Below are positions 1 to 64,000 of a DNA stretch of 64,000 nucleotides, in pieces. A program made the translations under genes and the position numbers. How positions within the stretch are numbered: position 1 is the stretch's first letter; the number at the start of each line of letters is the position of its first letter. Below the pieces are notes generated by a model. It did no database searches and was not told where the DNA came from. It worked only from the letters and a program-made list of their open reading frames with translations. Origin of the DNA: Wenyingzhuangia marina (lineage in GTDB: Bacteria; Bacteroidota; Bacteroidia; Flavobacteriales; Flavobacteriaceae); the NCBI RefSeq assembly GCF_900130035.1, contig NZ_FQXQ01000004.1, forward strand, positions 62,001 through 126,000. Reading direction: 5' to 3'.

Positions 1-2195
1 AAAGAAAAACGACCAGGTTTGTAACCACGAATCATGGCTTCTGGGGTTTTGGCAAATAAACTTCTTATTTCATCAAAAGTTTTGGTATAAGTTGCAGGAT
101 TAGAGCGTGGAGTTCTACCAATAGGAGATTGATCAATATCGATGATTTTATCAATATGTTCTAGTCCTTCAATACTTTTATATGGTTGAGGTTTTTTAAC
201 GCCATTGTAAATATGTGCATTTAAAATAGGGTAGAGCGTTCCGTTAATTAAAGTAGATTTTCCACTACCGGAAACTCCTGTAATACAAACTAGTTTTCCT
301 AAAGGAAAATGAGCAGTTACATTTTTTAAATTGTTACCTGTCGCTCCTTTTAAAATTAATTCTTTTCCGTTTCCTTCTCTACGTTTTTTAGGAACTTCAA
401 TGGTTTTTCTACCAGTTAAATAATCGGCAGTTAGGGTTTCTACTTTAGAGAATAAATCATAAGATCCTTGACTTACAATTTCTCCTCCGTGAATTCCTGC
501 TCCGGGACCAATATCGATGACGTGATCGGCACGTTCCATAATATCTTTATCATGTTCTACTACCAAAACCGAATTTCCAACATCTCTTAACTGTTCTAAA
601 GAGTTGATTAGTTTTTCATTATCACGTTGGTGTAATCCAATACTTGGTTCATCTAAAATATATAATACTCCAACCAATTGAGAACCAATTTGAGTAGCCA
701 AACGAATACGTTGTGCTTCACCTCCTGATAATGATTTTGAGGTTCTATTAAGTGTTAAATAATCCAATCCAACATCTAATAAAAACTGAATTCGGGTTCT
801 TATTTCTTTGGTGATTTCTGCACCAATGGTTTTTTGTTTGTTGCTTAATTTGTTATCAATAGTATCAAACCAATGAGCCAGTTCTTTAATATCCATAGAA
901 GTTAACACTCCTAAATCGTATCCATCAATTTTAAAATAAAGAGATTCTTTGCGTAAACGGCTTCCATTACATTCACTACAAACCACGTCATTCATAAAAT
1001 CTTTTGCCCAACGTTGGATGCTTTTAGAATCTGTATTTTTGTGTTGACTTTCTATAAAAGAAACAATTCCTTCAAAATCTATCTCATAACTTTTAGTAAC
1101 ACCTGCAACTTTGGCTTTTACTTGTATAAATTCTTTACCACCATTTAAAATAATGTTCATAGCAGTCTCGGGAATCTTGGCAATAGGATCTTCTAAACTA
1201 AATTGATATGCATTGGCAATGGTTTGCAGTTGCTTAAAAATCCATGTGTTTTTTTGAGTTCCTAAAGGAATAATTCCACCATCTTTGATAGAAATACCAT
1301 CATCCGGAATTACTTTTTTGAGTTCAATTTCTGCTACATGTCCCAATCCGCTACATTTAGGACAAGCTCCTTTAGGAGAGTTAAAAGAAAAAGAGTTAGG
1401 TTCTGGTAAGGGATATGAAATACCAGTGGTTGGACACATTAAGGCCCTACTAAAATAACGAGCATTTTTCTCGTTAAACTTCATCACCATTAAAACACCA
1501 TCACCAGCATACATAGCGGTTTTGATAGTTTCTTCCAAACGTTTTTCTTGCTCACTATTAATAACCAAACGATCGATGACAATTTCAATGTCATGTGTTT
1601 TGTATCGATCTACTTTCATGCCTTTGGTGATGTCTAAAATTTCACCATCTACACGAACTTTGGTAAATCCTTGTTTGGCAATTTGCTCGAACAATTCACG
1701 ATAATGTCCTTTTCTAGATTTTACTACAGGAGCTAAAATCAAGGTTTTTTCACCATCAAAATCTTGTAAAATTAACTCTTTGATTTGCTCATCGGAATAA
1801 CTCACCATTTTTTCATTGGTGTTGTAAGAATAAGCATCGGCTACACGAGCGTATAACAAACGTAAAAAATCGTAAATTTCTGTAATGGTTCCTACGGTAG
1901 AACGTGGACTTTTATTGGTGGTTTTTTGCTCAATGGCAATCACAGGAGATAATCCATCAATTTTATCAACATCGGGTCTTTCTAAGCCACCTAAAAACTG
2001 ACGGGCATAAGCAGAAAATGTTTCTATATATCTACGTTGTCCTTCGGCATAAATAGTGTCAAAAGCTAAAGATGATTTTCCACTTCCACTTAAACCAGTA
2101 ATAACGACTAGCTTGTCTCTCGGGATTTTTACATCAATGTTTTTTAAGTTGTGAGCTCTAGCTCCTAAAACTTCTATATACTCGTTTGTTGCCAT
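1..2195 (-). CDS. uvrA: UvrABC excinuclease subunit A (3' part missing)
   Basis: DNA damage-recognition ATPase of nucleotide excision repair, which loads UvrB on lesions in the cytoplasm. Reading from the ATG at 2195 the product starts [20 protein letters not shown]. It shows the first Walker A (GLSGSGKSS), a CPKCSGLGH zinc-binding motif, the ABC signature [12 protein letters not shown], Walker B ([15 protein letters not shown]) and the second Walker A (GVSGSGKST). About 731 residues are visible and the frame runs off the left edge, so the last quarter (second zinc region and second signature) lies outside. The frame is unbroken. A promoter-like TGgtTTTGCA lies 11 bases upstream, which would leave almost no leader. 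Confidence 0.97.
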
Positions 2196-2205
2196 GTGTT
2201 TTTTG

Positions 2206-2213
2206 CAAAACCA
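2206..2213 (-). promoter_or_regulatory. Possible uvrA promoter -7 element
   Basis: On the minus strand the sequence reads TGGTTTTGCA, one base from the flavobacterial TAnnTTTG consensus, and shares the GCA that follows most other promoters in this window. It sits just upstream of the uvrA start. Confidence 0.35.
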
Positions 2214-2216
2214 CGA

Positions 2217-2300
2217 AGTTAAGATTTATAGTTTTATGTTCAAGGTTTAAGATTTAAAGTTTGTTCATCTAAGTTCAATGTTCAATATTTAAAGTTGTGA
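2217..2300. repeat. Degenerate heptamer repeat tract (GTTcAAN-like)
   Basis: Twelve consecutive 7-base units, most with TT at positions 2-3 and AA near positions 5-6: for example GTTCAAG, GTTTAAG, ATTTAAA, then GTTCAAT twice and ATTTAAA. The phase holds for 84 bases without an indel. The tract lies between divergently oriented space around uvrA's start and the alkB stop, and abuts a hairpin repeat copy. Confidence 0.7.
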
Positions 2301-2363
2301 TGATGTCACTTCGAGTTGCGTTTATTAGAACAAATTGGAGATAAACGAAGTATCGAGAAGTTG
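2297..2363 (+). repeat. Interspersed hairpin repeat, copy 1
   Basis: About 67 bases, roughly 80% identical to copy 2 at 3935-4001. It can fold with an outer stem ACTTC (2308-2312) / GAAGT (2357-2361) and an inner stem TTTAT (2321-2325) / ATAAA (2341-2345). Motifs TCACTTCGAGTT and CGAAGTATCGAGA frame the element. It lies immediately downstream of the alkB stop codon. Confidence 0.8.
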
Positions 2364-2365
2364 TT

Positions 2366-2965
2366 TTAACTGAGAATGTTTCTAAATGTTAAATTGATTC
2401 GTGGAGATTTTACCAAAGTAGTAGGTGGTAATTTATGCAACCAATGGGGTTGAGTATCTCCTTTCATAATTAATAAACTTCCTTTTTCAAGGACAAGAGA
2501 AACGGTTTGTTTGGTGGTTTTGTGTTTAAAAGAAAATTTTCTATCGGCACCCAAACTAATAGAAGCAATTACGGGTTGGTTGCCTAATGCTTTTTCATCA
2601 TCGGAATGCCAACCCATATTTTCGTTTCCGTTATGATACAAATTCAACAAACAGGCGTTAAAAGAAATGTTACATTTCTGTTCTGCAATTTTTTTTAAAT
2701 CGATGAGTTCTTTTGTCCATGGTAAGGCTTTCTTGATGGTGTTAGAATATCCATATAAAAAATTGGAATTCCCATACAAAGCCACTTTTCTATCGGTTAC
2801 AATATGTTTACCAAAGATGATGGCTTCATCATTTTTCCATTCAATATTTTTGAGTAAGTTTTCATAATATTTTTTGGAGTCAGATATGCTTAAAATATTA
2901 GGATAATAATATACTTCTCCATCAAAAGGTAAAAGGTTGGATGGGTTGGGGTTAAATAGATCCAT
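2366..2965 (-). CDS. alkB: AlkB-like 2-oxoglutarate/Fe(II) DNA dioxygenase
   Basis: Predicted oxidative demethylase of 1-methyladenine and 3-methylcytosine in DNA, 199 residues, the usual size of single-domain AlkB/ALKBH2-3 proteins. The iron ligands are visible as H120-x-D122 in MGWHSDDE and H177 in QPHWLHKLPP. The 2-oxoglutarate-binding motif RINLTFR spans 189-195. The ATG at 2965 directly abuts the stop codon of the upstream Ada-like gene with no spacer, so the two are almost certainly co-transcribed and translationally coupled. This pairing supports a DNA rather than protein substrate. No signal peptide is seen. The exact subfamily (bacterial AlkB against ALKBH2-like) cannot be fixed from sequence reading alone. 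Confidence 0.93.
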   Translation of the reverse strand: MDLFNPNPSNLLPFDGEVYYYPNILSISDSKKYYENLLKNIEWKNDEAIIFGKHIVTDRKVALYGNSNFLYGYSNTIKKALPWTKELIDLKKIAEQKCNISFNACLLNLYHNGNENMGWHSDDEKALGNQPVIASISLGADRKFSFKHKTTKQTVSLVLEKGSLLIMKGDTQPHWLHKLPPTTLVKSPRINLTFRNILS

Positions 2966-3814
2966 TTACAATTCTGTTTTTGCAGCTTCCCAACCAATGA
3001 TAGAAGTTTTTCTAGTAGCTCCCCACATATAATTTCCAAAAACTCCCGTAGATTTAATCACTCTGTGGCAAGGAATTAAAAAGGCAATAGGATTGTTTCC
3101 AATAGCTGTTCCTACTGCTCGGCTGGCTTTTGGTTGTTGAATTTGCTGAGCAATATCTCCGTAAGTACTCAACTTTCCTAAAGGAATTTTTAACAAGGCT
3201 TCCCAAACTTTTAATTGAAAATCGGTACCTTTAATATGTAGTTGTAAAGATGTTTTATTGGTTAGTGGGTTTTGAAAAATATCTACAGCTTGATTTTGCA
3301 ATAGGTGTTTTTCGTTTTTATAAGTTGCATTTGGATATCTGTTTTTTAAATATTGAATATCGGTTTCCAAATCATCAATAAAAGAAATATGACAAATACC
3401 TTTATCTGTATTGGCAATTAAAATAGCTCCAAAAATGCTTGAGTAGTCTTGATAATAAATCGTTAAGTTTTTTCCTTGATTTTTATATTCTCCGGGAGTC
3501 ATTCCTTCAATTTTAATAAATAAATCATGGAGTCTTCCAGTGCCAGATAAACCTGTTTCTATAGCTGTATTAAAAAGGGTTTGTTCAGGTGTTTTTAATA
3601 AGTTTTTTGCGTGTTGAATGTTTAAGTATTGCAAAAACTTTTTAGGACTAACTCCTGCCCATTGCGTAAACATTTTTTGGAAATAGTGCGGGCTTAGGTT
3701 TACTGCTGCAGCGATGGTTTCTAAACTAGGTTGCTCGTTTTTATGCTGCTCAATAAAAGCAATGGCTTTTTCTATAATTTGATAATTGTTGTTGTTTTCC
3801 ATTGATGTTATCAT
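2966..3814 (-). CDS. ada: AraC-MGMT fusion, Ada-like O6-methylguanine-DNA methyltransferase
   Basis: Suicide alkyltransferase that repairs O6-methylguanine, fused to a DNA-binding regulator. Residues about 10-112 form an AraC-type double helix-turn-helix (LETIAAAVNLSPHYFQKMF and a second unit ending MTPGEYK). Residues about 115-282 carry the methyltransferase with the acceptor cysteine C249 in PCHRVI. The N-terminal Ada zinc/phosphotriester domain of E. coli Ada is absent, so methyl-phosphotriester sensing by that route is not available. The ATG at 3814 is annotated; a second ATG at 3802 (MENNNN) is equally possible, especially because the promoter at 3824-3831 leaves a very short leader. It forms an operon with alkB. 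Confidence 0.94.
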   Translation of the reverse strand: MITSMENNNNYQIIEKAIAFIEQHKNEQPSLETIAAAVNLSPHYFQKMFTQWAGVSPKKFLQYLNIQHAKNLLKTPEQTLFNTAIETGLSGTGRLHDLFIKIEGMTPGEYKNQGKNLTIYYQDYSSIFGAILIANTDKGICHISFIDDLETDIQYLKNRYPNATYKNEKHLLQNQAVDIFQNPLTNKTSLQLHIKGTDFQLKVWEALLKIPLGKLSTYGDIAQQIQQPKASRAVGTAIGNNPIAFLIPCHRVIKSTGVFGNYMWGATRKTSIIGWEAAKTEL

Positions 3815-3823
3815 GAGGCTTTA

Positions 3824-3831
3824 CAAATGTA
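3824..3831 (-). promoter_or_regulatory. Probable ada-alkB promoter -7 element
   Basis: On the minus strand TACATTTG matches TAnnTTTG exactly. Transcription would start about 6-7 bases downstream, near 3817, giving a leaderless or nearly leaderless message for the Ada-like gene. Confidence 0.5.
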
Positions 3832-3855
3832 AGTTTCCTAAAAGATATTTAAAAC

Positions 3856-3921
3856 CCGATTCTTGTTCTCCATACAATTTTATTTCGTTCCACTTCATAA
3901 AATCACTCGAACTGACATAAG
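3856..3921 (-). repeat. Interspersed hairpin repeat, copy 3 (divergent, inverted)
   Basis: Read on the minus strand this stretch starts TGTCAGTTCGAGTGATTTTAT and ends GTATGGAGAAC, aligning over its length with copies 1 and 2. The folding arms are conserved although their sequence differs: outer GTTC/GAAC and inner TTTAT/ATAAA. It lies between ada and copy 2 and points the opposite way to copy 2. Confidence 0.6.
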
Positions 3922-3934
3922 TAGATTTAAAGAT

Positions 3935-4001
3935 GTGATGATGTCACTTCGAGTTGAGTTTGTTGAAACGGAGTGGAGACAAACGAAGTATCGAGAGGTG
4001 T
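3935..4001 (+). repeat. Interspersed hairpin repeat, copy 2
   Basis: Shares GTGATGATGTCACTTCGAGT and CGAAGTATCGAGA with copy 1. Stems: outer ACTTC (3946-3950) / GAGGT (3995-3999, one G-T pair) and inner TTTGT (3959-3963) / ACAAA (3979-3983). The inner arms differ from copy 1 by a paired A-T to G-C change. Confidence 0.8.
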
Positions 4002-4080
4002 TTCTGATAAGATTAATTTGTAGATAGATTTAAGTTCTGGTTTTTTGAATGTAATTAATAAAAATAAAAAAGATGAAACT

Positions 4081-4791
4081 TTATGAGTTTAATCTTTTTG
4101 GAATATTTTGTGTTAGAACTTCTTGTACAGATTCATAAAGCATTTGTTTTAAATCATCACCCATTTGATTTTGAATAGCAAACTTATGATTAATTTCTAG
4201 TTCAATTCCTACATATTTTTCAGGAAACTGTTTTCTAAGCGTTTTGGTAAATCCATCGCTCACTCCCTTGTATGGATAGTTAAAACGTACATTCAATTCG
4301 GGAGCTCTTTTTTTTAGTTCCGTTTTTAATTGTTTGGCAATGTTTTTTTCTAATTCTTTAGCAGGATCATACAAAATACCAATATCACATTTTCGAGTGA
4401 CTCCTTTGAAAACAGGAGTAAACGTGTGAATGGATAGATGGAATACACTTTTATTACAGTCTAAAATATTCTCTATTTGTTGAGTGATTTTACTTCTGTA
4501 AATTAAATAATACTGTTTTATTAAAACTTGCTTTTGTTCTTTACTTAAAGATTTTGTGCACTCTGAAAACAAGGCAGGGTGATGTAAAGATCTATTCAAC
4601 TCAATCAATAAACGACTAATTTCATTGCTTTTACTGTATGTAGCAAGTGGTCGTAAAAATTTAAATAAATCTAAAGCACCAGGATCATAACCTTTGTGCG
4701 TTTTTAAAATAGTTTCATGTTTTTGAAACAGTTTGTCGTAGGCTAAAGGAATTTGATTTCCTCCGTGTTCACAAGAAAGAATTAATTTCAT
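4081..4791 (-). CDS. N-formylglutamate amidohydrolase-family enzyme
   Basis: Zinc-dependent amidohydrolase of the N-formylglutamate deformylase/HutG2-like family, 236 residues. The metal-site signature CEHGGNQIP is at the N terminus, followed by NRSLHHPALF near 68 and HLSIHTFTPV near 120, with GIELEINHKF near the C terminus. It is the last gene of a three-gene operon, starting 3 bases after the stop of the GCS2 gene. No histidine-degradation genes are nearby, so a true formylglutamate role is not supported by context. Together with two amide-bond-forming enzymes it more likely trims or hydrolyses a small peptide or N-acyl amino acid. Family assignment is firm, substrate unknown. Confidence 0.85.
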   Translation of the reverse strand: MKLILSCEHGGNQIPLAYDKLFQKHETILKTHKGYDPGALDLFKFLRPLATYSKSNEISRLLIELNRSLHHPALFSECTKSLSKEQKQVLIKQYYLIYRSKITQQIENILDCNKSVFHLSIHTFTPVFKGVTRKCDIGILYDPAKELEKNIAKQLKTELKKRAPELNVRFNYPYKGVSDGFTKTLRKQFPEKYVGIELEINHKFAIQNQMGDDLKQMLYESVQEVLTQNIPKRLNS

Positions 4792-4794
4792 GCT

Positions 4795-6021
4795 TTAAAT
4801 ATCGAATAAAATATTGGATTGTAAACAATCAGCTAATTTTATATAAACCATAGTAATGTTTTCAGGAGACATATTATCATTCAAAGCCTTTTCAATTCGG
4901 GTAGCCAAAGTCCCTTTGTTTAAAATAACTTCTAAAGCTTCTCTGTAATGAGGAGCAATGTTGTTTTTAACATGTTCATACAAATGTTTCCAAACATCTT
5001 TTACCAAACAATGATCTCCTAAACCTAGTTCTTCTAAATAGCCAAAGTTTGTGATTTCATAATTTTCACCCTCTTTGATGATTTTATTTAGTATGCTGGC
5101 TAATTCATTTTGATGCCAATCTTTTTGTGATATTAAAGAGGTAAAAGGATGGTAAACCAATAATTTTAAAACTTCAATCACCAACACAGCAATAGCGATA
5201 TCGGCTTTTGGGCATTCTTGAATATCAATGACTCTAATTTCAATGGCATTTCTATCAAATCTAGCAATGGCACCTCTTGAGTTTACAAAGTGATAATCTA
5301 AAATTCCATCTTCGTTAAAAGGCTCAATAGCTTTTTGAATGGGTAAATAAATACCAGCTTCATAAGCTTCTTTACTAAAAGCTTGTTCAGGAACTACTTT
5401 CCCTGCAATGACAGGAATTTCTTTTTGATTGGTTTTATAACTTTCTAATCTACTATCTTTAAAACCAGTAATTTTTCCATCTAAAATAGGGGAACTAGCA
5501 CATAATCCTGGAAGGATAGGTAACAAAATACGAATGGCAGCATGTAGTTTTTCAAACTCTTCATCGTTGGCAAAAGGCAAGTTAATGTGCATACTTTGTA
5601 AGTTGCTCCATCCGTGACCTCTACAATCAAAAATTTTGTTGTACAATTCATAAATCTCGTTGGAACCATGCTCCCAAAGTTTGGTTTCCTCAAAAGGATT
5701 CATCAATGGGTGGCAAGCAGTACCCAACAATTTGCTATCAAAAGGTTTTAATAGATTGTTGATTTCTAAAATATTTTGATGAAAGGCATCAGCCAAACCA
5801 TTCAATTCATCCGTAGGACCATTGGTTTTAATTTCTATAACATGCGCAACCAATTCGTTACTCCATGCAATGGCTCCGTTTTCAATATCATCAATTAAAA
5901 CGCCATTTTTAGCAGTTAAAACCTCTGCTACTTTTGGATTTACTTTAAAAGTTGAATTGTTAACTAACATGTATTCTAGCTCAATACCGAATACTTCAAA
6001 TAAATGATAAACATTATTCAT
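4795..6021 (-). CDS. GCS2-family glutamate-cysteine ligase-like amidoligase
   Basis: ATP-dependent carboxylate-amine ligase of the glutamate-cysteine ligase type 2 family (glutamine-synthetase fold), 408 residues. The family signature FGIELEYMLV is close to the N terminus, with HGWSNLQSMHINLPF and SRGAIARFDRNAIEIRVID further on; the acidic and arginine residues expected for metal and nucleotide binding are present. It starts 1 base after the stop of the ATP-grasp gene, so translation is coupled. The conventional glutathione pathway partner gshB is not seen here; the neighbouring ATP-grasp enzyme may take its place. It probably forms a gamma-glutamyl or similar amide bond; the acceptor is unknown. 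Confidence 0.88.
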   Translation of the reverse strand: MNNVYHLFEVFGIELEYMLVNNSTFKVNPKVAEVLTAKNGVLIDDIENGAIAWSNELVAHVIEIKTNGPTDELNGLADAFHQNILEINNLLKPFDSKLLGTACHPLMNPFEETKLWEHGSNEIYELYNKIFDCRGHGWSNLQSMHINLPFANDEEFEKLHAAIRILLPILPGLCASSPILDGKITGFKDSRLESYKTNQKEIPVIAGKVVPEQAFSKEAYEAGIYLPIQKAIEPFNEDGILDYHFVNSRGAIARFDRNAIEIRVIDIQECPKADIAIAVLVIEVLKLLVYHPFTSLISQKDWHQNELASILNKIIKEGENYEITNFGYLEELGLGDHCLVKDVWKHLYEHVKNNIAPHYREALEVILNKGTLATRIEKALNDNMSPENITMVYIKLADCLQSNILFDI

Positions 6022-6022
6022 T

Positions 6023-7468
6023 TTATTCTAAACGATTTTTAAGGGCTGTTAAAATTTTTGTGTATACCAAATCACCGTAATATTCATCTTCTACACCCAC
6101 ATCAATATTGGGGTTGTCGTTAATTTCTATCACCATTGGTTCGTTGTTTATGACTTTGATGTCTATTCCGTATAATCCTTTTCCCATCAACTTGGCAGAT
6201 TTTACAGCCATGTTAATTACTTTTTTAGGAACTTTTTCTATGGGTAAACATTCTGATAGTCCGTCTTGTTCTTTTTTCTTTTTGGCACTCCAGTTATAAA
6301 TTTGCCAGTGACCTTTGGCCATGTAATATTTACAAGCAAAAAACGGTTCACCATCAATAATTCCGATTCGCCAATCATAATCTGATGGACAAAATTCTTG
6401 AGCAATAATTAAGTCCGATTCTTTTAGCATATCACCAACCATAGTGTTGTACTCTTCTTTAGAAGTTGCTTTTTTAACTCCAAAAGAAAAAGTAGAATCG
6501 GGGGCTTTTAAAACACAAGGAAAACCAATAGTGTCTATGACTTTTTCTTTGTTATCGCTATGAATAATTGCTGTTTTTGGAGTACTGATGTTCGCGTTTT
6601 GTAAAGCTTCGGCCATGTACACTTTGTTACAGCATTTTAAAATAGCATCAGGATAATCTACAATAGCAATAGATTCTTGTTGTGCTTTGCGGGCAAACAT
6701 ATAAGCCTCGTTATTCACCTCGGTACTTTGTCTGATAAACAAAGCATCAAAAGAAGTTAGTTTAGACAAATCTTTAGGCTGAATAATTTCAGTATAAATA
6801 TGCATTTTCTCAGCAATGTCCATAAACTTTTTAATGGCCTTGGCGTTGCTAGGAGGAGCAGGATCGTTTGGGTTTACCAAAATAGCCAAATCAAAATCGT
6901 ATTTGGTTAACTTGGGTTTGTCGTAACGTTTTTTAGAAAAATATTGATTGGCAAAAATCTGTACATCTTCCATGTGTTCCAAAGGAATTTCTGCCTCGGA
7001 AATGGGTTTAATGCTTTGTATTTGCCACTTGTTGTTAAACACAAAGTTGACACGTACAAACGGAATTTGAAAATGTTTGTAAAACAAACTACTTAACTCC
7101 TTGTATTTTTGAGCCACGTTTTGACCAAAGTAAATACTTAAGGTAAACTCTCTAGATTTAATGTTTTTTAAACTTTGTTGAATAACATTGTCAAACTCAT
7201 CAGATAAAATCCTTACAATTTTTAAGGTTTTTAAATCTACTAAGTTTTTAACGGTTGGCGATACCAAATGTCCACGAGCCTCTGCTAATAAAGACACATA
7301 ATATCCTTTAGATTGATAGCTGTAGTCTTTACAAAGGTTGAAAATCCTTGCTTTTTTTAGCAAAGCGTATTTGGGGTTGGTAAGATATTCTTGAGGGGAA
7401 ATAACAAAAATTGTGTCAATCGAAAAATTCCATTTTTCAGGTTGATTTACAACAATATACTTGTTCAT
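6023..7468 (-). CDS. RimK-like ATP-grasp ligase with RLAN N-terminal domain
   Basis: Predicted amino-acid or peptide ligase, 481 residues. Residues about 1-200 match the RLAN (RimK-like ATP-grasp N-terminal) domain, with the characteristic YQSKGYYVSLLAEARGH near 50-66. Residues about 200-480 are a RimK-type ATP-grasp: FPCVLKAPDSTFSFGVKK, IAQEFCPSDYDWRIGI and the metal-binding GIDIKV..PMVIEINDNPNID. It heads a three-gene operon with a GCS2 ligase and an N-formylglutamate amidohydrolase-like enzyme (gaps 1 and 3 bases). Comparative genomics has linked RLAN proteins to GCS2 and amidohydrolase genes as predicted peptide-synthesis systems, but the product is not established as far as I know. Cytoplasmic; no signal peptide. 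Confidence 0.88.
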   Translation of the reverse strand: MNKYIVVNQPEKWNFSIDTIFVISPQEYLTNPKYALLKKARIFNLCKDYSYQSKGYYVSLLAEARGHLVSPTVKNLVDLKTLKIVRILSDEFDNVIQQSLKNIKSREFTLSIYFGQNVAQKYKELSSLFYKHFQIPFVRVNFVFNNKWQIQSIKPISEAEIPLEHMEDVQIFANQYFSKKRYDKPKLTKYDFDLAILVNPNDPAPPSNAKAIKKFMDIAEKMHIYTEIIQPKDLSKLTSFDALFIRQSTEVNNEAYMFARKAQQESIAIVDYPDAILKCCNKVYMAEALQNANISTPKTAIIHSDNKEKVIDTIGFPCVLKAPDSTFSFGVKKATSKEEYNTMVGDMLKESDLIIAQEFCPSDYDWRIGIIDGEPFFACKYYMAKGHWQIYNWSAKKKKEQDGLSECLPIEKVPKKVINMAVKSAKLMGKGLYGIDIKVINNEPMVIEINDNPNIDVGVEDEYYGDLVYTKILTALKNRLE

Positions 7469-7558
7469 TAAAAGGTGTTCATCTTGCTTTAATTTTGGGA
7501 TAAATGTATATTAAAAAACAATACAAATTCAAAAAAAATAACAAACCCATTTTAAAAT

Positions 7559-9370
7559 TTAGATGTTAAAAATTAGCGTTACCGTAGCTCCTTTATCCGG
7601 GTTGTTGGTTATTTTTATATCAGCATTGTGAACTTCCATAATTAATTTAATCAAAGCCAATTCTAGACCTTTATTTTTATCGGTCTTTTCTTTATCTGAG
7701 GCAAATAGTTTAAATAAATTGTTTAATGCATACTCACTAAAACCTTCTCCTTCATCAATAACTTTACATATAATCTGATGGTTTTGAGTACTTAGTTTTA
7801 CATCAATAGAACTATTTTCGTTGGAGTGTTGTATTGCGTTTTTGATGATTTTTTCTAAACTATATAAAATTAATGTTGGGTCTCCTTGAATGGTAAAATT
7901 TTCAGGGCTATCCTCTATATTTAGATGTATTTTTTTGTCATTTAGTTTTGAAGATAGTTTTAGAGAACACAAACCTAATACTTGATTAAGTAGAATAGGT
8001 TTTTTTATAAAACTGTCTTTTTGAGTTCTTAATTCTGTAATTCTTAAACTTAATTTAGAAAAAGATAAAAGTCGGTTGGCAGATTCTTCTAATAACTTAA
8101 CAAAATCAATTAGTTCGGAGCTTTTTAACTCGTCTTTTAATACATTAGTGAATCCTAAAATACCGTTAAGAGGGGTGTTTATTTCGTGACTAATAATGGC
8201 TAAAAAATCATTTTTAATGTTGTCTAAATTTTCAAGTTCATGATTAGCAATTTGTAAGTCTTTATTAATGCACTGTATTTTTTGGTTGTATTCAATATTT
8301 TTAGATCTGTAATAGGCTAGTATAAAAGAAGTGAATAAGGCTAATAATACTAATAAGATTACTGGTTGAAAGTATGCCGTTAGAATTTCTTTTTTAAGAG
8401 CTTCTAATTTTAAAGCAGGAACAAATGAAACTACTTTCCAATATTCATCTGTAGAAAAGTAGTTAATCTCATTAGTTGTTTTGCTGTTGATGTTTCTAAA
8501 ATTTAAGGTATTAAAAGTAAATATTCCGTATTTATTAATAATCTGTCCATTATTTGCAACTTTAATATCCTTCCATGCATTAGGATAAATATGAGCATAA
8601 GTATTGTCCTTTTTATCATCAAACATAAATCCCCAATTGTTTTCAATATTTGGTGATATTAAAAAATATCCATCAGGATCAAGTAAATGGATATTGCTAG
8701 GGCTGTTAATATTTAAATCTTTAATTCTTTTAACCAAATCATTTCCTTGGTAGTTTAAAATTAAATAACCTGTAGTTTCTCCAATACAGTTTGATATTTT
8801 ACATCCTGCTCTTAAAACTTGATTGAATGGAATTTCAATTTTTTTGTTTTCAATATTTAAATCAAACTTAGAAAAGTAAAGATCTCCAATATCTAAACTT
8901 TTCATCTCTTGATAATAATAGCGATGCGATTTGTCTACTAAAAGACTGTCTGGAACAAATGAAGGAAGCGTATTATTATTGTAATTGCATTTTATAAGCT
9001 CTAGGCCGTTGTTGTTTAAAATTTTTATTTGGCTATATATTTCCTGATGTTCTATAAATTTATAAATATCTTCTTTTAAGGTGTTGGTTTCCCTTCCTTT
9101 ATTACAATTAAATAACTTAGTAGAAGAGGCTAAACTTTGTATAAAGAGTAAATCTCTTTTTACCATATTAAAATCTTGGGTGATTTCATTTACTTGTAAT
9201 TGAAGTTTATTGATTTCGTTTTTTTCTAAGTTTTGTAAAGTTATTGTTGTTTTAGAACAATACATAACATACGAAGCTATTAAAAGGATTGTAACCGTTA
9301 ACAACGACAATTTAAAAAACTGAAGAATAAAAGTTTTATTCAAAAAATCCTCTTTACTCATGGTGCTCAT
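7559..9370 (-). CDS. Membrane sensor histidine kinase with extracytoplasmic sensor
   Basis: About 603 residues. An N-terminal membrane helix (about 17-40) and a second one (about 335-355, LTAYFQPVILLVLLALFTS) flank an extracytoplasmic sensor of about 290 residues with Cache-like features (GDLYFSKFDLNIE, IHLLDPDGYFLISP). The kinase core follows: H-box ISHEINTPLNGILG, N-box KNAIQHS, G1 box DEGEGFS. The G2 region reads KGLELALIKL where GxGLGLA is usual, so two glycines are replaced. No receiver or response regulator gene is adjacent. The gene begins 33 bases after tex on the same strand. Start at the ATG of 9370; an ATG at 9361 (MSKEDF) is also possible. The ligand is unknown. Confidence 0.87.
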   Translation of the reverse strand: MSTMSKEDFLNKTFILQFFKLSLLTVTILLIASYVMYCSKTTITLQNLEKNEINKLQLQVNEITQDFNMVKRDLLFIQSLASSTKLFNCNKGRETNTLKEDIYKFIEHQEIYSQIKILNNNGLELIKCNYNNNTLPSFVPDSLLVDKSHRYYYQEMKSLDIGDLYFSKFDLNIENKKIEIPFNQVLRAGCKISNCIGETTGYLILNYQGNDLVKRIKDLNINSPSNIHLLDPDGYFLISPNIENNWGFMFDDKKDNTYAHIYPNAWKDIKVANNGQIINKYGIFTFNTLNFRNINSKTTNEINYFSTDEYWKVVSFVPALKLEALKKEILTAYFQPVILLVLLALFTSFILAYYRSKNIEYNQKIQCINKDLQIANHELENLDNIKNDFLAIISHEINTPLNGILGFTNVLKDELKSSELIDFVKLLEESANRLLSFSKLSLRITELRTQKDSFIKKPILLNQVLGLCSLKLSSKLNDKKIHLNIEDSPENFTIQGDPTLILYSLEKIIKNAIQHSNENSSIDVKLSTQNHQIICKVIDEGEGFSEYALNNLFKLFASDKEKTDKNKGLELALIKLIMEVHNADIKITNNPDKGATVTLIFNI

Positions 9371-9403
9371 AATCAAGTTATATAAATGTAATAAAATTCT
9401 ATG

Positions 9404-11518
9404 TTATAATTTCATTGTTAGACCAATACGTTTATTGTCTAAATCTAATTGAATTACTTTAACAGTCACAATTTGGTTTAAGTGTAAAACATCATTTGGA
9501 GAGTTGATAAATTGATGGGTAATTTGAGAGATATGTACCAATCCATTTTCTTTAATCCCTAAATCTATAAAAGCTCCAAAATTGGTGATGTTGCTTACTT
9601 GTCCTTGTAAAATCATTCCATCATGCAAGTCATTAATAGTGGTAATGTTTTTGCTGAATTCTAATTGATCTTCTTGTTTTCTAGGATCAATGTTGGGTTT
9701 GGCTAATTCGTTTAGCAAATCATTTAAAGTAAGTTTTCCGATCTGTTCTTGTAAATTGATATCATTATTTAATGATAGAATATCTTTGTTTCCAATTAAA
9801 TTTTCTATAGATAACTTTTGTTCTTTAGCAATCTGATTTACAACAGAATATTGTTCCGGATGTATCCCCGTATTGTCTAAAGGTTGTTTTCCTTGTACAC
9901 GTAAAAAACCAGCACATTGTTCAAAAGCTTTATCGCCCAAACGAGATACTTTTTTAAGTTCGTTTAAACTGTTAAACTTTCCGTTTTTTGCTCTGTATTC
10001 TACAATGTTTTTTGCCAAACCAGGACCAATTCCTGCAATATATTGCAATAAATATTTACTAGCGGTATTTAATTGTACGCCAATTTTATTTACACATTTT
10101 TCTACTACGTGATCTAATTCAGTTTTTAAAAGCGTTTGATCAACATCGTGCTGATACTGTCCTACACCAATAGATTTAGGTTCTATTTTAACTAATTCTG
10201 CTAATGGGTCCATCAATCTTCTACCAATGCTTACTGCTCCACGTACGGTAATATCGTGGTTAGGAAATTCTTCTCTACCAATTTCGGAGGCAGAATAAAT
10301 AGAAGCACCGTTTTCATTTACCAAATAAATAGCAATGTCTTTAGCAAGGTTTATAGATTTTATAAATGTTTCGGTCTCTCTACCAGCCGTTCCATTCCCA
10401 ATAGCAATGGTTTCAATTTTGTGTTTATTTAGTAGTTGTAATACTTTATCTATGCTTTTGCTATGCTGTTGCTGTGGCGGATGTGGATAAATAATAGTGT
10501 CTTCTAATAAATCTCCTTGTTTGTTTAAACAGATTACTTTACACCCTGTTTTAAAACCAGGGTCTATGGCTAAAACATTCTTTTTACCAATAGGAGCTGC
10601 CAATAATAACTGTTCTAAGTTTTTAGAAAAAACCTGAATTGCTTCTACATCTGCTTTTAACTTTAGTTCATTTAGCAATTCTTTTTCTAAAGATGGTTTT
10701 AAGCTTTTTCCATAAGTGTTAGCAATGGCTTGTTTTACAATTTCAGCGCTTTTGTTTTTACTTTTGATAAAATTTCTTTCCAGTAATTCAATAGCGGTTT
10801 GTTTGTCTATACTAATGCCAGAACTTAAAAGTCCTTCGTTGGTTCCTCTTAAAATGGCTAAAATTCTGTGTGAAGGTAGTCTTGTTGCTTTTTGTTCAAA
10901 TTCAAAATAAGTTTTGTAAACCTGAGCTTCCGTTTCTTTTCCTTTTTTGATTTTACTCTTTAAAACTCCTTCTCGGTTAAATAATCTCCTTAGTTGATTT
11001 TTGCTATAACTATGTTCAGTAATCCATTCACTAATAATATCCATAGCCCCTTCAATGGCTTCAGTTTCGTTTTTGATGTTGTTTTTGATGAAAGGTTGAA
11101 TATTGATTTGGTCACTTTTTTGTGACATGATGATTTTTGCCAAACCTTCTAAACCGTTTTCCTTAGCTACACTAGCTTTGGTTTTACGCTTGCTTTTGTA
11201 CGGAGCAAATAAATCTTCTAGTTGTTTTTTATCCCAACAACTTTTAATATTGTCAATCAATTGTGTGTTATCAATCTTTAATTCTTTGAGGGTTTCTAAC
11301 ACATATTCTTTTCTCTTAACCAATTCTTCTATGGAAATAGCTTCTTTCTGAATTTTAAAAATTTCATGATCTTCTAATCCTCCAGTTTGGTCTTTTCTAT
11401 AACGTGCAATAAAAGGAACAGTGGCTCCTTCATTTAATAAATCTAAGACTGCTTGTATGTTGTTTTGAGCGAGTTGGGTATTGTTTGCAATTTGTAAAGA
11501 TAAGATGGCTTGACTCAC
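9404..11518 (-). CDS. tex: Tex-family RNA-binding transcription accessory protein
   Basis: Nucleic-acid-binding protein of the Tex/Spt6 type, 704 residues against about 770 in proteobacteria. Order: N-terminal helical region (NEGATVPFIARYRKDQTGGL), YqgF-like RNase H fold (VLAIDPGFKTGCKV and IAIGNGTAGRETE), helix-hairpin-helix (LLQYIAGIGPGLAKNIVEYR) and a C-terminal S1 domain (about 630-704, GQVSNITNFGAFIDLGI). The start is a GTG at 11518, chosen because family homology begins within the next few residues and no in-frame ATG fits. The histidine kinase gene follows 33 bases downstream. All domains look intact. Confidence 0.95.
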   Translation of the reverse strand: MSQAILSLQIANNTQLAQNNIQAVLDLLNEGATVPFIARYRKDQTGGLEDHEIFKIQKEAISIEELVKRKEYVLETLKELKIDNTQLIDNIKSCWDKKQLEDLFAPYKSKRKTKASVAKENGLEGLAKIIMSQKSDQINIQPFIKNNIKNETEAIEGAMDIISEWITEHSYSKNQLRRLFNREGVLKSKIKKGKETEAQVYKTYFEFEQKATRLPSHRILAILRGTNEGLLSSGISIDKQTAIELLERNFIKSKNKSAEIVKQAIANTYGKSLKPSLEKELLNELKLKADVEAIQVFSKNLEQLLLAAPIGKKNVLAIDPGFKTGCKVICLNKQGDLLEDTIIYPHPPQQQHSKSIDKVLQLLNKHKIETIAIGNGTAGRETETFIKSINLAKDIAIYLVNENGASIYSASEIGREEFPNHDITVRGAVSIGRRLMDPLAELVKIEPKSIGVGQYQHDVDQTLLKTELDHVVEKCVNKIGVQLNTASKYLLQYIAGIGPGLAKNIVEYRAKNGKFNSLNELKKVSRLGDKAFEQCAGFLRVQGKQPLDNTGIHPEQYSVVNQIAKEQKLSIENLIGNKDILSLNNDINLQEQIGKLTLNDLLNELAKPNIDPRKQEDQLEFSKNITTINDLHDGMILQGQVSNITNFGAFIDLGIKENGLVHISQITHQFINSPNDVLHLNQIVTVKVIQLDLDNKRIGLTMKL

Positions 11519-11659
11519 AGTTAAAATTTTTAATTGGGAACTGTAAATATAATGGTAGAAGAGGAATTGTTCGTATAATTATTAAGAATAAATCATCTTT
11601 TTTTAATTGAAATAAAAACACAAAGAAAATATATATGTTTTAAGTCATATAAAGTTATG

Positions 11660-11688
11660 TTGTTACTTAGTTATTATAAGTAGTAACA
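11660..11688. promoter_or_regulatory. Inverted repeat upstream of the pspC-like gene
   Basis: TGTTACT (11661-11667) and AGTAACA (11682-11688) are perfect inverted arms separated by 14 bases, about 30 bases before the start codon. This arrangement would suit a dimeric regulator; nothing identifies which one. The rest of the 203-base tex-pspC gap is AT-rich without further structure that I can see. Confidence 0.35.
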
Positions 11689-11721
11689 TTTTGTTAACTT
11701 GCGCTAAATTGATTTTAAGGA

Positions 11722-11949
11722 ATGAGTTTGATAAATGATATCCGACATTTTTTTGAAAAACACGGTTTTGATGTTTCATCAAGATTGGCAGATCGTATGG
11801 GGATAAGAACCGCCAATGTGCGACTGTTTTTTGTGTATATATCATTTGTTACCTTTGGGTTTTCCTTTGCCATTTATTTAACCTTGGCATTTTTATTAAG
11901 GTTAAAAGACATGGTCAGGACCAAGAGGACATCCGTTTTTGATTTATAA
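11722..11949 (+). CDS. Single-domain PspC-family membrane protein
   Basis: A 75-residue protein matching the PspC domain: an N-terminal amphipathic part with SSRLADRMGIRTANVRLFFVY followed by one hydrophobic helix (SFVTFGFSFAIYLTLAFLL, about 42-62) and a short basic cytoplasmic tail. PspC in enterobacteria senses envelope stress with PspB and activates psp genes; flavobacteria lack that phage-shock regulon and the role here is unknown. It heads an operon with a potassium channel 7 bases downstream, which suggests a membrane or envelope-related function. Confidence 0.8.
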   Translation: MSLINDIRHFFEKHGFDVSSRLADRMGIRTANVRLFFVYISFVTFGFSFAIYLTLAFLLRLKDMVRTKRTSVFDL

Positions 11950-11956
11950 AAGCCCT

Positions 11957-12949
11957 ATGCTGAGCAAAATTTATAAAGGTTTAGTTTTATTTGCCATTGT
12001 TCTGCTTATAGGGACTCTGGGGTTTTTCTTAGCGTTTGACTATTCTTGGTTAGATGCTTTTTTTATGACCATTATTACCACAACAACGGTGGGTTTTGGG
12101 GAGGTAAAGCCACTAGATGATGCTGGAAAGTTATTTACTATATTATTACTCTTAATGAGTATTGGGGTTTATGGATATTTAGTAACTGTAATCTCAGATT
12201 TTTTTTCAAACAACGTACTTATGGATGCTTTTAGAGTAAAAAAAGAATTAAAAGAAATTGCGAAATTAGAAGGACACACCATTATTTGTGGTTTTGGAAG
12301 AAATGGAAGACAATCATACGAGAAGTTAAAAAGATTTAAAAAAACTTGTGTGGTGATAGAACAGAGTGAGGATTTTATAGAAAATCCAATGTATCAAGAG
12401 ATTCAATTTGTAAAAGGAGATGCTACGAATGACGATGTTTTAAGAAATGCAGGTATAGAAAAAGCATCAAGTTTAATTACAGCCTTACCATCAGATGCAA
12501 ACAATTTATATGTGGTTTTGTCTTCTAGGCAACTAAATGAAAAATTAAATATTGTTAGCAGGGCAAACGATGAAAATGCTACAAAAAAATTAAAGATTGC
12601 AGGAGCTAATCATGTCATCATGCCCGATAAACTTGGAGGAGACCACATGGCTTCTCTTTTAGTAACGCCCGATTTGGTAGAGTTTGTGAATAGAATTAAT
12701 ATGGAAGGTGATTCTAATGCCAATTTAGAAGAAATAGGTGTAGATGAATTGCCTGAGGAATATTTAATGAAATCGATACAAGATTTAGACGTTCGTAGAA
12801 ATTCAGGATGCAACGTCATTGGTTTTATTACAGAAGAAGATGATTATATTGTAAATCCATCTTCTCAAATGATTTTAGAACCAAAATGTAGATTAATCGT
12901 CTTAGGAAGACCTGAACAAATTAAAAAATTTAAAGAAATTTATGAGTAA
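11957..12949 (+). CDS. Two-helix potassium channel with RCK/TrkA-N domain
   Basis: About 330 residues. Two membrane helices (about 5-25 and 65-90) flank a pore loop with the selectivity filter TTTVGFGEVKP. The cytoplasmic part is an RCK N domain with the Rossmann motif IICGFGRNGRQ and conserved GDATND, followed by a TrkA-C-like region (about 245-330). This is the architecture of ligand-gated bacterial K+ channels such as MthK or Kch. I use the ATG at 11957; a TTG at 11939 would overlap pspC by 11 bases and adds only IYKSP. The stop overlaps the start of the symporter gene by 8 bases, so translation is coupled. Confidence 0.92.
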   Translation: MLSKIYKGLVLFAIVLLIGTLGFFLAFDYSWLDAFFMTIITTTTVGFGEVKPLDDAGKLFTILLLLMSIGVYGYLVTVISDFFSNNVLMDAFRVKKELKEIAKLEGHTIICGFGRNGRQSYEKLKRFKKTCVVIEQSEDFIENPMYQEIQFVKGDATNDDVLRNAGIEKASSLITALPSDANNLYVVLSSRQLNEKLNIVSRANDENATKKLKIAGANHVIMPDKLGGDHMASLLVTPDLVEFVNRINMEGDSNANLEEIGVDELPEEYLMKSIQDLDVRRNSGCNVIGFITEEDDYIVNPSSQMILEPKCRLIVLGRPEQIKKFKEIYE

Positions 12950-14564
12950 AACTATTCGAAAAACTATTCAAAAAGCTGTCGGTGTACTACTGTTATTGTT
13001 GCCAACCATTTCCTTTGCTTCTATTGATGAGGTAATTGAAGAGAATTTTGCACCTATTTCGCATGTAGTAACACAAATTGTATTTTATCCTATAACCATT
13101 GGACCTAAGCAAGTGCCTATTGTATTGGTTATATTGTTAGGGGGGGCTTTCTTTTTTACGTTGTATTTTAAATTTGCTAATATTCGTTTGTTAAAAGTAG
13201 CTATCAAGGCAACCAAAGGAGATTATGACGAAATAGACCATGCTTTTGAAGAAGGTGATGATATTGAAACAATAAAAGAAATTGCAGATACTGACAAAGA
13301 GAGAAAAACAACTCCTGTAATTGGAGTTGTAACTCACTTCCAGGCTTTAACGGCAGCTCTTTCAGCTACCGTAGGTTTAGGGAATATAGCAGGGGTAGCA
13401 GTCGCTATGGCCTTAGGAGGTCCAGGGGCTATTATTTGGATGATCTTGGCTGGTTTCTTAGGAATGTCTACTAAATTAGTTGAAGCTACTTTGGGAGTGA
13501 AATATAGAGAAGTAAGTCCAGAAGGAAATATTTATGGAGGACCTATGTATTACTTAAAACAAGGATTGAAAGAAAAAAACATGGCTGTTCTAGGTAAGGT
13601 TTTGGCAGCGATGTATGCTGTTTTTGTTGTTGGAGGTTCTCTAGGAGGAGGAAATATGTTTCAGGCAAATCAAGCAACTGCTCAGTTTATGTCTCTAACA
13701 GGAATGAAATCAGGCTTTGTTTTTGGTTTGGTTTTGGCTGCTTTGGTAGGAGTTGTAATTATTGGAGGAATTAAGAGAATTGGTAGAGTAACAGAAAAAA
13801 TTGTTCCTTTTATGGGGATATTATTTGTTGGAGCTTCTCTTGTTATCATATTTAAAAATATAGACATGGTTCCTAGAGCTGCTTTTCAAATTTGGGATGG
13901 TGCTTTTGGAGACAATGCCATGTTAGGTGGATTTGTTGGTGTCATGATTGTTGGTTTTCAGCGTGCAGCATTTTCTAATGAAGCCGGAGTGGGTTCTGCT
14001 TCTATTGCTCATGCAGCGGTAAAAACAAAATTCCCTGCAAGTGAAGGTATTGTAGCGAGTATAGGACCCTTTGTAGATACTGTAGTTATTTGTAGTATGA
14101 CTGCTTTGGTGATTATTATTACTAACTTAAAATACGATTTGTTTAGGTATGCAAACTTAGATGGAAGTAATGTAATTATGAATGGTACTGGTGATAAAGT
14201 AGGAGGGGTAGATTTAACTTCAGTTGCATTTGATTCTTCTATACCTCACTTTTCTGTAGTGTTGACTGTAGCTGTTATTTTGTTTGCTTTTTCTACCATG
14301 TTGTCTTGGTCTTATTACGGAATTCAAGGATGGAGTTATTTATTTGGAAAAGGAAAAGTTGCAGATATTACTTATAAAGTATTATTTTTATTTGTAATTG
14401 TTGTGGGAGCTTCTTCTTCATTAAACTCTGTAGTAGAATTTTCAGATTCTATGATTTTTGCCATGGTCTTTCCTAATATTATTGGTTTGGTATTATTGGC
14501 TCCAAAAGTTAGGCAAGAGATTAAACGATACTTAACTGCTATTAAGCACAAAGTGGAAAGTTAA
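12942..14564 (+). CDS. Sodium:alanine/glycine symporter, AGCS family
   Basis: Inner-membrane amino-acid:Na+ symporter of 540 residues. After a hydrophobic leader (AVGVLLLLLPTISFAS) the AGCS hallmark regions are seen: HFQALTAALSATVGLGNIAG, GGPGAIIWMILAGFLGMSTK, GGPMYYLKQGL and FSNEAGVGSASIAHAAV, with about ten membrane helices in total. The length is somewhat above the family's usual 450-490 because of a charged insert near 95-125 (DYDEIDHAFEEGDDIETIKE). The ATG at 12942 overlaps the channel gene by 8 bases. Substrate is probably alanine or glycine by family. Confidence 0.95.
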   Translation: MSKTIRKTIQKAVGVLLLLLPTISFASIDEVIEENFAPISHVVTQIVFYPITIGPKQVPIVLVILLGGAFFFTLYFKFANIRLLKVAIKATKGDYDEIDHAFEEGDDIETIKEIADTDKERKTTPVIGVVTHFQALTAALSATVGLGNIAGVAVAMALGGPGAIIWMILAGFLGMSTKLVEATLGVKYREVSPEGNIYGGPMYYLKQGLKEKNMAVLGKVLAAMYAVFVVGGSLGGGNMFQANQATAQFMSLTGMKSGFVFGLVLAALVGVVIIGGIKRIGRVTEKIVPFMGILFVGASLVIIFKNIDMVPRAAFQIWDGAFGDNAMLGGFVGVMIVGFQRAAFSNEAGVGSASIAHAAVKTKFPASEGIVASIGPFVDTVVICSMTALVIIITNLKYDLFRYANLDGSNVIMNGTGDKVGGVDLTSVAFDSSIPHFSVVLTVAVILFAFSTMLSWSYYGIQGWSYLFGKGKVADITYKVLFLFVIVVGASSSLNSVVEFSDSMIFAMVFPNIIGLVLLAPKVRQEIKRYLTAIKHKVES

Positions 14565-14576
14565 AAATAAATAAAA

Positions 14577-15431
14577 ATGAAATATATTAAATCCCATTTT
14601 TTGTACTCAAGAAGTCAACGAAATGGGATTTTTTTATTGGTACTTATTGTTATTGTTCTACAGGGTGGTTTGTTGTTTTTTAATAATTTTCAAAATAATT
14701 CTGTTGTAATTTCATCGGTATCTAAAGAACTACAGTCTCAACTAGATAGTGTTTTGTTAATGAATCAAACCAAGGAATTAAAAATCTATCCTTTCAACCC
14801 TAATTACCTGTCAGATTATAAAGCATACCAATTAGGAATGTCTATAGAGGAGATTGACAGGTTGATGACTTTTAGAAGTACTGGAAAATATATCAACTCT
14901 ACATCTGATTTTAAGAAAGTAACCCAGGTCTCAGATTCTTTATTAAATAACATCGCTCCTTATTTTAAGTTTCCTGATTGGGTTACAAAGAAAAAATCAA
15001 TAGTAAAAGAAAAGATTGTTGATGTGTTCGTTGTAAAGGATATTAATACTGCTAGTTTAGAAGAGCTGATGAAGGTAAAAGGAATTGGAGAGAAAAGAGC
15101 TTCTAGTATTATTAAGTATAGAACTTTATTAGGAGGTTATACCTATGATACACAATTAAAAGAGGTTTGGGGAATTCCTCCGGAGGTTTTAGAGCAATTT
15201 CAAAAAGAATTTCAAGTGTTGTCAAAGCCTAGGATTGATAAAATAAATATCAATACAGCTACGGCTTATCAGCTTTCTAGAGTTGTTTATATAGATTCTA
15301 AACTGGCAGAATCAATCATTGAATACAGAAAAGAAGTAGCTGAAATACAGAACTTAGCCGAGTTGAAAATAATAAGAGATTTTCCTGAGGATAAATTTAA
15401 CTTAATAAGCTTATATTTGCACGCTTACTAA
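14577..15431 (+). CDS. ComEA-like helix-hairpin-helix protein
   Basis: A 284-residue, membrane-anchored DNA-binding protein candidate. One membrane helix near the N terminus (FLLVLIVIVLQGGLLFF, about 20-36) is followed by three helix-hairpin-helix units: about 85-135 (IDRLMTFRSTGKYINS), about 155-215 (DINTASLEELMKVKGIGEKR, the best match to ComEA) and about 220-284 (ININTATAYQLSRVVYID). In competent bacteria ComEA binds incoming DNA; in Bacteroidota this family is widespread and its role unproven. It is the fourth gene of the pspC operon, 12 bases after the symporter. Confidence 0.85.
   Translation: MKYIKSHFLYSRSQRNGIFLLVLIVIVLQGGLLFFNNFQNNSVVISSVSKELQSQLDSVLLMNQTKELKIYPFNPNYLSDYKAYQLGMSIEEIDRLMTFRSTGKYINSTSDFKKVTQVSDSLLNNIAPYFKFPDWVTKKKSIVKEKIVDVFVVKDINTASLEELMKVKGIGEKRASSIIKYRTLLGGYTYDTQLKEVWGIPPEVLEQFQKEFQVLSKPRIDKININTATAYQLSRVVYIDSKLAESIIEYRKEVAEIQNLAELKIIRDFPEDKFNLISLYLHAY
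15412..15419 (+). promoter_or_regulatory. Probable acyl-CoA dehydrogenase promoter -7 element
   Basis: TATATTTGCACGC matches TAnnTTTG followed by GCA, as in other promoters of this window. It lies inside the last codons of the upstream helix-hairpin-helix gene; transcription from about 15425 would give the dehydrogenase its own message. Confidence 0.5.
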
Positions 15432-15452
15432 AAAACACAAAAATTTTTTTGA

Positions 15453-16592
15453 ATGAATTTCGAGACGAATGAAACCCAAAAAATGATAGCATCTTCTATT
15501 CAAGATTTTGCAAAAATTCATATTGCTCCCAATGTTTCTAAATGGGATGAGTCACAGGAATTTCCTGTGGATTTATTTAAAAAGTTAGGTGAAATGGGAT
15601 TTATGGGCGTATTGGTTCCTGAGGCTTATGGCGGATCAGGATTGTCTTACCATGAATACATCACAGTTATTGAAGAGATTTCTAAAGTAGATCCTTCTAT
15701 AGGGTTGTCTGTAGCAGCTCATAATTCACTTTGTACAGGACATATTTTGCAATTTGGAAACGAAGAGCAAAAAGCAAAATGGTTGCCAAAATTAGCGACA
15801 GGTGAGTGGATTGGTGCTTGGGGACTGACAGAACACAATACAGGTTCTGATGCTGGAGGAATGAATACCACTGCGGTATTAGATGGAGATGATTATGTGT
15901 TAAACGGAGCAAAAAACTTTATTACCCATGCCATTAGCGGGAACATAGCTGTGGTAATTGCCAGAACAGGAGAAAAGGGAGATTCTCATGGAATGACTGC
16001 TTTTGTGATAGAAAAAGGAACTCCAGGTTTTAGTTCAGGAAAAAAAGAAAACAAATTAGGAATGAGAGCTTCTGAAACAGCAGAGCTTATTTTTGATAAC
16101 TGTAGAATTTCTAAAGAAAATGTGTTAGGGAAAGTAGGTGAAGGATTTATTCAATCAATGAAAGTTTTAGATGGCGGAAGAATATCTATAGCCGCCTTGT
16201 CTATTGGTGTTGCTAAGGGAGCTTATGAAGCTGCTTTGAAATATTCAAAAGAAAGAATTCAGTTTGGAAAGCCTATTTCTTCATTCCAAGGTGTTTCTTT
16301 TAAGTTGGCAGAAATGGCCACAGAAATAGAAGCTTCAGAATTGTTAACTCACAAGGCAGCTGCCAAAAAGGAATTAGGTGAGAAAATGACTACCATTGGA
16401 GCAATGGCTAAAATGTTTGCTTCAGAAGCATGCGTGAGAGTGTCGAATGAAGCAGTTCAGATTCACGGAGGATATGGGTATACTAAAGATTATCCTGTAG
16501 AGAAGTTTTATAGAGATAGCAAGCTATGTACTATAGGAGAGGGGACTACGGAAATACAAAAAGTAGTGATTTCAAGAAATATTTTAAAATAA
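15453..16592 (+). CDS. Short-chain acyl-CoA dehydrogenase
   Basis: FAD-dependent dehydrogenase of fatty-acid or branched-chain amino-acid breakdown, 379 residues, the normal family length. Visible motifs: ACADS-1-type [16 protein letters not shown], the substrate/FAD-binding [20 protein letters not shown], and the C-terminal [20 protein letters not shown] followed by IGEGTTEIQ, in which E363 aligns with the catalytic base of butyryl-CoA dehydrogenase. Cytoplasmic. It is 21 bases after the comEA-like gene but probably has its own promoter at 15412. Electron-transfer flavoprotein genes are not in the window. Chain-length preference is inferred from the base position only. Confidence 0.94.
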
Positions 16593-16615
16593 AGTATTTA
16601 TATCGTTTTTTAAAC

Positions 16616-16623
16616 TATCTTTG
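16616..16623 (+). promoter_or_regulatory. Probable rpsU promoter -7 element
   Basis: TATCTTTGCAGTCC matches TAnnTTTG plus GCA. Transcription would begin near 16629, leaving a leader of about 59 bases that contains the Shine-Dalgarno sequence and a mini open frame. Confidence 0.55.
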
Positions 16624-16667
16624 CAGTCCAAAAATTTGACTTAAAAACACTTAAAATATATTACGAC

Positions 16668-16694
16668 ATGAAGGGAGGTGCTAAATTATGTTAA
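16668..16694 (+). other. Mini open frame overlapping the rpsU start
   Basis: An ATG at 16668 opens an 8-codon frame (MKGGAKLC) whose stop codon TAA occupies 16692-16694, that is, just inside rpsU. The Shine-Dalgarno sequence of rpsU forms codons of this frame. It may be an accident of the GGAGGTG sequence or a coupled leader peptide; nothing decides it here. Confidence 0.3.
16674..16680 (+). promoter_or_regulatory. Strong Shine-Dalgarno sequence of rpsU
   Basis: GGAGGTG pairs with seven bases of the 16S rRNA 3' end and is 7 bases from the ATG. Other genes in this window have A-rich leaders without such a site (tuf and rpoC, for example). In Flavobacteriia the ribosome normally hides its anti-Shine-Dalgarno with help of bS21, and a conserved strong site in front of rpsU is understood as autoregulation by bS21. 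Confidence 0.85.
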
Positions 16695-16885
16695 TTATTC
16701 CAATTAAAGACGGAGAAAACATTGATAGAGCTTTAAAGCGTTTCAAGAGAAAATTCGACCGTACGAAGACAATGAAGCAATTACGTGAACGCCAACAGTT
16801 TAATAAACCATCTGTAGTAAACCGTAAGCAAAGAATTAAAGCTTCTTATGTTCAACGTTTAAGAACTAACGAAGAGCAAGCTTAA
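16688..16885 (+). CDS. rpsU: 30S ribosomal protein bS21
   Basis: Small-subunit protein of 65 residues, starting MLIIPIKDGENIDRALKRF and ending in the basic tail usual for the family. It binds near the 3' end of 16S rRNA. In flavobacterial ribosomes it helps sequester the anti-Shine-Dalgarno region, and ribosomes lacking it would translate this strongly SD-led message, giving feedback. The ATG at 16688 is set by the SD at 16674-16680. A clear intrinsic terminator follows. Confidence 0.97.
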   Translation: MLIIPIKDGENIDRALKRFKRKFDRTKTMKQLRERQQFNKPSVVNRKQRIKASYVQRLRTNEEQA

Positions 16886-16907
16886 TAATTTGTTTCAACG
16901 TATAATA

Positions 16908-16938
16908 AAAACCCTGTGAATTTTCACAGGGTTTTTTT
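16908..16938 (+). terminator. Intrinsic terminator after rpsU
   Basis: AACCCTGTGAA and TTCACAGGGTT form a perfect stem with a very short loop, followed by a run of seven T. It separates rpsU from the recombinase gene. Confidence 0.85.
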
Positions 16939-16972
16939 ATGTCTTAACTTTCGCTAGATAAAAGATTCAAAT

Positions 16973-17869
16973 ATGGAATTGATTCATAAGTTTTTAGAGT
17001 ACTTGTCTTTAGAGAAAAATTATTCTCCACATACCATTACTGCTTATCAAAAAGATCTTCTTGATTTTTTTGCATTTATAGAATCTGAATATCAGGAAAT
17101 AGACCCTTGTGCTGTAGAGTATTCCTACGTTAGGTCGTGGATTATTAGTTTAAATGCCTCAGGAATTGTTAATAGATCTGTCAACAGAAAATTAACGGCT
17201 TTAAAAAGTTTTTATAACTATCTGCAAAAGATAGAAATGATGGCTAAAAACCCACTTTCAAGTCAAAAAAGTTTAAAAACAGCTAAAAAAGTCATCATTC
17301 CATTTTCTGAAAGAGAAATCGAGGAATCGCTTTTGGTTACAGATGAACGTGATACTCCATTTGAACAATTAAGAAATAAATTAATGATTCATTTGTTATA
17401 TGCTACGGGAATAAGGCAAGCAGAATTAATGAGTATGAAAGTTCAAGACATTGATTTTGAATTAGGTACGATTAAGGTGGTAGGAAAAAGAAATAAGGAA
17501 AGAATCATACCCTTGTATACAGAGGTTTTAAAAGAATTAAAAAGCTATATAAAACAAAGAGCTGGTATGGATGTTGATACTTTATACTTGTTTGTTACTA
17601 AACGAGGTGGAAAAATGTATGGAGCGCTTGTTTATCGAATTATTAATTCTTATTTTAGTAAGGTCTCGACGAAGGAAAAAAAAAGTCCTCATGTATTAAG
17701 GCATTCCTACGCTACGGATTTGATAAACCAGGGAGCAGATTTGAATTCGGTAAAAGAGTTACTAGGGCACTCTAGTTTAGCCGCTACTCAAGTCTATACC
17801 CACAATAGTTTAGACAAGTTGAAACAAGTTTATAACCAAGCACACCCTAGAAGTGCGAAAAAAAAATAA
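16973..17869 (+). CDS. XerC/D-type tyrosine recombinase
   Basis: Site-specific recombinase of 298 residues, the size of chromosome-dimer-resolving Xer proteins. The N-terminal SAM-like core-binding domain spans about 1-85 (YSPHTITAYQKDL). The catalytic domain has R148 (YATGIRQAEL), K172, H240 and R243 (HVLRHSYATDL), H266 (LLGHSS) and nucleophile Y275 (QVYTH), so the set is complete. Its location next to rpsU and hpf in the core translation region, with no repeats or att-like ends, argues for a housekeeping Xer rather than a mobile integrase. Whether it is XerC or XerD cannot be told without its partner. Confidence 0.92.
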   Translation: MELIHKFLEYLSLEKNYSPHTITAYQKDLLDFFAFIESEYQEIDPCAVEYSYVRSWIISLNASGIVNRSVNRKLTALKSFYNYLQKIEMMAKNPLSSQKSLKTAKKVIIPFSEREIEESLLVTDERDTPFEQLRNKLMIHLLYATGIRQAELMSMKVQDIDFELGTIKVVGKRNKERIIPLYTEVLKELKSYIKQRAGMDVDTLYLFVTKRGGKMYGALVYRIINSYFSKVSTKEKKSPHVLRHSYATDLINQGADLNSVKELLGHSSLAATQVYTHNSLDKLKQVYNQAHPRSAKKK

Positions 17870-17874
17870 AGTAT

Positions 17875-18174
17875 ATGAAAATATTTGTTCAGTCAGTAAA
17901 TTTCAACGCCGACAAAGATTTGGTGGAGTTTGTAAACAAAAAAGTAGAAGGATTGGAGAAATTCCATGATAAAATAGTTGATGCAGAGATATTCTTAAAG
18001 GTGCAACAGACTAGTGAAAAAGAGAATAAAGTAACGGAATTGAAGCTGAATATTCCTGGGCATGATTTGATGGTGAAAAAAGAATCAAAAACTTTTGAAG
18101 AAGGAATAAGTTTATGTGCTGATGCCATGAAAAGACAGTTAATGAAGACCAAAGAAAAGGAAAGAGTTGCCTAA
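17875..18174 (+). CDS. hpf: Ribosome hibernation-promoting factor (short HPF/RaiA family)
   Basis: A 99-residue S30AE-domain protein that binds the 30S decoding centre in stationary phase. Features: MKIFVQSVNFNADKDLVEFV, the family's beta-alpha-beta-beta-beta-alpha pattern, and the C-terminal GISLCADAMKRQLMKTKEK helix. The long-form C-terminal dimerisation domain is absent. It starts 5 bases after the recombinase stop and so is co-transcribed with it. Confidence 0.92.
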   Translation: MKIFVQSVNFNADKDLVEFVNKKVEGLEKFHDKIVDAEIFLKVQQTSEKENKVTELKLNIPGHDLMVKKESKTFEEGISLCADAMKRQLMKTKEKERVA

Positions 18175-18229
18175 TGATAAAAAAAAGTAAAATATTTTTA
18201 AAATGTTTTGCATGATATCGAAAACTTTA

Positions 18230-18237
18230 TAAATTTG
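18230..18237 (+). promoter_or_regulatory. Promoter of the tRNA-tuf operon
   Basis: TAAATTTG matches TAnnTTTG, with TTG at 18208-18210 giving a 19-base spacer, inside the flavobacterial range. GCAG follows. Transcription is expected at about 18243. Confidence 0.6.
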
Positions 18238-18267
18238 CAGTCCGTTAAGATAGCGGGCTGCTTTTTT
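18238..18267 (+). terminator. Terminator overlapping the tRNA-tuf promoter start site
   Basis: CAGTCCG (18238-18244) and CGGGCTG (18254-18260) form a 7-pair stem with one G-T pair, followed by C and six T. The expected tRNA-operon start falls within the left arm, so only transcripts coming from hpf could form the full hairpin. Confidence 0.6.
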
Positions 18268-18284
18268 GTGGAAACTATCTAAAA

Positions 18285-18358
18285 GCCGATATAGCTCAGC
18301 TGGCTAGAGCAGCTGATTTGTAATCAGCAGGTCGTAGGTTCGAGTCCTATTATCGGCT
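18285..18358 (+). tRNA. tRNA-Thr (anticodon TGT)
   Basis: Acceptor GCCGATA pairs with TATCGGC; D arm GCTC/GAGC, anticodon stem CTGAT/ATCAG around TTTGTAA, T arm GGTTCGAGTCC. The 3' CCA is not encoded. First gene of a four-tRNA cluster leading into tuf. Confidence 0.95.
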
Positions 18359-18396
18359 CAAAAAGAAAAGAAAGCGTTCTTTTAAATTATTGGATT

Positions 18397-18478
<82 letters not shown>

Positions 18479-18531
18479 CAAATGAGGCGTAAATTGTATT
18501 TATGTTCCTTCTGATGAAAAATCAGTAAAAT

Positions 18532-18604
18532 GCGAAAGTAGCTCAGTTGGTAGAGCGTCAGCCTTCCAAGCTGAATGTCGCCGGTTCGAACCCGGTCTTT
18601 CGCT
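18532..18604 (+). tRNA. tRNA-Gly (anticodon TCC)
   Basis: Acceptor GCGAAAG pairs with CTTTCGC; anticodon loop CTTCCAA; T arm CCGGTTCGAACCCGG. CCA is not encoded. Confidence 0.95.
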
Positions 18605-18619
18605 CAAATTTAAATCCAT

Positions 18620-18692
18620 GCCGGTGTAGCTCAGTTGGTAGAGCGCATCCTTGGTAGGGATGAGGTCACCGGTTCAAATCCGGTCATTGGCT
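18620..18692 (+). tRNA. tRNA-Thr (anticodon GGT)
   Basis: Acceptor GCCGGTG pairs with CATTGGC through two G-T pairs; anticodon loop TTGGTAG; T arm CCGGTTCAAATCCGG. CCA is not encoded. It ends 64 bases before the tuf start, so the cluster and tuf are probably one transcript. Confidence 0.94.
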
Positions 18693-18756
18693 CAAAAGGA
18701 TTAAAATAGGTTTAAAATAAACACTAATATATAACTAAGAATTAAAATTTATAATC

Positions 18757-19941
18757 ATGGCAAAGGCAACATTTGATCGTTCGAAACCACACTTAAACAT
18801 CGGTACTATCGGACACGTAGATCACGGTAAAACTACTTTAACAGCTGCTATTACTACTGTATTAGCTAACGCTGGTTTATCTGAATTAAGATCTTTTGAC
18901 TCTATTGATAACGCACCAGAGGAAAAAGAAAGAGGTATTACTATTAACACTTCTCACGTAGAGTATTCTACAGCTAACCGTCACTACGCTCACGTTGACT
19001 GTCCAGGTCACGCGGATTATGTTAAGAACATGGTAACTGGAGCTGCTCAAATGGATGGTGCTATTTTGGTAGTTGCTGCAACTGATGGACCAATGCCACA
19101 AACTCGTGAGCACATCTTATTAGGACGTCAGGTAGGTATTCCACGTATCGTTGTTTTCTTAAACAAAGTTGATATGGTTGATGATGAAGAGTTATTAGAA
19201 TTAGTAGACATGGAAGTTCGTGATTTATTATCTTTCTATGACTATGATGGTGATAATACTCCTGTGATTCAAGGATCTGCTTTAGGAGGATTGAACAATG
19301 AGCAAAAATGGGTTGATTCTATTATGGAATTAATGGATGCTGTTGATTCATGGATTGAAGAGCCAGTTCGTGAGGTTGAGAAAGATTTCTTAATGCCAAT
19401 CGAAGATGTATTCTCTATTACAGGTCGTGGTACTGTTGCTACAGGACGTATTGAAACTGGAGTTGCTAATACTGGAGATACTGTTGATATTATTGGTATG
19501 GGAGCTGAGAAATTATCTTCTACTATTACTGGAGTTGAAATGTTCCGTAAGATTTTAGATAGAGGTGAAGCTGGAGATAACGTAGGTATCTTATTAAGAG
19601 GTATTGCTAAAGAAGATATCAAAAGAGGTATGGTAATCTGTAAGCCAGGTTCTGTTAAGCCACACGATAAATTCAAAGCTGAGGTTTATATCTTGAAAAA
19701 AGAAGAAGGTGGACGTCACACTCCATTCCACAACAACTACCGTCCACAATTCTATGTACGTACAACTGACGTAACAGGTACTATTAACTTACCTGATGGA
19801 GTTGAAATGGTAATGCCAGGAGATAACTTAACTATTAAAGTTGATTTACACTCTCCAATTGCAATGAACGTAGGTTTACGTTTCGCTATCCGTGAAGGAG
19901 GTAGAACAGTTGGTGCTGGTCAGGTAACTGAAATTTTATAA
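18757..19941 (+). CDS. tuf: Translation elongation factor EF-Tu
   Basis: GTPase that delivers aminoacyl-tRNA to the ribosome, 394 residues, full length. G motifs: GHVDHGKTT (G1), RGITI (G2), DCPGHADY (G3), NKVDMVDD (G4) and the G5 region around QGSALGG; domain 2 and 3 motifs [11 protein letters not shown] and [16 protein letters not shown] are intact. The leader before the ATG is A/T-rich without a Shine-Dalgarno sequence. Codon use is strongly biased to preferred codons (ACT, GGT, CGT), as expected for one of the most abundant proteins. It is preceded by four tRNA genes and followed by a terminator and tRNA-Trp. Confidence 0.99.
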
Positions 19942-19960
19942 TCGTAAGATTTTATTATAT

Positions 19961-19990
19961 AAAGAGCTTGTTTAAAGCAGGCTCTTTTTT
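19961..19990 (+). terminator. Intrinsic terminator after tuf
   Basis: AAAGAGC (19961-19967) and GCTCTTT (19981-19987) pair, followed by a T run that ends directly at the tRNA-Trp gene. Confidence 0.65.
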
Positions 19991-19992
19991 TT

Positions 19993-20065
19993 ACGGGCGT
20001 AGCTCAGTTGGTAGAGCACTGGTCTCCAAAACCAGGTGTCGGGAGTTCGAGTCTCTCCGCCCGTG
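19993..20065 (+). tRNA. tRNA-Trp (anticodon CCA)
   Basis: Acceptor ACGGGCG pairs with CGCCCGT, discriminator G; anticodon loop CTCCAAA; T arm GGGAGTTCGAGTCTCTC. CCA is not encoded. It sits between tuf and secE, as is usual in Bacteroidota. Confidence 0.95.
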
Positions 20066-20157
20066 CAAAATAGAAGGAATTATAATTTTTATAATTCCTT
20101 TTTTTAGCAAACAAGTCAAAAAAAGATATAAAGTTATTTACGTGTTGAATAATTTTA

Positions 20158-20165
20158 TATCTTTG
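20158..20165 (+). promoter_or_regulatory. Probable secE-nusG operon promoter -7 element
   Basis: TATCTTTGCACGG matches TAnnTTTG followed by GCA. Expected start near 20171, about 17 bases before secE. Confidence 0.5.
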
Positions 20166-20187
20166 CACGGCTTTTCAAGAAAATATT

Positions 20188-20379
20188 ATGAATATTCTTA
20201 ATTACATAAAATCGTCATTTTCAGAGTTAAAAGACGAAATGACGTGGATCTCTAAAGAAGAGGCTCAAAAATCTACTGTAGTGGTGGCTGTGTTTACAAT
20301 CATTTTTGCTATCGCTGTTTTTTTAGTAGACCAAGGGTTTCAAAAAACATTAGAAGGTTTTTTTAATTTTATAAAGTAA
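20188..20379 (+). CDS. secE: Preprotein translocase subunit SecE
   Basis: Essential single-span subunit of the SecYEG channel, 63 residues, the short form. The conserved amphipathic segment SELKDEMTWISKEEAQKST precedes one membrane helix (VVVAVFTIIFAIAVFLV, about 31-47). Gene order secE-nusG-rplK confirms it. Confidence 0.96.
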   Translation: MNILNYIKSSFSELKDEMTWISKEEAQKSTVVVAVFTIIFAIAVFLVDQGFQKTLEGFFNFIK

Positions 20380-20388
20380 AGGTAAATT

Positions 20389-20943
20389 ATGGCTGATTCT
20401 GTAAAGAAGTGGTATGTAGTAAGGGCTATTGGTGGTCAGGAAAACAAGGTGAAAAATTATATTGAAAATGAGATTTCACGTTTAGGTTTGTCTGATTATG
20501 TAGATCAGGTATTGGTACCAACAGAAAAAGTTGTTCAAGTTCGTAATGGAAAAAAATCTACACGTGAGCGTGTTTATTTTCCAGGTTATATCATGGTAGA
20601 AGCTAATTTAACAGGAGAAGTTCCTCACGTTATTAAAGCAGTTACTGGAGTTATTGGTTTTTTAGGTGAAACTAAGGGAGGAGAACCAGTACCAATGAGA
20701 CAAAGTGAAATTAACAGGATGTTAGGTAAGGTTGATGAATTAACCGTTCAACCAGATCACAACATAGCTATTCCTTATACTGTTGGAGAAACTGTGAAAG
20801 TAATAGATGGTCCATTTAATGGGTTTGATGGTGTGATTGAAAACATTCATGAAGAGAAGAGAAAACTTGAAGTAATGGTTAAAATCTTTGGTCGTAAAAC
20901 GCCTTTAGAGTTAAACTATATGCAAGTAGATAAAATATCATAA
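20389..20943 (+). CDS. nusG: Transcription termination/antitermination factor NusG
   Basis: RNA polymerase-binding elongation factor, 184 residues. The NGN domain starts KKWYVVRAIGGQENKVKNYI; the conserved YFPGYIMVEA and GVIGFLGETKGGEPVPM motifs follow; the C-terminal KOW domain contains VKVIDGPFNGFDGVIENI. It starts 9 bases after secE. No inserted domain is present. Confidence 0.98.
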   Translation: MADSVKKWYVVRAIGGQENKVKNYIENEISRLGLSDYVDQVLVPTEKVVQVRNGKKSTRERVYFPGYIMVEANLTGEVPHVIKAVTGVIGFLGETKGGEPVPMRQSEINRMLGKVDELTVQPDHNIAIPYTVGETVKVIDGPFNGFDGVIENIHEEKRKLEVMVKIFGRKTPLELNYMQVDKIS

Positions 20944-20965
20944 ATAAAGAGTGTTACAAATTAAT

Positions 20966-20994
20966 CTTGTGTTTGCTTCCAACTAATACACAGG
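20966..20994 (+). promoter_or_regulatory. Hairpin in the rplK leader
   Basis: CTTGTGT (20966-20972) pairs with ACACAGG (20988-20994) around a 15-base loop, in the 75-base space between nusG and rplK. In many bacteria this leader carries the L1 autoregulation site; I cannot confirm the L1 signature here. Confidence 0.35.
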
Positions 20995-21018
20995 GTTTAA
21001 TTTAATTTTATATTAAAA

Positions 21019-21456
21019 ATGGCAAAAGAAGTAAGTAAGATTGTAAAGTTACAGGTTAAGGGAGGGCAAGCAAATCCTTCACCACCAGTAGGTCCTGCTT
21101 TAGGTGCTGCCGGGGTTAACATTATGGAGTTCTGTAAGCAATTTAATGCTAGAACTCAAGATAAACAGGGAAAGGTTTTACCAGTTGCAATTACTGTATA
21201 TTCTGATAAATCTTTTGAGTTTATTGTTAAAACTCCTCCAGCTGCAGTTCAAATTTTAGAAGCTGCTAAACTAAAGGGTGGATCGGGAGAACCAAACCGT
21301 AAAAAAGTTGCAAGTATCTCATGGGATCAGGTAAAAACGATCGCAGAAGATAAAATGCCTGACTTAAATGCATTTACTGTAGAGTCAGCAATGAAGATGA
21401 TTGCAGGTACTGCAAGATCTATGGGAGTAACGGTAAGCGGAGACGCTCCATTTTAA
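21019..21456 (+). CDS. rplK: 50S ribosomal protein uL11
   Basis: 145 residues, full length. N-terminal domain with the glycine- and proline-rich [21 protein letters not shown]-terminal rRNA-binding domain ends [12 protein letters not shown]. It binds the GTPase-associated centre of 23S rRNA. First of four ribosomal protein genes. Confidence 0.98.
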
Positions 21457-21473
21457 TTGATAAACAAGAAAAC

Positions 21474-22163
21474 ATGGCAAAATTAACAAAAAAGCAAAAA
21501 GAAGCTCAAGCTAAGATTGACAGTTCTAAAGTTTATTCTTTGAATGAAGCATCTTCTTTAGTAAAAGAAATTACATTAGCTAATTTCGACGCATCTGTAG
21601 ATGTTGCTATTCGTTTAGGTGTAGATCCTAGAAAAGCAAATCAAATGGTACGTGGAGTTGTAACATTACCTCACGGAACTGGTAAAGATGTAAAAGTATT
21701 AGCATTGGTTACACCAGATAAGGAAGCTGAAGCTAAAGAAGCAGGAGCAGACTACGTTGGTTTAGACGAGTACTTAGCAAAAATAAAAGCAGGTTGGACA
21801 GATGTTGATGTAATCATCACTATGCCAGCTGTAATGGGTAAATTAGGACCGTTAGGACGTATTTTAGGGCCAAGAGGTTTAATGCCTAACCCTAAGACAG
21901 GAACCGTTACAATGGATGTTAAGAAAGCAGTAGCAGAAGTAAAAGCTGGTAAAATTGACTTTAAAGTTGATAAAACTGGTATCGTACATGCTGCTATCGG
22001 TAAGGTATCTTTTGATGCTGATAAATTAACTGAAAATGCTAAGGAATTAATTCAAACAATTATTAAGTTAAAGCCTACAGCGGCTAAAGGAACTTATATT
22101 AAGAGTGCATATATCTCTTCTACACAGTCTCCTTCAGTTCAGTTAGATCTTAAAACGCTTTAA
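21474..22163 (+). CDS. rplA: 50S ribosomal protein uL1
   Basis: 229 residues. Family motifs: [20 protein letters not shown] and [19 protein letters not shown]. uL1 forms the L1 stalk that moves deacylated tRNA and commonly represses its own operon. It starts 17 bases after rplK. Confidence 0.98.
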
Positions 22164-22186
22164 TTAGCTGTTAAAACTCATAGACA

Positions 22187-22720
22187 ATGACAAGAGAAGA
22201 AAAATTTCAAGTAATTGAAGATTTAACAAGCCAATTAGAGGAGAATACAGTAATCTATTTAGCCGATATTTCAGGGTTAAATGCTGCTGCAACTTCTAAC
22301 TTAAGAAGAGCTTGTTTTAAGGCAGATATCCAATTATCTGTAGTGAAAAACACATTGCTAGAAAAAGCAATGGAGAAGTCTGAAAAAGACTTTGGTGATT
22401 TACCATCAACATTAAAAGGTAATACTTCTGTGTTTTACGCTTCAGTAGCTAATGCTCCTGCAAAAGTAATTCAAGATTTCTTAAAGAAATCAAAAGGAGA
22501 AAAGCCATTATTGAAAGGAGCTTTCATTGCTGATGAAGTATATGTTGGAGCTGATCAATTACCTGCTTTAGTAGCAATTAAATCTAAAGAGGAACTTATT
22601 GGTGATATCATCACTATCTTACAGTCTCCTATTAAAAACGTTGTTTCAGCGTTGACTAATGAGGAACGTCCAGATAGAGCTGGTGAAGCTGTAGAAGCAT
22701 CTACAGAAGCAGCAGAATAA
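22187..22720 (+). CDS. rplJ: 50S ribosomal protein uL10
   Basis: 177 residues. N-terminal rRNA-binding part (LTSQLEENTVIYLADISGL, LSVVKNTLLEKAM) and a C-terminal helix that anchors bL12 dimers. It starts 23 bases after rplA. Confidence 0.97.
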   Translation: MTREEKFQVIEDLTSQLEENTVIYLADISGLNAAATSNLRRACFKADIQLSVVKNTLLEKAMEKSEKDFGDLPSTLKGNTSVFYASVANAPAKVIQDFLKKSKGEKPLLKGAFIADEVYVGADQLPALVAIKSKEELIGDIITILQSPIKNVVSALTNEERPDRAGEAVEASTEAAE

Positions 22721-22749
22721 TTACGCGCACAAATAAATTATAATACACC

Positions 22750-22764
22750 ACGTTTAATAAACGT
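22750..22764. promoter_or_regulatory. 15-base palindrome between rplJ and rplL
   Basis: ACGTTTAATAAACGT is symmetric over its whole length around a central A. As RNA it could form only a tight 6-pair hairpin. It may be a translational or processing signal for the more abundant bL12; no function is shown. Confidence 0.25.
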
Positions 22765-22779
22765 ACAAAAAGAATCAAA

Positions 22780-23151
22780 ATGGCAGAATTAAAAGATTTC
22801 GCAGAACAATTAGTTAACTTAACAGTTAAAGAAGTAAATGAATTAGCTACTATCTTAAAAGATGAGTATGGTATCGAACCAGCTGCAGCAGTAGTTGTAG
22901 GAGGTGGAGCTGCTGAAGGTGGTGACGCTGGAGAAGCTCAAACTGAGTTTGATGTTATCTTAAAAGAAGCAGGAGCATCTAAATTAAAAGTTGTAAAAGC
23001 AGTTAAAGAATTAACTGGATTAGGATTGAAAGAAGCTAAGGAATTAGTTGATGGAACTCCATCTGCAATTAAAGAAGGTGTTTCTAAAGAAGAAGCAGAA
23101 GGAATTAAAGCTTCTTTAGAAGAAGTTGGAGCTGTAGTTGAGTTAAAGTAA
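22780..23151 (+). CDS. rplL: 50S ribosomal protein bL12
   Basis: 123 residues. N-terminal dimerisation domain ([20 protein letters not shown]), alanine/glycine-rich hinge and C-terminal factor-binding domain with [20 protein letters not shown]. It recruits translational GTPases to the ribosome. A strong hairpin follows before rpoB. Confidence 0.98.
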
Positions 23152-23174
23152 TTTTTTTACTACAAAACCTTATA

Positions 23175-23217
23175 GGTTTAGGTCTTTCCCTCAAGGGTTA
23201 GACCTAAACCATTTTTT
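23175..23217 (+). terminator. Strong hairpin / attenuator between rplL and rpoB
   Basis: GGTTTAGGTCT (23175-23185) pairs perfectly with AGACCTAAACC (23200-23210); inside, CCC/GGG adds three more pairs across a TT/TT internal loop. A T6 run follows. As no obvious new promoter is seen before rpoB, this is probably a partial terminator that lowers polymerase relative to ribosomal protein expression. Confidence 0.75.
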
Positions 23218-23304
23218 GCGTTTAAATAGTTCCTATATTTATTCGCACCGCATACAAGCTTAAAAAAGAAAATAGAATTATTAATTCACCTAAATTTTTC
23301 CCCT

Positions 23305-26300
23305 TTGGCAACGAAAAATAATACAAGAGTTAACTTTGCTTCAGCCAAACTAAGTACAGAATATCCGGACTTTTTAGATATTCAGATTAAATCTTTCCAA
23401 GATTTTTTCCAGTTGAAAACTAAGGCTGACGAACGAAGCGATGAAGGTTTGTATAAAACTTTCATGGACAATTTTCCAATTACTGACACACGTAACAACT
23501 TCGTGTTAGAATTTTTAGACTATTTTGTAGATCCACCTAGATACTCTATTGAAGAGTGTATTGAGCGTGGTTTGACTTATAGTTTACCATTAAAGGCAAG
23601 ATTGAAATTGTACTGTACAGATCCTGAACATGAGGATTTTGAAACCATCGTGCAAGATGTGTACTTAGGTACTGTTCCTTACATGACCAATTCTGGTACA
23701 TTTATCATTAACGGTGCTGAGCGTGTTATCGTTTCTCAGTTACACCGTTCTCCAGGGGTATTCTTTGGACAATCTTTCCATGCAAACGGTACAAAATTAT
23801 ATTCTGCAAGAGTAATCCCTTTTAAAGGATCTTGGATAGAATTTGCTACCGATATCAATCAAGTAATGTATGCTTATATTGATAGAAAGAAAAAATTACC
23901 TGTAACTACTTTATTCCGTGCGATTGGATTTGAAAGAGATAAGGATATTTTAGAAATCTTTAACCTTGCAGAAGAAGTTAAAGTTTCTAAGTCTGGATTA
24001 AAGAAAGTATTAGGAAGAAAATTAGCTGCTCGTGTATTAAGAACTTGGTTTGAGGACTTCGTTGATGAAGATACTGGAGAAGTTGTATCTATTGAGCGTA
24101 ACGAGATTGTATTTGATCGTGACACTATTTTAGATAAAGAACATATTGATGAAATTGTTGATACAGGAGCAAAAACAATTTTATTACACAAAGAAGATAA
24201 TGAAAGTGGAGATTACGCAATTATCCACAATACATTACAAAAAGATCCTACCAACTCTGAAAAAGAAGCAGTAGAGCATATCTATAGACAATTACGTAAT
24301 GCTGAGCCGCCAGATGAGGAAACTGCAAGAGGAATTATTGAAAAATTATTCTTCTCTGAGCAACGTTACAACTTAGGTGAAGTAGGACGTTTTAGAATGA
24401 ACAAAAAGTTAGGACTTAACGAATCTTTAGATGAGAAAGTTTTAACTAAGAATGATATTATCACTATCATCAAAAACTTAATTGAGTTAGTGAACTCAAA
24501 AGCAGAAATTGATGATATTGACCACTTATCTAACAGACGTGTTCGTACAGTAGGAGAACAATTAGCTGCTCAATTTGGAGTAGGTTTATCTCGTATGGCT
24601 CGTACTATTAGAGAAAGAATGAATGTACGTGATAACGAAGTGTTTACACCGATTGACTTAATTAACGCGAAGACTTTATCTTCTGTGATTAACTCATTCT
24701 TTGGAACCAACCAATTATCTCAGTTCATGGATCAAACAAACCCGTTAGCAGAGATTACTCACAAACGTAGATTATCAGCTTTAGGACCTGGAGGTTTATC
24801 TAGAGAAAGAGCAGGATTTGAGGTTCGTGACGTTCACTATACTCACTACGGTCGTTTGTGTCCTATTGAAACTCCTGAAGGTCCAAACATTGGATTGATT
24901 TCATCTTTAGCAGTATATGCAAAAGTGAACAATTTAGGGTTTATTGAAACAGCATACCGTAAGGTAGTAGATGGACAAGTAAATACTACTGAGGAACCTA
25001 TTTACTTAAGTGCTGAGGAAGAAGAAGGAATGAAGTTTGCACAATCAAACATTGATATTGCAGAAGACGGACAAATCAATTTAGAAAAAGTGATTGCTCG
25101 TGAAGAGGCTGATTATCCAGTTGTAACTCCACAGGACATTGACTACATGGATGTATCTCCAAACCAGATTGCATCTATTTCAGCTTCGTTGATTCCTTTC
25201 TTAGAACATGATGATGCGAACCGTGCCTTGATGGGATCTAACATGATGCGTCAAGCAGTTCCTTTATTAAAACCTGAAGCTCCTATTGTTGGAACAGGTT
25301 TAGAGCGTAGAGTTGCAAAAGATTCAAGAATCTTAATCAACGCGGAAGGTATTGGTGAAGTTATTTATGTTGATGCTAATAAAATAACTATTCGTTACGA
25401 AAGAACTGAGGAGGAAGCTTCTGTAAGTTTTGATTCTAACGAAATTACATACGACTTAATTAAGTTTAGAAAAACCAACCAAGGAACTTCTATCAACTTA
25501 AAGCCAATTGTTAAAGTTGGAGATACTGTTGAAGAAGGACAAGTATTGTGTGAAGGATATGCTACTCAAAAAGGTGAATTAGCCTTAGGACGTAACATGA
25601 AAGTAGCCTTCATGCCTTGGCAAGGGTACAACTTTGAGGATGCGATTGTGATTTCTGAAAAAGTTGTAAGAGAAGATATCTTTACTTCTATCCATATTGA
25701 TGAGTACTCTTTAGATGTAAGAGATACTAAATTAGGAGCAGAAGAGTTGACCAATGATATTCCTAACGTTTCTGAAGAGGCTACTAAAGACTTAGATGAA
25801 AACGGAATGATTCGTATTGGTGCTGAAGTGAAGCCTGGTGACATTTTAATTGGTAAGATTACTCCAAAAGGAGAATCAGATCCAACACCTGAAGAAAAAT
25901 TATTACGTGCCATCTTTGGAGACAAAGCAGGAGATGTAAAAGATGCTTCTTTAAAAGCTTCTCCATCATTAAGAGGAGTTGTAATTGGTAAAAAATTATT
26001 TAAGAAAGCAGTTAAAGATAAATCTAAGAGAGTTAGAGATAAGGAGCAAATTGAAGCTTTAGAAGCACAATTTACTCACGACTTTGAATCTTTAAAAGAT
26101 ACTTTAATAGACAAGTTGTTTACTTTAATTTCTGGTAAAACTTCTCAAGGAGTTCAGAATGATTTAGGAGAAGAAGTATTCCCTAAAGGTAAAAAGTATA
26201 CTTTAAAAATGTTAAACTCTGTTACAGACTTTACACATTTAACTAAAGGAGCTTGGACAACAGATGATCACTTAAATAACTTAGTTGCTGAATTAATTCA

Positions 26301-27117
26301 CAATTATAAAATTAAAGTTAGTGATTTACAAGGTGCTTTAAGACGTAAGAAATTTGCGATTACTATCGGAGATGAATTACCAGCAGGTGTCTTGAAATTA
26401 GCTAAAATTTATATCGCTAAGAAACGTAAGTTAAAAGTAGGAGATAAGATGGCAGGACGTCACGGTAACAAAGGTATTGTTGCTCGTATTGTTCGTCAAG
26501 AAGAAATGCCATTCTTAGAAGATGGAACACCTGTAGATATCGTATTGAATCCATTAGGGGTACCATCTCGTATGAACATTGGACAGATTTATGAAACCGT
26601 ATTAGGATGGGCAGGACAAAAATTAGGTCAAACTTATGCAACACCAATTTTTGATGGTGCGAAGTTAGATCAAATTAACGCCTTAACAGACGAAGCAGGA
26701 ATTCCAAGATTTGGACACACTTACTTATATGACGGTGGAACAGGAGAAAGATTTGACCAACCAGCAACTGTAGGTATTATCTACATGATTAAGTTAGGTC
26801 ACATGATTGATGATAAGATGCACGCACGTTCTATTGGACCATACTCATTAATTACACAACAACCATTAGGAGGTAAAGCTCAATTTGGAGGTCAGCGTTT
26901 TGGAGAGATGGAAGTATGGGCATTAGAAGCCTATGGAGCATCTAGTATTTTACGTGAAATTTTAACAGTTAAGTCTGATGATGTTATTGGTAGAGCCAAA
27001 ACTTACGAAGCAATCGTAAAAGGAGAACCAATGCCGGAACCAGGTTTACCAGAATCATTCAACGTGTTGATGCACGAATTGAAAGGTTTAGGATTAGACG
27101 TAAGATTAGAAGAATAG
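23305..27117 (+). CDS. rpoB: RNA polymerase beta subunit
   Basis: 1270 residues, standard for Flavobacteriia. The rifampicin-site region reads [20 protein letters not shown] and [20 protein letters not shown]; other signatures are [18 protein letters not shown] and [17 protein letters not shown]. The start is a TTG at 23305: the frame is open back to a stop at 23227 but contains no ATG or GTG, and TTG-GCA-ACG gives the MATKNN N terminus expected for the family. No Shine-Dalgarno sequence; the immediate leader is pyrimidine-rich. Confidence 0.98.
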
Positions 27118-27123
27118 TTGTTA

Positions 27124-27194
27124 AGTACAAAGTACAAAGTATAGAGTACAAAGTAAAAAGTATAAAGTAAAAAAGTATAGAGTATTGAGTTGAT
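27124..27194 (+). repeat. AGTANNN heptamer array, left half
   Basis: Ten units follow rpoB: AGTACAA twice, AGTATAG, AGTACAA, AGTAAAA, AGTATAA, AGTAAAA, then (after one extra A) AGTATAG, AGTATTG and AGTTGAT. The first four bases are constant and the last three vary. Confidence 0.85.
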
Positions 27195-27236
27195 AACATT
27201 TCGTTTAAGTAGCAAAGCTACTGTACTTAATACTCT
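27179..27236 (+). other. Nested hairpin in the rpoB-rpoC spacer
   Basis: AGAGTATTGAGT (27179-27190) pairs with ACTTAATACTCT (27225-27236) over 12 positions with one G-U pair. Inside, AGTAGC (27208-27213) and GCTACT (27217-27222) form a second stem. The arms are made from the two inverted heptamer arrays, and pairing can extend outward imperfectly. Confidence 0.6.
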
Positions 27237-27255
27237 GTACTAATTACTAGATACT
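27221..27255 (-). repeat. AGTANNN heptamer array, right half (inverted)
   Basis: Five in-phase units on the plus strand end in TACT: CTGTACT, TAATACT, CTGTACT, AATTACT, AGATACT. On the minus strand each is AGTANNN, so the array is an inverted counterpart of the one at 27124-27194. It ends 15 bases before the rpoC start. Confidence 0.8.
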
Positions 27256-27270
27256 AAAAAACAAAAGATC

Positions 27271-30200
27271 ATGGCAAGAAATAACGATAAAAACCCTACG
27301 CAAAAGAGATTTGAAAAAATTTCTATTGGTTTGGCATCACCAGAGTCTATTTTAGAGGCTTCTCATGGTGAAGTTTTAAAACCAGAAACAATCAATTACC
27401 GTACACACAAACCAGAAAGAGATGGTTTGTTTTGTGAGCGTATCTTTGGACCTATCAAAGATTTTGAATGTGCTTGTGGAAAGTACAAGAGAATTCGCTA
27501 CAAAGGTATTGTTTGTGATCGATGTGGTGTAGAGGTTACAGAAAAGAAAGTGCGTAGAGATAGAGTAGGTCACATTAATTTAGTGGTGCCTATTGCTCAC
27601 ATTTGGTATTTTAGATCATTACCTAACAAAATGGGATACCTTCTAGGGTTGCCATCTAAAAAGTTAGATATGATTATTTACTACGAAAGATACGTAGTAA
27701 TTCAACCAGGTAATGCAACTCAATTAGATGGAACTCCATTACAAAAAATGGATTTCTTAACAGAAGAGGAGTATTTAGATATTTTAGAAACTGTTCCTAT
27801 GGAAAATAGATATTTGGATGATGATGATCCAAATAAATTTATTGCCAAAATGGGAGCTGAGTGTTTAATTGAGTTATTAGATCGTATTGATTTAGAAACT
27901 TTATCATATGAATTAAGACACAAAGCAAACACAGAAACTTCTAAGCAACGTAAAACAGAGGCTTTAAAACGTTTAAATGTAGTTGAGGCTTTCCGTGAAT
28001 CTCAAAAGAACAGAGAGAACAATCCATCATGGATGATCTTAAAGGCTATTCCGGTGATTCCACCAGAATTACGTCCTTTGGTACCATTAGATGGAGGTCG
28101 TTTTGCTACTTCTGATTTAAATGATTTATACCGTAGAGTAATCATCCGTAACAACCGTTTAAAGCGTTTGGTAGAAATTCAGGCACCTGAAGTTATTTTA
28201 CGTAACGAAAAACGTATGTTACAAGAATCTGTAGATTCATTGTTTGATAACACTCGTAAATCATCAGCAGTTAAAACAGAATCTAACAGACCATTAAAAT
28301 CTTTATCAGATTCATTAAAAGGTAAACAAGGTCGTTTCCGTCAAAACTTACTTGGTAAGCGTGTGGATTATTCTGCTCGTTCGGTAATTGTTGTAGGACC
28401 TACTTTGGCTTTATCAGAATGTGGATTACCAAAAGATATGGCAGCAGAGTTATACAAACCATTTATCATTCGTAAGTTAATTGAGCGTGGTGTTGTAAAA
28501 ACAGTAAAATCTGCAAAGAAAATAATAGATAAAAAAGAGCCTGTAGTTTGGGATATTTTAGAAAATGTAATTAAAGGACACCCTGTATTATTAAACCGTG
28601 CCCCTACGTTACACCGTTTAGGTATTCAAGCATTCCAGCCTAAGTTAATTGAAGGAAAAGCAATTCAGTTACATCCATTAGTATGTTCGGCATTTAACGC
28701 CGATTTTGATGGGGATCAGATGGCGGTACATTTACCGTTAGGACCTGAAGCTATTTTAGAAGCTCAAATGTTATTATTAGGTTCTCACTCTATCTTGAAT
28801 CCAGCGAATGGTGCTCCTATCACAGTACCTTCTCAGGATATGGTACTTGGTCTTTATTATATGACCAAATTACGTGTTACTGATGAAAAACATACCGTAA
28901 AAGGAGAAGGGTTGACGTTCTATTCACCAGAAGAAGTTACTATTGCTTTTAATGAAAAAGCAGTTGAATTAAATGCTGGAATTAAAGTTAGAACTCAAGA
29001 TATTGATGAAAACGGAAATCAAGTAACTAGAATTATAGAAACTACAGTTGGTAGAGTATTGTTTAATGAACACGTACCAGCTGCAGCAGGATATATAAAT
29101 GAAGTATTAACTAAGAAATCTTTAAGAGGAATTATTGCAAAAGTGTTAAAAGCTACTGATATTCCTACTACTGGTAAATTCTTAGATAATATTAAAGATA
29201 TGGGATTCAAGTTTGCTTTTAGAGGTGGATTGTCATTCTCATTAGGGGATATTATTATTCCAGCTGAAAAGAAGCAGATGATTGCTGATGCCAATGTTGA
29301 AGTAGAGATGATTATTCAAAACTATAACATGGGTATGTTAACGAACAAAGAGCGTTACAACCAGGTGATTGATATTTGGGGATCTACAAACAATCAATTG
29401 ACAGAATTGTCTATGAAACGTTTGAGAGAAGATCAACAAGGATTTAACTCTGTGTTTATGATGCTTGATTCTGGAGCCCGTGGTTCTAAAGAACAAATTC
29501 GTCAGTTAACAGGTATGCGTGGATTGATGGCAAAGCCTAAAAAATCTACATCATCAGGAGGAGAAATTATTGAAAACCCAATTTTATCTAACTTTAAGGA
29601 AGGTTTATCAATTTTAGAATACTTTATTTCTACTCACGGTGCTCGTAAAGGTCTTGCCGATACAGCATTAAAGACTGCCGATGCAGGATACTTAACACGT
29701 CGTTTGGTAGATGTTGCACAAGATGTAATTATTAACGAATTTGACTGTGGTACTTTAAGAGGTTTAGAAGTATCTGCTTTAAAGAAAAATGACGAAATTG
29801 TTGAGTCTTTAAGTGAGCGTATTGTAGGTCGTGTTGCATTACACGATGTTAAAGATCCTGTAAATCATGAAGTAATGGTAACTGCAGGTTCTGAAATTAC
29901 TGAAGAATTAGCTGCTGTTATTGAAGAATCAGGGTTAGATACTGTTGAAGTAAGATCTGCATTAACATGTGAATCTAAGAGAGGTATCTGTTCTAAGTGT
30001 TACGGACAATCAATGTCAACACGTGATATGGTTCAAATAGGAGAATCTGTTGGAGTTATTGCTGCACAGTCTATTGGAGAACCTGGTACACAGTTAACAT
30101 TACGTACTTTCCACGTTGGAGGGGTAGCTGGTAACATTTCTGAAGATAATAAGTTAATTGCTAAGTTTAGCGGTGCATTGATTATTGACGACTTGGTAAC

Positions 30201-31557
30201 TGTACCAGGTAAGAATCCTCAAGGTGAGCCAGTAGAGATTGTAATTTCTCGTACAGCAGAAGCTAAAATTATTGATGATAAAATCGGAACTGTATTAAGT
30301 AATACAGTAATTCCTTATGGTTCTTATATTTTTGTAAATGGACAAACATCTATTAACAAAGGAGATGCTATCTGTCAATGGGATCCATTTAACGGTGTAA
30401 TTGTTTCTGAATTTGCAGGTAAAATTGCCTTTGAAGATTTAGAACAAGGTATTAACTATGCAGTTGAAATTGATGAACAAACAGGTTTCCAAGAAAAAGT
30501 AATTATTGAATCTAAAGACAAGAAGAAAATTCCTGCTTTATTGATTCAAGATCTTGATGGAAATACTTTAAGATCATACTCTTTACCTTTGGGAGCTCAC
30601 TTAATGGTGAACAATGGTGAAGAAATTGAAACAGGTAAAACATTGGTTAAAATTCCTCGTAAGTCTGGTAAGGCTGGAGATATTACTGGAGGTTTACCAC
30701 GTGTAACAGAATTGTTTGAGGCACGTAACCCATCTAACCCAGCAGTTGTTGCTGAAACTGACGGTGTGGTATCTTTTGGTAAAATCAAGCGTGGTAACCG
30801 TGAAATTATTGTTGAGTCTAAGTTTGGTGATGTTAAGAAATACTTAGTGAAGTTATCTAGTCAAATTTTAGTACAAGAGAATGATTATGTAAAAGCTGGT
30901 ATGGCTTTATCTGATGGTTCTGTAACGCCAGAAGATATCTTAAGAATTCAAGGACCTTCTGCAGTGCAACAGTATATTGTTAATGAAATTCAAGAAGTTT
31001 ACCGTTTACAAGGGGTAAGAATTAATGATAAGCATTACGAGGTAGTTGTACGTCAAATGATGCGTAAAGTTAGAATTATTGATTCTGGAGATACTTTATT
31101 CTTAGAGAACTCTTTAGTACATAAGAATGACTTTATAGAGAAGAATGATGAGATCTACGGTATGAAGGTGATTGAAGATGCTGGAGGTTCTAACATATTT
31201 AAAGCGGGTCAAATTATTACTGCTCGTCAATTAAGAGATGAAAACTCAAGATTGAAGCGTGAAGATAATGCTGAAATTGTTGCAAGAGATGCTAGACCGG
31301 CAACGGCAGAGCAAATTTTACAAGGTATTACAAGAGCATCTTTACAAACTAAATCGTTTATTTCTGCAGCATCGTTCCAGGAAACAACAAAAGTGTTGAA
31401 TGAAGCAGCTGTAAGTGGTAAGATTGATTACTTAGAAGGATTAAAAGAAAACGTTATTGTTGGTAAGAAAATTCCTGCTGGTACAGGTATGAGAGCTTAT
31501 AACAACGTAATTGTTGGTCCTAAAGAGGAAATTGAAGAAAGTTTTGAAATTAAATAA
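27271..31557 (+). CDS. rpoC: RNA polymerase beta' subunit
   Basis: 1428 residues, the long Bacteroidota form. The zinc-binding [19 protein letters not shown] is near the N terminus, the catalytic [12 protein letters not shown] holds the three magnesium-binding aspartates, and the second zinc site [13 protein letters not shown] plus the trigger-loop/bridge region ([19 protein letters not shown]) are present. Transcribed with rpoB across the heptamer array. Confidence 0.98.
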
Positions 31558-31580
31558 GAAACTTACTTGATATAAAATGA

Positions 31581-31613
31581 AAACGGATTCCTATTGGAAT
31601 CCGTTTTTTTTTG
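31581..31613 (+). terminator. Intrinsic terminator after rpoC
   Basis: AAACGGATTCC (31581-31591) and GGAATCCGTTT (31596-31606) form a perfect 11-pair stem with a 4-base loop, followed by a T run. Confidence 0.9.
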
Positions 31614-31659
31614 GTTTATAAATATACTATTTTAGTGCAGACAATAAGAACATTATATT

Positions 31660-31971
31660 ATGGAGGAGTCTAAAGACAAACAAGGGAATATCAATATAGA
31701 ATTAACACCAGAAGTAGCCGAAGGAATTTATTCTAATTTGGTTATTATCAATCATTCAAACTCAGAATTTGTGGTAGATTTTGTAAATATCATGCCAGGA
31801 GTGCCTAAGGCAAAGGTAAAATCTAGAATTGTATTAACACCACAACATGCTAAACGTTTGGCACAAGCTTTAATTGATAATATCAATAGATTTGAAGCTC
31901 AAGTAGGAGAAATAAAGGAGTTTGAGCAACAAGATTATCCTATAAATTTTGGACCGGTTGGAGAGGCTTAA
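31660..31971 (+). CDS. DUF3467 family protein
   Basis: 103 residues. The domain fills the protein: INIELTPEVAEGIYSNLVII, FVVDFVNIMPGVPKAKVKSR and LTPQHAKRLAQALIDNI. The family is widespread in Bacteroidota, often next to rpoC, and has no established function. No signal peptide or membrane segment. Its last codons overlap the phosphatase start, so the two are coupled. Confidence 0.88.
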   Translation: MEESKDKQGNINIELTPEVAEGIYSNLVIINHSNSEFVVDFVNIMPGVPKAKVKSRIVLTPQHAKRLAQALIDNINRFEAQVGEIKEFEQQDYPINFGPVGEA

Positions 31972-32491
31972 AATACTCTTAGTTATACTGATGTTTTCTA
32001 CTTTCAGTATACAAGCTCAGCATACCATAGAGAAGATAGGAGATGTAGGTTTATATTCCATGCCTTTTGTTGCTTTAGGAACTACTTTTTTAAAGAAAGA
32101 TAAACCAGGTGCTTATGCGTTTTCAAAAGCTTTTGTACTGAATACTGTTGTAACTTTAGGATTGAAAGAGATTACTAATAAAGAAAGACCAAATGGAGAA
32201 GATTTTAAATCATTTCCTTCAGGACATACTTCTATTACATTTCAAGGAGCTGCTTTTTTACAAAAAAGATATGGATGGGATTATGGTATTCCTGCCTATG
32301 CTGTTGCTGCTTTTACAGGTTTTAGCAGGGTGTACGCGAAAAAGCATTATGTTGAAGATGTGGCTGTAGGAGCTGCTTTCGGAATATTATCATCCTATAT
32401 TTTTACAAAGAAATTAAACAATGACCAAGTAAGTTTTTCTTTTGGTAAAAAGGGGAAAGATTATTGTTTGAGTTATCATTATCAGTTTTAA
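31958..32491 (+). CDS. PAP2-family membrane-associated phosphatase
   Basis: About 177 residues. All three PAP2 motifs are present: KEITNKERP, PSGHTS and SRVYAKKHYVEDV, so it should be an active lipid or undecaprenyl-type phosphatase. A cleavable-looking leader (LKILLVILMFSTFSIQAQ) places it outside the cytoplasm. No ATG fits; I chose the TTG at 31958 (MERLKILL), with a TTG at 31949 as alternative. Both overlap the DUF3467 stop. It has fewer membrane helices than typical PAP2 proteins and resembles the periplasmic Bacteroidota group. Confidence 0.85.
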   Translation: MERLKILLVILMFSTFSIQAQHTIEKIGDVGLYSMPFVALGTTFLKKDKPGAYAFSKAFVLNTVVTLGLKEITNKERPNGEDFKSFPSGHTSITFQGAAFLQKRYGWDYGIPAYAVAAFTGFSRVYAKKHYVEDVAVGAAFGILSSYIFTKKLNNDQVSFSFGKKGKDYCLSYHYQF

Positions 32492-32494
32492 AAC

Positions 32495-32532
32495 AAAAAA
32501 TCCCGATGTGAATTCACATCGGGATTTTTTGT
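32495..32532. terminator. Bidirectional terminator between PAP2 gene and yidC
   Basis: TCCCGATGTGAATTCACATCGGGA (32501-32524) is a perfect palindrome flanked by A6 and T6, serving the two convergent genes. Confidence 0.92.
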
Positions 32533-32552
32533 TTTATCTAAAAGAAAGTGTC

Positions 32553-34439
32553 TTATTTCTTTCCTTTTTGTTTAGCTTGTTGTTCTTGAGCTTGTTTCAT
32601 CGCTTCATCTAAACGTTGTTTAAACTTACTTGTTTTCTTAGGTTTCTTTCTGTTCTCATGAATTTTAGCTAAGATTTTTTCTTCATCAATTACATACGTT
32701 TTAATTACATACATAATTGTTAACGTTAATAAGTTAGATACAAAATAGTACAAACTTAATCCTGATGCATAGTTGTTAAAGAAAAACAACATCATAATAG
32801 GTGAGAAGTACATCATCATCTTCATCATTTTTTGCATATCAGGCATTCCTTCTTGTGCAGGTTGTTGCATGCTCATTTGTTGACCTTGGTTCATTCTCAT
32901 GTAAAAGAAAATAGCAATAGAAGCCAATACTGGGAATAAGCTAAAGTGGTTTCCGTAAAAACTAGATAATATTGGAATATGAGTAGACCATTCAAAAACA
33001 CTATCATAAGAAGATAAATCATCAGCCCACAAGAATGGTTGTTGTCTTAAATCTATTTCAGAAGGGAAGAAACGGAACAAAGCAAAGAAAACTGGCATTT
33101 GTAATAATGCAGGAATACACCCCGCCATCATGTTTACTCCAGACTTACGCTGTAAGGCCATGATTTCTGATTGACGTTTCATTTGATTTTCCTTACCTGG
33201 GAATTTTGCATTAATGGCATCCATTTCTGGTTTTAAAACTTTCATTTTAGCACTAGACACATATGATTTGTAAACCAAAGGAGACATTAATAAACGTACT
33301 ACTAAAGTCATTAAAATAATGACAATACCATAGTTTCCAATAAAGCTACTTAAAAAGTGAAAAATAGGAATGAATGCATTTCTGTTGATCCATCCAAAAA
33401 TCCCCCAACCTAAGTTCATTACATTTTCTATTCCTTTGTTATAAGATGCTAAATTCTTGTGAATGTTTGGTCCAATATAAAAATTCATATTATAACTCAA
33501 TGCACCATTGGTTAATTTTAAAGGAGCCACTGTACTAAAACTTTTAGTAGCAATAGTATCAACCAAAACATCTTTTACCAATGATTTTGAAGTCAATTCA
33601 GCTTTTTCAAAAGGAGTGTTGGTCAATAAAATTGTAGAAAAGAAATGTTGCTTGTAAGCAATCCAATCTACATCAGATTCCATTTCATCATCTTCAGAAC
33701 CTACAGATAGGTCATCATATTTACCATCTTCTTTTTCATAATGTAAAGCAGTCATTTGATTTTCGTACTTGATACTTTTCTCTTGACGATTAGCAGTCAT
33801 GTCCCACTCAAGATTGATCTTGTTGTTGCTGTTGATGACATTTTCTAATCCTACAGATCTTACAGAAAAATCTAACATATAATCGTTAGGCTTTAACTCA
33901 TATCTATATTCTAAATATTGACTGTTAGATACTTTTAATTTAAAAGAAGCTACTTGGTTTTTCCCGTTTTTAGAAGTTGTAGGGGCAAAAATTAAATCTT
34001 TGGTGTTGATTAATTTATTGTCTTGTGTCCCAAATTGGATATTAAAATTAGAGTTGTTGTCTTTAATTAAATATAAAGGAGCTTTTTGATAGTCCTCGTA
34101 ATTTTTTAATTGAGCTTCTACAATTTGTCCTCCTTTGTTGGCAATGACTAATTTTAATACATCATTCTCCAAAGTAGTAGTTCCGCTTTCTTCAGTTCCA
34201 CTAGCTACTGCATAAGCAAAAGTTCCATACTTTTGAACAGCTGCTGCTTGTAACAAAGAATCTGTAACCACAGCATCAGAAGTTGTTGTTTCTGATTCGT
34301 TGTTTTGTACTATTTCTGTTTTGGTATTTTCTGCTACAGGCTCTTTGTCCTTTTGAGTCATTGTGTACCAAACTAACACTGCTCCAATTAATGCAAAACC
34401 AATTAACTGGCTAATGTCTAATTTCTTTTTTTCTTCCAT
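32553..34439 (-). CDS. yidC: Membrane protein insertase YidC
   Basis: 628 residues, normal for Bacteroidota. An N-terminal signal-anchor (LIGFALIGAVLVWYTM) is followed by a large periplasmic domain (about 60-340) and the conserved C-terminal five-helix core (YGIVIILMTLVVRLLMSPLV, containing the hydrophilic-groove arginine). The C terminus is strongly basic (RKKPKKTSKFKQRLDE), suited to ribosome contact. It is downstream of pyrG with a hairpin in between. Confidence 0.97.
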   Translation of the reverse strand: MEEKKKLDISQLIGFALIGAVLVWYTMTQKDKEPVAENTKTEIVQNNESETTTSDAVVTDSLLQAAAVQKYGTFAYAVASGTEESGTTTLENDVLKLVIANKGGQIVEAQLKNYEDYQKAPLYLIKDNNSNFNIQFGTQDNKLINTKDLIFAPTTSKNGKNQVASFKLKVSNSQYLEYRYELKPNDYMLDFSVRSVGLENVINSNNKINLEWDMTANRQEKSIKYENQMTALHYEKEDGKYDDLSVGSEDDEMESDVDWIAYKQHFFSTILLTNTPFEKAELTSKSLVKDVLVDTIATKSFSTVAPLKLTNGALSYNMNFYIGPNIHKNLASYNKGIENVMNLGWGIFGWINRNAFIPIFHFLSSFIGNYGIVIILMTLVVRLLMSPLVYKSYVSSAKMKVLKPEMDAINAKFPGKENQMKRQSEIMALQRKSGVNMMAGCIPALLQMPVFFALFRFFPSEIDLRQQPFLWADDLSSYDSVFEWSTHIPILSSFYGNHFSLFPVLASIAIFFYMRMNQGQQMSMQQPAQEGMPDMQKMMKMMMYFSPIMMLFFFNNYASGLSLYYFVSNLLTLTIMYVIKTYVIDEEKILAKIHENRKKPKKTSKFKQRLDEAMKQAQEQQAKQKGKK

Positions 34440-34445
34440 TGTTTT

Positions 34446-34483
34446 AAAAAATAGAAGTCTGTCATTAATATAATGACAGACTT
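34446..34483 (-). terminator. Hairpin between pyrG and yidC
   Basis: AAGTCTGTCATTA (34455-34467) and TAATGACAGACTT (34471-34483) are perfect 13-base arms with a 3-base loop. On the minus strand the hairpin is followed by CTATTTTTTAAAAC, so it resembles a terminator for pyrG, though yidC starts right after it. Confidence 0.7.
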
Positions 34484-34503
34484 AATGGGTTATTGTGTGT
34501 GAT

Positions 34504-36180
<1,677 letters not shown>

Positions 36181-36306
36181 CTATATCTAAGTAATTGTAT
36201 ATCTTTTCGATAAGTAATTAAAGCTGTGAGATAAAGGTGTTTTTAGTACTTGATAAAAAACTTTAATTTTTAGATAAAAAACATTTGTAATTCTTAAATA
36301 ATGATT

Positions 36307-36314
36307 TATATTTG
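36307..36314 (+). promoter_or_regulatory. Probable rpmH promoter
   Basis: TATATTTGCACACG matches TAnnTTTG, with TTG at 36285-36287 giving a 19-base spacer. Confidence 0.6.
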
Positions 36315-36384
36315 CACACGCTTTAGGAAACCCTATAAGTGTCCAAGTAAACAGCAATAAACAAACGACGTAAGATATAATACA

Positions 36385-36543
36385 ATGAAAAGAACGTATC
36401 AACCATCGAATAGAAAAAGAAGAAACAAACACGGTTTCAGAGAGAGAATGGCTTCAGCTAATGGACGTAAAGTCTTAGCTAGAAGAAGAGCTAAAGGTAG
36501 AGCAAGCACAACTGTTTCTTCGTCTCCAAGACATAAGAAATAA
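36385..36543 (+). CDS. rpmH: 50S ribosomal protein bL34
   Basis: A 52-residue highly basic protein beginning [18 protein letters not shown], the family signature, followed by [19 protein letters not shown]. The C-terminal extension [12 protein letters not shown] is a few residues longer than in E. coli. It is a monocistronic unit: promoter at 36307, terminator at 36567. Confidence 0.98.
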
Positions 36544-36566
36544 TAATGCTTTCATTATAATATATC

Positions 36567-36598
36567 AGGTGTTACTTTTAAGTAACACCTTTTTTTTG
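36567..36598 (+). terminator. Intrinsic terminator after rpmH
   Basis: AGGTGTTACTT and AAGTAACACCT (36567-36590) form a perfect stem, followed by an eight-base T run. Confidence 0.92.
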
Positions 36599-36643
36599 AA
36601 ATTTTTTTTTAGAATCTAGTTCAACCAAAGATAATCAGATTGT

Positions 36644-36651
36644 TATCTTTG
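36644..36651 (+). promoter_or_regulatory. Probable carB promoter -7 element
   Basis: TATCTTTG matches TAnnTTTG; start expected near 36657, about 11 bases before the ATG, so the leader is very short and no attenuator is possible. Confidence 0.5.
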
Positions 36652-36667
36652 TCATAAAATTAAACGT

Positions 36668-39523
36668 ATGCCTAAAAATCCTAAAATCAAATCGGTTTTA
36701 ATTATTGGTTCAGGACCTATTGTAATTGGTCAAGCTTGTGAGTTTGATTATTCAGGGTCTCAATCAATCCGTTCATTAAAAGAAGAAGGAATTGAAGTAA
36801 CTTTAATCAATTCGAATCCTGCAACTATTATGACAGACCCGTCATTAGCAGATAACGTGTATTTAAAGCCTTTAACCACTAAATCAATTAGAGAAATTTT
36901 AGAAGCACATCCAAACATTGATGCTGTGTTACCTACTATGGGAGGTCAAACAGCATTAAACTTGTGTATTGAAGCTGATGAAAAAGGAATTTGGGAAGAT
37001 CATAATGTAGAAATGATTGGAGTAGATATTGCTGCAATTAATATTACTGAAGATAGAGAGCAATTCCGTGAATTGATGGGGAAAATAGGTGTTGATATGG
37101 CTCCTCAGGCTACGGCAACCTCTTTCTTAAAAGGAAAGGAAATTGCTCAAAAATTTGGTTTTCCATTATGTATCAGATCTTCGTTCACTTTAGGTGGAGC
37201 AGGAGCTTCTATTGTATACAAAGAAGAAGACTTTGATGATTTATTAGCCACAGGATTAGAGATTTCTCCTATCCACGAGGTAATGATTGACAAAGCCATG
37301 ATGGGGTGGAAAGAGTACGAACTTGAATTGTTACGTGATGCAAATGACAACGTAGTAATTGTGTGTTCTATTGAGAATATGGATCCTATGGGAATTCACA
37401 CAGGAGATTCTATCACCGTTGCACCAGCAATGACTTTAAGTGATAGTACTTTCCAAAAAATGCGTGATTTAGCCATTAAAATGATGCGTTCTATTGGAGA
37501 TTTTGAAGGAGGATGTAACGTACAGTTTGCAGTATCTCCAGATGAAAATGAAGATATCATCGCCATTGAAATCAATCCACGTGTATCTCGTTCTTCTGCA
37601 TTGGCATCAAAAGCAACAGGATATCCAATTGCAAAAATTGCAACTAAATTAGCTTTAGGTTATAACTTAGATGAGTTGAATAACCAAGTTACAGGAAATA
37701 CATCGGCTTTATTTGAGCCTACTTTAGATTACGTAATCGTAAAGATACCTCGTTTTAACTTTGATAAGTTTGAAGGATGTGATAGAACTTTAGGGTTACA
37801 AATGAAAGCAGTAGGAGAAGTAATGGGAATTGGACGTTCTTTTCAAGAAGCATTACACAAGGCTACTCAGTCTTTAGAAATTAAACGTAACGGTTTAGGA
37901 GCAGATGGTAAAGAGGAAACTCACTACGATACCATTATTTCTAAATTAACACATGCTTCATGGGATAGAGTATTCACTATATATGATGCGATTAAAGCGG
38001 GAATTTCTTTAAAGAAAATTTACGATATCACTAAAATAGATATGTGGTACTTAAAGCAATACGAGGAATTGTTTGCTTTAGAGTGCGAAATATCTAAACA
38101 TAAATTAGATAATTTACCAAAAGCTTTATTGTTAGAGGCAAAACAAAAAGGATATGGAGACAGACAAATAGCACACATGTTGGGTTGTTTAGAGTCAGAA
38201 GTATATAACAAACGAGATGAATTAAACATCAACCGTGTATATAAGTTGGTAGATACTTGTGCTGCAGAATTTGCTGCATCTACACCTTATTACTATTCAA
38301 CTTTTGAAAATACTATGACTTTGGCAAATGGGCAACCTTATGCTGATAACGAATCTGTAGTGACAGATAAGAAAAAAGTAGTAGTGTTAGGATCTGGACC
38401 AAACAGAATTGGACAAGGAATTGAGTTTGATTATTGTTGTGTGCATGGAGTTTTGGCTGCTAAAGAAGCGGGATACGAAACTATTATGATTAACTGTAAC
38501 CCAGAAACGGTTTCTACTGATTTTGATACAGCAGATAAATTATACTTTGAACCAGTATTTTGGGAGCATATTTATGACATCATTCGTCATGAAAAACCAG
38601 AAGGGGTAATTGTTCAGTTAGGAGGACAAACAGCATTAAAGTTGGCAGAAAAATTAGAAGCTTATGGGATTAAAATCATGGGAACTAGTTTTGAAGCTTT
38701 AGATTTAGCAGAAGATAGAGGACGTTTCTCTGATATGTTAACTTCTTTAGACATTCCTTTCCCTAAATTTGGAATTGCAACCAATGCAAATGAAGCTTTA
38801 GACATTGCTGATAATCTAGATTTCCCAATCTTAGTTCGTCCATCTTATGTATTAGGAGGGCAAGGAATGAAGATTGTGATTAATAAAGAAGAGTTAGAAG
38901 AGCATGTTGTAAGTTTGTTGCGTTCTATTCCTGGAAACAAATTGTTGTTAGACCATTATTTAGATGGAGCTATAGAAGCAGAAGCAGATGCTATTTGTGA
39001 TGCAGACGGAAATGTTTACATTATTGGTATTATGGAGCACATTGAGCCTTGTGGAGTACACTCTGGAGATTCAAATGCTACATTACCTCCGTTTAACTTA
39101 GGTGAATTTGTAATTCAACAAATTAAAGATCATACTAAGAATATTGCCATTGCTTTAAAAACAGTTGGATTGATTAATATTCAGTTTGCGATTAAAGATG
39201 ATACAGTTTATATTATTGAAGCAAACCCAAGAGCTTCTCGTACAGTTCCTTTTATTGCTAAAGCATACGGAGAGCCTTATGTAAATTATGCAACAAAAGT
39301 AATGTTAGGGGTAAATAAAGTAACAGACTTTAAATTTAATCCTCAACTAAAAGGATATGCAATTAAACAACCAGTATTCTCTTTTAATAAGTTTCCTAAT
39401 GTTGATAAAAAATTAGGACCTGAAATGAAATCAACCGGAGAGGCTATCTTGTTTATTGACAATTTAAAAGATGATGCTTTTTATGAGTTATACTCTAGAA
39501 GAAAGATGTACTTAAATAAATAA
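36668..39523 (+). CDS. carB: Carbamoyl-phosphate synthase large subunit lacking the allosteric domain
   Basis: Makes carbamoyl phosphate for pyrimidine and arginine synthesis. 951 residues, against about 1073 in E. coli. Two ATP-grasp halves are complete (first: SGPIVIGQACEFDYSG and EINPRVSRSSALASKATGYP; second: GSGPNRIGQGIEFDYCCVHG and EANPRASRTVPFIAKAYG). The protein ends soon after FNKFPNVDKKLGPEMKSTGE (SRRKMYLNK), so the C-terminal MGS-like domain that binds UMP, IMP and ornithine is absent. The stop is followed directly by a terminator and there is no leftover coding sequence, so the loss is old, not a fresh truncation. carA is not in the window. Confidence 0.97.
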   Translation: MPKNPKIKSVLIIGSGPIVIGQACEFDYSGSQSIRSLKEEGIEVTLINSNPATIMTDPSLADNVYLKPLTTKSIREILEAHPNIDAVLPTMGGQTALNLCIEADEKGIWEDHNVEMIGVDIAAINITEDREQFRELMGKIGVDMAPQATATSFLKGKEIAQKFGFPLCIRSSFTLGGAGASIVYKEEDFDDLLATGLEISPIHEVMIDKAMMGWKEYELELLRDANDNVVIVCSIENMDPMGIHTGDSITVAPAMTLSDSTFQKMRDLAIKMMRSIGDFEGGCNVQFAVSPDENEDIIAIEINPRVSRSSALASKATGYPIAKIATKLALGYNLDELNNQVTGNTSALFEPTLDYVIVKIPRFNFDKFEGCDRTLGLQMKAVGEVMGIGRSFQEALHKATQSLEIKRNGLGADGKEETHYDTIISKLTHASWDRVFTIYDAIKAGISLKKIYDITKIDMWYLKQYEELFALECEISKHKLDNLPKALLLEAKQKGYGDRQIAHMLGCLESEVYNKRDELNINRVYKLVDTCAAEFAASTPYYYSTFENTMTLANGQPYADNESVVTDKKKVVVLGSGPNRIGQGIEFDYCCVHGVLAAKEAGYETIMINCNPETVSTDFDTADKLYFEPVFWEHIYDIIRHEKPEGVIVQLGGQTALKLAEKLEAYGIKIMGTSFEALDLAEDRGRFSDMLTSLDIPFPKFGIATNANEALDIADNLDFPILVRPSYVLGGQGMKIVINKEELEEHVVSLLRSIPGNKLLLDHYLDGAIEAEADAICDADGNVYIIGIMEHIEPCGVHSGDSNATLPPFNLGEFVIQQIKDHTKNIAIALKTVGLINIQFAIKDDTVYIIEANPRASRTVPFIAKAYGEPYVNYATKVMLGVNKVTDFKFNPQLKGYAIKQPVFSFNKFPNVDKKLGPEMKSTGEAILFIDNLKDDAFYELYSRRKMYLNK

Positions 39524-39545
39524 AGTATTACTTATCATAAAATAA

Positions 39546-39576
39546 AAACAGCCACTCATAGAGTGGCTGTTTTTAT
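39546..39576. terminator. Bidirectional terminator after carB
   Basis: AAACAGCCACTC and GAGTGGCTGTTT (39546-39572) pair around ATA, flanked by A- and T-rich runs; it serves carB and the convergent secreted-protein gene, whose stop codon lies at 39573. Confidence 0.9.
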
Positions 39577-40145
39577 TTAGAACCATTTTCTAGATTAATT
39601 TTAAGTTTTAATGCCAATCCGTTTTGAACTTCTTGTTTGATAAGATTTGGTATCTTGATATTATAATTATTAGGGCTTATATGATAGCTAATTTGTAAAG
39701 TATAGTTTCCATTATAATTATTAAAAAAGCCTCCTTTTAGGGTAATGATTTGTGCGGCTCCATTCATGTTTACATAGCTTTTAAATCGAATGTCTGTATT
39801 TGTGTTTTTAAATAAACTACTCTTGAAAAAAGATTTTTGAGGTAAACGTAAAAAATTATCTATATCTTGAATAGGGATGAACTTTTCCAATTGGTTTAAA
39901 TTAAAAGAATAATGATATCCTTTAATAAAAGGAGAAGATGTGATGGATCTTTTAATCGCTTCAAGATCATTTGGGGTTTTCTTTTTTTGTGGTTGTTTAA
40001 GTTTTACAAAGTTGATGTTCTTAGAATTAAATGAATAGGTACTATCCTTATTTATTACTTGTGCTGATAATAAATTAGAGGAATAGAAGCTAATTATGAA
40101 TATTAAAATAGTAGTTCCTTTTAAAAAACTATTCAGGATAACCAT
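39573..40145 (-). CDS. Secreted protein of unknown function, coupled to a cytochrome c lipoprotein
   Basis: About 190 residues; not recognised. A signal peptide (FLKGTTILIFIISFYSSNLLSA) predicts export. The mature part is rich in Asn, Lys and Phe, with no cysteines and no metal-binding motif; the second half (NGNYTLQISYHISPNNYNIK) alternates like beta strands. I chose the ATG at 40145; a TTG two codons upstream is possible. Either way the gene overlaps the 3' end of the cytochrome gene by at least 17 bases, so the two are translated together and may form an envelope pair. Confidence 0.6.
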   Translation of the reverse strand: MVILNSFLKGTTILIFIISFYSSNLLSAQVINKDSTYSFNSKNINFVKLKQPQKKKTPNDLEAIKRSITSSPFIKGYHYSFNLNQLEKFIPIQDIDNFLRLPQKSFFKSSLFKNTNTDIRFKSYVNMNGAAQIITLKGGFFNNYNGNYTLQISYHISPNNYNIKIPNLIKQEVQNGLALKLKINLENGSK

Positions 40146-41073
40146 CAGCAATCCATTTTTTAATTAAATCTATTTCAGTCTGAGGAAGCTTGTTTACATT
40201 TCTAGGCATTTCTCCTAGTTCAATTTGTGATAAAGCACCTCTGCTTACAAATGCATTTTTAGTTGCTGTGAAAGTTTCTAAGGAAACTCCACCACTACTA
40301 CCATGACAGCTAGTACAATTAGCAGTCATTATTGGTTTGATGTCTTTAGTGTATGTGGTTAATGGTGCCTGTTGGGTTCCATTTCCAGATAAGCTTACAC
40401 TTGCTAAGATTGTGTTTTTTGTTTTAAAAGTAATAACATCATTATAGTTTTGAACTTGTGTAGGGGTAAAACTAATGTTGATTGTTTTTGTTGCCTCTGT
40501 GTTTAATGGAAAAGAAGTAGGCGATACTGAGAATTCACTAACGGTATTATTAACAGTTATAGCGTTTATGTTTTGATTTCCATTGTTGCTAATCACTAAA
40601 GATAGCTGTATGGTATTGTTGATGGTTACATCATTAAAGTTTAAAGATGTTTTACTGCTTTGAATACTTGTAATAGGAGTAGCGGTAATTCCATCTCCAT
40701 TAACATTTATAGAACTAAGAATTGTTTGTCCTAACTTTAAACTAAAAGTGTCTGTATAATTTTGTACTTGAGTAGGTGTAAAAGTAATAGTAAATGTTTT
40801 TGATTGATTTTTAGATAATGAAAATGTAGCTGGAGATATTGTGAATACTGAATTTGAATTAACAATACTAGCATTGTCAATATCAGTATTTCCGGTATTG
40901 CTAACGTTAAATGTTAATTCAGAACTAGTGTTTATTTCCGTTTCTGAAAAAGAAATTGTTTGTAATGAGGTATTAATAGAGGTTACGGATTCTATTTCTT
41001 CAGTAGCATCAGATCCACAAGAAATAAATAATAGTAGGGTAAAAAGAGACAAGTATTGAATTGTTTTTTTCAT
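40129..41073 (-). CDS. Lipoprotein with two ASH-like beta domains and a C-terminal cytochrome c
   Basis: 314 residues. A lipobox (LLLFISC) predicts acylation at C19. Two similar beta-sandwich repeats follow, about 38-125 and 140-230, each with NxxELTFNVSNTGN-like and FTITFTPTQVQNY/ISFTPTQVQNY motifs, as in ASH (ASPM-SPD-2-Hydin) or choice-of-anchor-D domains. The C-terminal 75 residues are a small cytochrome c: C253-T-S-C256-H257 binds haem and M289 (LGEMPRN) is the likely second axial ligand. This type of C-terminal haem domain ends in a typical LIKKWIADGYPE helix. Probable surface or periplasmic electron-transfer protein; partner unknown. Confidence 0.8.
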   Translation of the reverse strand: MKKTIQYLSLFTLLLFISCGSDATEEIESVTSINTSLQTISFSETEINTSSELTFNVSNTGNTDIDNASIVNSNSVFTISPATFSLSKNQSKTFTITFTPTQVQNYTDTFSLKLGQTILSSINVNGDGITATPITSIQSSKTSLNFNDVTINNTIQLSLVISNNGNQNINAITVNNTVSEFSVSPTSFPLNTEATKTINISFTPTQVQNYNDVITFKTKNTILASVSLSGNGTQQAPLTTYTKDIKPIMTANCTSCHGSSGGVSLETFTATKNAFVSRGALSQIELGEMPRNVNKLPQTEIDLIKKWIADGYPE

Positions 41074-41098
41074 TAGTTAGTTTTTATAAAATCAGTAA

Positions 41099-42259
41099 TT
41101 AAGATAGTGATTTTTTAGTTAAAGATAAAAAACCAATCATAGGGCCTATAGCTAAAAAAATAAATACATATTGAATGTTCATCTCCTTTAATAAAAGGTT
41201 AAAAAAATAAATACTAATAATGGTCATTAAGAAACCAATACAAGTAGATAAAGTTAAGGCGGTTCCATTGTAGTTTTTAAGACTGGTTTTGTTAATTAAA
41301 GTTGAAAGTAATGGAGAGTCTGCTACCACACTAATTCCCCAGATAATTAAATACGCTAAGAATACATATGGAGTGAACCAGAAACTAAAAGGACAGATTA
41401 AACAACAAGTTGCAGAAATTAATAACGAGGTTTTAGTCACTTTAAATGTTTCTTTTCTTAAAGCTAATTTTCCTGCAACTACACAACCTATAGCCCCGCT
41501 ACTAATAATTAGAAAAGTCCATAGAGAAACATTTAAATTTATTTGATGTTCATTTTTGTAGGCTAAAATTAACAAGGGTAAAAAAGTCCAAAAAGTATAT
41601 AATTCCCACATATGTCCAAAATATCCTATGCTAGCAGCTTTAAAGGCTTTGTTTTTAAAAAGTTTTGGAATGATGTTTATATTTATTTTTTGAACATTTT
41701 CTTTTGAGGGCGTGTTTAGAAATAGCATAGTAACTCCTCCCACTATTGCTAAACTAGAACTTATAAAAATTATAAAAAACCATGATAAATTAATATTGAA
41801 ACTTCTGATGAAATATGGAAAAGCAGTTCCTAAAACCAAAGCTCCTACCAAAACACCTAGAGCTTTACTCACTGATTTTGGAAAAAAATGTGCAGCGATT
41901 TTCATTCCTACGGGATATACTCCTGCTAGGAAAAAACCTGTAGCGAACCTACATGAAAACACTATCGAAAAACTTAAATTAGGAATAAGAATCGCAGCGT
42001 TGGCTAATGAAGCTAAAAGAATACTAATGCTAAAAACTCTGTTGGCATAAAATCTATCAGCAATGTTTAATAAGGAATACCCTAAGCTACCTATAATAAA
42101 ACCTAACTGGGTGGCAATGGTTAAGTTTGCTAATAAATTTTTACTTACCAAGTGATGAGCTGTTGCAATCTCAGTTAAGATAGCATTACTACTAAACCAC
42201 AAAGAAGTTCCAAAAAACTGACTCAAAACAATCAGTGTTAATACCAAGGTTTTATTCAT
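41099..42259 (-). CDS. Major facilitator superfamily transporter
   Basis: 386 residues, twelve predicted membrane helices in two halves. The loop 2-3 region is atypical (YSLLNIADRFYANRVFSISI) but FSCRFATGFFLAGVYPVGMK in helix 4 is characteristic for MFS carriers. No substrate can be read from the sequence. It stands alone, between the cytochrome gene (25 bases downstream) and topB (divergent). Confidence 0.8.
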   Translation of the reverse strand: MNKTLVLTLIVLSQFFGTSLWFSSNAILTEIATAHHLVSKNLLANLTIATQLGFIIGSLGYSLLNIADRFYANRVFSISILLASLANAAILIPNLSFSIVFSCRFATGFFLAGVYPVGMKIAAHFFPKSVSKALGVLVGALVLGTAFPYFIRSFNINLSWFFIIFISSSLAIVGGVTMLFLNTPSKENVQKININIIPKLFKNKAFKAASIGYFGHMWELYTFWTFLPLLILAYKNEHQINLNVSLWTFLIISSGAIGCVVAGKLALRKETFKVTKTSLLISATCCLICPFSFWFTPYVFLAYLIIWGISVVADSPLLSTLINKTSLKNYNGTALTLSTCIGFLMTIISIYFFNLLLKEMNIQYVFIFLAIGPMIGFLSLTKKSLS

Positions 42260-42387
42260 AAAATAAAGTTATGATCATAGAGTCGGTAAACTGTGAATAT
42301 CTTTCTTCTAAACTAGTAAAAGTTTCTTTTATATTTGTTGTTCTTTGACAGTAAGACTTGTGATGTTTCTCACTAAACTGTTGTCAT

Positions 42388-42395
42388 TATTTTTG
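42388..42395 (+). promoter_or_regulatory. Possible topB promoter -7 element
   Basis: TATTTTTG matches TAnnTTTG, 29 bases before the ATG. The remaining part of the 165-base divergent spacer shows no other structure that I can support. Confidence 0.4.
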
Positions 42396-42424
42396 TCTGT
42401 AAAAAAGATTATAAATTCACATCC

Positions 42425-44731
42425 ATGAAAGTTTGCATTGCTGAAAAACCAAGTGTTGCCAAAGAAATAGCTGCTGTATTAGGAGCTAATCTTCGTTGTG
42501 ATGGCTATTTTGAAGGAAATGGTTATCAGGTTACTTGGACATTTGGACATTTGTGCGGTTTGTATGCCCCGCATGAGTACAAGCCGCATTGGAAAAGTTG
42601 GAATTTAGATACGTTGCCGATGCTTCCAGAAAGATTTGAAGTTAAGGTGATGGAAGATAAAGGGGTTCAAAAACAGTTTAAAACCATTAAGTTTTTATTC
42701 GATAAGGCTGATGTGGTTATCAATTGTGGCGATGCCGGGCAAGAAGGAGAATTGATTCAGCGTTGGGTAATCAATCAAGCTGGTTATAAAGGGAAAGTAG
42801 AACGTTTATGGATTTCTTCTTTAACAACAGAAGCCATTAAAGAAGGTTTTGAAAAACTAATTCCCGCAGAAAAATATGATAATTTATACTATGCAGGAAG
42901 TTCAAGAGCTATTGGAGATTGGTTGTTGGGAATGAATGCGACTCGTTTGTATACGTTAAAATATGGGAGAGATAGACAAGTACTTTCTATAGGTAGGGTA
43001 CAAACTCCTACTTTAGCCATGGTGGTAAAAAGATTTTTAGAAGTACAGAATTTTAAACCACAGCCTTATTGGGAAATTCAGACCACCTATAGAGATACTG
43101 TTTTTAACAATGAACAAGGACGTTACTTAAAAAAGGAAGATGGTGAACAGACCATGGAATTGATTAAGGATGAGCCTTTAGAGATTATTTCAGTAGAAAA
43201 AAAGAAAGGAAAAGAATACGCTCCAAAATTGTTCGATTTAACAGGATTACAGGTTTATTGTAATCAGAAATTTGGGTTCACAGCAGATGAAACTTTAAAG
43301 TTAACCCAAGGATTGTATGAGCAAAAAGTAGTTACTTATCCTCGTGTAGATACCACTTTTTTACCGAATGATGTGTATCCTAAAGTAAGAGGTATTTTAT
43401 CAAAATTAACCAAATACGCAGCTTTAACAGAACCTGTTTTAGCTGAACCAAAGATTAAAAAATCGACCAAGGTTTTTAATGATAAAAAAGTAACAGATCA
43501 CCATGCAATCATTCCAACTGGAGTAGAAATTCCTTTACATGCCAATGCACAAAAGGTGTACGATATTATTACTCGTAGGTTTATCGCTGTTTTTTATCCA
43601 GATAGTAATGTTTCTAATACCACGGTATTGGCCGAAGTAGCAAAAATAGGATTTAAAACCACAGGAAAAGAGGTGTTGTCTGAAGGTTGGCGAGTAGTGT
43701 TTAAAACTCCAGAACAAAATCAAGCAACAGCAAATAAAACCGATGAAGAAAACATCATGCCTACTTTTGTAAAAGGAGAATCAGGGCCTCATGAACCTTC
43801 TTTTTTAGAAAAAGAAACCAAGCCTCCAAAACAATATACCGAAGCTACTTTGTTACGTGCTATGGAAACGGCAGGTAAACAAGTAAAAGATGATGAGTTA
43901 AGAGATTTGATGAAAGAAAATGGTATAGGAAGACCCTCTACCAGAGCAAGTATTATAGAAACTTTATTCAAGCGTAATTATATAGAGCGTAATAAAAAAC
44001 AATTGTTACCAACCTCCACAGGAATTCAGTTGATAGGAACCATTCAGAATAGATTATTAAAGTCGGCGAGGTTGACAGGGGAGTGGGAAAAGCAATTAAA
44101 AGATATTGAAAGAGGAACCTATCATGCAGGGACCTTTATTAAAAACATGAAAAAAATGGTTGATGATTTGGTGGTAGAGGTACGACTGTCTAATCACAAA
44201 CCAATATTTATAGACCCTGTTTCTAAACAAGATGTTAGTCCTGCTAAAAAAGAAGTTAAAGGAGTAGTAGGCTCTACTTGTCCTAAATGTAAAGAAGGAC
44301 ATTTGTTAAAAGGAACCAAAGCTTACGGTTGTAGTAAATATAATGAGAATTGTGATTTTGTCCTTCCGTTTGAATTTAAAGGAAAGAAAATTTCGGACAA
44401 TCAGTTGTTGAGGTTGATTAGCAAAGGAAGCACCGTAAACTTAAAAGGATTTACAACCGAAGAAGGTACTGTAGACGGATCTGTGACATTTAATGATGCC
44501 TATCATTTAACTTTAAAAACTAAAAAATCAACATCCAAAACAACTAAAGTACCTGATGTTTTAACTTGTCCCAAATGTAAAAAAGGAACCATCTTAAAAG
44601 GAAGTTCTGCTTATGGATGTTCAGAATATAAATCGGGATGTGATTTTAAAGTTGATTTTGCTACCATTAAAGAAAAAGCAGCAGGAAAAGAGTTGACCAA
44701 AGCTTTGGTTTGGGAGATATTAAATGCTTAA
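42425..44731 (+). CDS. topB: DNA topoisomerase III (type IA)
   Basis: 768 residues. Toprim domain at the N terminus (MKVCIAEKPSVAKEIAAVLG and INCGDAGQEGELIQ), catalytic tyrosine in KVVTYPRVDTTFLP, and GIGRPSTRASIIETL typical for type IA enzymes. The C-terminal part has two zinc ribbons with CPKCKEGHLLKGTKAYGCSK and CPKCKKGTILKGSSAYGCSE, near-duplicates of each other. It removes recombination and replication intermediates. Bacteroidota carry topB genes both on chromosomes and on conjugative elements; no transfer genes are near, so this is taken as the chromosomal copy. Confidence 0.95.
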   Translation: MKVCIAEKPSVAKEIAAVLGANLRCDGYFEGNGYQVTWTFGHLCGLYAPHEYKPHWKSWNLDTLPMLPERFEVKVMEDKGVQKQFKTIKFLFDKADVVINCGDAGQEGELIQRWVINQAGYKGKVERLWISSLTTEAIKEGFEKLIPAEKYDNLYYAGSSRAIGDWLLGMNATRLYTLKYGRDRQVLSIGRVQTPTLAMVVKRFLEVQNFKPQPYWEIQTTYRDTVFNNEQGRYLKKEDGEQTMELIKDEPLEIISVEKKKGKEYAPKLFDLTGLQVYCNQKFGFTADETLKLTQGLYEQKVVTYPRVDTTFLPNDVYPKVRGILSKLTKYAALTEPVLAEPKIKKSTKVFNDKKVTDHHAIIPTGVEIPLHANAQKVYDIITRRFIAVFYPDSNVSNTTVLAEVAKIGFKTTGKEVLSEGWRVVFKTPEQNQATANKTDEENIMPTFVKGESGPHEPSFLEKETKPPKQYTEATLLRAMETAGKQVKDDELRDLMKENGIGRPSTRASIIETLFKRNYIERNKKQLLPTSTGIQLIGTIQNRLLKSARLTGEWEKQLKDIERGTYHAGTFIKNMKKMVDDLVVEVRLSNHKPIFIDPVSKQDVSPAKKEVKGVVGSTCPKCKEGHLLKGTKAYGCSKYNENCDFVLPFEFKGKKISDNQLLRLISKGSTVNLKGFTTEEGTVDGSVTFNDAYHLTLKTKKSTSKTTKVPDVLTCPKCKKGTILKGSSAYGCSEYKSGCDFKVDFATIKEKAAGKELTKALVWEILNA

Positions 44732-44741
44732 ACTATAAAAT

Positions 44742-44780
44742 AAAAGCATAGATGTTTTTATGTATAACATCTATGCTTTT
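44742..44780. terminator. Bidirectional terminator after topB
   Basis: AAAAGCATAGATGTT and AACATCTATGCTTTT are perfect 15-base arms with a 9-base loop, between convergent genes. Confidence 0.85.
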
Positions 44781-44803
44781 ACGGAAAAGTTACTTTTTAT
44801 AAA

Positions 44804-45532
44804 TTAATTAACTCTAGCCATAATATCTGTAATACTAGCGTTGTTTACAGGGTTTACTCTGGTTAATGAAAAATTTCCAAAATCATCAAAATTACCAGTT
44901 CCATTTAATGTACCTGCTTTTAGAATGTAATGATCTCCTTCTGATTTTTTTAAAGAACCTATAAGTTCTTCGTTTTTATAAACTTGATATTCGTCTTGAG
45001 TCCCTGTTTCTTTAAATAGATAATTTTGTCCTTTAAGCTCTAATATAAAAGAATTGCTGCTTGAAATGTTTTGTGCTGTTGTAGTCGTAGAAGTAATAGT
45101 ACCTGTAAATTGATGTTCTTGAATATTTGGATCTTTTAAAGCTGCTCTTAAAGATTCGTAATAGGCAGGTTTAAATTCTTTAATTCTACTAACTCCTTCT
45201 ATTGAGTTATGTACATTATTTCCATAACAATCGGTAAAAGAGATGATTACTTTAGTGGTTAAAAAACCAGATTTATCAGCATCTAAATTTAAAATATCAC
45301 ACGGATTTATATTTTTAGGAATGGTGTCTCCTTTAATAAAAACTGTAAAGTCATATTTAGTTAAATAGTCTTTTAGAATGGTGTTGATGCCGTATTGATT
45401 AGGACTTTTTTGAAGAGCAAGTTGTTTAGGAATAGAGATGTACTTGTATTTATTAAGTTTTTCTTGTGCATAAGAGCTTATGCTAAAAATGGCAATAAAT
45501 AATAGTGTAATGTTAATTCTGAATGTATTCAT
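44804..45532 (-). CDS. Secreted protein of unknown function
   Basis: 242 residues, not recognised. Signal peptide ITLLFIAIFSISSYAQ, then a lysine-rich region (LNKYKYISIPKQLALQKSPN) that resembles flavobacterial periplasmic proteins of no known role. Two cysteines (NPCDIL, FTDCYG) could form a disulphide. A Ser/Thr-rich linker (TGTITSTTTTAQNISSSN) precedes a C-terminal domain of about 80 residues (LKGQNYLFKETGTQDEYQVY) that looks like beta strands. It is a single-gene unit. Confidence 0.6.
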   Translation of the reverse strand: MNTFRINITLLFIAIFSISSYAQEKLNKYKYISIPKQLALQKSPNQYGINTILKDYLTKYDFTVFIKGDTIPKNINPCDILNLDADKSGFLTTKVIISFTDCYGNNVHNSIEGVSRIKEFKPAYYESLRAALKDPNIQEHQFTGTITSTTTTAQNISSSNSFILELKGQNYLFKETGTQDEYQVYKNEELIGSLKKSEGDHYILKAGTLNGTGNFDDFGNFSLTRVNPVNNASITDIMARVN

Positions 45533-45629
45533 GATTTTTTTTTATTTTAAAAAGCACACAATAATAGTGCCTGAGAGATTGACTAAATTTAATATTATTA
45601 TTCGATAATTACATTAGATAAATATTTGA

Positions 45630-46139
45630 TTATTTACCTGTTTTAATGATTTTTTTTACATTTTTTTGAATACCAGGTGATAGTGTTTCTAAATATTGAT
45701 CTTGCGAAATAAAGGACATTTCCCCACTCAGTTCAGGATATTTCTGACAAGTTTTATGGATAAATTTAAAAGCAAGATATCTTACTGCTGGAGCTTTGGC
45801 TAAGTTTTCCCAAATAGACATACAAATGTCAAAAAGTTTTCCTTCTTGCTCATCATTTAGTTTCATTTTATCTAAAATTTTAATGGTTTCTCTTTGTTGT
45901 CCATCTTTTTGCTTGGGAATTTTTTCTATAAAATTTGAAATATAAGGAATGATACGAGAATCATTTTTAGAGGTGCAATGTGTTAAAATCCATGTTGCTC
46001 TCCAAGCCTGAGGCTGTTTGTTACTTAAAGCTACTTGAATAGCAGCAGTGTGTACTTCCTTTTGTTCTTGAAACAATTGAATTAGAAAATCTTTGTCTAA
46101 ACGATTAGAAAGAATATTGTCTAGATTTAGGTTATTCAT
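45630..46139 (-). CDS. Helical HEAT-like protein coupled to alkC
   Basis: 169 residues, all-alpha by composition, no signal peptide. The pattern of paired helices (QAWRATWILTHCTS, TIKILDKMKLNDEQEG, AVRYLAFKFIHKTC) resembles HEAT/ARM repeats, the fold of the AlkC/AlkD glycosylases. Its ATG overlaps the end of the alkC gene by 8 bases, so it is translated with it. It could be an accessory subunit or regulator of the glycosylase. No catalytic residue can be named. Confidence 0.65.
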   Translation of the reverse strand: MNNLNLDNILSNRLDKDFLIQLFQEQKEVHTAAIQVALSNKQPQAWRATWILTHCTSKNDSRIIPYISNFIEKIPKQKDGQQRETIKILDKMKLNDEQEGKLFDICMSIWENLAKAPAVRYLAFKFIHKTCQKYPELSGEMSFISQDQYLETLSPGIQKNVKKIIKTGK

Positions 46140-47241
46140 GTAAGTTAAATTCTATATAATCAAACTCTTTTCCATTGGCAATTATAGTAATTCTATGAAT
46201 TCCAAAATGATATTTACGTGTGGTAATTGGTTTAAAATGTTGTTTACGTCTTATTTTATTGATGCTGTATGGAGAATAATTTTTTTGACTGATTTGAAAA
46301 ACTTTTTTGGATAAATTTCCATTTTGCTTTAAGTAATACACAGCATACTCCAAACGAATAAGTGTTTCGGTTTTGCTATTGTTAATAATGTCAAAAGAAA
46401 AATGTAAATAATCTCCTAATCGGATATTATTGGAGTTTATTTTTACATTTTGAACGTCAATTTGTGCCGTGTTTCCAAATCCAAAAGCTTCCATAATTCT
46501 AGGTTCAGCTTGCTTTAGTAAATTTCTGTTGGCATGTTTTAAAGTCCAATCTGTTTTGTGGGTTTCCCCAATATGTTTTAGTGTAAAAGCGATGACTGTT
46601 TCTGGATGATCTTTAGAAATATCATTTAGATTATTGGCCACACTTTTGCGTACATAAACCATTTCATCATTCAGTAAGTTTTCTAAAATAGGTAATATAA
46701 CTGATGGATTTTTTTTAAACTTAGGCAAAGCCATAGCCCATGGTAAACGTGGTCTGCAACCTTCGCTAGCCAATCTACGAATATGAAGATTTGGATGAAA
46801 AGACCATTCTAACATTTTAGCCATTACATATTTTGGATGGCTTATGATAAAAGGACGAACAGCAAACTCACAACTCACATAAGGCGTAATAGTTTCAAAG
46901 CTAGTAATACTTTCTACCAAATAATTTTGTCCAAACATTTCTACATAATCGGGTAAAAATAAATATTCAAAACCTCCAGGAATTTGATGTTTTTGTAATA
47001 CTGGAATTAGTGATTTAATTTCATTAATAGCAATTCTAAAATCAGGATTTAGGTGATGGTATAAAGTTTTTGCAATGTGATGCATTCTATCTTTTAATTC
47101 CATTTGTTCCCAATCAGAAATAAAAATAGCCGCTAAAAACTTAGCTTTATCAAGCTGAGGTTTTACTTCTTCTAATGCGTTTAAAAAAGCATTGAAAAAT
47201 TTTTGGTTGTATGCGTTTTTAAGAGGTTCCATGTTTGCCAT
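46132..47241 (-). CDS. alkC: AlkC-type alkylpurine DNA glycosylase
   Basis: Non-base-flipping glycosylase that removes 3-methyladenine-type lesions, 369 residues. HEAT-like repeats fill about 1-260, with family motifs LEWSFHPNLHIRRLASEGCR and LPWAMALPKF, and NDEMVYVRKSVANNLNDISK. The C-terminal about 105 residues (DVQNVKINSNNIRLGDYLHF) fit the immunoglobulin-like domain known in long AlkC proteins. It is expressed with a second helical gene. With Ada-like and AlkB proteins elsewhere in the window this adds a third alkylation-repair activity. Confidence 0.88.
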   Translation of the reverse strand: MANMEPLKNAYNQKFFNAFLNALEEVKPQLDKAKFLAAIFISDWEQMELKDRMHHIAKTLYHHLNPDFRIAINEIKSLIPVLQKHQIPGGFEYLFLPDYVEMFGQNYLVESITSFETITPYVSCEFAVRPFIISHPKYVMAKMLEWSFHPNLHIRRLASEGCRPRLPWAMALPKFKKNPSVILPILENLLNDEMVYVRKSVANNLNDISKDHPETVIAFTLKHIGETHKTDWTLKHANRNLLKQAEPRIMEAFGFGNTAQIDVQNVKINSNNIRLGDYLHFSFDIINNSKTETLIRLEYAVYYLKQNGNLSKKVFQISQKNYSPYSINKIRRKQHFKPITTRKYHFGIHRITIIANGKEFDYIEFNLHE

Positions 47242-47284
47242 AAATTTAAAGAAAGCAAATGAAAATGCTATGGATTCAATTCTA

Positions 47285-47292
47285 TATTTTTG
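47285..47292 (+). promoter_or_regulatory. Possible promoter of the glycosyltransferase gene
   Basis: TATTTTTG matches TAnnTTTG and ends only 4 bases before the ATG, so a start 6-7 bases downstream would give a leaderless message. Confidence 0.35.
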
Positions 47293-47296
47293 TTAA

Positions 47297-48517
47297 ATGC
47301 AATCACTCTTAATTATTGGTTATGTTTGGCCTGAACCTACAGCAACTGCTGCGGGTAGCAGAATGTTACAAATTATTGAACAATTTCAATTGATGGGTTA
47401 TAAGGTAACCTTTGCCAGTCCAGCCCAAAGGCCATCAACTGCTTTTGATTTAAACTATATTGAAGTTGAGCAAGAGACTATTTTATTAAATGATGTTTCT
47501 TTTGATGAATTTTTAAAAGAGTTAAATCCTACCGTTGTTCTGTTTGATCGGTTTATGATGGAAGAACAATTTGGTTGGAGGGTGTCAGAAATTTGTCCTG
47601 ATACTATAAGAATGTTAGATTCGGAAGATTTACATTTTTTAAGAAAAGCAAGACAAGAAGCTGTTAAGAAAGGATTGGATTTACCGCAAGGGATTATATT
47701 TTCAGAAGATGCTAAAAGAGAAATTGCCAGTATTTATAGATGTGATGTAACGTTGACTATTTCGGAGTATGAAATGATTTATTTAAAAGAGGTGTATCAA
47801 ATTCCAGAAACCATTTTGTGGTATTTACCTTTTTTGGTTCAGGTTGATAAAACTCCAACCCCTGTTTTTGAGGATAGACAAGATTTTTTATTCATTGGTA
47901 ATTTTATTCACGCACCCAATTGGGATGCTGTTTTGCAATTAAAACAAGTGCTTTGGCCAAAAATAAAAAAGGAACTTCCCAAAGCAAAACTTCATATTTA
48001 CGGAGGTTATCCATCAGATAAAGTATTTCAACTACATAATGCTAAAGATGGATTTATAGTGCATGGTAGGGCTGAAGAAGTTTCTAAAGTTATGCAACAA
48101 GCTAGGGTTTGTTTAGCCCCTATGAGATTTGGAGCAGGTTTAAAAGGAAAATTGATAGATGCGATGCAAAATAATACCCCTTTTATTACTACAGAAATTG
48201 GTGCAGAAGGAATGTTTGGAGATGTTTATATGGAGACTTCTGTAGCTTATGATGATGAAGATTTTGTTAAAAAAGCCATTCAGTTGTATACAGATGAAAA
48301 TCTTTGGAATATTCAAATTAAAAAAGGGAAAGAGATTTTAAAAACAAGGTTTGATAAATCAATCTTTCAGAAAGAATTTTCAAAGAAACTGCAAAATTTA
48401 GTGTTAAATTTTAAAATATATAGGAATGAGAATTTTATAGGAAGTATGTTGCAACATCACACTTTAAAAAGTTCCATGTACCTATCTAAGTGGATTGCAG
48501 AGAAAAATAAGTCTTAA
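47297..48517 (+). CDS. GT4-like glycosyltransferase
   Basis: 406 residues, GT-B fold expected. The C-terminal donor-binding domain starts FLFIGNFIHAPNWDAVLQL and contains the family's APMRFGAGLKGKLIDAM with a glycine-rich loop and acidic residues near GAEGMFG. The N-terminal acceptor domain starts MQSLLIIGYVWPEPTATAAG. No membrane helix. Sugar and acceptor are unknown; there is no polysaccharide cluster nearby. Its stop codon overlaps that of the convergent LpxR-like gene by 4 bases. Confidence 0.85.
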   Translation: MQSLLIIGYVWPEPTATAAGSRMLQIIEQFQLMGYKVTFASPAQRPSTAFDLNYIEVEQETILLNDVSFDEFLKELNPTVVLFDRFMMEEQFGWRVSEICPDTIRMLDSEDLHFLRKARQEAVKKGLDLPQGIIFSEDAKREIASIYRCDVTLTISEYEMIYLKEVYQIPETILWYLPFLVQVDKTPTPVFEDRQDFLFIGNFIHAPNWDAVLQLKQVLWPKIKKELPKAKLHIYGGYPSDKVFQLHNAKDGFIVHGRAEEVSKVMQQARVCLAPMRFGAGLKGKLIDAMQNNTPFITTEIGAEGMFGDVYMETSVAYDDEDFVKKAIQLYTDENLWNIQIKKGKEILKTRFDKSIFQKEFSKKLQNLVLNFKIYRNENFIGSMLQHHTLKSSMYLSKWIAEKNKS

Positions 48518-49464
48518 AACTTATAGCTAAACTGAATGCTTCCGTATCGGGTGATTTTAGTTCTCATTTCTTGTACATTTTTTGTGCAATAAATAATATG
48601 ATAGCTAAAGTTTGTGTGTTTTGAGTTCCAATAAAATCCAAAATCATTTTGCCAAGTCCATGGTTCTATATGAAATTCCTTTTGTGTCGGATTTTTTTCT
48701 AACTCACCAGTAATGGTTTCATCTTTAATTTGATAGGTCGCAAAAGATTTTATACCAAAATAACTTTCTTTAATCCATTTTTCATCACCATATTGCAGGG
48801 CAGTACCAAAAAATGTGCTATTAGATATTGGAGCTAATTCCTTTTTTAAAAAATTAAATCGGATAGCAATTCCACTAGAAATATTGGTGAAAACATTATT
48901 TAGTTTTGCCGTGTTTATCCAAGATAATGAAAGAGGGAAGTTTTCTTTATAGAGAATACTGCGTGTATAATTGGCTAAAACTCCTATAGCATATTTTTCT
49001 TTTATTTGTGTATCCCATCCATTAGAAGGATCGATATTATAAAAGGTGTGAATAAAATTTTGAGCCCATTCTGCTCCGGATTTGGTATTGGTAACACCTA
49101 CAGTAGCACCTAAAGTTAAAATGCTTTTTGTGTTGATTAAGTGTTCTGAATAATTGGCGTATAAATATCCAGCATAAGGCCTTTCTTGAAAAGTTACTTT
49201 AGTTACATCACTATCTTGGGGGTTGTATATGTTTTGACCAATTGTGAATTGTCTAATTTTTTTATTAAAAAAATCATAATTAGTACTGGTGGCTTGTTTG
49301 TAAAAAAGTTCTAGACCATTGGTGTAATATTCATCTAAATAAAAAGAAACATATAAGTCATTGTCATTAATCAATCCTATTTCATGTTTGGTTTGTGCGT
49401 GAGTGTTTGTTTTACACATGTAAAGACTAATAAACAGTAAAAAGAATATTTTATTAAAATTCAT
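48514..49464 (-). CDS. LpxR-family (DUF2219) outer-membrane lipid A deacylase-like protein
   Basis: 316 residues. Signal peptide about 1-24 (FFLLFISLYMCKTNTHAQ). The mature start EIGLINDNDLYVSFYLDEYY carries the conserved Asn/Asp pair, followed by YTNG. The catalytic-region block is recognisable as WAQNFIHTFYNI then NGWDTQIKEKY, with the expected histidine. The rest alternates as beta strands ending with a C-terminal phenylalanine (YGSIQFSYKF), typical of outer-membrane barrels. In Salmonella LpxR removes the 3'-acyloxyacyl group of lipid A; activity on flavobacterial lipid A is inferred only. Confidence 0.85.
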   Translation of the reverse strand: MNFNKIFFLLFISLYMCKTNTHAQTKHEIGLINDNDLYVSFYLDEYYTNGLELFYKQATSTNYDFFNKKIRQFTIGQNIYNPQDSDVTKVTFQERPYAGYLYANYSEHLINTKSILTLGATVGVTNTKSGAEWAQNFIHTFYNIDPSNGWDTQIKEKYAIGVLANYTRSILYKENFPLSLSWINTAKLNNVFTNISSGIAIRFNFLKKELAPISNSTFFGTALQYGDEKWIKESYFGIKSFATYQIKDETITGELEKNPTQKEFHIEPWTWQNDFGFYWNSKHTNFSYHIIYCTKNVQEMRTKITRYGSIQFSYKF

Positions 49465-49578
49465 GAAAATAGCATCAAAAGTTGCTTAAAAGTACAATTA
49501 TTAGCCTTGTTAAACTATGTTAAAAGCAGTGGAATATGTATATTTACTCGTCATAAAGATAAAAAATCCCCAAAAGAT

Positions 49579-50436
49579 ATGAATGAAAAAGAAATGCTAA
49601 CAGCTGAAGATTTGGCTTCAGTAAGCACGAGGGCTGAGTTGGTACGCAAATTAGATGAAAAAGGAACGGATGTTTCTAATATTTTAAATAAAATAAAATA
49701 CGAAGAAGAGCTTAAATTACTACAAATAGAATTGGTTAAGCTACAACAGTGGATTAAGAAAAATAACAAACGAGTAGCCATCATTTTTGAGGGAAGAGAT
49801 GCAGCAGGAAAAGGAGGTGCTATCCGTAGGTTTATGGAACATCTAAATCCTCGTTCTTCTCGTTTAGTGGCTTTAAACAAACCTACAGATATAGAAAAAG
49901 GACAATGGTATTTTATGAGGTATATTAAGGAATTACCTAATCCTGGAGAAATTGTTTTTTTTGATCGTAGTTGGTATAATAGGGCTGTGGTAGAGCCTGT
50001 AATGGGATTTTGTACAGATGATCAATACAATACTTTTATGGCACAAGTTCCAGAATTTGAACATATGTTATATGAAGATGGATTAGTAATTATAAAATTC
50101 TGGTTGTCTATTTCTAAAAGTGAGCAATTGGCTCGTTTTGATTCTAGACAAGAAAATCCATTAAAGAGATGGAAATTTAGTCCTGTAGATAAAAAAGGAC
50201 AAGAATTATGGAGTAGATATACCACATATAAAGAGCACATGTTTAGTAAAACGCATACTACTTATAGTCCTTGGGTGATTGTGAAAACCAATGATAAACA
50301 AGAAGCTAGGTTAGAAAGTATTAGATATGTTTTATCTAAGTTTGATTATGAAGGGAAAGAGCATGCTGTGGCAAATTTATTTCCTGACCCCAACGTTGTG
50401 ATGCATTATTTTAGATCATCATACCAAATAGATTAA
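49579..50436 (+). CDS. ppk2: Polyphosphate kinase 2, first copy
   Basis: Transfers phosphate between polyphosphate and nucleoside diphosphates, 285 residues from the ATG at 49579; an upstream TTG would add 24 unrelated residues. Walker A is GRDAAGKGG (72-80), Walker B IVFFDRSWYNRA, and the lid is NPLKRWKFSPVDKK. Where class I enzymes usually have YNRAGVERVMGF this one reads YNRAVVEPVMGF. The protein is a single PPK2 domain. It heads a three-gene operon with a second ppk2 (4 bases on) and an unrecognised gene. It cannot be told from sequence whether it works on ADP, GDP or AMP. Confidence 0.93.
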   Translation: MNEKEMLTAEDLASVSTRAELVRKLDEKGTDVSNILNKIKYEEELKLLQIELVKLQQWIKKNNKRVAIIFEGRDAAGKGGAIRRFMEHLNPRSSRLVALNKPTDIEKGQWYFMRYIKELPNPGEIVFFDRSWYNRAVVEPVMGFCTDDQYNTFMAQVPEFEHMLYEDGLVIIKFWLSISKSEQLARFDSRQENPLKRWKFSPVDKKGQELWSRYTTYKEHMFSKTHTTYSPWVIVKTNDKQEARLESIRYVLSKFDYEGKEHAVANLFPDPNVVMHYFRSSYQID

Positions 50437-50440
50437 TAGC

Positions 50441-51226
50441 ATGGAGAATAATATAACACCAAACGATATTAAAAACTTAAATACCAAAAAAGGAATTCAA
50501 GCTTTGTTAATAGACAAAGAAGTGAATATTCAAAAAGCGGTAAGGAGTATTAATTATATAAAATCATTAAAAAAACTTCAAAAGGAGTTGATAAAAATGC
50601 ACGAGGAGATTATTGAAAAAAATCAACGTGTGATTGTCGTTTTTGAAGGAAGAGATGCAGCAGGAAAAGGAGGAGCCATTCGTAGAATGACAGAACGTAT
50701 CAACCCACGTCATTTTAGAATTGTAGCGTTACCCAAACCTACAGATGAAGAACGTTCACAATGGTATTTTCAGCGCTATATTAACAAATTTCCAAAAGCA
50801 GGAGAGATTGTTTTTTTTGACCGTAGTTGGTATAACCGTGCTGTGGTAGAACCTGTAAACGGATTTTGTACTCAAGAAGAATATGTTCGTTTTATGAACA
50901 ATGTAAATGATTTTGAGCGTATGATTACCTCATCGGGAATTAAATTGGTAAAAATATATATGTCCATCACCAAAGATGAACAAGCCAAACGTTTTGAAGA
51001 AATAAAAACCAACCCATTAAAACAATGGAAAATTACTCCTGTTGATGAAAAAGCTCAGGAATTATGGGATGAGTACACTAAGTATAAAAATGTAATGTTT
51101 ACCAATACCAATACAGATTATGCTCCATGGAAAATTATTAAAGCCAATAGAAAAACTTTTGCAAGGGTAAATGCTATTAAGTATTTATTATCTAAAATAC
51201 CATATGATAAGAACAGAGAAGTATAA
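50441..51226 (+). CDS. ppk2: Polyphosphate kinase 2, second copy
   Basis: 261 residues, a clear paralogue of the preceding gene: GRDAAGKGG (70-78), IVFFDRSWYNRAVVEPVNGF and the lid NPLKQWKITPVDEK. Again the usual GVERV is AVVEPV, so this variant predates the duplication. Differences lie mainly in the N-terminal helix region and C terminus. Two adjacent single-domain PPK2 genes could form a heteromer or work on different nucleotides, in the way that tandem-domain PPK2 enzymes carry one active and one inactive domain; here both Walker motifs are intact. Confidence 0.93.
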   Translation: MENNITPNDIKNLNTKKGIQALLIDKEVNIQKAVRSINYIKSLKKLQKELIKMHEEIIEKNQRVIVVFEGRDAAGKGGAIRRMTERINPRHFRIVALPKPTDEERSQWYFQRYINKFPKAGEIVFFDRSWYNRAVVEPVNGFCTQEEYVRFMNNVNDFERMITSSGIKLVKIYMSITKDEQAKRFEEIKTNPLKQWKITPVDEKAQELWDEYTKYKNVMFTNTNTDYAPWKIIKANRKTFARVNAIKYLLSKIPYDKNREV

Positions 51227-51231
51227 AATAT

Positions 51232-52308
51232 ATGGATAACCCTGAATACGAAAAAATATCTAAGAAAAAGCCAACATATCCAATACAGCCTTTTTTTAGT
51301 CATTACTTATCAAAGTATAACAGAAATGCCCTAATTCCTGTTTTTTACGATGATTTGCTTCGTTTTTCAGGAGCAATTGAGGTGTATGATGAAAATGGAG
51401 ATGATACGCTTTGGGTACGAGTTTATTACCCAGAACACGAAAGAACAACTATTGATAGAGATTTAAAAAAAGTATACTCTATTTTACATGGTGATGGTTC
51501 TGATACATCAGTTCCTTTTTTAAATATTGATGCGGTTGATTATTGTACGTTTGGAAATTCAAAGCCTTTTAGAATTAAGGTAAGGAATATCTTAAATGAC
51601 AATTATACCTATATGTATGTAAAAAAAGCAGATGCCTCTAGGGTTTATGGTTTAGAACTAGAGCATTTGTTATCGCCTAACAGGATTAACTTTTTGGTAT
51701 ATAAAGAAACTTTAATTGAAGATCATATTTCAGGAATTCCAGGTGATACTTTTATAGAAGCAGGTTTAGATGCTTATTCTATTAGAACTCAAAAACAGAT
51801 CGCCAAAGAGTATGTAAAGTTTAATGAACGTTGTATTGTACGTTTGTTAGGAGATATGAGGGCGTATAATTATGTAATTGTTCCTACACATGATTTTGAC
51901 CAAGTCCGTTATAGAATCAGAGCGATTGATTTTGATCAGCAATGTTATGAAGGACGATTGAGAGTCTATATGCCTCAGTTTTTAAAAGAAAATTATTTAT
52001 ATGTAGAAATGGTTCATAACAATTTAAGACCAGAATCTATAGAGCAATATAAACAAGAGGAAAGATCTACCATTGCTAAAAGAATTTTACTTGGGAAAAA
52101 GAGAATTCAAGAGTTGTTAAATTGTATGTTAAAAGATAGAATTTCCTCAGACGAAAAGGTAGCACAGTTAAAAAAAGATTTATTTGATTATACTAAGGAT
52201 GAGGCTTTTAATAAGTGTAACTGCATGGGAGAAATTTTAGAAACAGCTTTTAAATACTTAATTAGGCATTATCAGGATGTAAATCATTTTAATGATATAA
52301 AATATTAG
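51232..52308 (+). CDS. Unrecognised protein of the ppk2 operon, possible kinase-like fold
   Basis: 358 residues, no signal peptide or membrane helix. I do not recognise a named family. Starting 5 bases after the second ppk2, it must be expressed with it. Seen in the sequence: a lysine in NFLVYKET (K158), then LLGDMRAYN (G207, D208, N213) and, 20 residues on, RAIDFDQ (D233, D235). The spacing of G-D-x4-N and I-D-F-D resembles the catalytic loop and metal-binding motif of protein-kinase-like folds (HGDxxxxN and DFG/DFD). This is inference from pattern, not established homology. The C-terminal about 90 residues are helical and charged (QYKQEERSTIAKRILLGKKR) with a CNC motif. Confidence 0.7.
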   Translation: MDNPEYEKISKKKPTYPIQPFFSHYLSKYNRNALIPVFYDDLLRFSGAIEVYDENGDDTLWVRVYYPEHERTTIDRDLKKVYSILHGDGSDTSVPFLNIDAVDYCTFGNSKPFRIKVRNILNDNYTYMYVKKADASRVYGLELEHLLSPNRINFLVYKETLIEDHISGIPGDTFIEAGLDAYSIRTQKQIAKEYVKFNERCIVRLLGDMRAYNYVIVPTHDFDQVRYRIRAIDFDQQCYEGRLRVYMPQFLKENYLYVEMVHNNLRPESIEQYKQEERSTIAKRILLGKKRIQELLNCMLKDRISSDEKVAQLKKDLFDYTKDEAFNKCNCMGEILETAFKYLIRHYQDVNHFNDIKY

Positions 52309-52312
52309 AGAC

Positions 52313-52346
52313 AAAAAAACTCCATGAATTTCATGGAGTTTTTTTT
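52313..52346. terminator. Bidirectional terminator after the ppk2 operon
   Basis: ACTCCATGA (52319-52327) and TCATGGAGT (52331-52339) form a perfect stem flanked by A6 and T8, between convergent genes. Confidence 0.92.
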
Positions 52347-52365
52347 GTTTATAATTAGGTGAATT

Positions 52366-53574
52366 TTAACTAATTCTTTCTAATAAGGCCATATAAAAAC
52401 CATCGTAGCCAGAAACAGAAGCCAATACTTTTTTGTCTTTTATCAATTTAAAATTTTCATTTTTTTCTAAAAATTTAGCTACTTGCTCTTGATTTTCAGA
52501 AGGTAAAATAGAACAAGTGGCATATACTACTTTTCCACCTACTTTGGCAATTTTAGTATAACGCTCTAAAATATCAGCTTGAGTTGCTTTAATATTGTCA
52601 ATAAACTCAGGTTGTAATTTCCATTTACTATCAGGATTACGTTTTAGAACCCCCAATCCAGAACAAGGAGCATCAATTAAAACTCTATCCGCAGTATTGT
52701 ATAGCTTTTTAATGGTTTTAGTTGATTCAATTTTTTTAGTAGTAATATTAAAAGCACCTGCACGTTTTGCACGTTTTTTTAACTCAATTAATTTACCACC
52801 ATATATATCAGTCGCAATAATAGATCCCTTATTTTCCATTAAAGCAGCAATATGCAAGGTTTTTCCTCCGGCACCAGCACAAGTGTCTACTACCCTCATT
52901 CCTGGTTCTATTTCTAAAAACTCAGCAACTAATTGAGAAGAGGCATCTTGCATTTCAAACATTCCACTTTTAAAAGCTTGGGTTACAAAAACATTTTTAC
53001 GCTCATCTAACTCTAAAGCAGAGGGATATCCTTTAATAGGTTTTGTAATAATATCATCTTTAGCTAATAAATCTTGTAATTGTTTTTTAGTAGCTCTTAA
53101 GGTATTCACTCTTAAAATAGCAGATGCAGGAATGTTTTGTGCTTTTAATTCAGCCGTCCATTTCTTTTCTCCCAATTCTTTTAAACATAAGTCGTCCATC
53201 CAATCTGGAATAGATTGTGAAATAGCTCTGTTACTTTGTAGTTCATCAAACTTTCCTTTAATTCTTCTTACAGGTGTTTCTTCAAAGTATTTCCAATCTG
53301 GTAAATCAATCCCACGTAATACTGCCCAAACAGCAAAAATTTTCCAAAGATTTTCTCTAGAATAATGATTTTTTGTTCCTGCAATTTCGTTATACAAACG
53401 TTTCCATCGTACAATTTCATAAATGGTTTCGGCAACAAATTTTCTATCTCTTGCTCCCCAACGCAAGTCTTTCTTTAAGGCTTTTTGTACTACTTTATCA
53501 GCGTATTCTTTTTTGTTAAAAATATCCTCTAAAGAATCTATAACGGTAAATACTAAATTTCTATGAAGTCTCAT
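52366..53574 (-). CDS. RsmB/NOP2-family rRNA (cytosine-5) methyltransferase
   Basis: About 402 residues. An N-terminal NusB-like helical region (about 1-140) precedes the Rossmann methyltransferase with SAM motif VVDTCAGAGGKTLH, catalytic-loop LIDAPCSGLGVLKRNPD and motif VI YATCSILPSEN, so both conserved cysteines are present. This is the RsmB type, acting on 16S rRNA. I chose the ATG at 53574 (MRLHRNLVF) over a TTG at 53598. RsmB is inferred from the NusB-like part; related RsmF enzymes lack it. Confidence 0.92.
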   Translation of the reverse strand: MRLHRNLVFTVIDSLEDIFNKKEYADKVVQKALKKDLRWGARDRKFVAETIYEIVRWKRLYNEIAGTKNHYSRENLWKIFAVWAVLRGIDLPDWKYFEETPVRRIKGKFDELQSNRAISQSIPDWMDDLCLKELGEKKWTAELKAQNIPASAILRVNTLRATKKQLQDLLAKDDIITKPIKGYPSALELDERKNVFVTQAFKSGMFEMQDASSQLVAEFLEIEPGMRVVDTCAGAGGKTLHIAALMENKGSIIATDIYGGKLIELKKRAKRAGAFNITTKKIESTKTIKKLYNTADRVLIDAPCSGLGVLKRNPDSKWKLQPEFIDNIKATQADILERYTKIAKVGGKVVYATCSILPSENQEQVAKFLEKNENFKLIKDKKVLASVSGYDGFYMALLERIS

Positions 53575-53712
53575 GTATTGTGAACTATTTGGCAGCAAAG
53601 TTACGTGTTTTTTACCTAGTGCATCAAAGAAATTTAATTTCTGTTAGGAAAGGCTATAATTTTAAGCTCAGGTCTTTTTTTTATACTATAAAAAGCGGTA
53701 TAAACGCTGTTT

Positions 53713-53720
53713 TACTTTTG
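53713..53720 (+). promoter_or_regulatory. Possible recG promoter -7 element
   Basis: TACTTTTG matches TAnnTTTG, 26 bases before the ATG at 53747. Confidence 0.45.
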
Positions 53721-53746
53721 TTTAAAGTAGTAGATTTGTGAAATCT

Positions 53747-55846
53747 ATGTTTGATTTTGATACAAATATTACTTACTTAACAGGAATTGGGCCTGCCAAA
53801 GCATTAATGCTCCAAAAAGAAATGGGGGTTTTTAATGCAAATCAGTTATTGAATCTATTTCCAAACCGATATGTAGATAAATCAAAGATGTTTACTATTC
53901 GTGAATTGCAGGCAGGAAACACCGAAGTACAGATCAAAGGAATAGTGACAGATTTAAAAGAAGTAAAACAAAAGAGAGGTTCTCGTTTGGTAGCTACTTT
54001 TAAAGATGAAACAGGGAGTATGGAACTGATTTGGTTTAGGGTTAATAGATGGCTAAAGACCAGTATAAAGATTAACGAACCATATGTGATTTTTGGAAAG
54101 CTCAATTTTTTTAATGGAACTTTTAGCATGCCTCATCCAGATATGGAATTAGAGGTAAATTATAAAAAGAATTTTATAGCAGGTTTACAGGCTATTTATC
54201 CATCTACCGAGAAAATGAGTGCCAAAGGCTTTAATAATAAAGTGATGTCTAAGGCGATTCAACATTTAATTAAAGAAGCTTATCCTTTTATTCAGGAAAC
54301 CTTGTCTCAAGAAATATTAGATGAATATCAATTGTTAAGCAAAAAAGAAGCTTTATTACATATTCATTTTCCTAAAAATCAAGAGTATTTAGCTAGGGCT
54401 CAAAAACGATTAAAGTTTGAAGAGTTTTTCTTTATTCAAACCCAACTCATCAGAAACAAACTGGTGAGAAAAGACAAAATAAAAGGATTTGTGTTTGGAC
54501 AAGTAGGCGATTATTTTAATGATTTTTACAAATCAGGTTTAAAGTTTGATTTGACCAACGCTCAAAAAAGAGTATTGAAAGAAATCAGAGCAGATATGGC
54601 TAGTGGTGCGCATATGAATCGATTGCTGCAAGGAGATGTGGGAGCAGGAAAAACCATTGTGGCTTTGTTAACTATTTTAATTGCCTTGGATAATAATTTC
54701 CAAACAGCCATGTTAGCTCCCACAGAAATTTTAGCCACACAGCATTTTCAAGCGGTATCAGAATTGGTGACTCCATTTAATATTTCTGTAAAATTACTAA
54801 CAGGATCCACTAGAACCAAAGAACGTAGAATCATTCATGAAAGTTTAGAAGATGGTTCTTTGCAAATTTTAATAGGAACTCATGCCATTCTAGAAGATAA
54901 AGTGGTATTTAAAAATTTAGGCTTGGCCATTATTGATGAACAACATAGATTTGGAGTGGCTCAACGTTCTAAAATGTGGATGAAAAACACTTTGCCACCT
55001 CATGTATTAATTATGACGGCAACGCCTATTCCGAGAACTTTGGCTATGAGTGCGTATGGTGATTTAGATGTTTCTATGATTGATGAATTACCACCAGGAA
55101 GAAAACCTATTCAAACCGTACATAGATTTGATAGTGCTCGTTTGCGAGTCTTTAAATTTATGCGTGATGAAATTGAAAAAGGAAGACAAATTTACGTGGT
55201 GTATCCTTTGATAGAAGAATCTGAAGCCATGGATTATAAAGATTTACAAGATGGATATGAGAGTATTCAACGTGAATTTCCTCTCCCAAAATACAGAATT
55301 AGTATTGTACATGGAAAAATGAAACCTGCTGATAAGGAATTAGAAATGCAGCGTTTTGTAAAAGGGGAAACACAAATAATGGTGGCCACTACAGTCATAG
55401 AAGTTGGGGTAAATGTTCCCAATGCTTCCGTAATGATTATAGAAAGCGCAGAACGTTTTGGTTTGTCTCAATTACATCAGTTAAGAGGACGAGTAGGACG
55501 TGGAGCCGATCAGAGTTATTGTATTTTAATGTCTGGCGTAAAATTATCTAATGATTCTAAAACTCGTTTGGAAACTATGGTAAGAACCAGTGATGGATTT
55601 GAAATTGCAGAGGTAGATTTAAAACTCCGTGGTCCAGGAAATTTAATGGGTACGCAACAAAGCGGTGTGTTAAACTTAAAAATTGCTGATTTGGTAAGAG
55701 ATTCTAAAGAATTACACATGGCAAGAAATACAGCTTTGGAAGTGTTAAGAGAAGATCCTAATTTGACTTTAACTAAAAATTTACCTATCAAAAAAGCTTA
55801 TCAGCAAATACATAAAAGAACTAGTATTTGGGCGAATATTTCTTAA
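53747..55846 (+). CDS. recG: ATP-dependent DNA helicase RecG
   Basis: Branch-migrating helicase that remodels stalled forks, 699 residues. The wedge/OB domain is at about 55-150 (GIVTDLKEVKQKRGSRLVAT); helicase motifs: I GDVGAGKT, II IDEQHRFGVAQR (DEQH), III MTATPIPRTLA, VI QLRGRVGRG; the C-terminal TRG region is present. The ATG at 53747 is used; a GTG three codons upstream is possible. Confidence 0.97.
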   Translation: MFDFDTNITYLTGIGPAKALMLQKEMGVFNANQLLNLFPNRYVDKSKMFTIRELQAGNTEVQIKGIVTDLKEVKQKRGSRLVATFKDETGSMELIWFRVNRWLKTSIKINEPYVIFGKLNFFNGTFSMPHPDMELEVNYKKNFIAGLQAIYPSTEKMSAKGFNNKVMSKAIQHLIKEAYPFIQETLSQEILDEYQLLSKKEALLHIHFPKNQEYLARAQKRLKFEEFFFIQTQLIRNKLVRKDKIKGFVFGQVGDYFNDFYKSGLKFDLTNAQKRVLKEIRADMASGAHMNRLLQGDVGAGKTIVALLTILIALDNNFQTAMLAPTEILATQHFQAVSELVTPFNISVKLLTGSTRTKERRIIHESLEDGSLQILIGTHAILEDKVVFKNLGLAIIDEQHRFGVAQRSKMWMKNTLPPHVLIMTATPIPRTLAMSAYGDLDVSMIDELPPGRKPIQTVHRFDSARLRVFKFMRDEIEKGRQIYVVYPLIEESEAMDYKDLQDGYESIQREFPLPKYRISIVHGKMKPADKELEMQRFVKGETQIMVATTVIEVGVNVPNASVMIIESAERFGLSQLHQLRGRVGRGADQSYCILMSGVKLSNDSKTRLETMVRTSDGFEIAEVDLKLRGPGNLMGTQQSGVLNLKIADLVRDSKELHMARNTALEVLREDPNLTLTKNLPIKKAYQQIHKRTSIWANIS

Positions 55847-55865
55847 GGATTAAAAGATACAAATT

Positions 55866-55900
55866 ATTGAGCATTGTAAATTGCACATTGCTAATTGAAA
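55866..55900 (+). repeat. ATTGNNN heptamer array upstream of pheT
   Basis: Five in-phase units: ATTGAGC, ATTGTAA, ATTGCAC, ATTGCTA, ATTGAAA. Four bases constant, three variable, as in the AGTANNN array. The array overlaps the -33 region of the pheT promoter. Confidence 0.75.
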
Positions 55901-55903
55901 TCG

Positions 55904-55911
55904 TAAATTTG
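55904..55911 (+). promoter_or_regulatory. Probable pheT promoter
   Basis: TAAATTTGCGCAC matches TAnnTTTG; a TTG at 55881-55883, itself inside an ATTGNNN unit, gives a 20-base spacer. Confidence 0.55.
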
Positions 55912-55937
55912 CGCACTTAAAACAGAATTTTAAACAG

Positions 55938-58364
55938 ATGAAAATATCATACAATTGGTTAAAACAATTTATTAAGATTGACTGGGAAGCTGAAAAGACT
56001 GGTGAATTGTTAACTGATCTAGGTTTAGAAGTAGAGGGGATTGAAAAGGTAGAATCTATCAAAGGAAGCTTAGAAGGAGTGGTGGTTGGTGAGGTTTTAA
56101 CTTGTGAAAAACATCCTAATGCAGATAAATTAAGTGTTACTACAGTAAATGTTGGAGGTGAAGCTCCTATTCAAGTAGTGTGTGGTGCTCCAAATGTGGC
56201 AGCGGGTCAAAAAGTGCCTGTGGCTACTGTTGGAACGATCTTGTATGATGAAAAAGGAGAAGGGTTTAAAATTAAAAAAGGAAAAATTAGAGGAGAAGAA
56301 AGTCACGGAATGATTTGTGCCGAAGATGAATTAGGTCTAGGTAAAGGTCATGATGGGATCATGGTTTTGGCTGAAGATTTGGTTCCTGGAACTCCAATTG
56401 CTGAGGTATTTAATATTGAGGTAGATGAAGTTTTTGAAATAGGATTAACGCCTAACAGAGCCGATGCGATGAGTCACTTGGGAGTAGCAAGAGACTTACG
56501 TGCTGGATTGATGCAACAAGGAATTCAAAAAGAATTGGTAACACCTTCTGTAAGTGATTTTCACGTATATGAAAGAGCTTTAAAGTTTGATATTCATGTC
56601 AAGAATTTTGAATTGGCTCCTAAATATGCAGGAGTTGCTATTAAAGATATAAAAGTTGCAGATTCCCCAGAATGGTTGCAAAATAAATTAAAAGCAATTG
56701 GAATTAAACCTACAAATAACGTAGTAGATGTAACTAATTACGTATTACACGAATTAGGGCAGCCATTACACGCTTTTGATGCGAATAAAATTTCAGGAGG
56801 AAAAGTAGTGGTAACTACCTTAGAAGAAGGAACGAAGTTTACTACTTTAGATGGAGTTGAACGTACTTTAAGCGAAGAAGATTTAATGATTTGTGATGCT
56901 GATGAAACGCCATTGTGTATTGCAGGAGTTTTTGGAGGTTTAGAATCAGGGGTTACAGAAAATACGACTGCAATCTTTTTAGAATCAGCCTATTTTAATC
57001 CAGTATCAATTCGTAAAACAGCTAAAAGACACGGTTTAAATACCGATGCTTCTTTCCGTTTTGAAAGAGGAATTGATCCTAATGGAACAAAATACGCGTT
57101 GATTAGAGCAGCTTTGTTAATAGAGGAAATTACAGGAGGAAAAGCTGTTTCTGATGTAGATGTAGTGTACCCAAATAAGATTGAAGATTTTGAAGTTTTT
57201 ATGTCTTATGAAAACGTAGCAAGAATTATTGGTCAAAAATTACCGAATGATACCATTAAAAATATTTTAGCTTCTTTAGAAATTAAAATCAATAGCGAAA
57301 CCGAAGGTGGTTTAGGATTGGTAGTGCCTGCTTATAGAGTAGATGTGCAAAGAGAAGCGGATATTGTAGAAGAAATTTTACGTGTTTACGGATATAACAA
57401 TATTGAGTTTTCACACAAATTAAATACTTCTATTGAACCTTCAAGGTTTGATGGTGTAAAAACTGAAAATACCATTGCAGAGCAATTAAGAGTTCAAGGG
57501 TTTAATGAAACCATGGCAAACTCTTTAACCAAGCCTTCTTATGTTGAATTGTCAGAAAATTTAAATTCTGAGAACAATGTAGAAATGTTAAATCCTTTAA
57601 GTGGTGATTTGGCAGTGATGAGACAATCTTTATTGTTTAGTGGTTTGGAATCTGTAAGTTATAACATCAACAGAAAAAATAATGATATTAAGTTTTACGA
57701 GTTTGGTAAAACCTATCATAAATACAATGAGAAGTACGAGGAGAAAAAACACTTGACTTTATTTATTTCAGGAAACAGAGATAAAGAAGCTTGGAATGCT
57801 CCAAAAAAAATCACTGATTTTTATTATATCAAAGCCGTTGTTAATGGTGTTTTAGAAAGATTAGGTCATAAAAACGTTAAAGTAACTCCAACTAAAAACG
57901 ATGTATTTTCTGAAGGAATTACTTTTGCTTTAGGAAAAATGAAGTTGGTAGATGTGGGAATGGTAAGTCCTAAAATCTTAAAAGAATTTGGAATTAAACA
58001 AGAGGTTTTTTATGCAGATTTTGATTGGGATACTATTTTAAAAATATCACAAAACAACAAATTAAAAGTAACAGCTTTGCCAAAATATCCTTTGGTAAAA
58101 AGAGATTTGGCTTTGTTACTAAACAAAGAGGTTGCTTTTAAAGATTTATACAATGCTGCTTTTCAATCAGAAAAACAATTGTTAAAAGAAGTTGATTTGT
58201 TTGATGTGTATGAAGGAGATAAATTACCAGAAGGCAAAAAGTCTTATGCCTTGAGTTTTGTGTTACAAGATGAAAACAAAACTTTAGAAGACAAACAAAT
58301 AGAAAAAATTATGACCAAGCTTCAAAACTCGTTTGAAAAACAGTTTGATGCTTCATTAAGATAA
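55938..58364 (+). CDS. pheT: Phenylalanyl-tRNA synthetase beta subunit
   Basis: 808 residues, normal length. The tRNA-binding domain (about 40-150, VVVGEVLTCEKHPNADKLSV), B3/B4 domain (about 210-390, ESAYFNPVSIRKTAKRHGL), B5 and the catalytic-like core follow, and the C-terminal anticodon-binding FDX-ACB domain ends KIMTKLQNSFEKQFDASLR. pheS is not adjacent, as is common in Bacteroidota. Confidence 0.98.
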   Translation: MKISYNWLKQFIKIDWEAEKTGELLTDLGLEVEGIEKVESIKGSLEGVVVGEVLTCEKHPNADKLSVTTVNVGGEAPIQVVCGAPNVAAGQKVPVATVGTILYDEKGEGFKIKKGKIRGEESHGMICAEDELGLGKGHDGIMVLAEDLVPGTPIAEVFNIEVDEVFEIGLTPNRADAMSHLGVARDLRAGLMQQGIQKELVTPSVSDFHVYERALKFDIHVKNFELAPKYAGVAIKDIKVADSPEWLQNKLKAIGIKPTNNVVDVTNYVLHELGQPLHAFDANKISGGKVVVTTLEEGTKFTTLDGVERTLSEEDLMICDADETPLCIAGVFGGLESGVTENTTAIFLESAYFNPVSIRKTAKRHGLNTDASFRFERGIDPNGTKYALIRAALLIEEITGGKAVSDVDVVYPNKIEDFEVFMSYENVARIIGQKLPNDTIKNILASLEIKINSETEGGLGLVVPAYRVDVQREADIVEEILRVYGYNNIEFSHKLNTSIEPSRFDGVKTENTIAEQLRVQGFNETMANSLTKPSYVELSENLNSENNVEMLNPLSGDLAVMRQSLLFSGLESVSYNINRKNNDIKFYEFGKTYHKYNEKYEEKKHLTLFISGNRDKEAWNAPKKITDFYYIKAVVNGVLERLGHKNVKVTPTKNDVFSEGITFALGKMKLVDVGMVSPKILKEFGIKQEVFYADFDWDTILKISQNNKLKVTALPKYPLVKRDLALLLNKEVAFKDLYNAAFQSEKQLLKEVDLFDVYEGDKLPEGKKSYALSFVLQDENKTLEDKQIEKIMTKLQNSFEKQFDASLR

Positions 58365-58367
58365 TCT

Positions 58368-58399
58368 AAAAGCCTTTGAATTTTCAAAGGCTTTTTTTT
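58368..58399 (+). terminator. Intrinsic terminator after pheT
   Basis: AAAAGCCTTTGAA and TTCAAAGGCTTTT (58368-58395) form a near-perfect stem with a 2-base tip, then a T run. Confidence 0.9.
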
Positions 58400-58435
58400 G
58401 AGATTCGTTTCACATAGCGAATGAAATAAAGTTCG

Positions 58436-58443
58436 TAAATTTG
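58436..58443 (+). promoter_or_regulatory. Probable pyrD promoter -7 element
   Basis: TAAATTTGCGACC matches TAnnTTTG, 26 bases before the ATG. Confidence 0.5.
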
Positions 58444-58468
58444 CGACCAACAAACAAAGACAAAAACT

Positions 58469-59509
58469 ATGAGTCTATACAAGGCTATTATCCGTCCCAT
58501 CTTCTTTCAATTCGATCCAGAAAAAGTACATTATTTTACTTTTGATATGATTAAATTCATGTCTAAAATTCCAGGAGTTTCTGCTTTGACGAGAAGTATG
58601 TATAAGGTTGAAGATAGAAGATTAGAAAGAAATTTGTTTGGAATTACTTTTCCAAATCCAGTAGGTTTGGCAGCGGGGTTTGATAAAAATGCTGTGTTGT
58701 TTAATGAATTGGCAGATTACGGTTTTGGATTTATAGAAATTGGAACAGTAACTCCAAAAGCACAGGCTGGAAATCCTAAAAAACGTTTGTTTAGGTTAAA
58801 AGATGATCAAGGAATTATCAATAGAATGGGGTTTAATAACAATGGGATTGAAGCAGCTATTGAAAATTTAAAAAAGAACAAAGGAAAAGTAATTGTTGGG
58901 GGAAATATTGGGAAAAATACCGATATTCCTACAGAACAATACACGCAAGATTATTGTGAAGTTTTTGAAGCTTTACATCCTCATGTAGATTATTTTGTAC
59001 TGAATGTAAGTTGTCCTAATGTTAGTAGTCATGCTAAGTTGGGAGATAAAGACTATTTGTTAGAGTTGATTGCGGCGGTGCAAAAGTTAAACAGTGCTAA
59101 AAAAGAGTTAAGACCTATTTTATTAAAAATTGCTCCAGATTTAAATCCACATCAATTAGATGAAATTATAGAGATTGTTGCAGAAACTAAGATTGATGGA
59201 GTCATTGCTTCAAACACTTCTGTAAACAGAGAAGGATTAAAAGCTACAGAGAAAAGATTGACTGAAATTGGAAATGGAGGATTGAGTGGAAAACCTATAA
59301 AAGATAGAAGTACCGCTACCATTCAATATTTGGCAGACAAATCAAATAAAGCCTTTCCAATTATTGGAGTAGGAGGAATTCATTCAGCTGAAGATGCTTT
59401 GGAAAAAATAGCAGTAGGAGCAGACTTAGTTCAGGTATATACCGGATTTATTTATGAAGGTCCTTCGTTGGTTAAAAAGATCAACAAAGCGATTTTACAA
59501 TCTTCTTAA
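58469..59509 (+). CDS. pyrD: Dihydroorotate dehydrogenase, quinone-dependent (class 2)
   Basis: Fourth step of pyrimidine synthesis, 346 residues. Class 2 features: N-terminal helical membrane-association region (about 1-45), [33 protein letters not shown], and the catalytic serine in [12 protein letters not shown]-binding [15 protein letters not shown] is intact. It couples to the quinone pool at the inner membrane. The GT2 gene follows 9 bases downstream. Confidence 0.97.
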
Positions 59510-59518
59510 AGAACTACT

Positions 59519-60463
59519 ATGTTTTCTTTTATCATTCCTTTATACAATCGTCCAGAAGAGATCGATGAATTGTTGTTTAGTTTAACCAAACAGAATTATC
59601 CCAAACCTTTTGAGATTGTTATTGTAGAAGACGGGTCTGATAATAATGCTAAAGAAATTATAGAAAGCTATAGAGATCGTTTAAATATTCAATATTTTTT
59701 AACGCAGAATCAAGGAGCTGGAATGGCAAGGAATTATGGAATGTCTCAAGCTAAAGGAGATTATTTTATTGTATTAGATTCTGATGTTTTAGTGCCAGCT
59801 AATTATCTAAAAAGGGTTAAAAAGGCTTTACAAGCCAATTACACCGATGCTTTTGGAGGTCCCGATGCAGCACATCCTACTTTTACACCTATGCAAAAAG
59901 CGATTAACTTTTCTATGACTTCTATGATGACTACTGGAGGAATTAGAGGAAAGAAAAAAGGAGTTGGGAAATTTCAACCAAGAAGCTTTAATCTTGGAAT
60001 TTCTAGAAAAGCATTTGAAAAAACAGGGGGATTTTCTTCTATGAAAATAGGAGAAGATATTGACTTGTCTTTTAGACTTTGGGAACATGGATTCGAGACT
60101 CAGTTGATAGAAAAAGCTTTTGTATATCACAAAAGAAGAACCTCTATTGAAGCTTTTTATAAACAAACTTTTAAGTTTGGAAGTGCAAGACCTGTATTGA
60201 ATAAAAAATATCCTGGAACTGCTAAAATCACCTATTGGTTTCCTAGTGTTTTTATCACAGGATTTATACTATCCTCTCTTCTTTTTATGATGGGGAGTTG
60301 GGAATTGATAACTCTTTATTACTTATACTTTATGTTGTTGTTTATGTCTTCTTTAATTGTGAACAAAAACATTACGGTTGCATTTTTATCAATCATCACT
60401 ACTTTGGTACAAATGACTGGTTACGGTTTTGGATTTTTAAAATCGATGTTTTTTAAGAGTTAA
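59519..60463 (+). CDS. GT2-family glycosyltransferase with C-terminal membrane helices
   Basis: 314 residues. GT-A fold starts FSFIIPLYNRPEEIDELL; nucleotide-sugar motif VLDSDVLV (DxD) near 92-98; acceptor region GEDIDLSFRLWEHGF with the ED pair. Two membrane helices at about 243-262 and 266-290 anchor it. No cell-wall cluster is adjacent, and co-transcription with pyrD may be incidental. Sugar unknown. Confidence 0.9.
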   Translation: MFSFIIPLYNRPEEIDELLFSLTKQNYPKPFEIVIVEDGSDNNAKEIIESYRDRLNIQYFLTQNQGAGMARNYGMSQAKGDYFIVLDSDVLVPANYLKRVKKALQANYTDAFGGPDAAHPTFTPMQKAINFSMTSMMTTGGIRGKKKGVGKFQPRSFNLGISRKAFEKTGGFSSMKIGEDIDLSFRLWEHGFETQLIEKAFVYHKRRTSIEAFYKQTFKFGSARPVLNKKYPGTAKITYWFPSVFITGFILSSLLFMMGSWELITLYYLYFMLLFMSSLIVNKNITVAFLSIITTLVQMTGYGFGFLKSMFFKS

Positions 60464-60499
60464 TGTTGTGGAGTTGTTTGTTTGAGAGTTCTTAATTTT

Positions 60500-60543
60500 C
60501 ACTACTCACTACTCACTACTCACTACTCACTACTCACTACTCA
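60500..60543. repeat. Perfect CACTACT tandem repeat, 6.3 units
   Basis: Six exact copies of CACTACT and a partial one. On the minus strand the unit is AGTAGTG, of the AGTANNN type. The stop codon of the downstream minus-strand gene (60537-60539) lies within the array. Confidence 0.95.
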
Positions 60544-61079
60544 AGAATCCTGGTTTCAAAACCATCAATACTCACAGTGTTTTTTTCTTCCCAATAAGTT
60601 TCAATTTTTTCTTGACCTTGCTTTTGAGCCCAATTTTTTAAAACAGTTCTATCTTCTTTGTAATCCATAAAAGGTACTGCATAACCGCAAGAGGTTTGTA
60701 CCAAATCTACTTCCATTTCAATCACTTGTCTAGAACCTGGTGTTTCAGGAAATAAGTCAATAAAATCTTGATATTCTTGATCTCTAGGATGATAAATTTT
60801 AGCAGTACCATACAATCTTAAAATCATAGGTTTTCCTTCAAAAGCACAGAACATAATGGTCATTCTATCGTTTTTTAACAAATGAGCAGCAGTTTCGTTT
60901 CCGCTTCCTGTTAAGTTTAACCAAGCTATTTTGTTTTTGTTTATAACTCTAAAAGAATCCATTCCTTTGGGAGATACATTTACATTTCCTGTTTCTGCAG
61001 CCGTACCTACAAAAAATATTTTTTGATTTTTGATGAACTCTTGTAGCTCAGGAGCTATTTCAGTAAATTTTTTTCCCAT
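60537..61079 (-). CDS. Pyridoxamine 5'-phosphate oxidase-family FMN-binding protein
   Basis: 180 residues. Split-barrel flavin-binding fold: IFFVGTAAETGNVNVSPKGM near 21-40, IAWLNLTGSGNETAAHLLKN, and ILRLYGTAKIYHPRD, as in the general stress-type PNPOx proteins. The C-terminal lid specific for true PdxH is not seen, so vitamin B6 synthesis is unlikely. The stop codon is inside a CACTACT tandem repeat; because it sits in the first unit met, changes in copy number would not change the protein. Confidence 0.87.
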   Translation of the reverse strand: MGKKFTEIAPELQEFIKNQKIFFVGTAAETGNVNVSPKGMDSFRVINKNKIAWLNLTGSGNETAAHLLKNDRMTIMFCAFEGKPMILRLYGTAKIYHPRDQEYQDFIDLFPETPGSRQVIEMEVDLVQTSCGYAVPFMDYKEDRTVLKNWAQKQGQEKIETYWEEKNTVSIDGFETRILE

Positions 61080-61151
61080 GATTTTTTCAAGAAATTAAAA
61101 AGTACAAAATTTTTATAAAAATACTAAAAGACTAATATGTTTTAGCTTAGT

Positions 61152-62540
61152 TTATTTAGAAAGATTAAGAGGTAAAGTGAATTTAAAATCACTTCCTTTT
61201 CCTTCCTCACTTTTAACTCCAATATGTCCCCCAAGTTTCTTTACAAATTCTATACAAAGTACCAAACCTAGTCCAGAACCTTTTTCGTCCGCGGTACCTA
61301 TAGATGATATATGACTAGATAAATCAAAAATAGTATGAATTGTTTTTTCATTCATACCAACTCCGTTGTCGGAAATAGAAATTTCGATATGATCTTGATT
61401 GATGGTTGTTAAAATATTAATTTCTCCTCCTTGATTTGTGAATTTTATAGCGTTAGAAATTAGGTTTCGTAAAATGGTACCTAAAATATTTTTATCAGTG
61501 TATAGTTCTAGGTCGTCGGTAGGAGAATAATGAATGGTAATGTTCTTAGCTTTAGCAACAGATGTTTTAAGTGCTATCGTCTCATGTATAATTTTTGACA
61601 GCATAATTGTTTCTAAGTTTAAACTTAGCTCTTCTGTTTGAGCTCTTGCCCAATTTAATAAGTTGTCAAGCAAGGCAAGTGTGTTTTGAGCTGTAGTATT
61701 AATAATATTTATATATTCCTCTGATGATGAATGATTGGTTTTATTTCCGTTTGCTAATAATAATTCTGATAAACCTAAAATGTTATTAAAAGGACTTCTT
61801 AAATCGTGTGCAATAATTGAAAATAGTTTGTTTTGTGTTTGGTTTAATTTTTCAAGTTTAAGTTGATTCTTTTGAATGATTAAATTTTTTTTAAGAATTG
61901 TTTTTTGATCTACTTCTTTTAAAAGCATAATAAAACCAACATTACAAGAACTAATTGCAAAAGTAGAAATAATGAGAAACCAATTGTTAAATGTAGTGAC
62001 CTTTAAAAGACTGTAATCAGGTCCTGTTTGATAGATGTCAAACACACGAATAAGTTGAAATATTGAATACACAAAAAGAACACAGCTTAAAAGCAAAGAA
62101 AACTTGTATTTACTTTTGTGGTTAAAGAGATAAAAGGCACTAATTCCATAGAAAAAAGAACAAGAAAGAGTTCTTGTAATATGGATAACGGTTAAATTGT
62201 TTTCAGCTATTAAAATGGCAGAATAAAAAAGTAAAACAGAAATGGAGAAAATCCAAATAAGGTTTTTTCGCACTTTTCCATCAAATGAAATAAGTCCAAA
62301 TGATGCAATAGCAAAACTAGAAATCATTAAAAAATTATTGATAAGGACTGTGTTTAAGACAGGAAAAATATTATGATTGCTAAAAAGAAAGATGGCAACC
62401 GTTTGAAAAATAATAGACAAGGTAAGCAACATTAAGTACCAATATTTGTGTTGATAAAAATATTGATAGATAAAAAGGACAATAATAAACAAATTGTTTA
62501 GTGCTAAAAAAAAGAATATCGAAGCGTAATCTAAGGTCAT
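61152..62540 (-). CDS. Integral-membrane sensor histidine kinase
   Basis: 462 residues. The N-terminal about 215 residues contain six or seven hydrophobic helices (LNNLFIIVLFIYQYFY, LIWIFSISVLLFYSAIL and others) with no large external domain, so it senses within or near the membrane. A short coiled coil (KKNLIIQKNQLKLEKLNQTQ) leads to the HisKA H-box IAHDLRSPFNNILG, N-box LISNAIKFT, G1 ISDNGVGM and G2 KGSGLGLVL, all intact. There is no receiver domain or adjacent regulator gene. A pair of mirrored 9-base sites lies upstream. Confidence 0.9.
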   Translation of the reverse strand: MTLDYASIFFFLALNNLFIIVLFIYQYFYQHKYWYLMLLTLSIIFQTVAIFLFSNHNIFPVLNTVLINNFLMISSFAIASFGLISFDGKVRKNLIWIFSISVLLFYSAILIAENNLTVIHITRTLSCSFFYGISAFYLFNHKSKYKFSLLLSCVLFVYSIFQLIRVFDIYQTGPDYSLLKVTTFNNWFLIISTFAISSCNVGFIMLLKEVDQKTILKKNLIIQKNQLKLEKLNQTQNKLFSIIAHDLRSPFNNILGLSELLLANGNKTNHSSSEEYINIINTTAQNTLALLDNLLNWARAQTEELSLNLETIMLSKIIHETIALKTSVAKAKNITIHYSPTDDLELYTDKNILGTILRNLISNAIKFTNQGGEINILTTINQDHIEISISDNGVGMNEKTIHTIFDLSSHISSIGTADEKGSGLGLVLCIEFVKKLGGHIGVKSEEGKGSDFKFTLPLNLSK

Positions 62541-62610
62541 ATTTATTCTTCTTTATTAGTTTTAACTTGTTATTGAAAGTAATTTGTGTTCTTTTTAGAA
62601 AAAACATACG

Positions 62611-62652
62611 GTACTTAGTAAATATACGTAAAATACTGTACTAAGTAAATAT
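62611..62652. promoter_or_regulatory. Two mirrored 9-base sites upstream of the histidine kinase
   Basis: GTACTTAGTAAATAT (62611-62625) and GTACTAAGTAAATAT (62638-62652), 27 bases apart centre to centre. Cores TACTTAGTA and TACTAAGTA are exact reverse complements and each is a quasi-palindrome. They lie in the 277-base gap between the kinase and the small membrane protein; the rest of the gap is AT-rich with nothing else I can support. Confidence 0.4.
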
Positions 62653-62817
62653 TTTATATGAACTTTAGTTACGGTCAACTTTATAATTTAAACTCCAGTT
62701 TTAGTATTCTTTTTTTAATAGCATTTTATTCCATTAGACCTTAGTTTGCTTTTTAGGATTAGTAACTCACTCTTTATAAATAATTTTTAATGATGATTAA
62801 TACATGATTTTAATTTT

Positions 62818-62943
62818 TTAGTTGTCTTTATGTTCAAAATCTTCTTTGTCTTTGTTTTGAATTCTTTTGATGATTAAATAAATAATGATTCCAATAGTAA
62901 TGATTAGAAAAGCAGCGTATATACCTAGAATTAAAAAACTCAT
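62818..62943 (-). CDS. 41-residue single-span membrane protein
   Basis: Translation: one hydrophobic helix (FLILGIYAAFLIITIGIIIY, residues 3-22) then a charged tail KRIQNKDKEDFEHKDN. The ATG at 62943 is 2 bases after the stop codon of the YbjQ-type gene, so it is co-transcribed. The helix followed by positively and then negatively charged residues resembles CcoQ-like or similar small subunits, but no family can be assigned. It could anchor or modulate its neighbour. Confidence 0.7.
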   Translation of the reverse strand: MSFLILGIYAAFLIITIGIIIYLIIKRIQNKDKEDFEHKDN

Positions 62944-62945
62944 TT

Positions 62946-63260
62946 TTATTTTAGTTTAACAGCAGTTCCATAAGCTAGAATTTCAGAAGCTCCTTGAGTA
63001 ATGGTAGAAGTAGTAAGTCTGATGTTTACGATGGCATCTGCTCCTAGTTTTTGTGCATCTTGTGTCATTCTTTGTAAAGCTTGTTCTCTAGCTTGAGCTT
63101 GTAGTTTGGTGTATTCATCAAGTTCCCCTCCAACAAAGTTTTTTAATCCTGCCATAAAATCACTGGCTACACTTTTAGCTCTTACAGTGCTTCCTCTTGC
63201 AATACCTAAAATTTCTGTAATTTCTTTATTTGGAATGTTTTCTGTTGTGGTAATAATCAT
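62946..63260 (-). CDS. YbjQ/UPF0145-family protein
   Basis: 104 residues forming one domain: GIARGSTVRAKSVASDFMAG, a charged helix LQAQAREQALQRM, and LGADAIVNIRLTTSTITQGA with AYGTAVKLK at the end. The family, annotated as putative heavy-metal binding, forms ring-shaped oligomers; the metal role is not proven. Followed at once by the 41-residue membrane protein. Confidence 0.92.
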   Translation of the reverse strand: MIITTTENIPNKEITEILGIARGSTVRAKSVASDFMAGLKNFVGGELDEYTKLQAQAREQALQRMTQDAQKLGADAIVNIRLTTSTITQGASEILAYGTAVKLK

Positions 63261-63294
63261 GTTTTCTGTATTAAATTTTTAATACTTAAATATA

Positions 63295-63327
63295 ACTAAA
63301 AAAGCCTTTTCTATTAAGAAAAGGCTT
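63295..63327 (-). terminator. Intrinsic terminator after dnaB
   Basis: On the minus strand AAGCCTTTTCT and AGAAAAGGCTT (63302-63327) pair around a short loop and are followed by a T run, 33 bases after the dnaB stop. Confidence 0.8.
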
Positions 63328-63360
63328 ACTGTGTGTTTACTCAGTTGTTGTGTTTATTAT

Positions 63361-64000
63361 TTAAAACGGAACATCGTCATCATCGGGTTGTACTGGAGCA
63401 TCAAAAGCATCTGCAGGATTTATGTTTCCAGACAAGTCATTAAAGTTCATGGAAGATTCTAATTGTCCGCCAAAGTCATCTTCTAAATCTGAGAATTTTG
63501 CTAAGTGACCTGTAAATTTTAATCTAATATTATCTAATCCACCGTTACGATGTTTGGCAACAATAAATTCTCCTTGTCCCTCACAAGGCGTGTGGTCATC
63601 ATCATCCCATTCTGTCATTCCGTAATATTCTGGACGGAAAATGAATGATACAATATCAGCATCTTGCTCAATCGCTCCAGATTCACGTAAATCTGAAAGT
63701 AACGGACGTTTACTTCCTCCACGAGTTTCTACCGAACGAGATAACTGAGACAAAGCAATTACAGGAATGTGTAATTCTTTTGCCAGGGCTTTTAAGTTAC
63801 GAGAAATCATAGAAATTTCTTGTTCACGATTTCCTCCAGCAGCTCCACCAGCAGTCATTAACTGCAAGTAGTCAATAACAATAATTTTTATATCGTGTTG
63901 AGATTTTAATCTACGGGCTTTTGCACGTAAATCAAAAATAGATAGAGAGGGGGTATCATCAATAAAAATAGGCGCTTCTGATAAGTTTTTTACTTTTACG
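63361..64000 (-). CDS. dnaB: Replicative DNA helicase DnaB (5' part missing)
   Basis: The C-terminal part of the hexameric fork helicase. The frame is open to the right edge, so about 212 residues are visible: FIDDTPSLSIFDLRAKARRL, Walker B IIVIDYLQLM, then LKALAKELHIPVIALSQLSR, LRESGAIEQDADIVSFIFR and IVAKHRNGG. The N-terminal domain and Walker A lie outside the window. The C terminus has an acidic extension (NPADAFDAPVQPDDDDVPF) common in Bacteroidota. No intein is seen in the visible part. Confidence 0.97.
   Translation of the reverse strand, partial: VKVKNLSEAPIFIDDTPSLSIFDLRAKARRLKSQHDIKIIVIDYLQLMTAGGAAGGNREQEISMISRNLKALAKELHIPVIALSQLSRSVETRGGSKRPLLSDLRESGAIEQDADIVSFIFRPEYYGMTEWDDDDHTPCEGQGEFIVAKHRNGGLDNIRLKFTGHLAKFSDLEDDFGGQLESSMNFNDLSGNINPADAFDAPVQPDDDDVPF

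Follow-up and report, generated by a model that had tools for sequence, protein, structure and literature searches.

The STRR heptamers of heterocystous cyanobacteria are intergenic repeats with a period of 7 nucleotides (nt) and near-identical tandem units; to our knowledge, they have not been described as inverted five-unit arms accompanying an S23 gene. REP/BIME palindromes are dispersed in many short copies with one cognate protein gene, that of the RAYT transposase. TRAP is an 11-subunit ring that binds spaced (G/U)AG triplets in RNA.

Several further repeats and proteins bear on the locus described here. TAACTGA direct repeats occur in Beggiatoaceae, cyanobacteria and Bacteroidetes, and an RNA-binding reader has been proposed for them (MacGregor 2015; PMC4679880). 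Xanthomonas campestris ATCC 33913 carries (GGGANTN)n repeats, mostly of four units, in 70 convergent pairs (Rehm et al. 2015; PMC4692102); Xanthomonas genomes hold 70 to 75 such pairs each, transcribed and placed near the stop or start codons of aligned genes, and the repeats have been interpreted as G-quadruplexes with no link made to S23 (PMC4692102). S23 proteins are known from 23S rRNA intervening sequences (IVS) in Coxiella and Leptospira and have no known function, and an IVS with an S23 open reading frame (ORF) is regarded as selfish or mobile by an unknown mechanism (PMC4990558). No paper joining heptamer repeats to S23 was found in a literature search that took in few subscription papers and no preprints. 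Heptamer repeats and S23 proteins are each already known; their connection is new as far as we have found.

The window analyzed here is a 64,000-nt stretch of the Wenyingzhuangia marina genome. The spacer from the rpoB stop (27117) to the rpoC ATG (27271) measures 153 nt (27118-27270) and contains, as a sequence-only reading had described, ten forward AGTANNN-type and five reverse NNNTACT units (Table 1). The forward series has one 1-nt slip and ends in AGTT: seven in-register AGTA units span 27124-27172, and after the slip AGTA stands at 27174 and 27181 and AGTT at 27188. The 5′ arm, with ten AG positions against the usual five, possibly represents two five-unit arms joined together. No ORF lies inside this copy. 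The array does not contain a single GGG, and the G-quadruplex reading, which calls for a run of at least three G per heptamer, was rejected on the absence of G-tracts.

Table 1. Features of the rpoB-rpoC spacer and its flanking genes (window coordinates)
Feature	Position	Strand	Remarks
rpoB, upstream host gene	23305..27117	+	ORF call; 3′ end 98% identical in closest congener
5′ arm of ten AG(TA) units spaced 7 nt apart	27124..27189	+	Twice the usual five
Loop, position where S23-bearing elements hold the S23 gene	27190..27220	+	Compare S23-bearing element, L039:7126-7534
Small inner hairpin, AGTAGC-AAA-GCTACT	27208..27222	+	Similar GTAGC cores in other copies
3′ arm, exact NNNTACT in five copies (AGTANNN x5 when read on the opposite strand)	27221..27255	-	
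RNA hairpin fold of the whole spacer	27118..27260	+	-38.3 kcal/mol, z -4.95
rpoC, downstream host gene	27271..31557	+	ORF call

A gene-bearing counterpart lies in the his operon of the same genome, between hisH and hisA, in the order AGTANNNx4-AG-[S23]-CT-NNNTACTx4. Its product (P0001) matches PF05635 (E value, 2.4e-39) and TIGR02436 (1.7e-36), and the S23 gene is under purifying selection (dN/dS of 0.04 to 0.08 in four species). The arm architecture AGTANNNx4-AG / CT-NNNTACTx4 is common to this element and the rpoB-rpoC copy. Since the solo copies are built like the his-operon element apart from the gene, the preferred and probable reading of the rpoB-rpoC array is an ORF-less (nonautonomous, MITE-like) derivative of an S23 heptamer element. 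This link to genes for S23 four-helix-bundle proteins is one that the earlier reading of the locus overlooked.

Within the 3.24-Mb genome (11 contigs), the pattern (AGTANNN)4 has 41 forward and 39 reverse matches, as opposed to 0 forward and 14 reverse when the pattern is read backwards; these 14 plausibly come from perfect tandems. The convergent pattern AGTA-AGTA-AG...CT-TACT-TACT is matched 26 times per strand here and 9 to 28 times in each of six congeners, and its reversed control has no match in this genome or in the six congeners. These counts, from pattern searches and selected stretches, place at least two dozen convergent arrays in the genome, which is not a product of chance, and they uphold a genome-wide class of constant-plus-variable heptamers. 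The convergent pattern also occurs in named genomes of Nostoc, Chloroflexi, Patescibacteria, Planctomycetes, Acidobacteria, Hymenobacter, Bacteroides and others, mostly as heterogeneous arrays rather than perfect tandems, and the finding of the same AGTANNN architecture in Nostoc bears out an earlier suggestion of likeness to cyanobacterial heptamers.

That class had been proposed from three related tracts in the window, where there is only one other strong period-7 tract and a weaker array of ATTGNNN units. The strong tract is a perfect (CACTACT)n tandem at 60494-60541, at the 3′ ends of two converging genes; perfect AGTAGTG tandems occur elsewhere in the genome (C1:104010, C3:360237 and C8:89119), and tandems of both kinds are a locally expanded form of the same AGTA heptamer. 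The weaker array has one arm (55866-55897), situated between an ORF end at 55846 and an ORF start at 55938 and directly preceding a TAnnTTTG-like promoter. It represents a second core type in the window, also with five units.

Inverted heptamer arrays stand on either side of S23 genes (PF05635), an association that holds across phyla. The sample consisted of 194 distinct S23 genes from many phyla, drawn from relatives and a phylum sample chosen regardless of arrays and from 29 genomes picked by the AGTA pattern. Autocorrelation of the flanks at lag 7 was 0.369 and 0.346, compared with 0.299 in control intergenic sequence and 0.275 after shuffling; peaks occurred at lags 7, 14 and 21 only, and the lag-7 signal persists in each sample separately, including both that were not chosen by arrays. 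Of 378 flanks, 250 had their best lag (among 4 to 13) at 7 and 57 at 8; 37 of 189 genes (about 20%) have no clear period. The two arms of one element share one core in inverted orientation, with a mean score of 16.8, whereas mismatched pairs averaged 8.4 and the direct orientation 10.8. An arm's own partner outscored all 12 random partners in 66% of elements (7.7% expected), and a strong arm match is absent in about a third of S23 genes.

The association extends to the presence of genes and arrays in whole genomes. S23 is present in 28 of the 29 genomes picked blind by the AGTA pattern, and the survey of 60 relatives found AGTA elements in 16 of the 41 genomes that have S23 and in none of the 19 that lack it (P = 0.0011). 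Some congeners rich in solo AGTA copies (G003, for example) have no AGTA-type S23 among the S23 loci read. Genes for S23 or four-helix-bundle proteins were found in 116 of 148 Bacteroidota genomes sampled, and they occur in many other phyla too. Carriage as phage or plasmid cargo was rejected, S23 having 0 matches in 50,697 phage records and 23 in 72,556 plasmids.

Both the core and the period of the arrays follow S23 lineage. The core types seen among S23 genes are AGTA, GGTA, AGC, CAGT, TAGA, CAAGA and CG. Between genes in different genomes and unrelated neighborhoods, arm similarity tracks S23 identity (Mantel r = 0.186; best of 500 permutations, 0.069). Close S23 pairs (at least 55% identity) have an arm score of 12.3; distant S23 genes within one genome, which serve as the control for base composition, score 9.0. 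A switch between period 7 and period 8 or 9 occurred 8 times on the S23 tree, compared with 26.9 times after shuffling (minimum, 20), and 6 to 7 times versus about 18 with one locus per context group. Another S23 gene of this genome (C8:90165-90482) belongs to a clade with period 8 and itself has flanks of the octamer type. L327, L328 and related cyanobacterial S23 loci have 9-nt or other GC-rich arrays, such as GGGGGATGA, and the known G-rich repeats of Nostoc may be S23 arrays.

Arms typically contain five cores. In the 91 arms from the same genus, retrieved by a search that required three units, the number of AG sites at a spacing of 7 was three in 6 arms, four in 15, five in 65, six in 4 and seven in 1, and the sixth arm position is at background level. 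Arms from other phyla had exactly five AG sites in 88 of 114 cases in a search that forced at least five, and the right arms in those phyla, for which four were forced, also peak at five. Runs of AG over all period-7 S23 arms of any core reach their maximum at five and fall at six. Between orthologous elements, 1.2% of core positions changed as against 11.9% of free positions (P = 9e-14), a roughly 10-fold difference that overstates core conservation, having been computed from orthologues with a still recognizable array. At the middle free base of solo copies in the genus, the frequency of A on the sense strand is 0.67 and 0.70 in the two arms versus 0.525 in array-free spacers, the orthologues in this comparison not being fully independent.

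The best explanation for the rpoB-rpoC array, and one that we favor with fair confidence, is that it is an ORF-less copy of an S23 heptamer element, whose binding, mobility and function we infer. A full element would comprise a gene for an S23/four-helix-bundle protein of about 120 amino acids between two convergent arms, each typically with five short AG-containing cores (AGTA here) at a fixed 7-nt spacing and free bases between them. The PDB homologues of S23, 2gsc and 2rld, have five chains each, and four-helix bundles are reported to form a homopentameric toroid in Xcc0516 (PMC4990558). A ring protein in which every subunit holds one core of a single-stranded RNA would be consistent with the number of cores (five per arm), the free bases between them, a spacing that varies with lineage and the sense-strand bias. 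An S23 pentamer would then bind one arm in the transcript, with one AG core for each subunit. Of RNA, single-stranded DNA and double-stranded DNA, single-stranded RNA is most likely the form in which the array would be bound.

When not bound by S23, the arms could pair into a hairpin. In S23-bearing elements the 5′ arm immediately precedes the start codon of S23, with a median of 26 nt between that codon and the last core, so that S23 could bind its own mRNA and may control its own message. Solo copies, including that between rpoB and rpoC, would be bound in trans by the S23 protein of the his-operon element; a reader protein acting in trans, already envisaged in the sequence-only reading, is likely. 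That reading suggested that this protein could contact every third unit from one DNA face, three units making about two turns. Contact of this kind was rejected on the five-unit arms, which are not a multiple of three, and on the clade-specific periods of 8 and 9, found in arms of otherwise like design, and the asymmetry of the arms relative to transcription indicates the transcript rather than a face of B-DNA.

The elements would spread and replace each other in operon spacers, probably assisted by S23. In congeners, an orthologous spacer may be occupied by the same element, by an AGTA element with other free bases, by one that differs in core or has a period of 8 nt, or by a hairpin of unrelated type, or it may hold none of these. 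Between rpoB and rpoC, the congener with a 98% identical rpoB 3′ end has a different AGTA array, four other congeners have one orthologous 4+4 element in common, and a sixth has no array. Presence in relatives thus holds for an AGTA array in five of the six congeners and fails in the one with an array-free spacer, as it does in some other genera, where the spacer is short and array-free. Several further Flavobacteriaceae genera (five loci) have inverted CAGT-core heptamer arrays at this position, and the spacer is therefore a recurrent site. Array types replace whole spacers instead of inserting cleanly. A filled site matched by a cleanly empty one, from which the insertion junction could be mapped, was not found, and the pair formed by L037 and its orthologue L454 is degenerate. 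Four congener loci (L412, L418, L439 and L452), orthologous to spacers of C1:314000-321000, hold another kind of dispersed hairpin, GAGCGGAGTCGAGA...CTCGACTCCGCTCGATGACC. From dispersal and turnover together, we infer that the elements are mobile.

This turnover bears on the possibility that nothing is mobile and that S23 is a resident RNA-binding regulator whose sites are the arrays in amino-acid, sulfur and transcription operons. The neighbors of arrays in this genome (rpoBC, hisH, hisF, cysD, cysN, argC, a carbamoyltransferase gene, thrA and ilvB) would suit such a regulon, and purifying selection on both the cores and S23 would be expected of it. A conserved regulon would not, however, have other core types, ordinary hairpins or nothing at the same spacers in sister species, nor would it be spread over distant phyla with patchy copy number, and we regard this alternative as unlikely.

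Less likely still is a DNA-level MITE family in which a separate transposase would recognize the arms as its terminal inverted repeats and S23 would be a frequent passenger or accessory. Such a family would account for inverted ends, dozens of short copies, a frequent T/A beside the ends and the turnover of types at individual sites. But only four of seven bases are fixed, the repeat period and core track the S23 protein, and a casual, nonsystematic look noticed no other conserved gene beside the arrays. Placement relative to transcription also argues against it, since the sense-strand bias is accompanied by a strict orientation: all 33 solo copies in the genus with both neighbors called lie between codirectional genes. 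Of the 194 S23 genes themselves, 140 point the same way as both neighbors and 14 run opposite to both.

An ordinary mRNA hairpin selected for base pairing (a REP-like stabilizer, RNase III site or attenuator) has strong RNA folds in its favor, with z of -3 to -6 in most copies tested. We consider it very improbable because the free bases do not pair across arms (0.31 observed versus 0.38 between elements; z = -1.5; 108 elements), and selection acts on the spaced motif, not on pairing. A search of the array, which lies inside the rpoBC operon, for an intrinsic terminator (GC-rich stem and T-run) found none, Rfam gave no match, and explanations by terminator, sigma-70 promoter or Rfam family are unsupported. 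Slippage of readerless heptamer microsatellites that grow and shrink, for which the perfect (AGTAGTG)n and (CACTACT)n tandems of this genome and the standing of heptamers as a common class of long repeats (cited in PMC4679880 and PMC4692102) could be adduced, is already contradicted by fixed five-unit arms, convergent layout, diverged free bases beside kept cores, S23 association and lineage-specific period, and has hardly any probability.

With the rpoB-rpoC array read as an ORF-less S23 heptamer element, S23 proteins gain a candidate target, and intergenic heptamers, repeatedly noted without a cause, gain a candidate reader. The link also allows a prediction of the core and spacing read by each protein lineage. 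More broadly, S23 may be a very large family of ring-shaped RNA-binding proteins, each lineage reading its own core and period as five-unit inverted arrays, and together these would form an unrecognized class of operon-dwelling elements, a generalization that we take seriously without counting it probable. If true, it would bring rRNA intervening sequences under one explanation with the intergenic heptamers found in cyanobacteria, xanthomonads and Bacteroidetes, copies lacking the gene being present even inside rpoBC, and tiny elements would routinely invade and rewrite essential operons of this kind.

Each of the known systems shares some of these properties. AGTA arrays resemble STRR heptamers in period and intergenic location, but the rpoB-rpoC array has three of seven bases free and two convergent arms. 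TAACTGA repeats are likewise intergenic heptamers with a similarly patchy distribution over phyla, but they consist of identical units in direct orientation that precede start codons, with neither inverted arms nor S23. The (GGGANTN)n repeats of Xanthomonas and the GGGGA(C/T)T repeats of Nostoc, both taken for G-quadruplexes by Rehm et al. (PMC4692102), also combine fixed and free bases, and Xanthomonas campestris encodes the S23 protein Xcc0516; unlike these, AGTA arrays have no G-tracts. REP/BIME sequences present the same combination of dispersed short copies and one cognate protein gene, with another protein family and no array of spaced cores. The likeness to TRAP, itself a proposal, as is the binding by S23, is that of a ring protein taking one spaced motif per subunit with free spacer bases; the fold is unrelated, and TRAP has 11 subunits where S23 homologues have five chains and the arms five AG cores. 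IVS differ in their near-perfect 28-bp stem, as opposed to arrays of spaced cores in protein-coding operons with many ORF-less copies, and the copy described here lies between rpoB and rpoC, not in a 23S rRNA gene. In common with the elements, IVS have a sense-oriented ORF of the S23 family whose flanking inverted ends can form a stem in the transcript.
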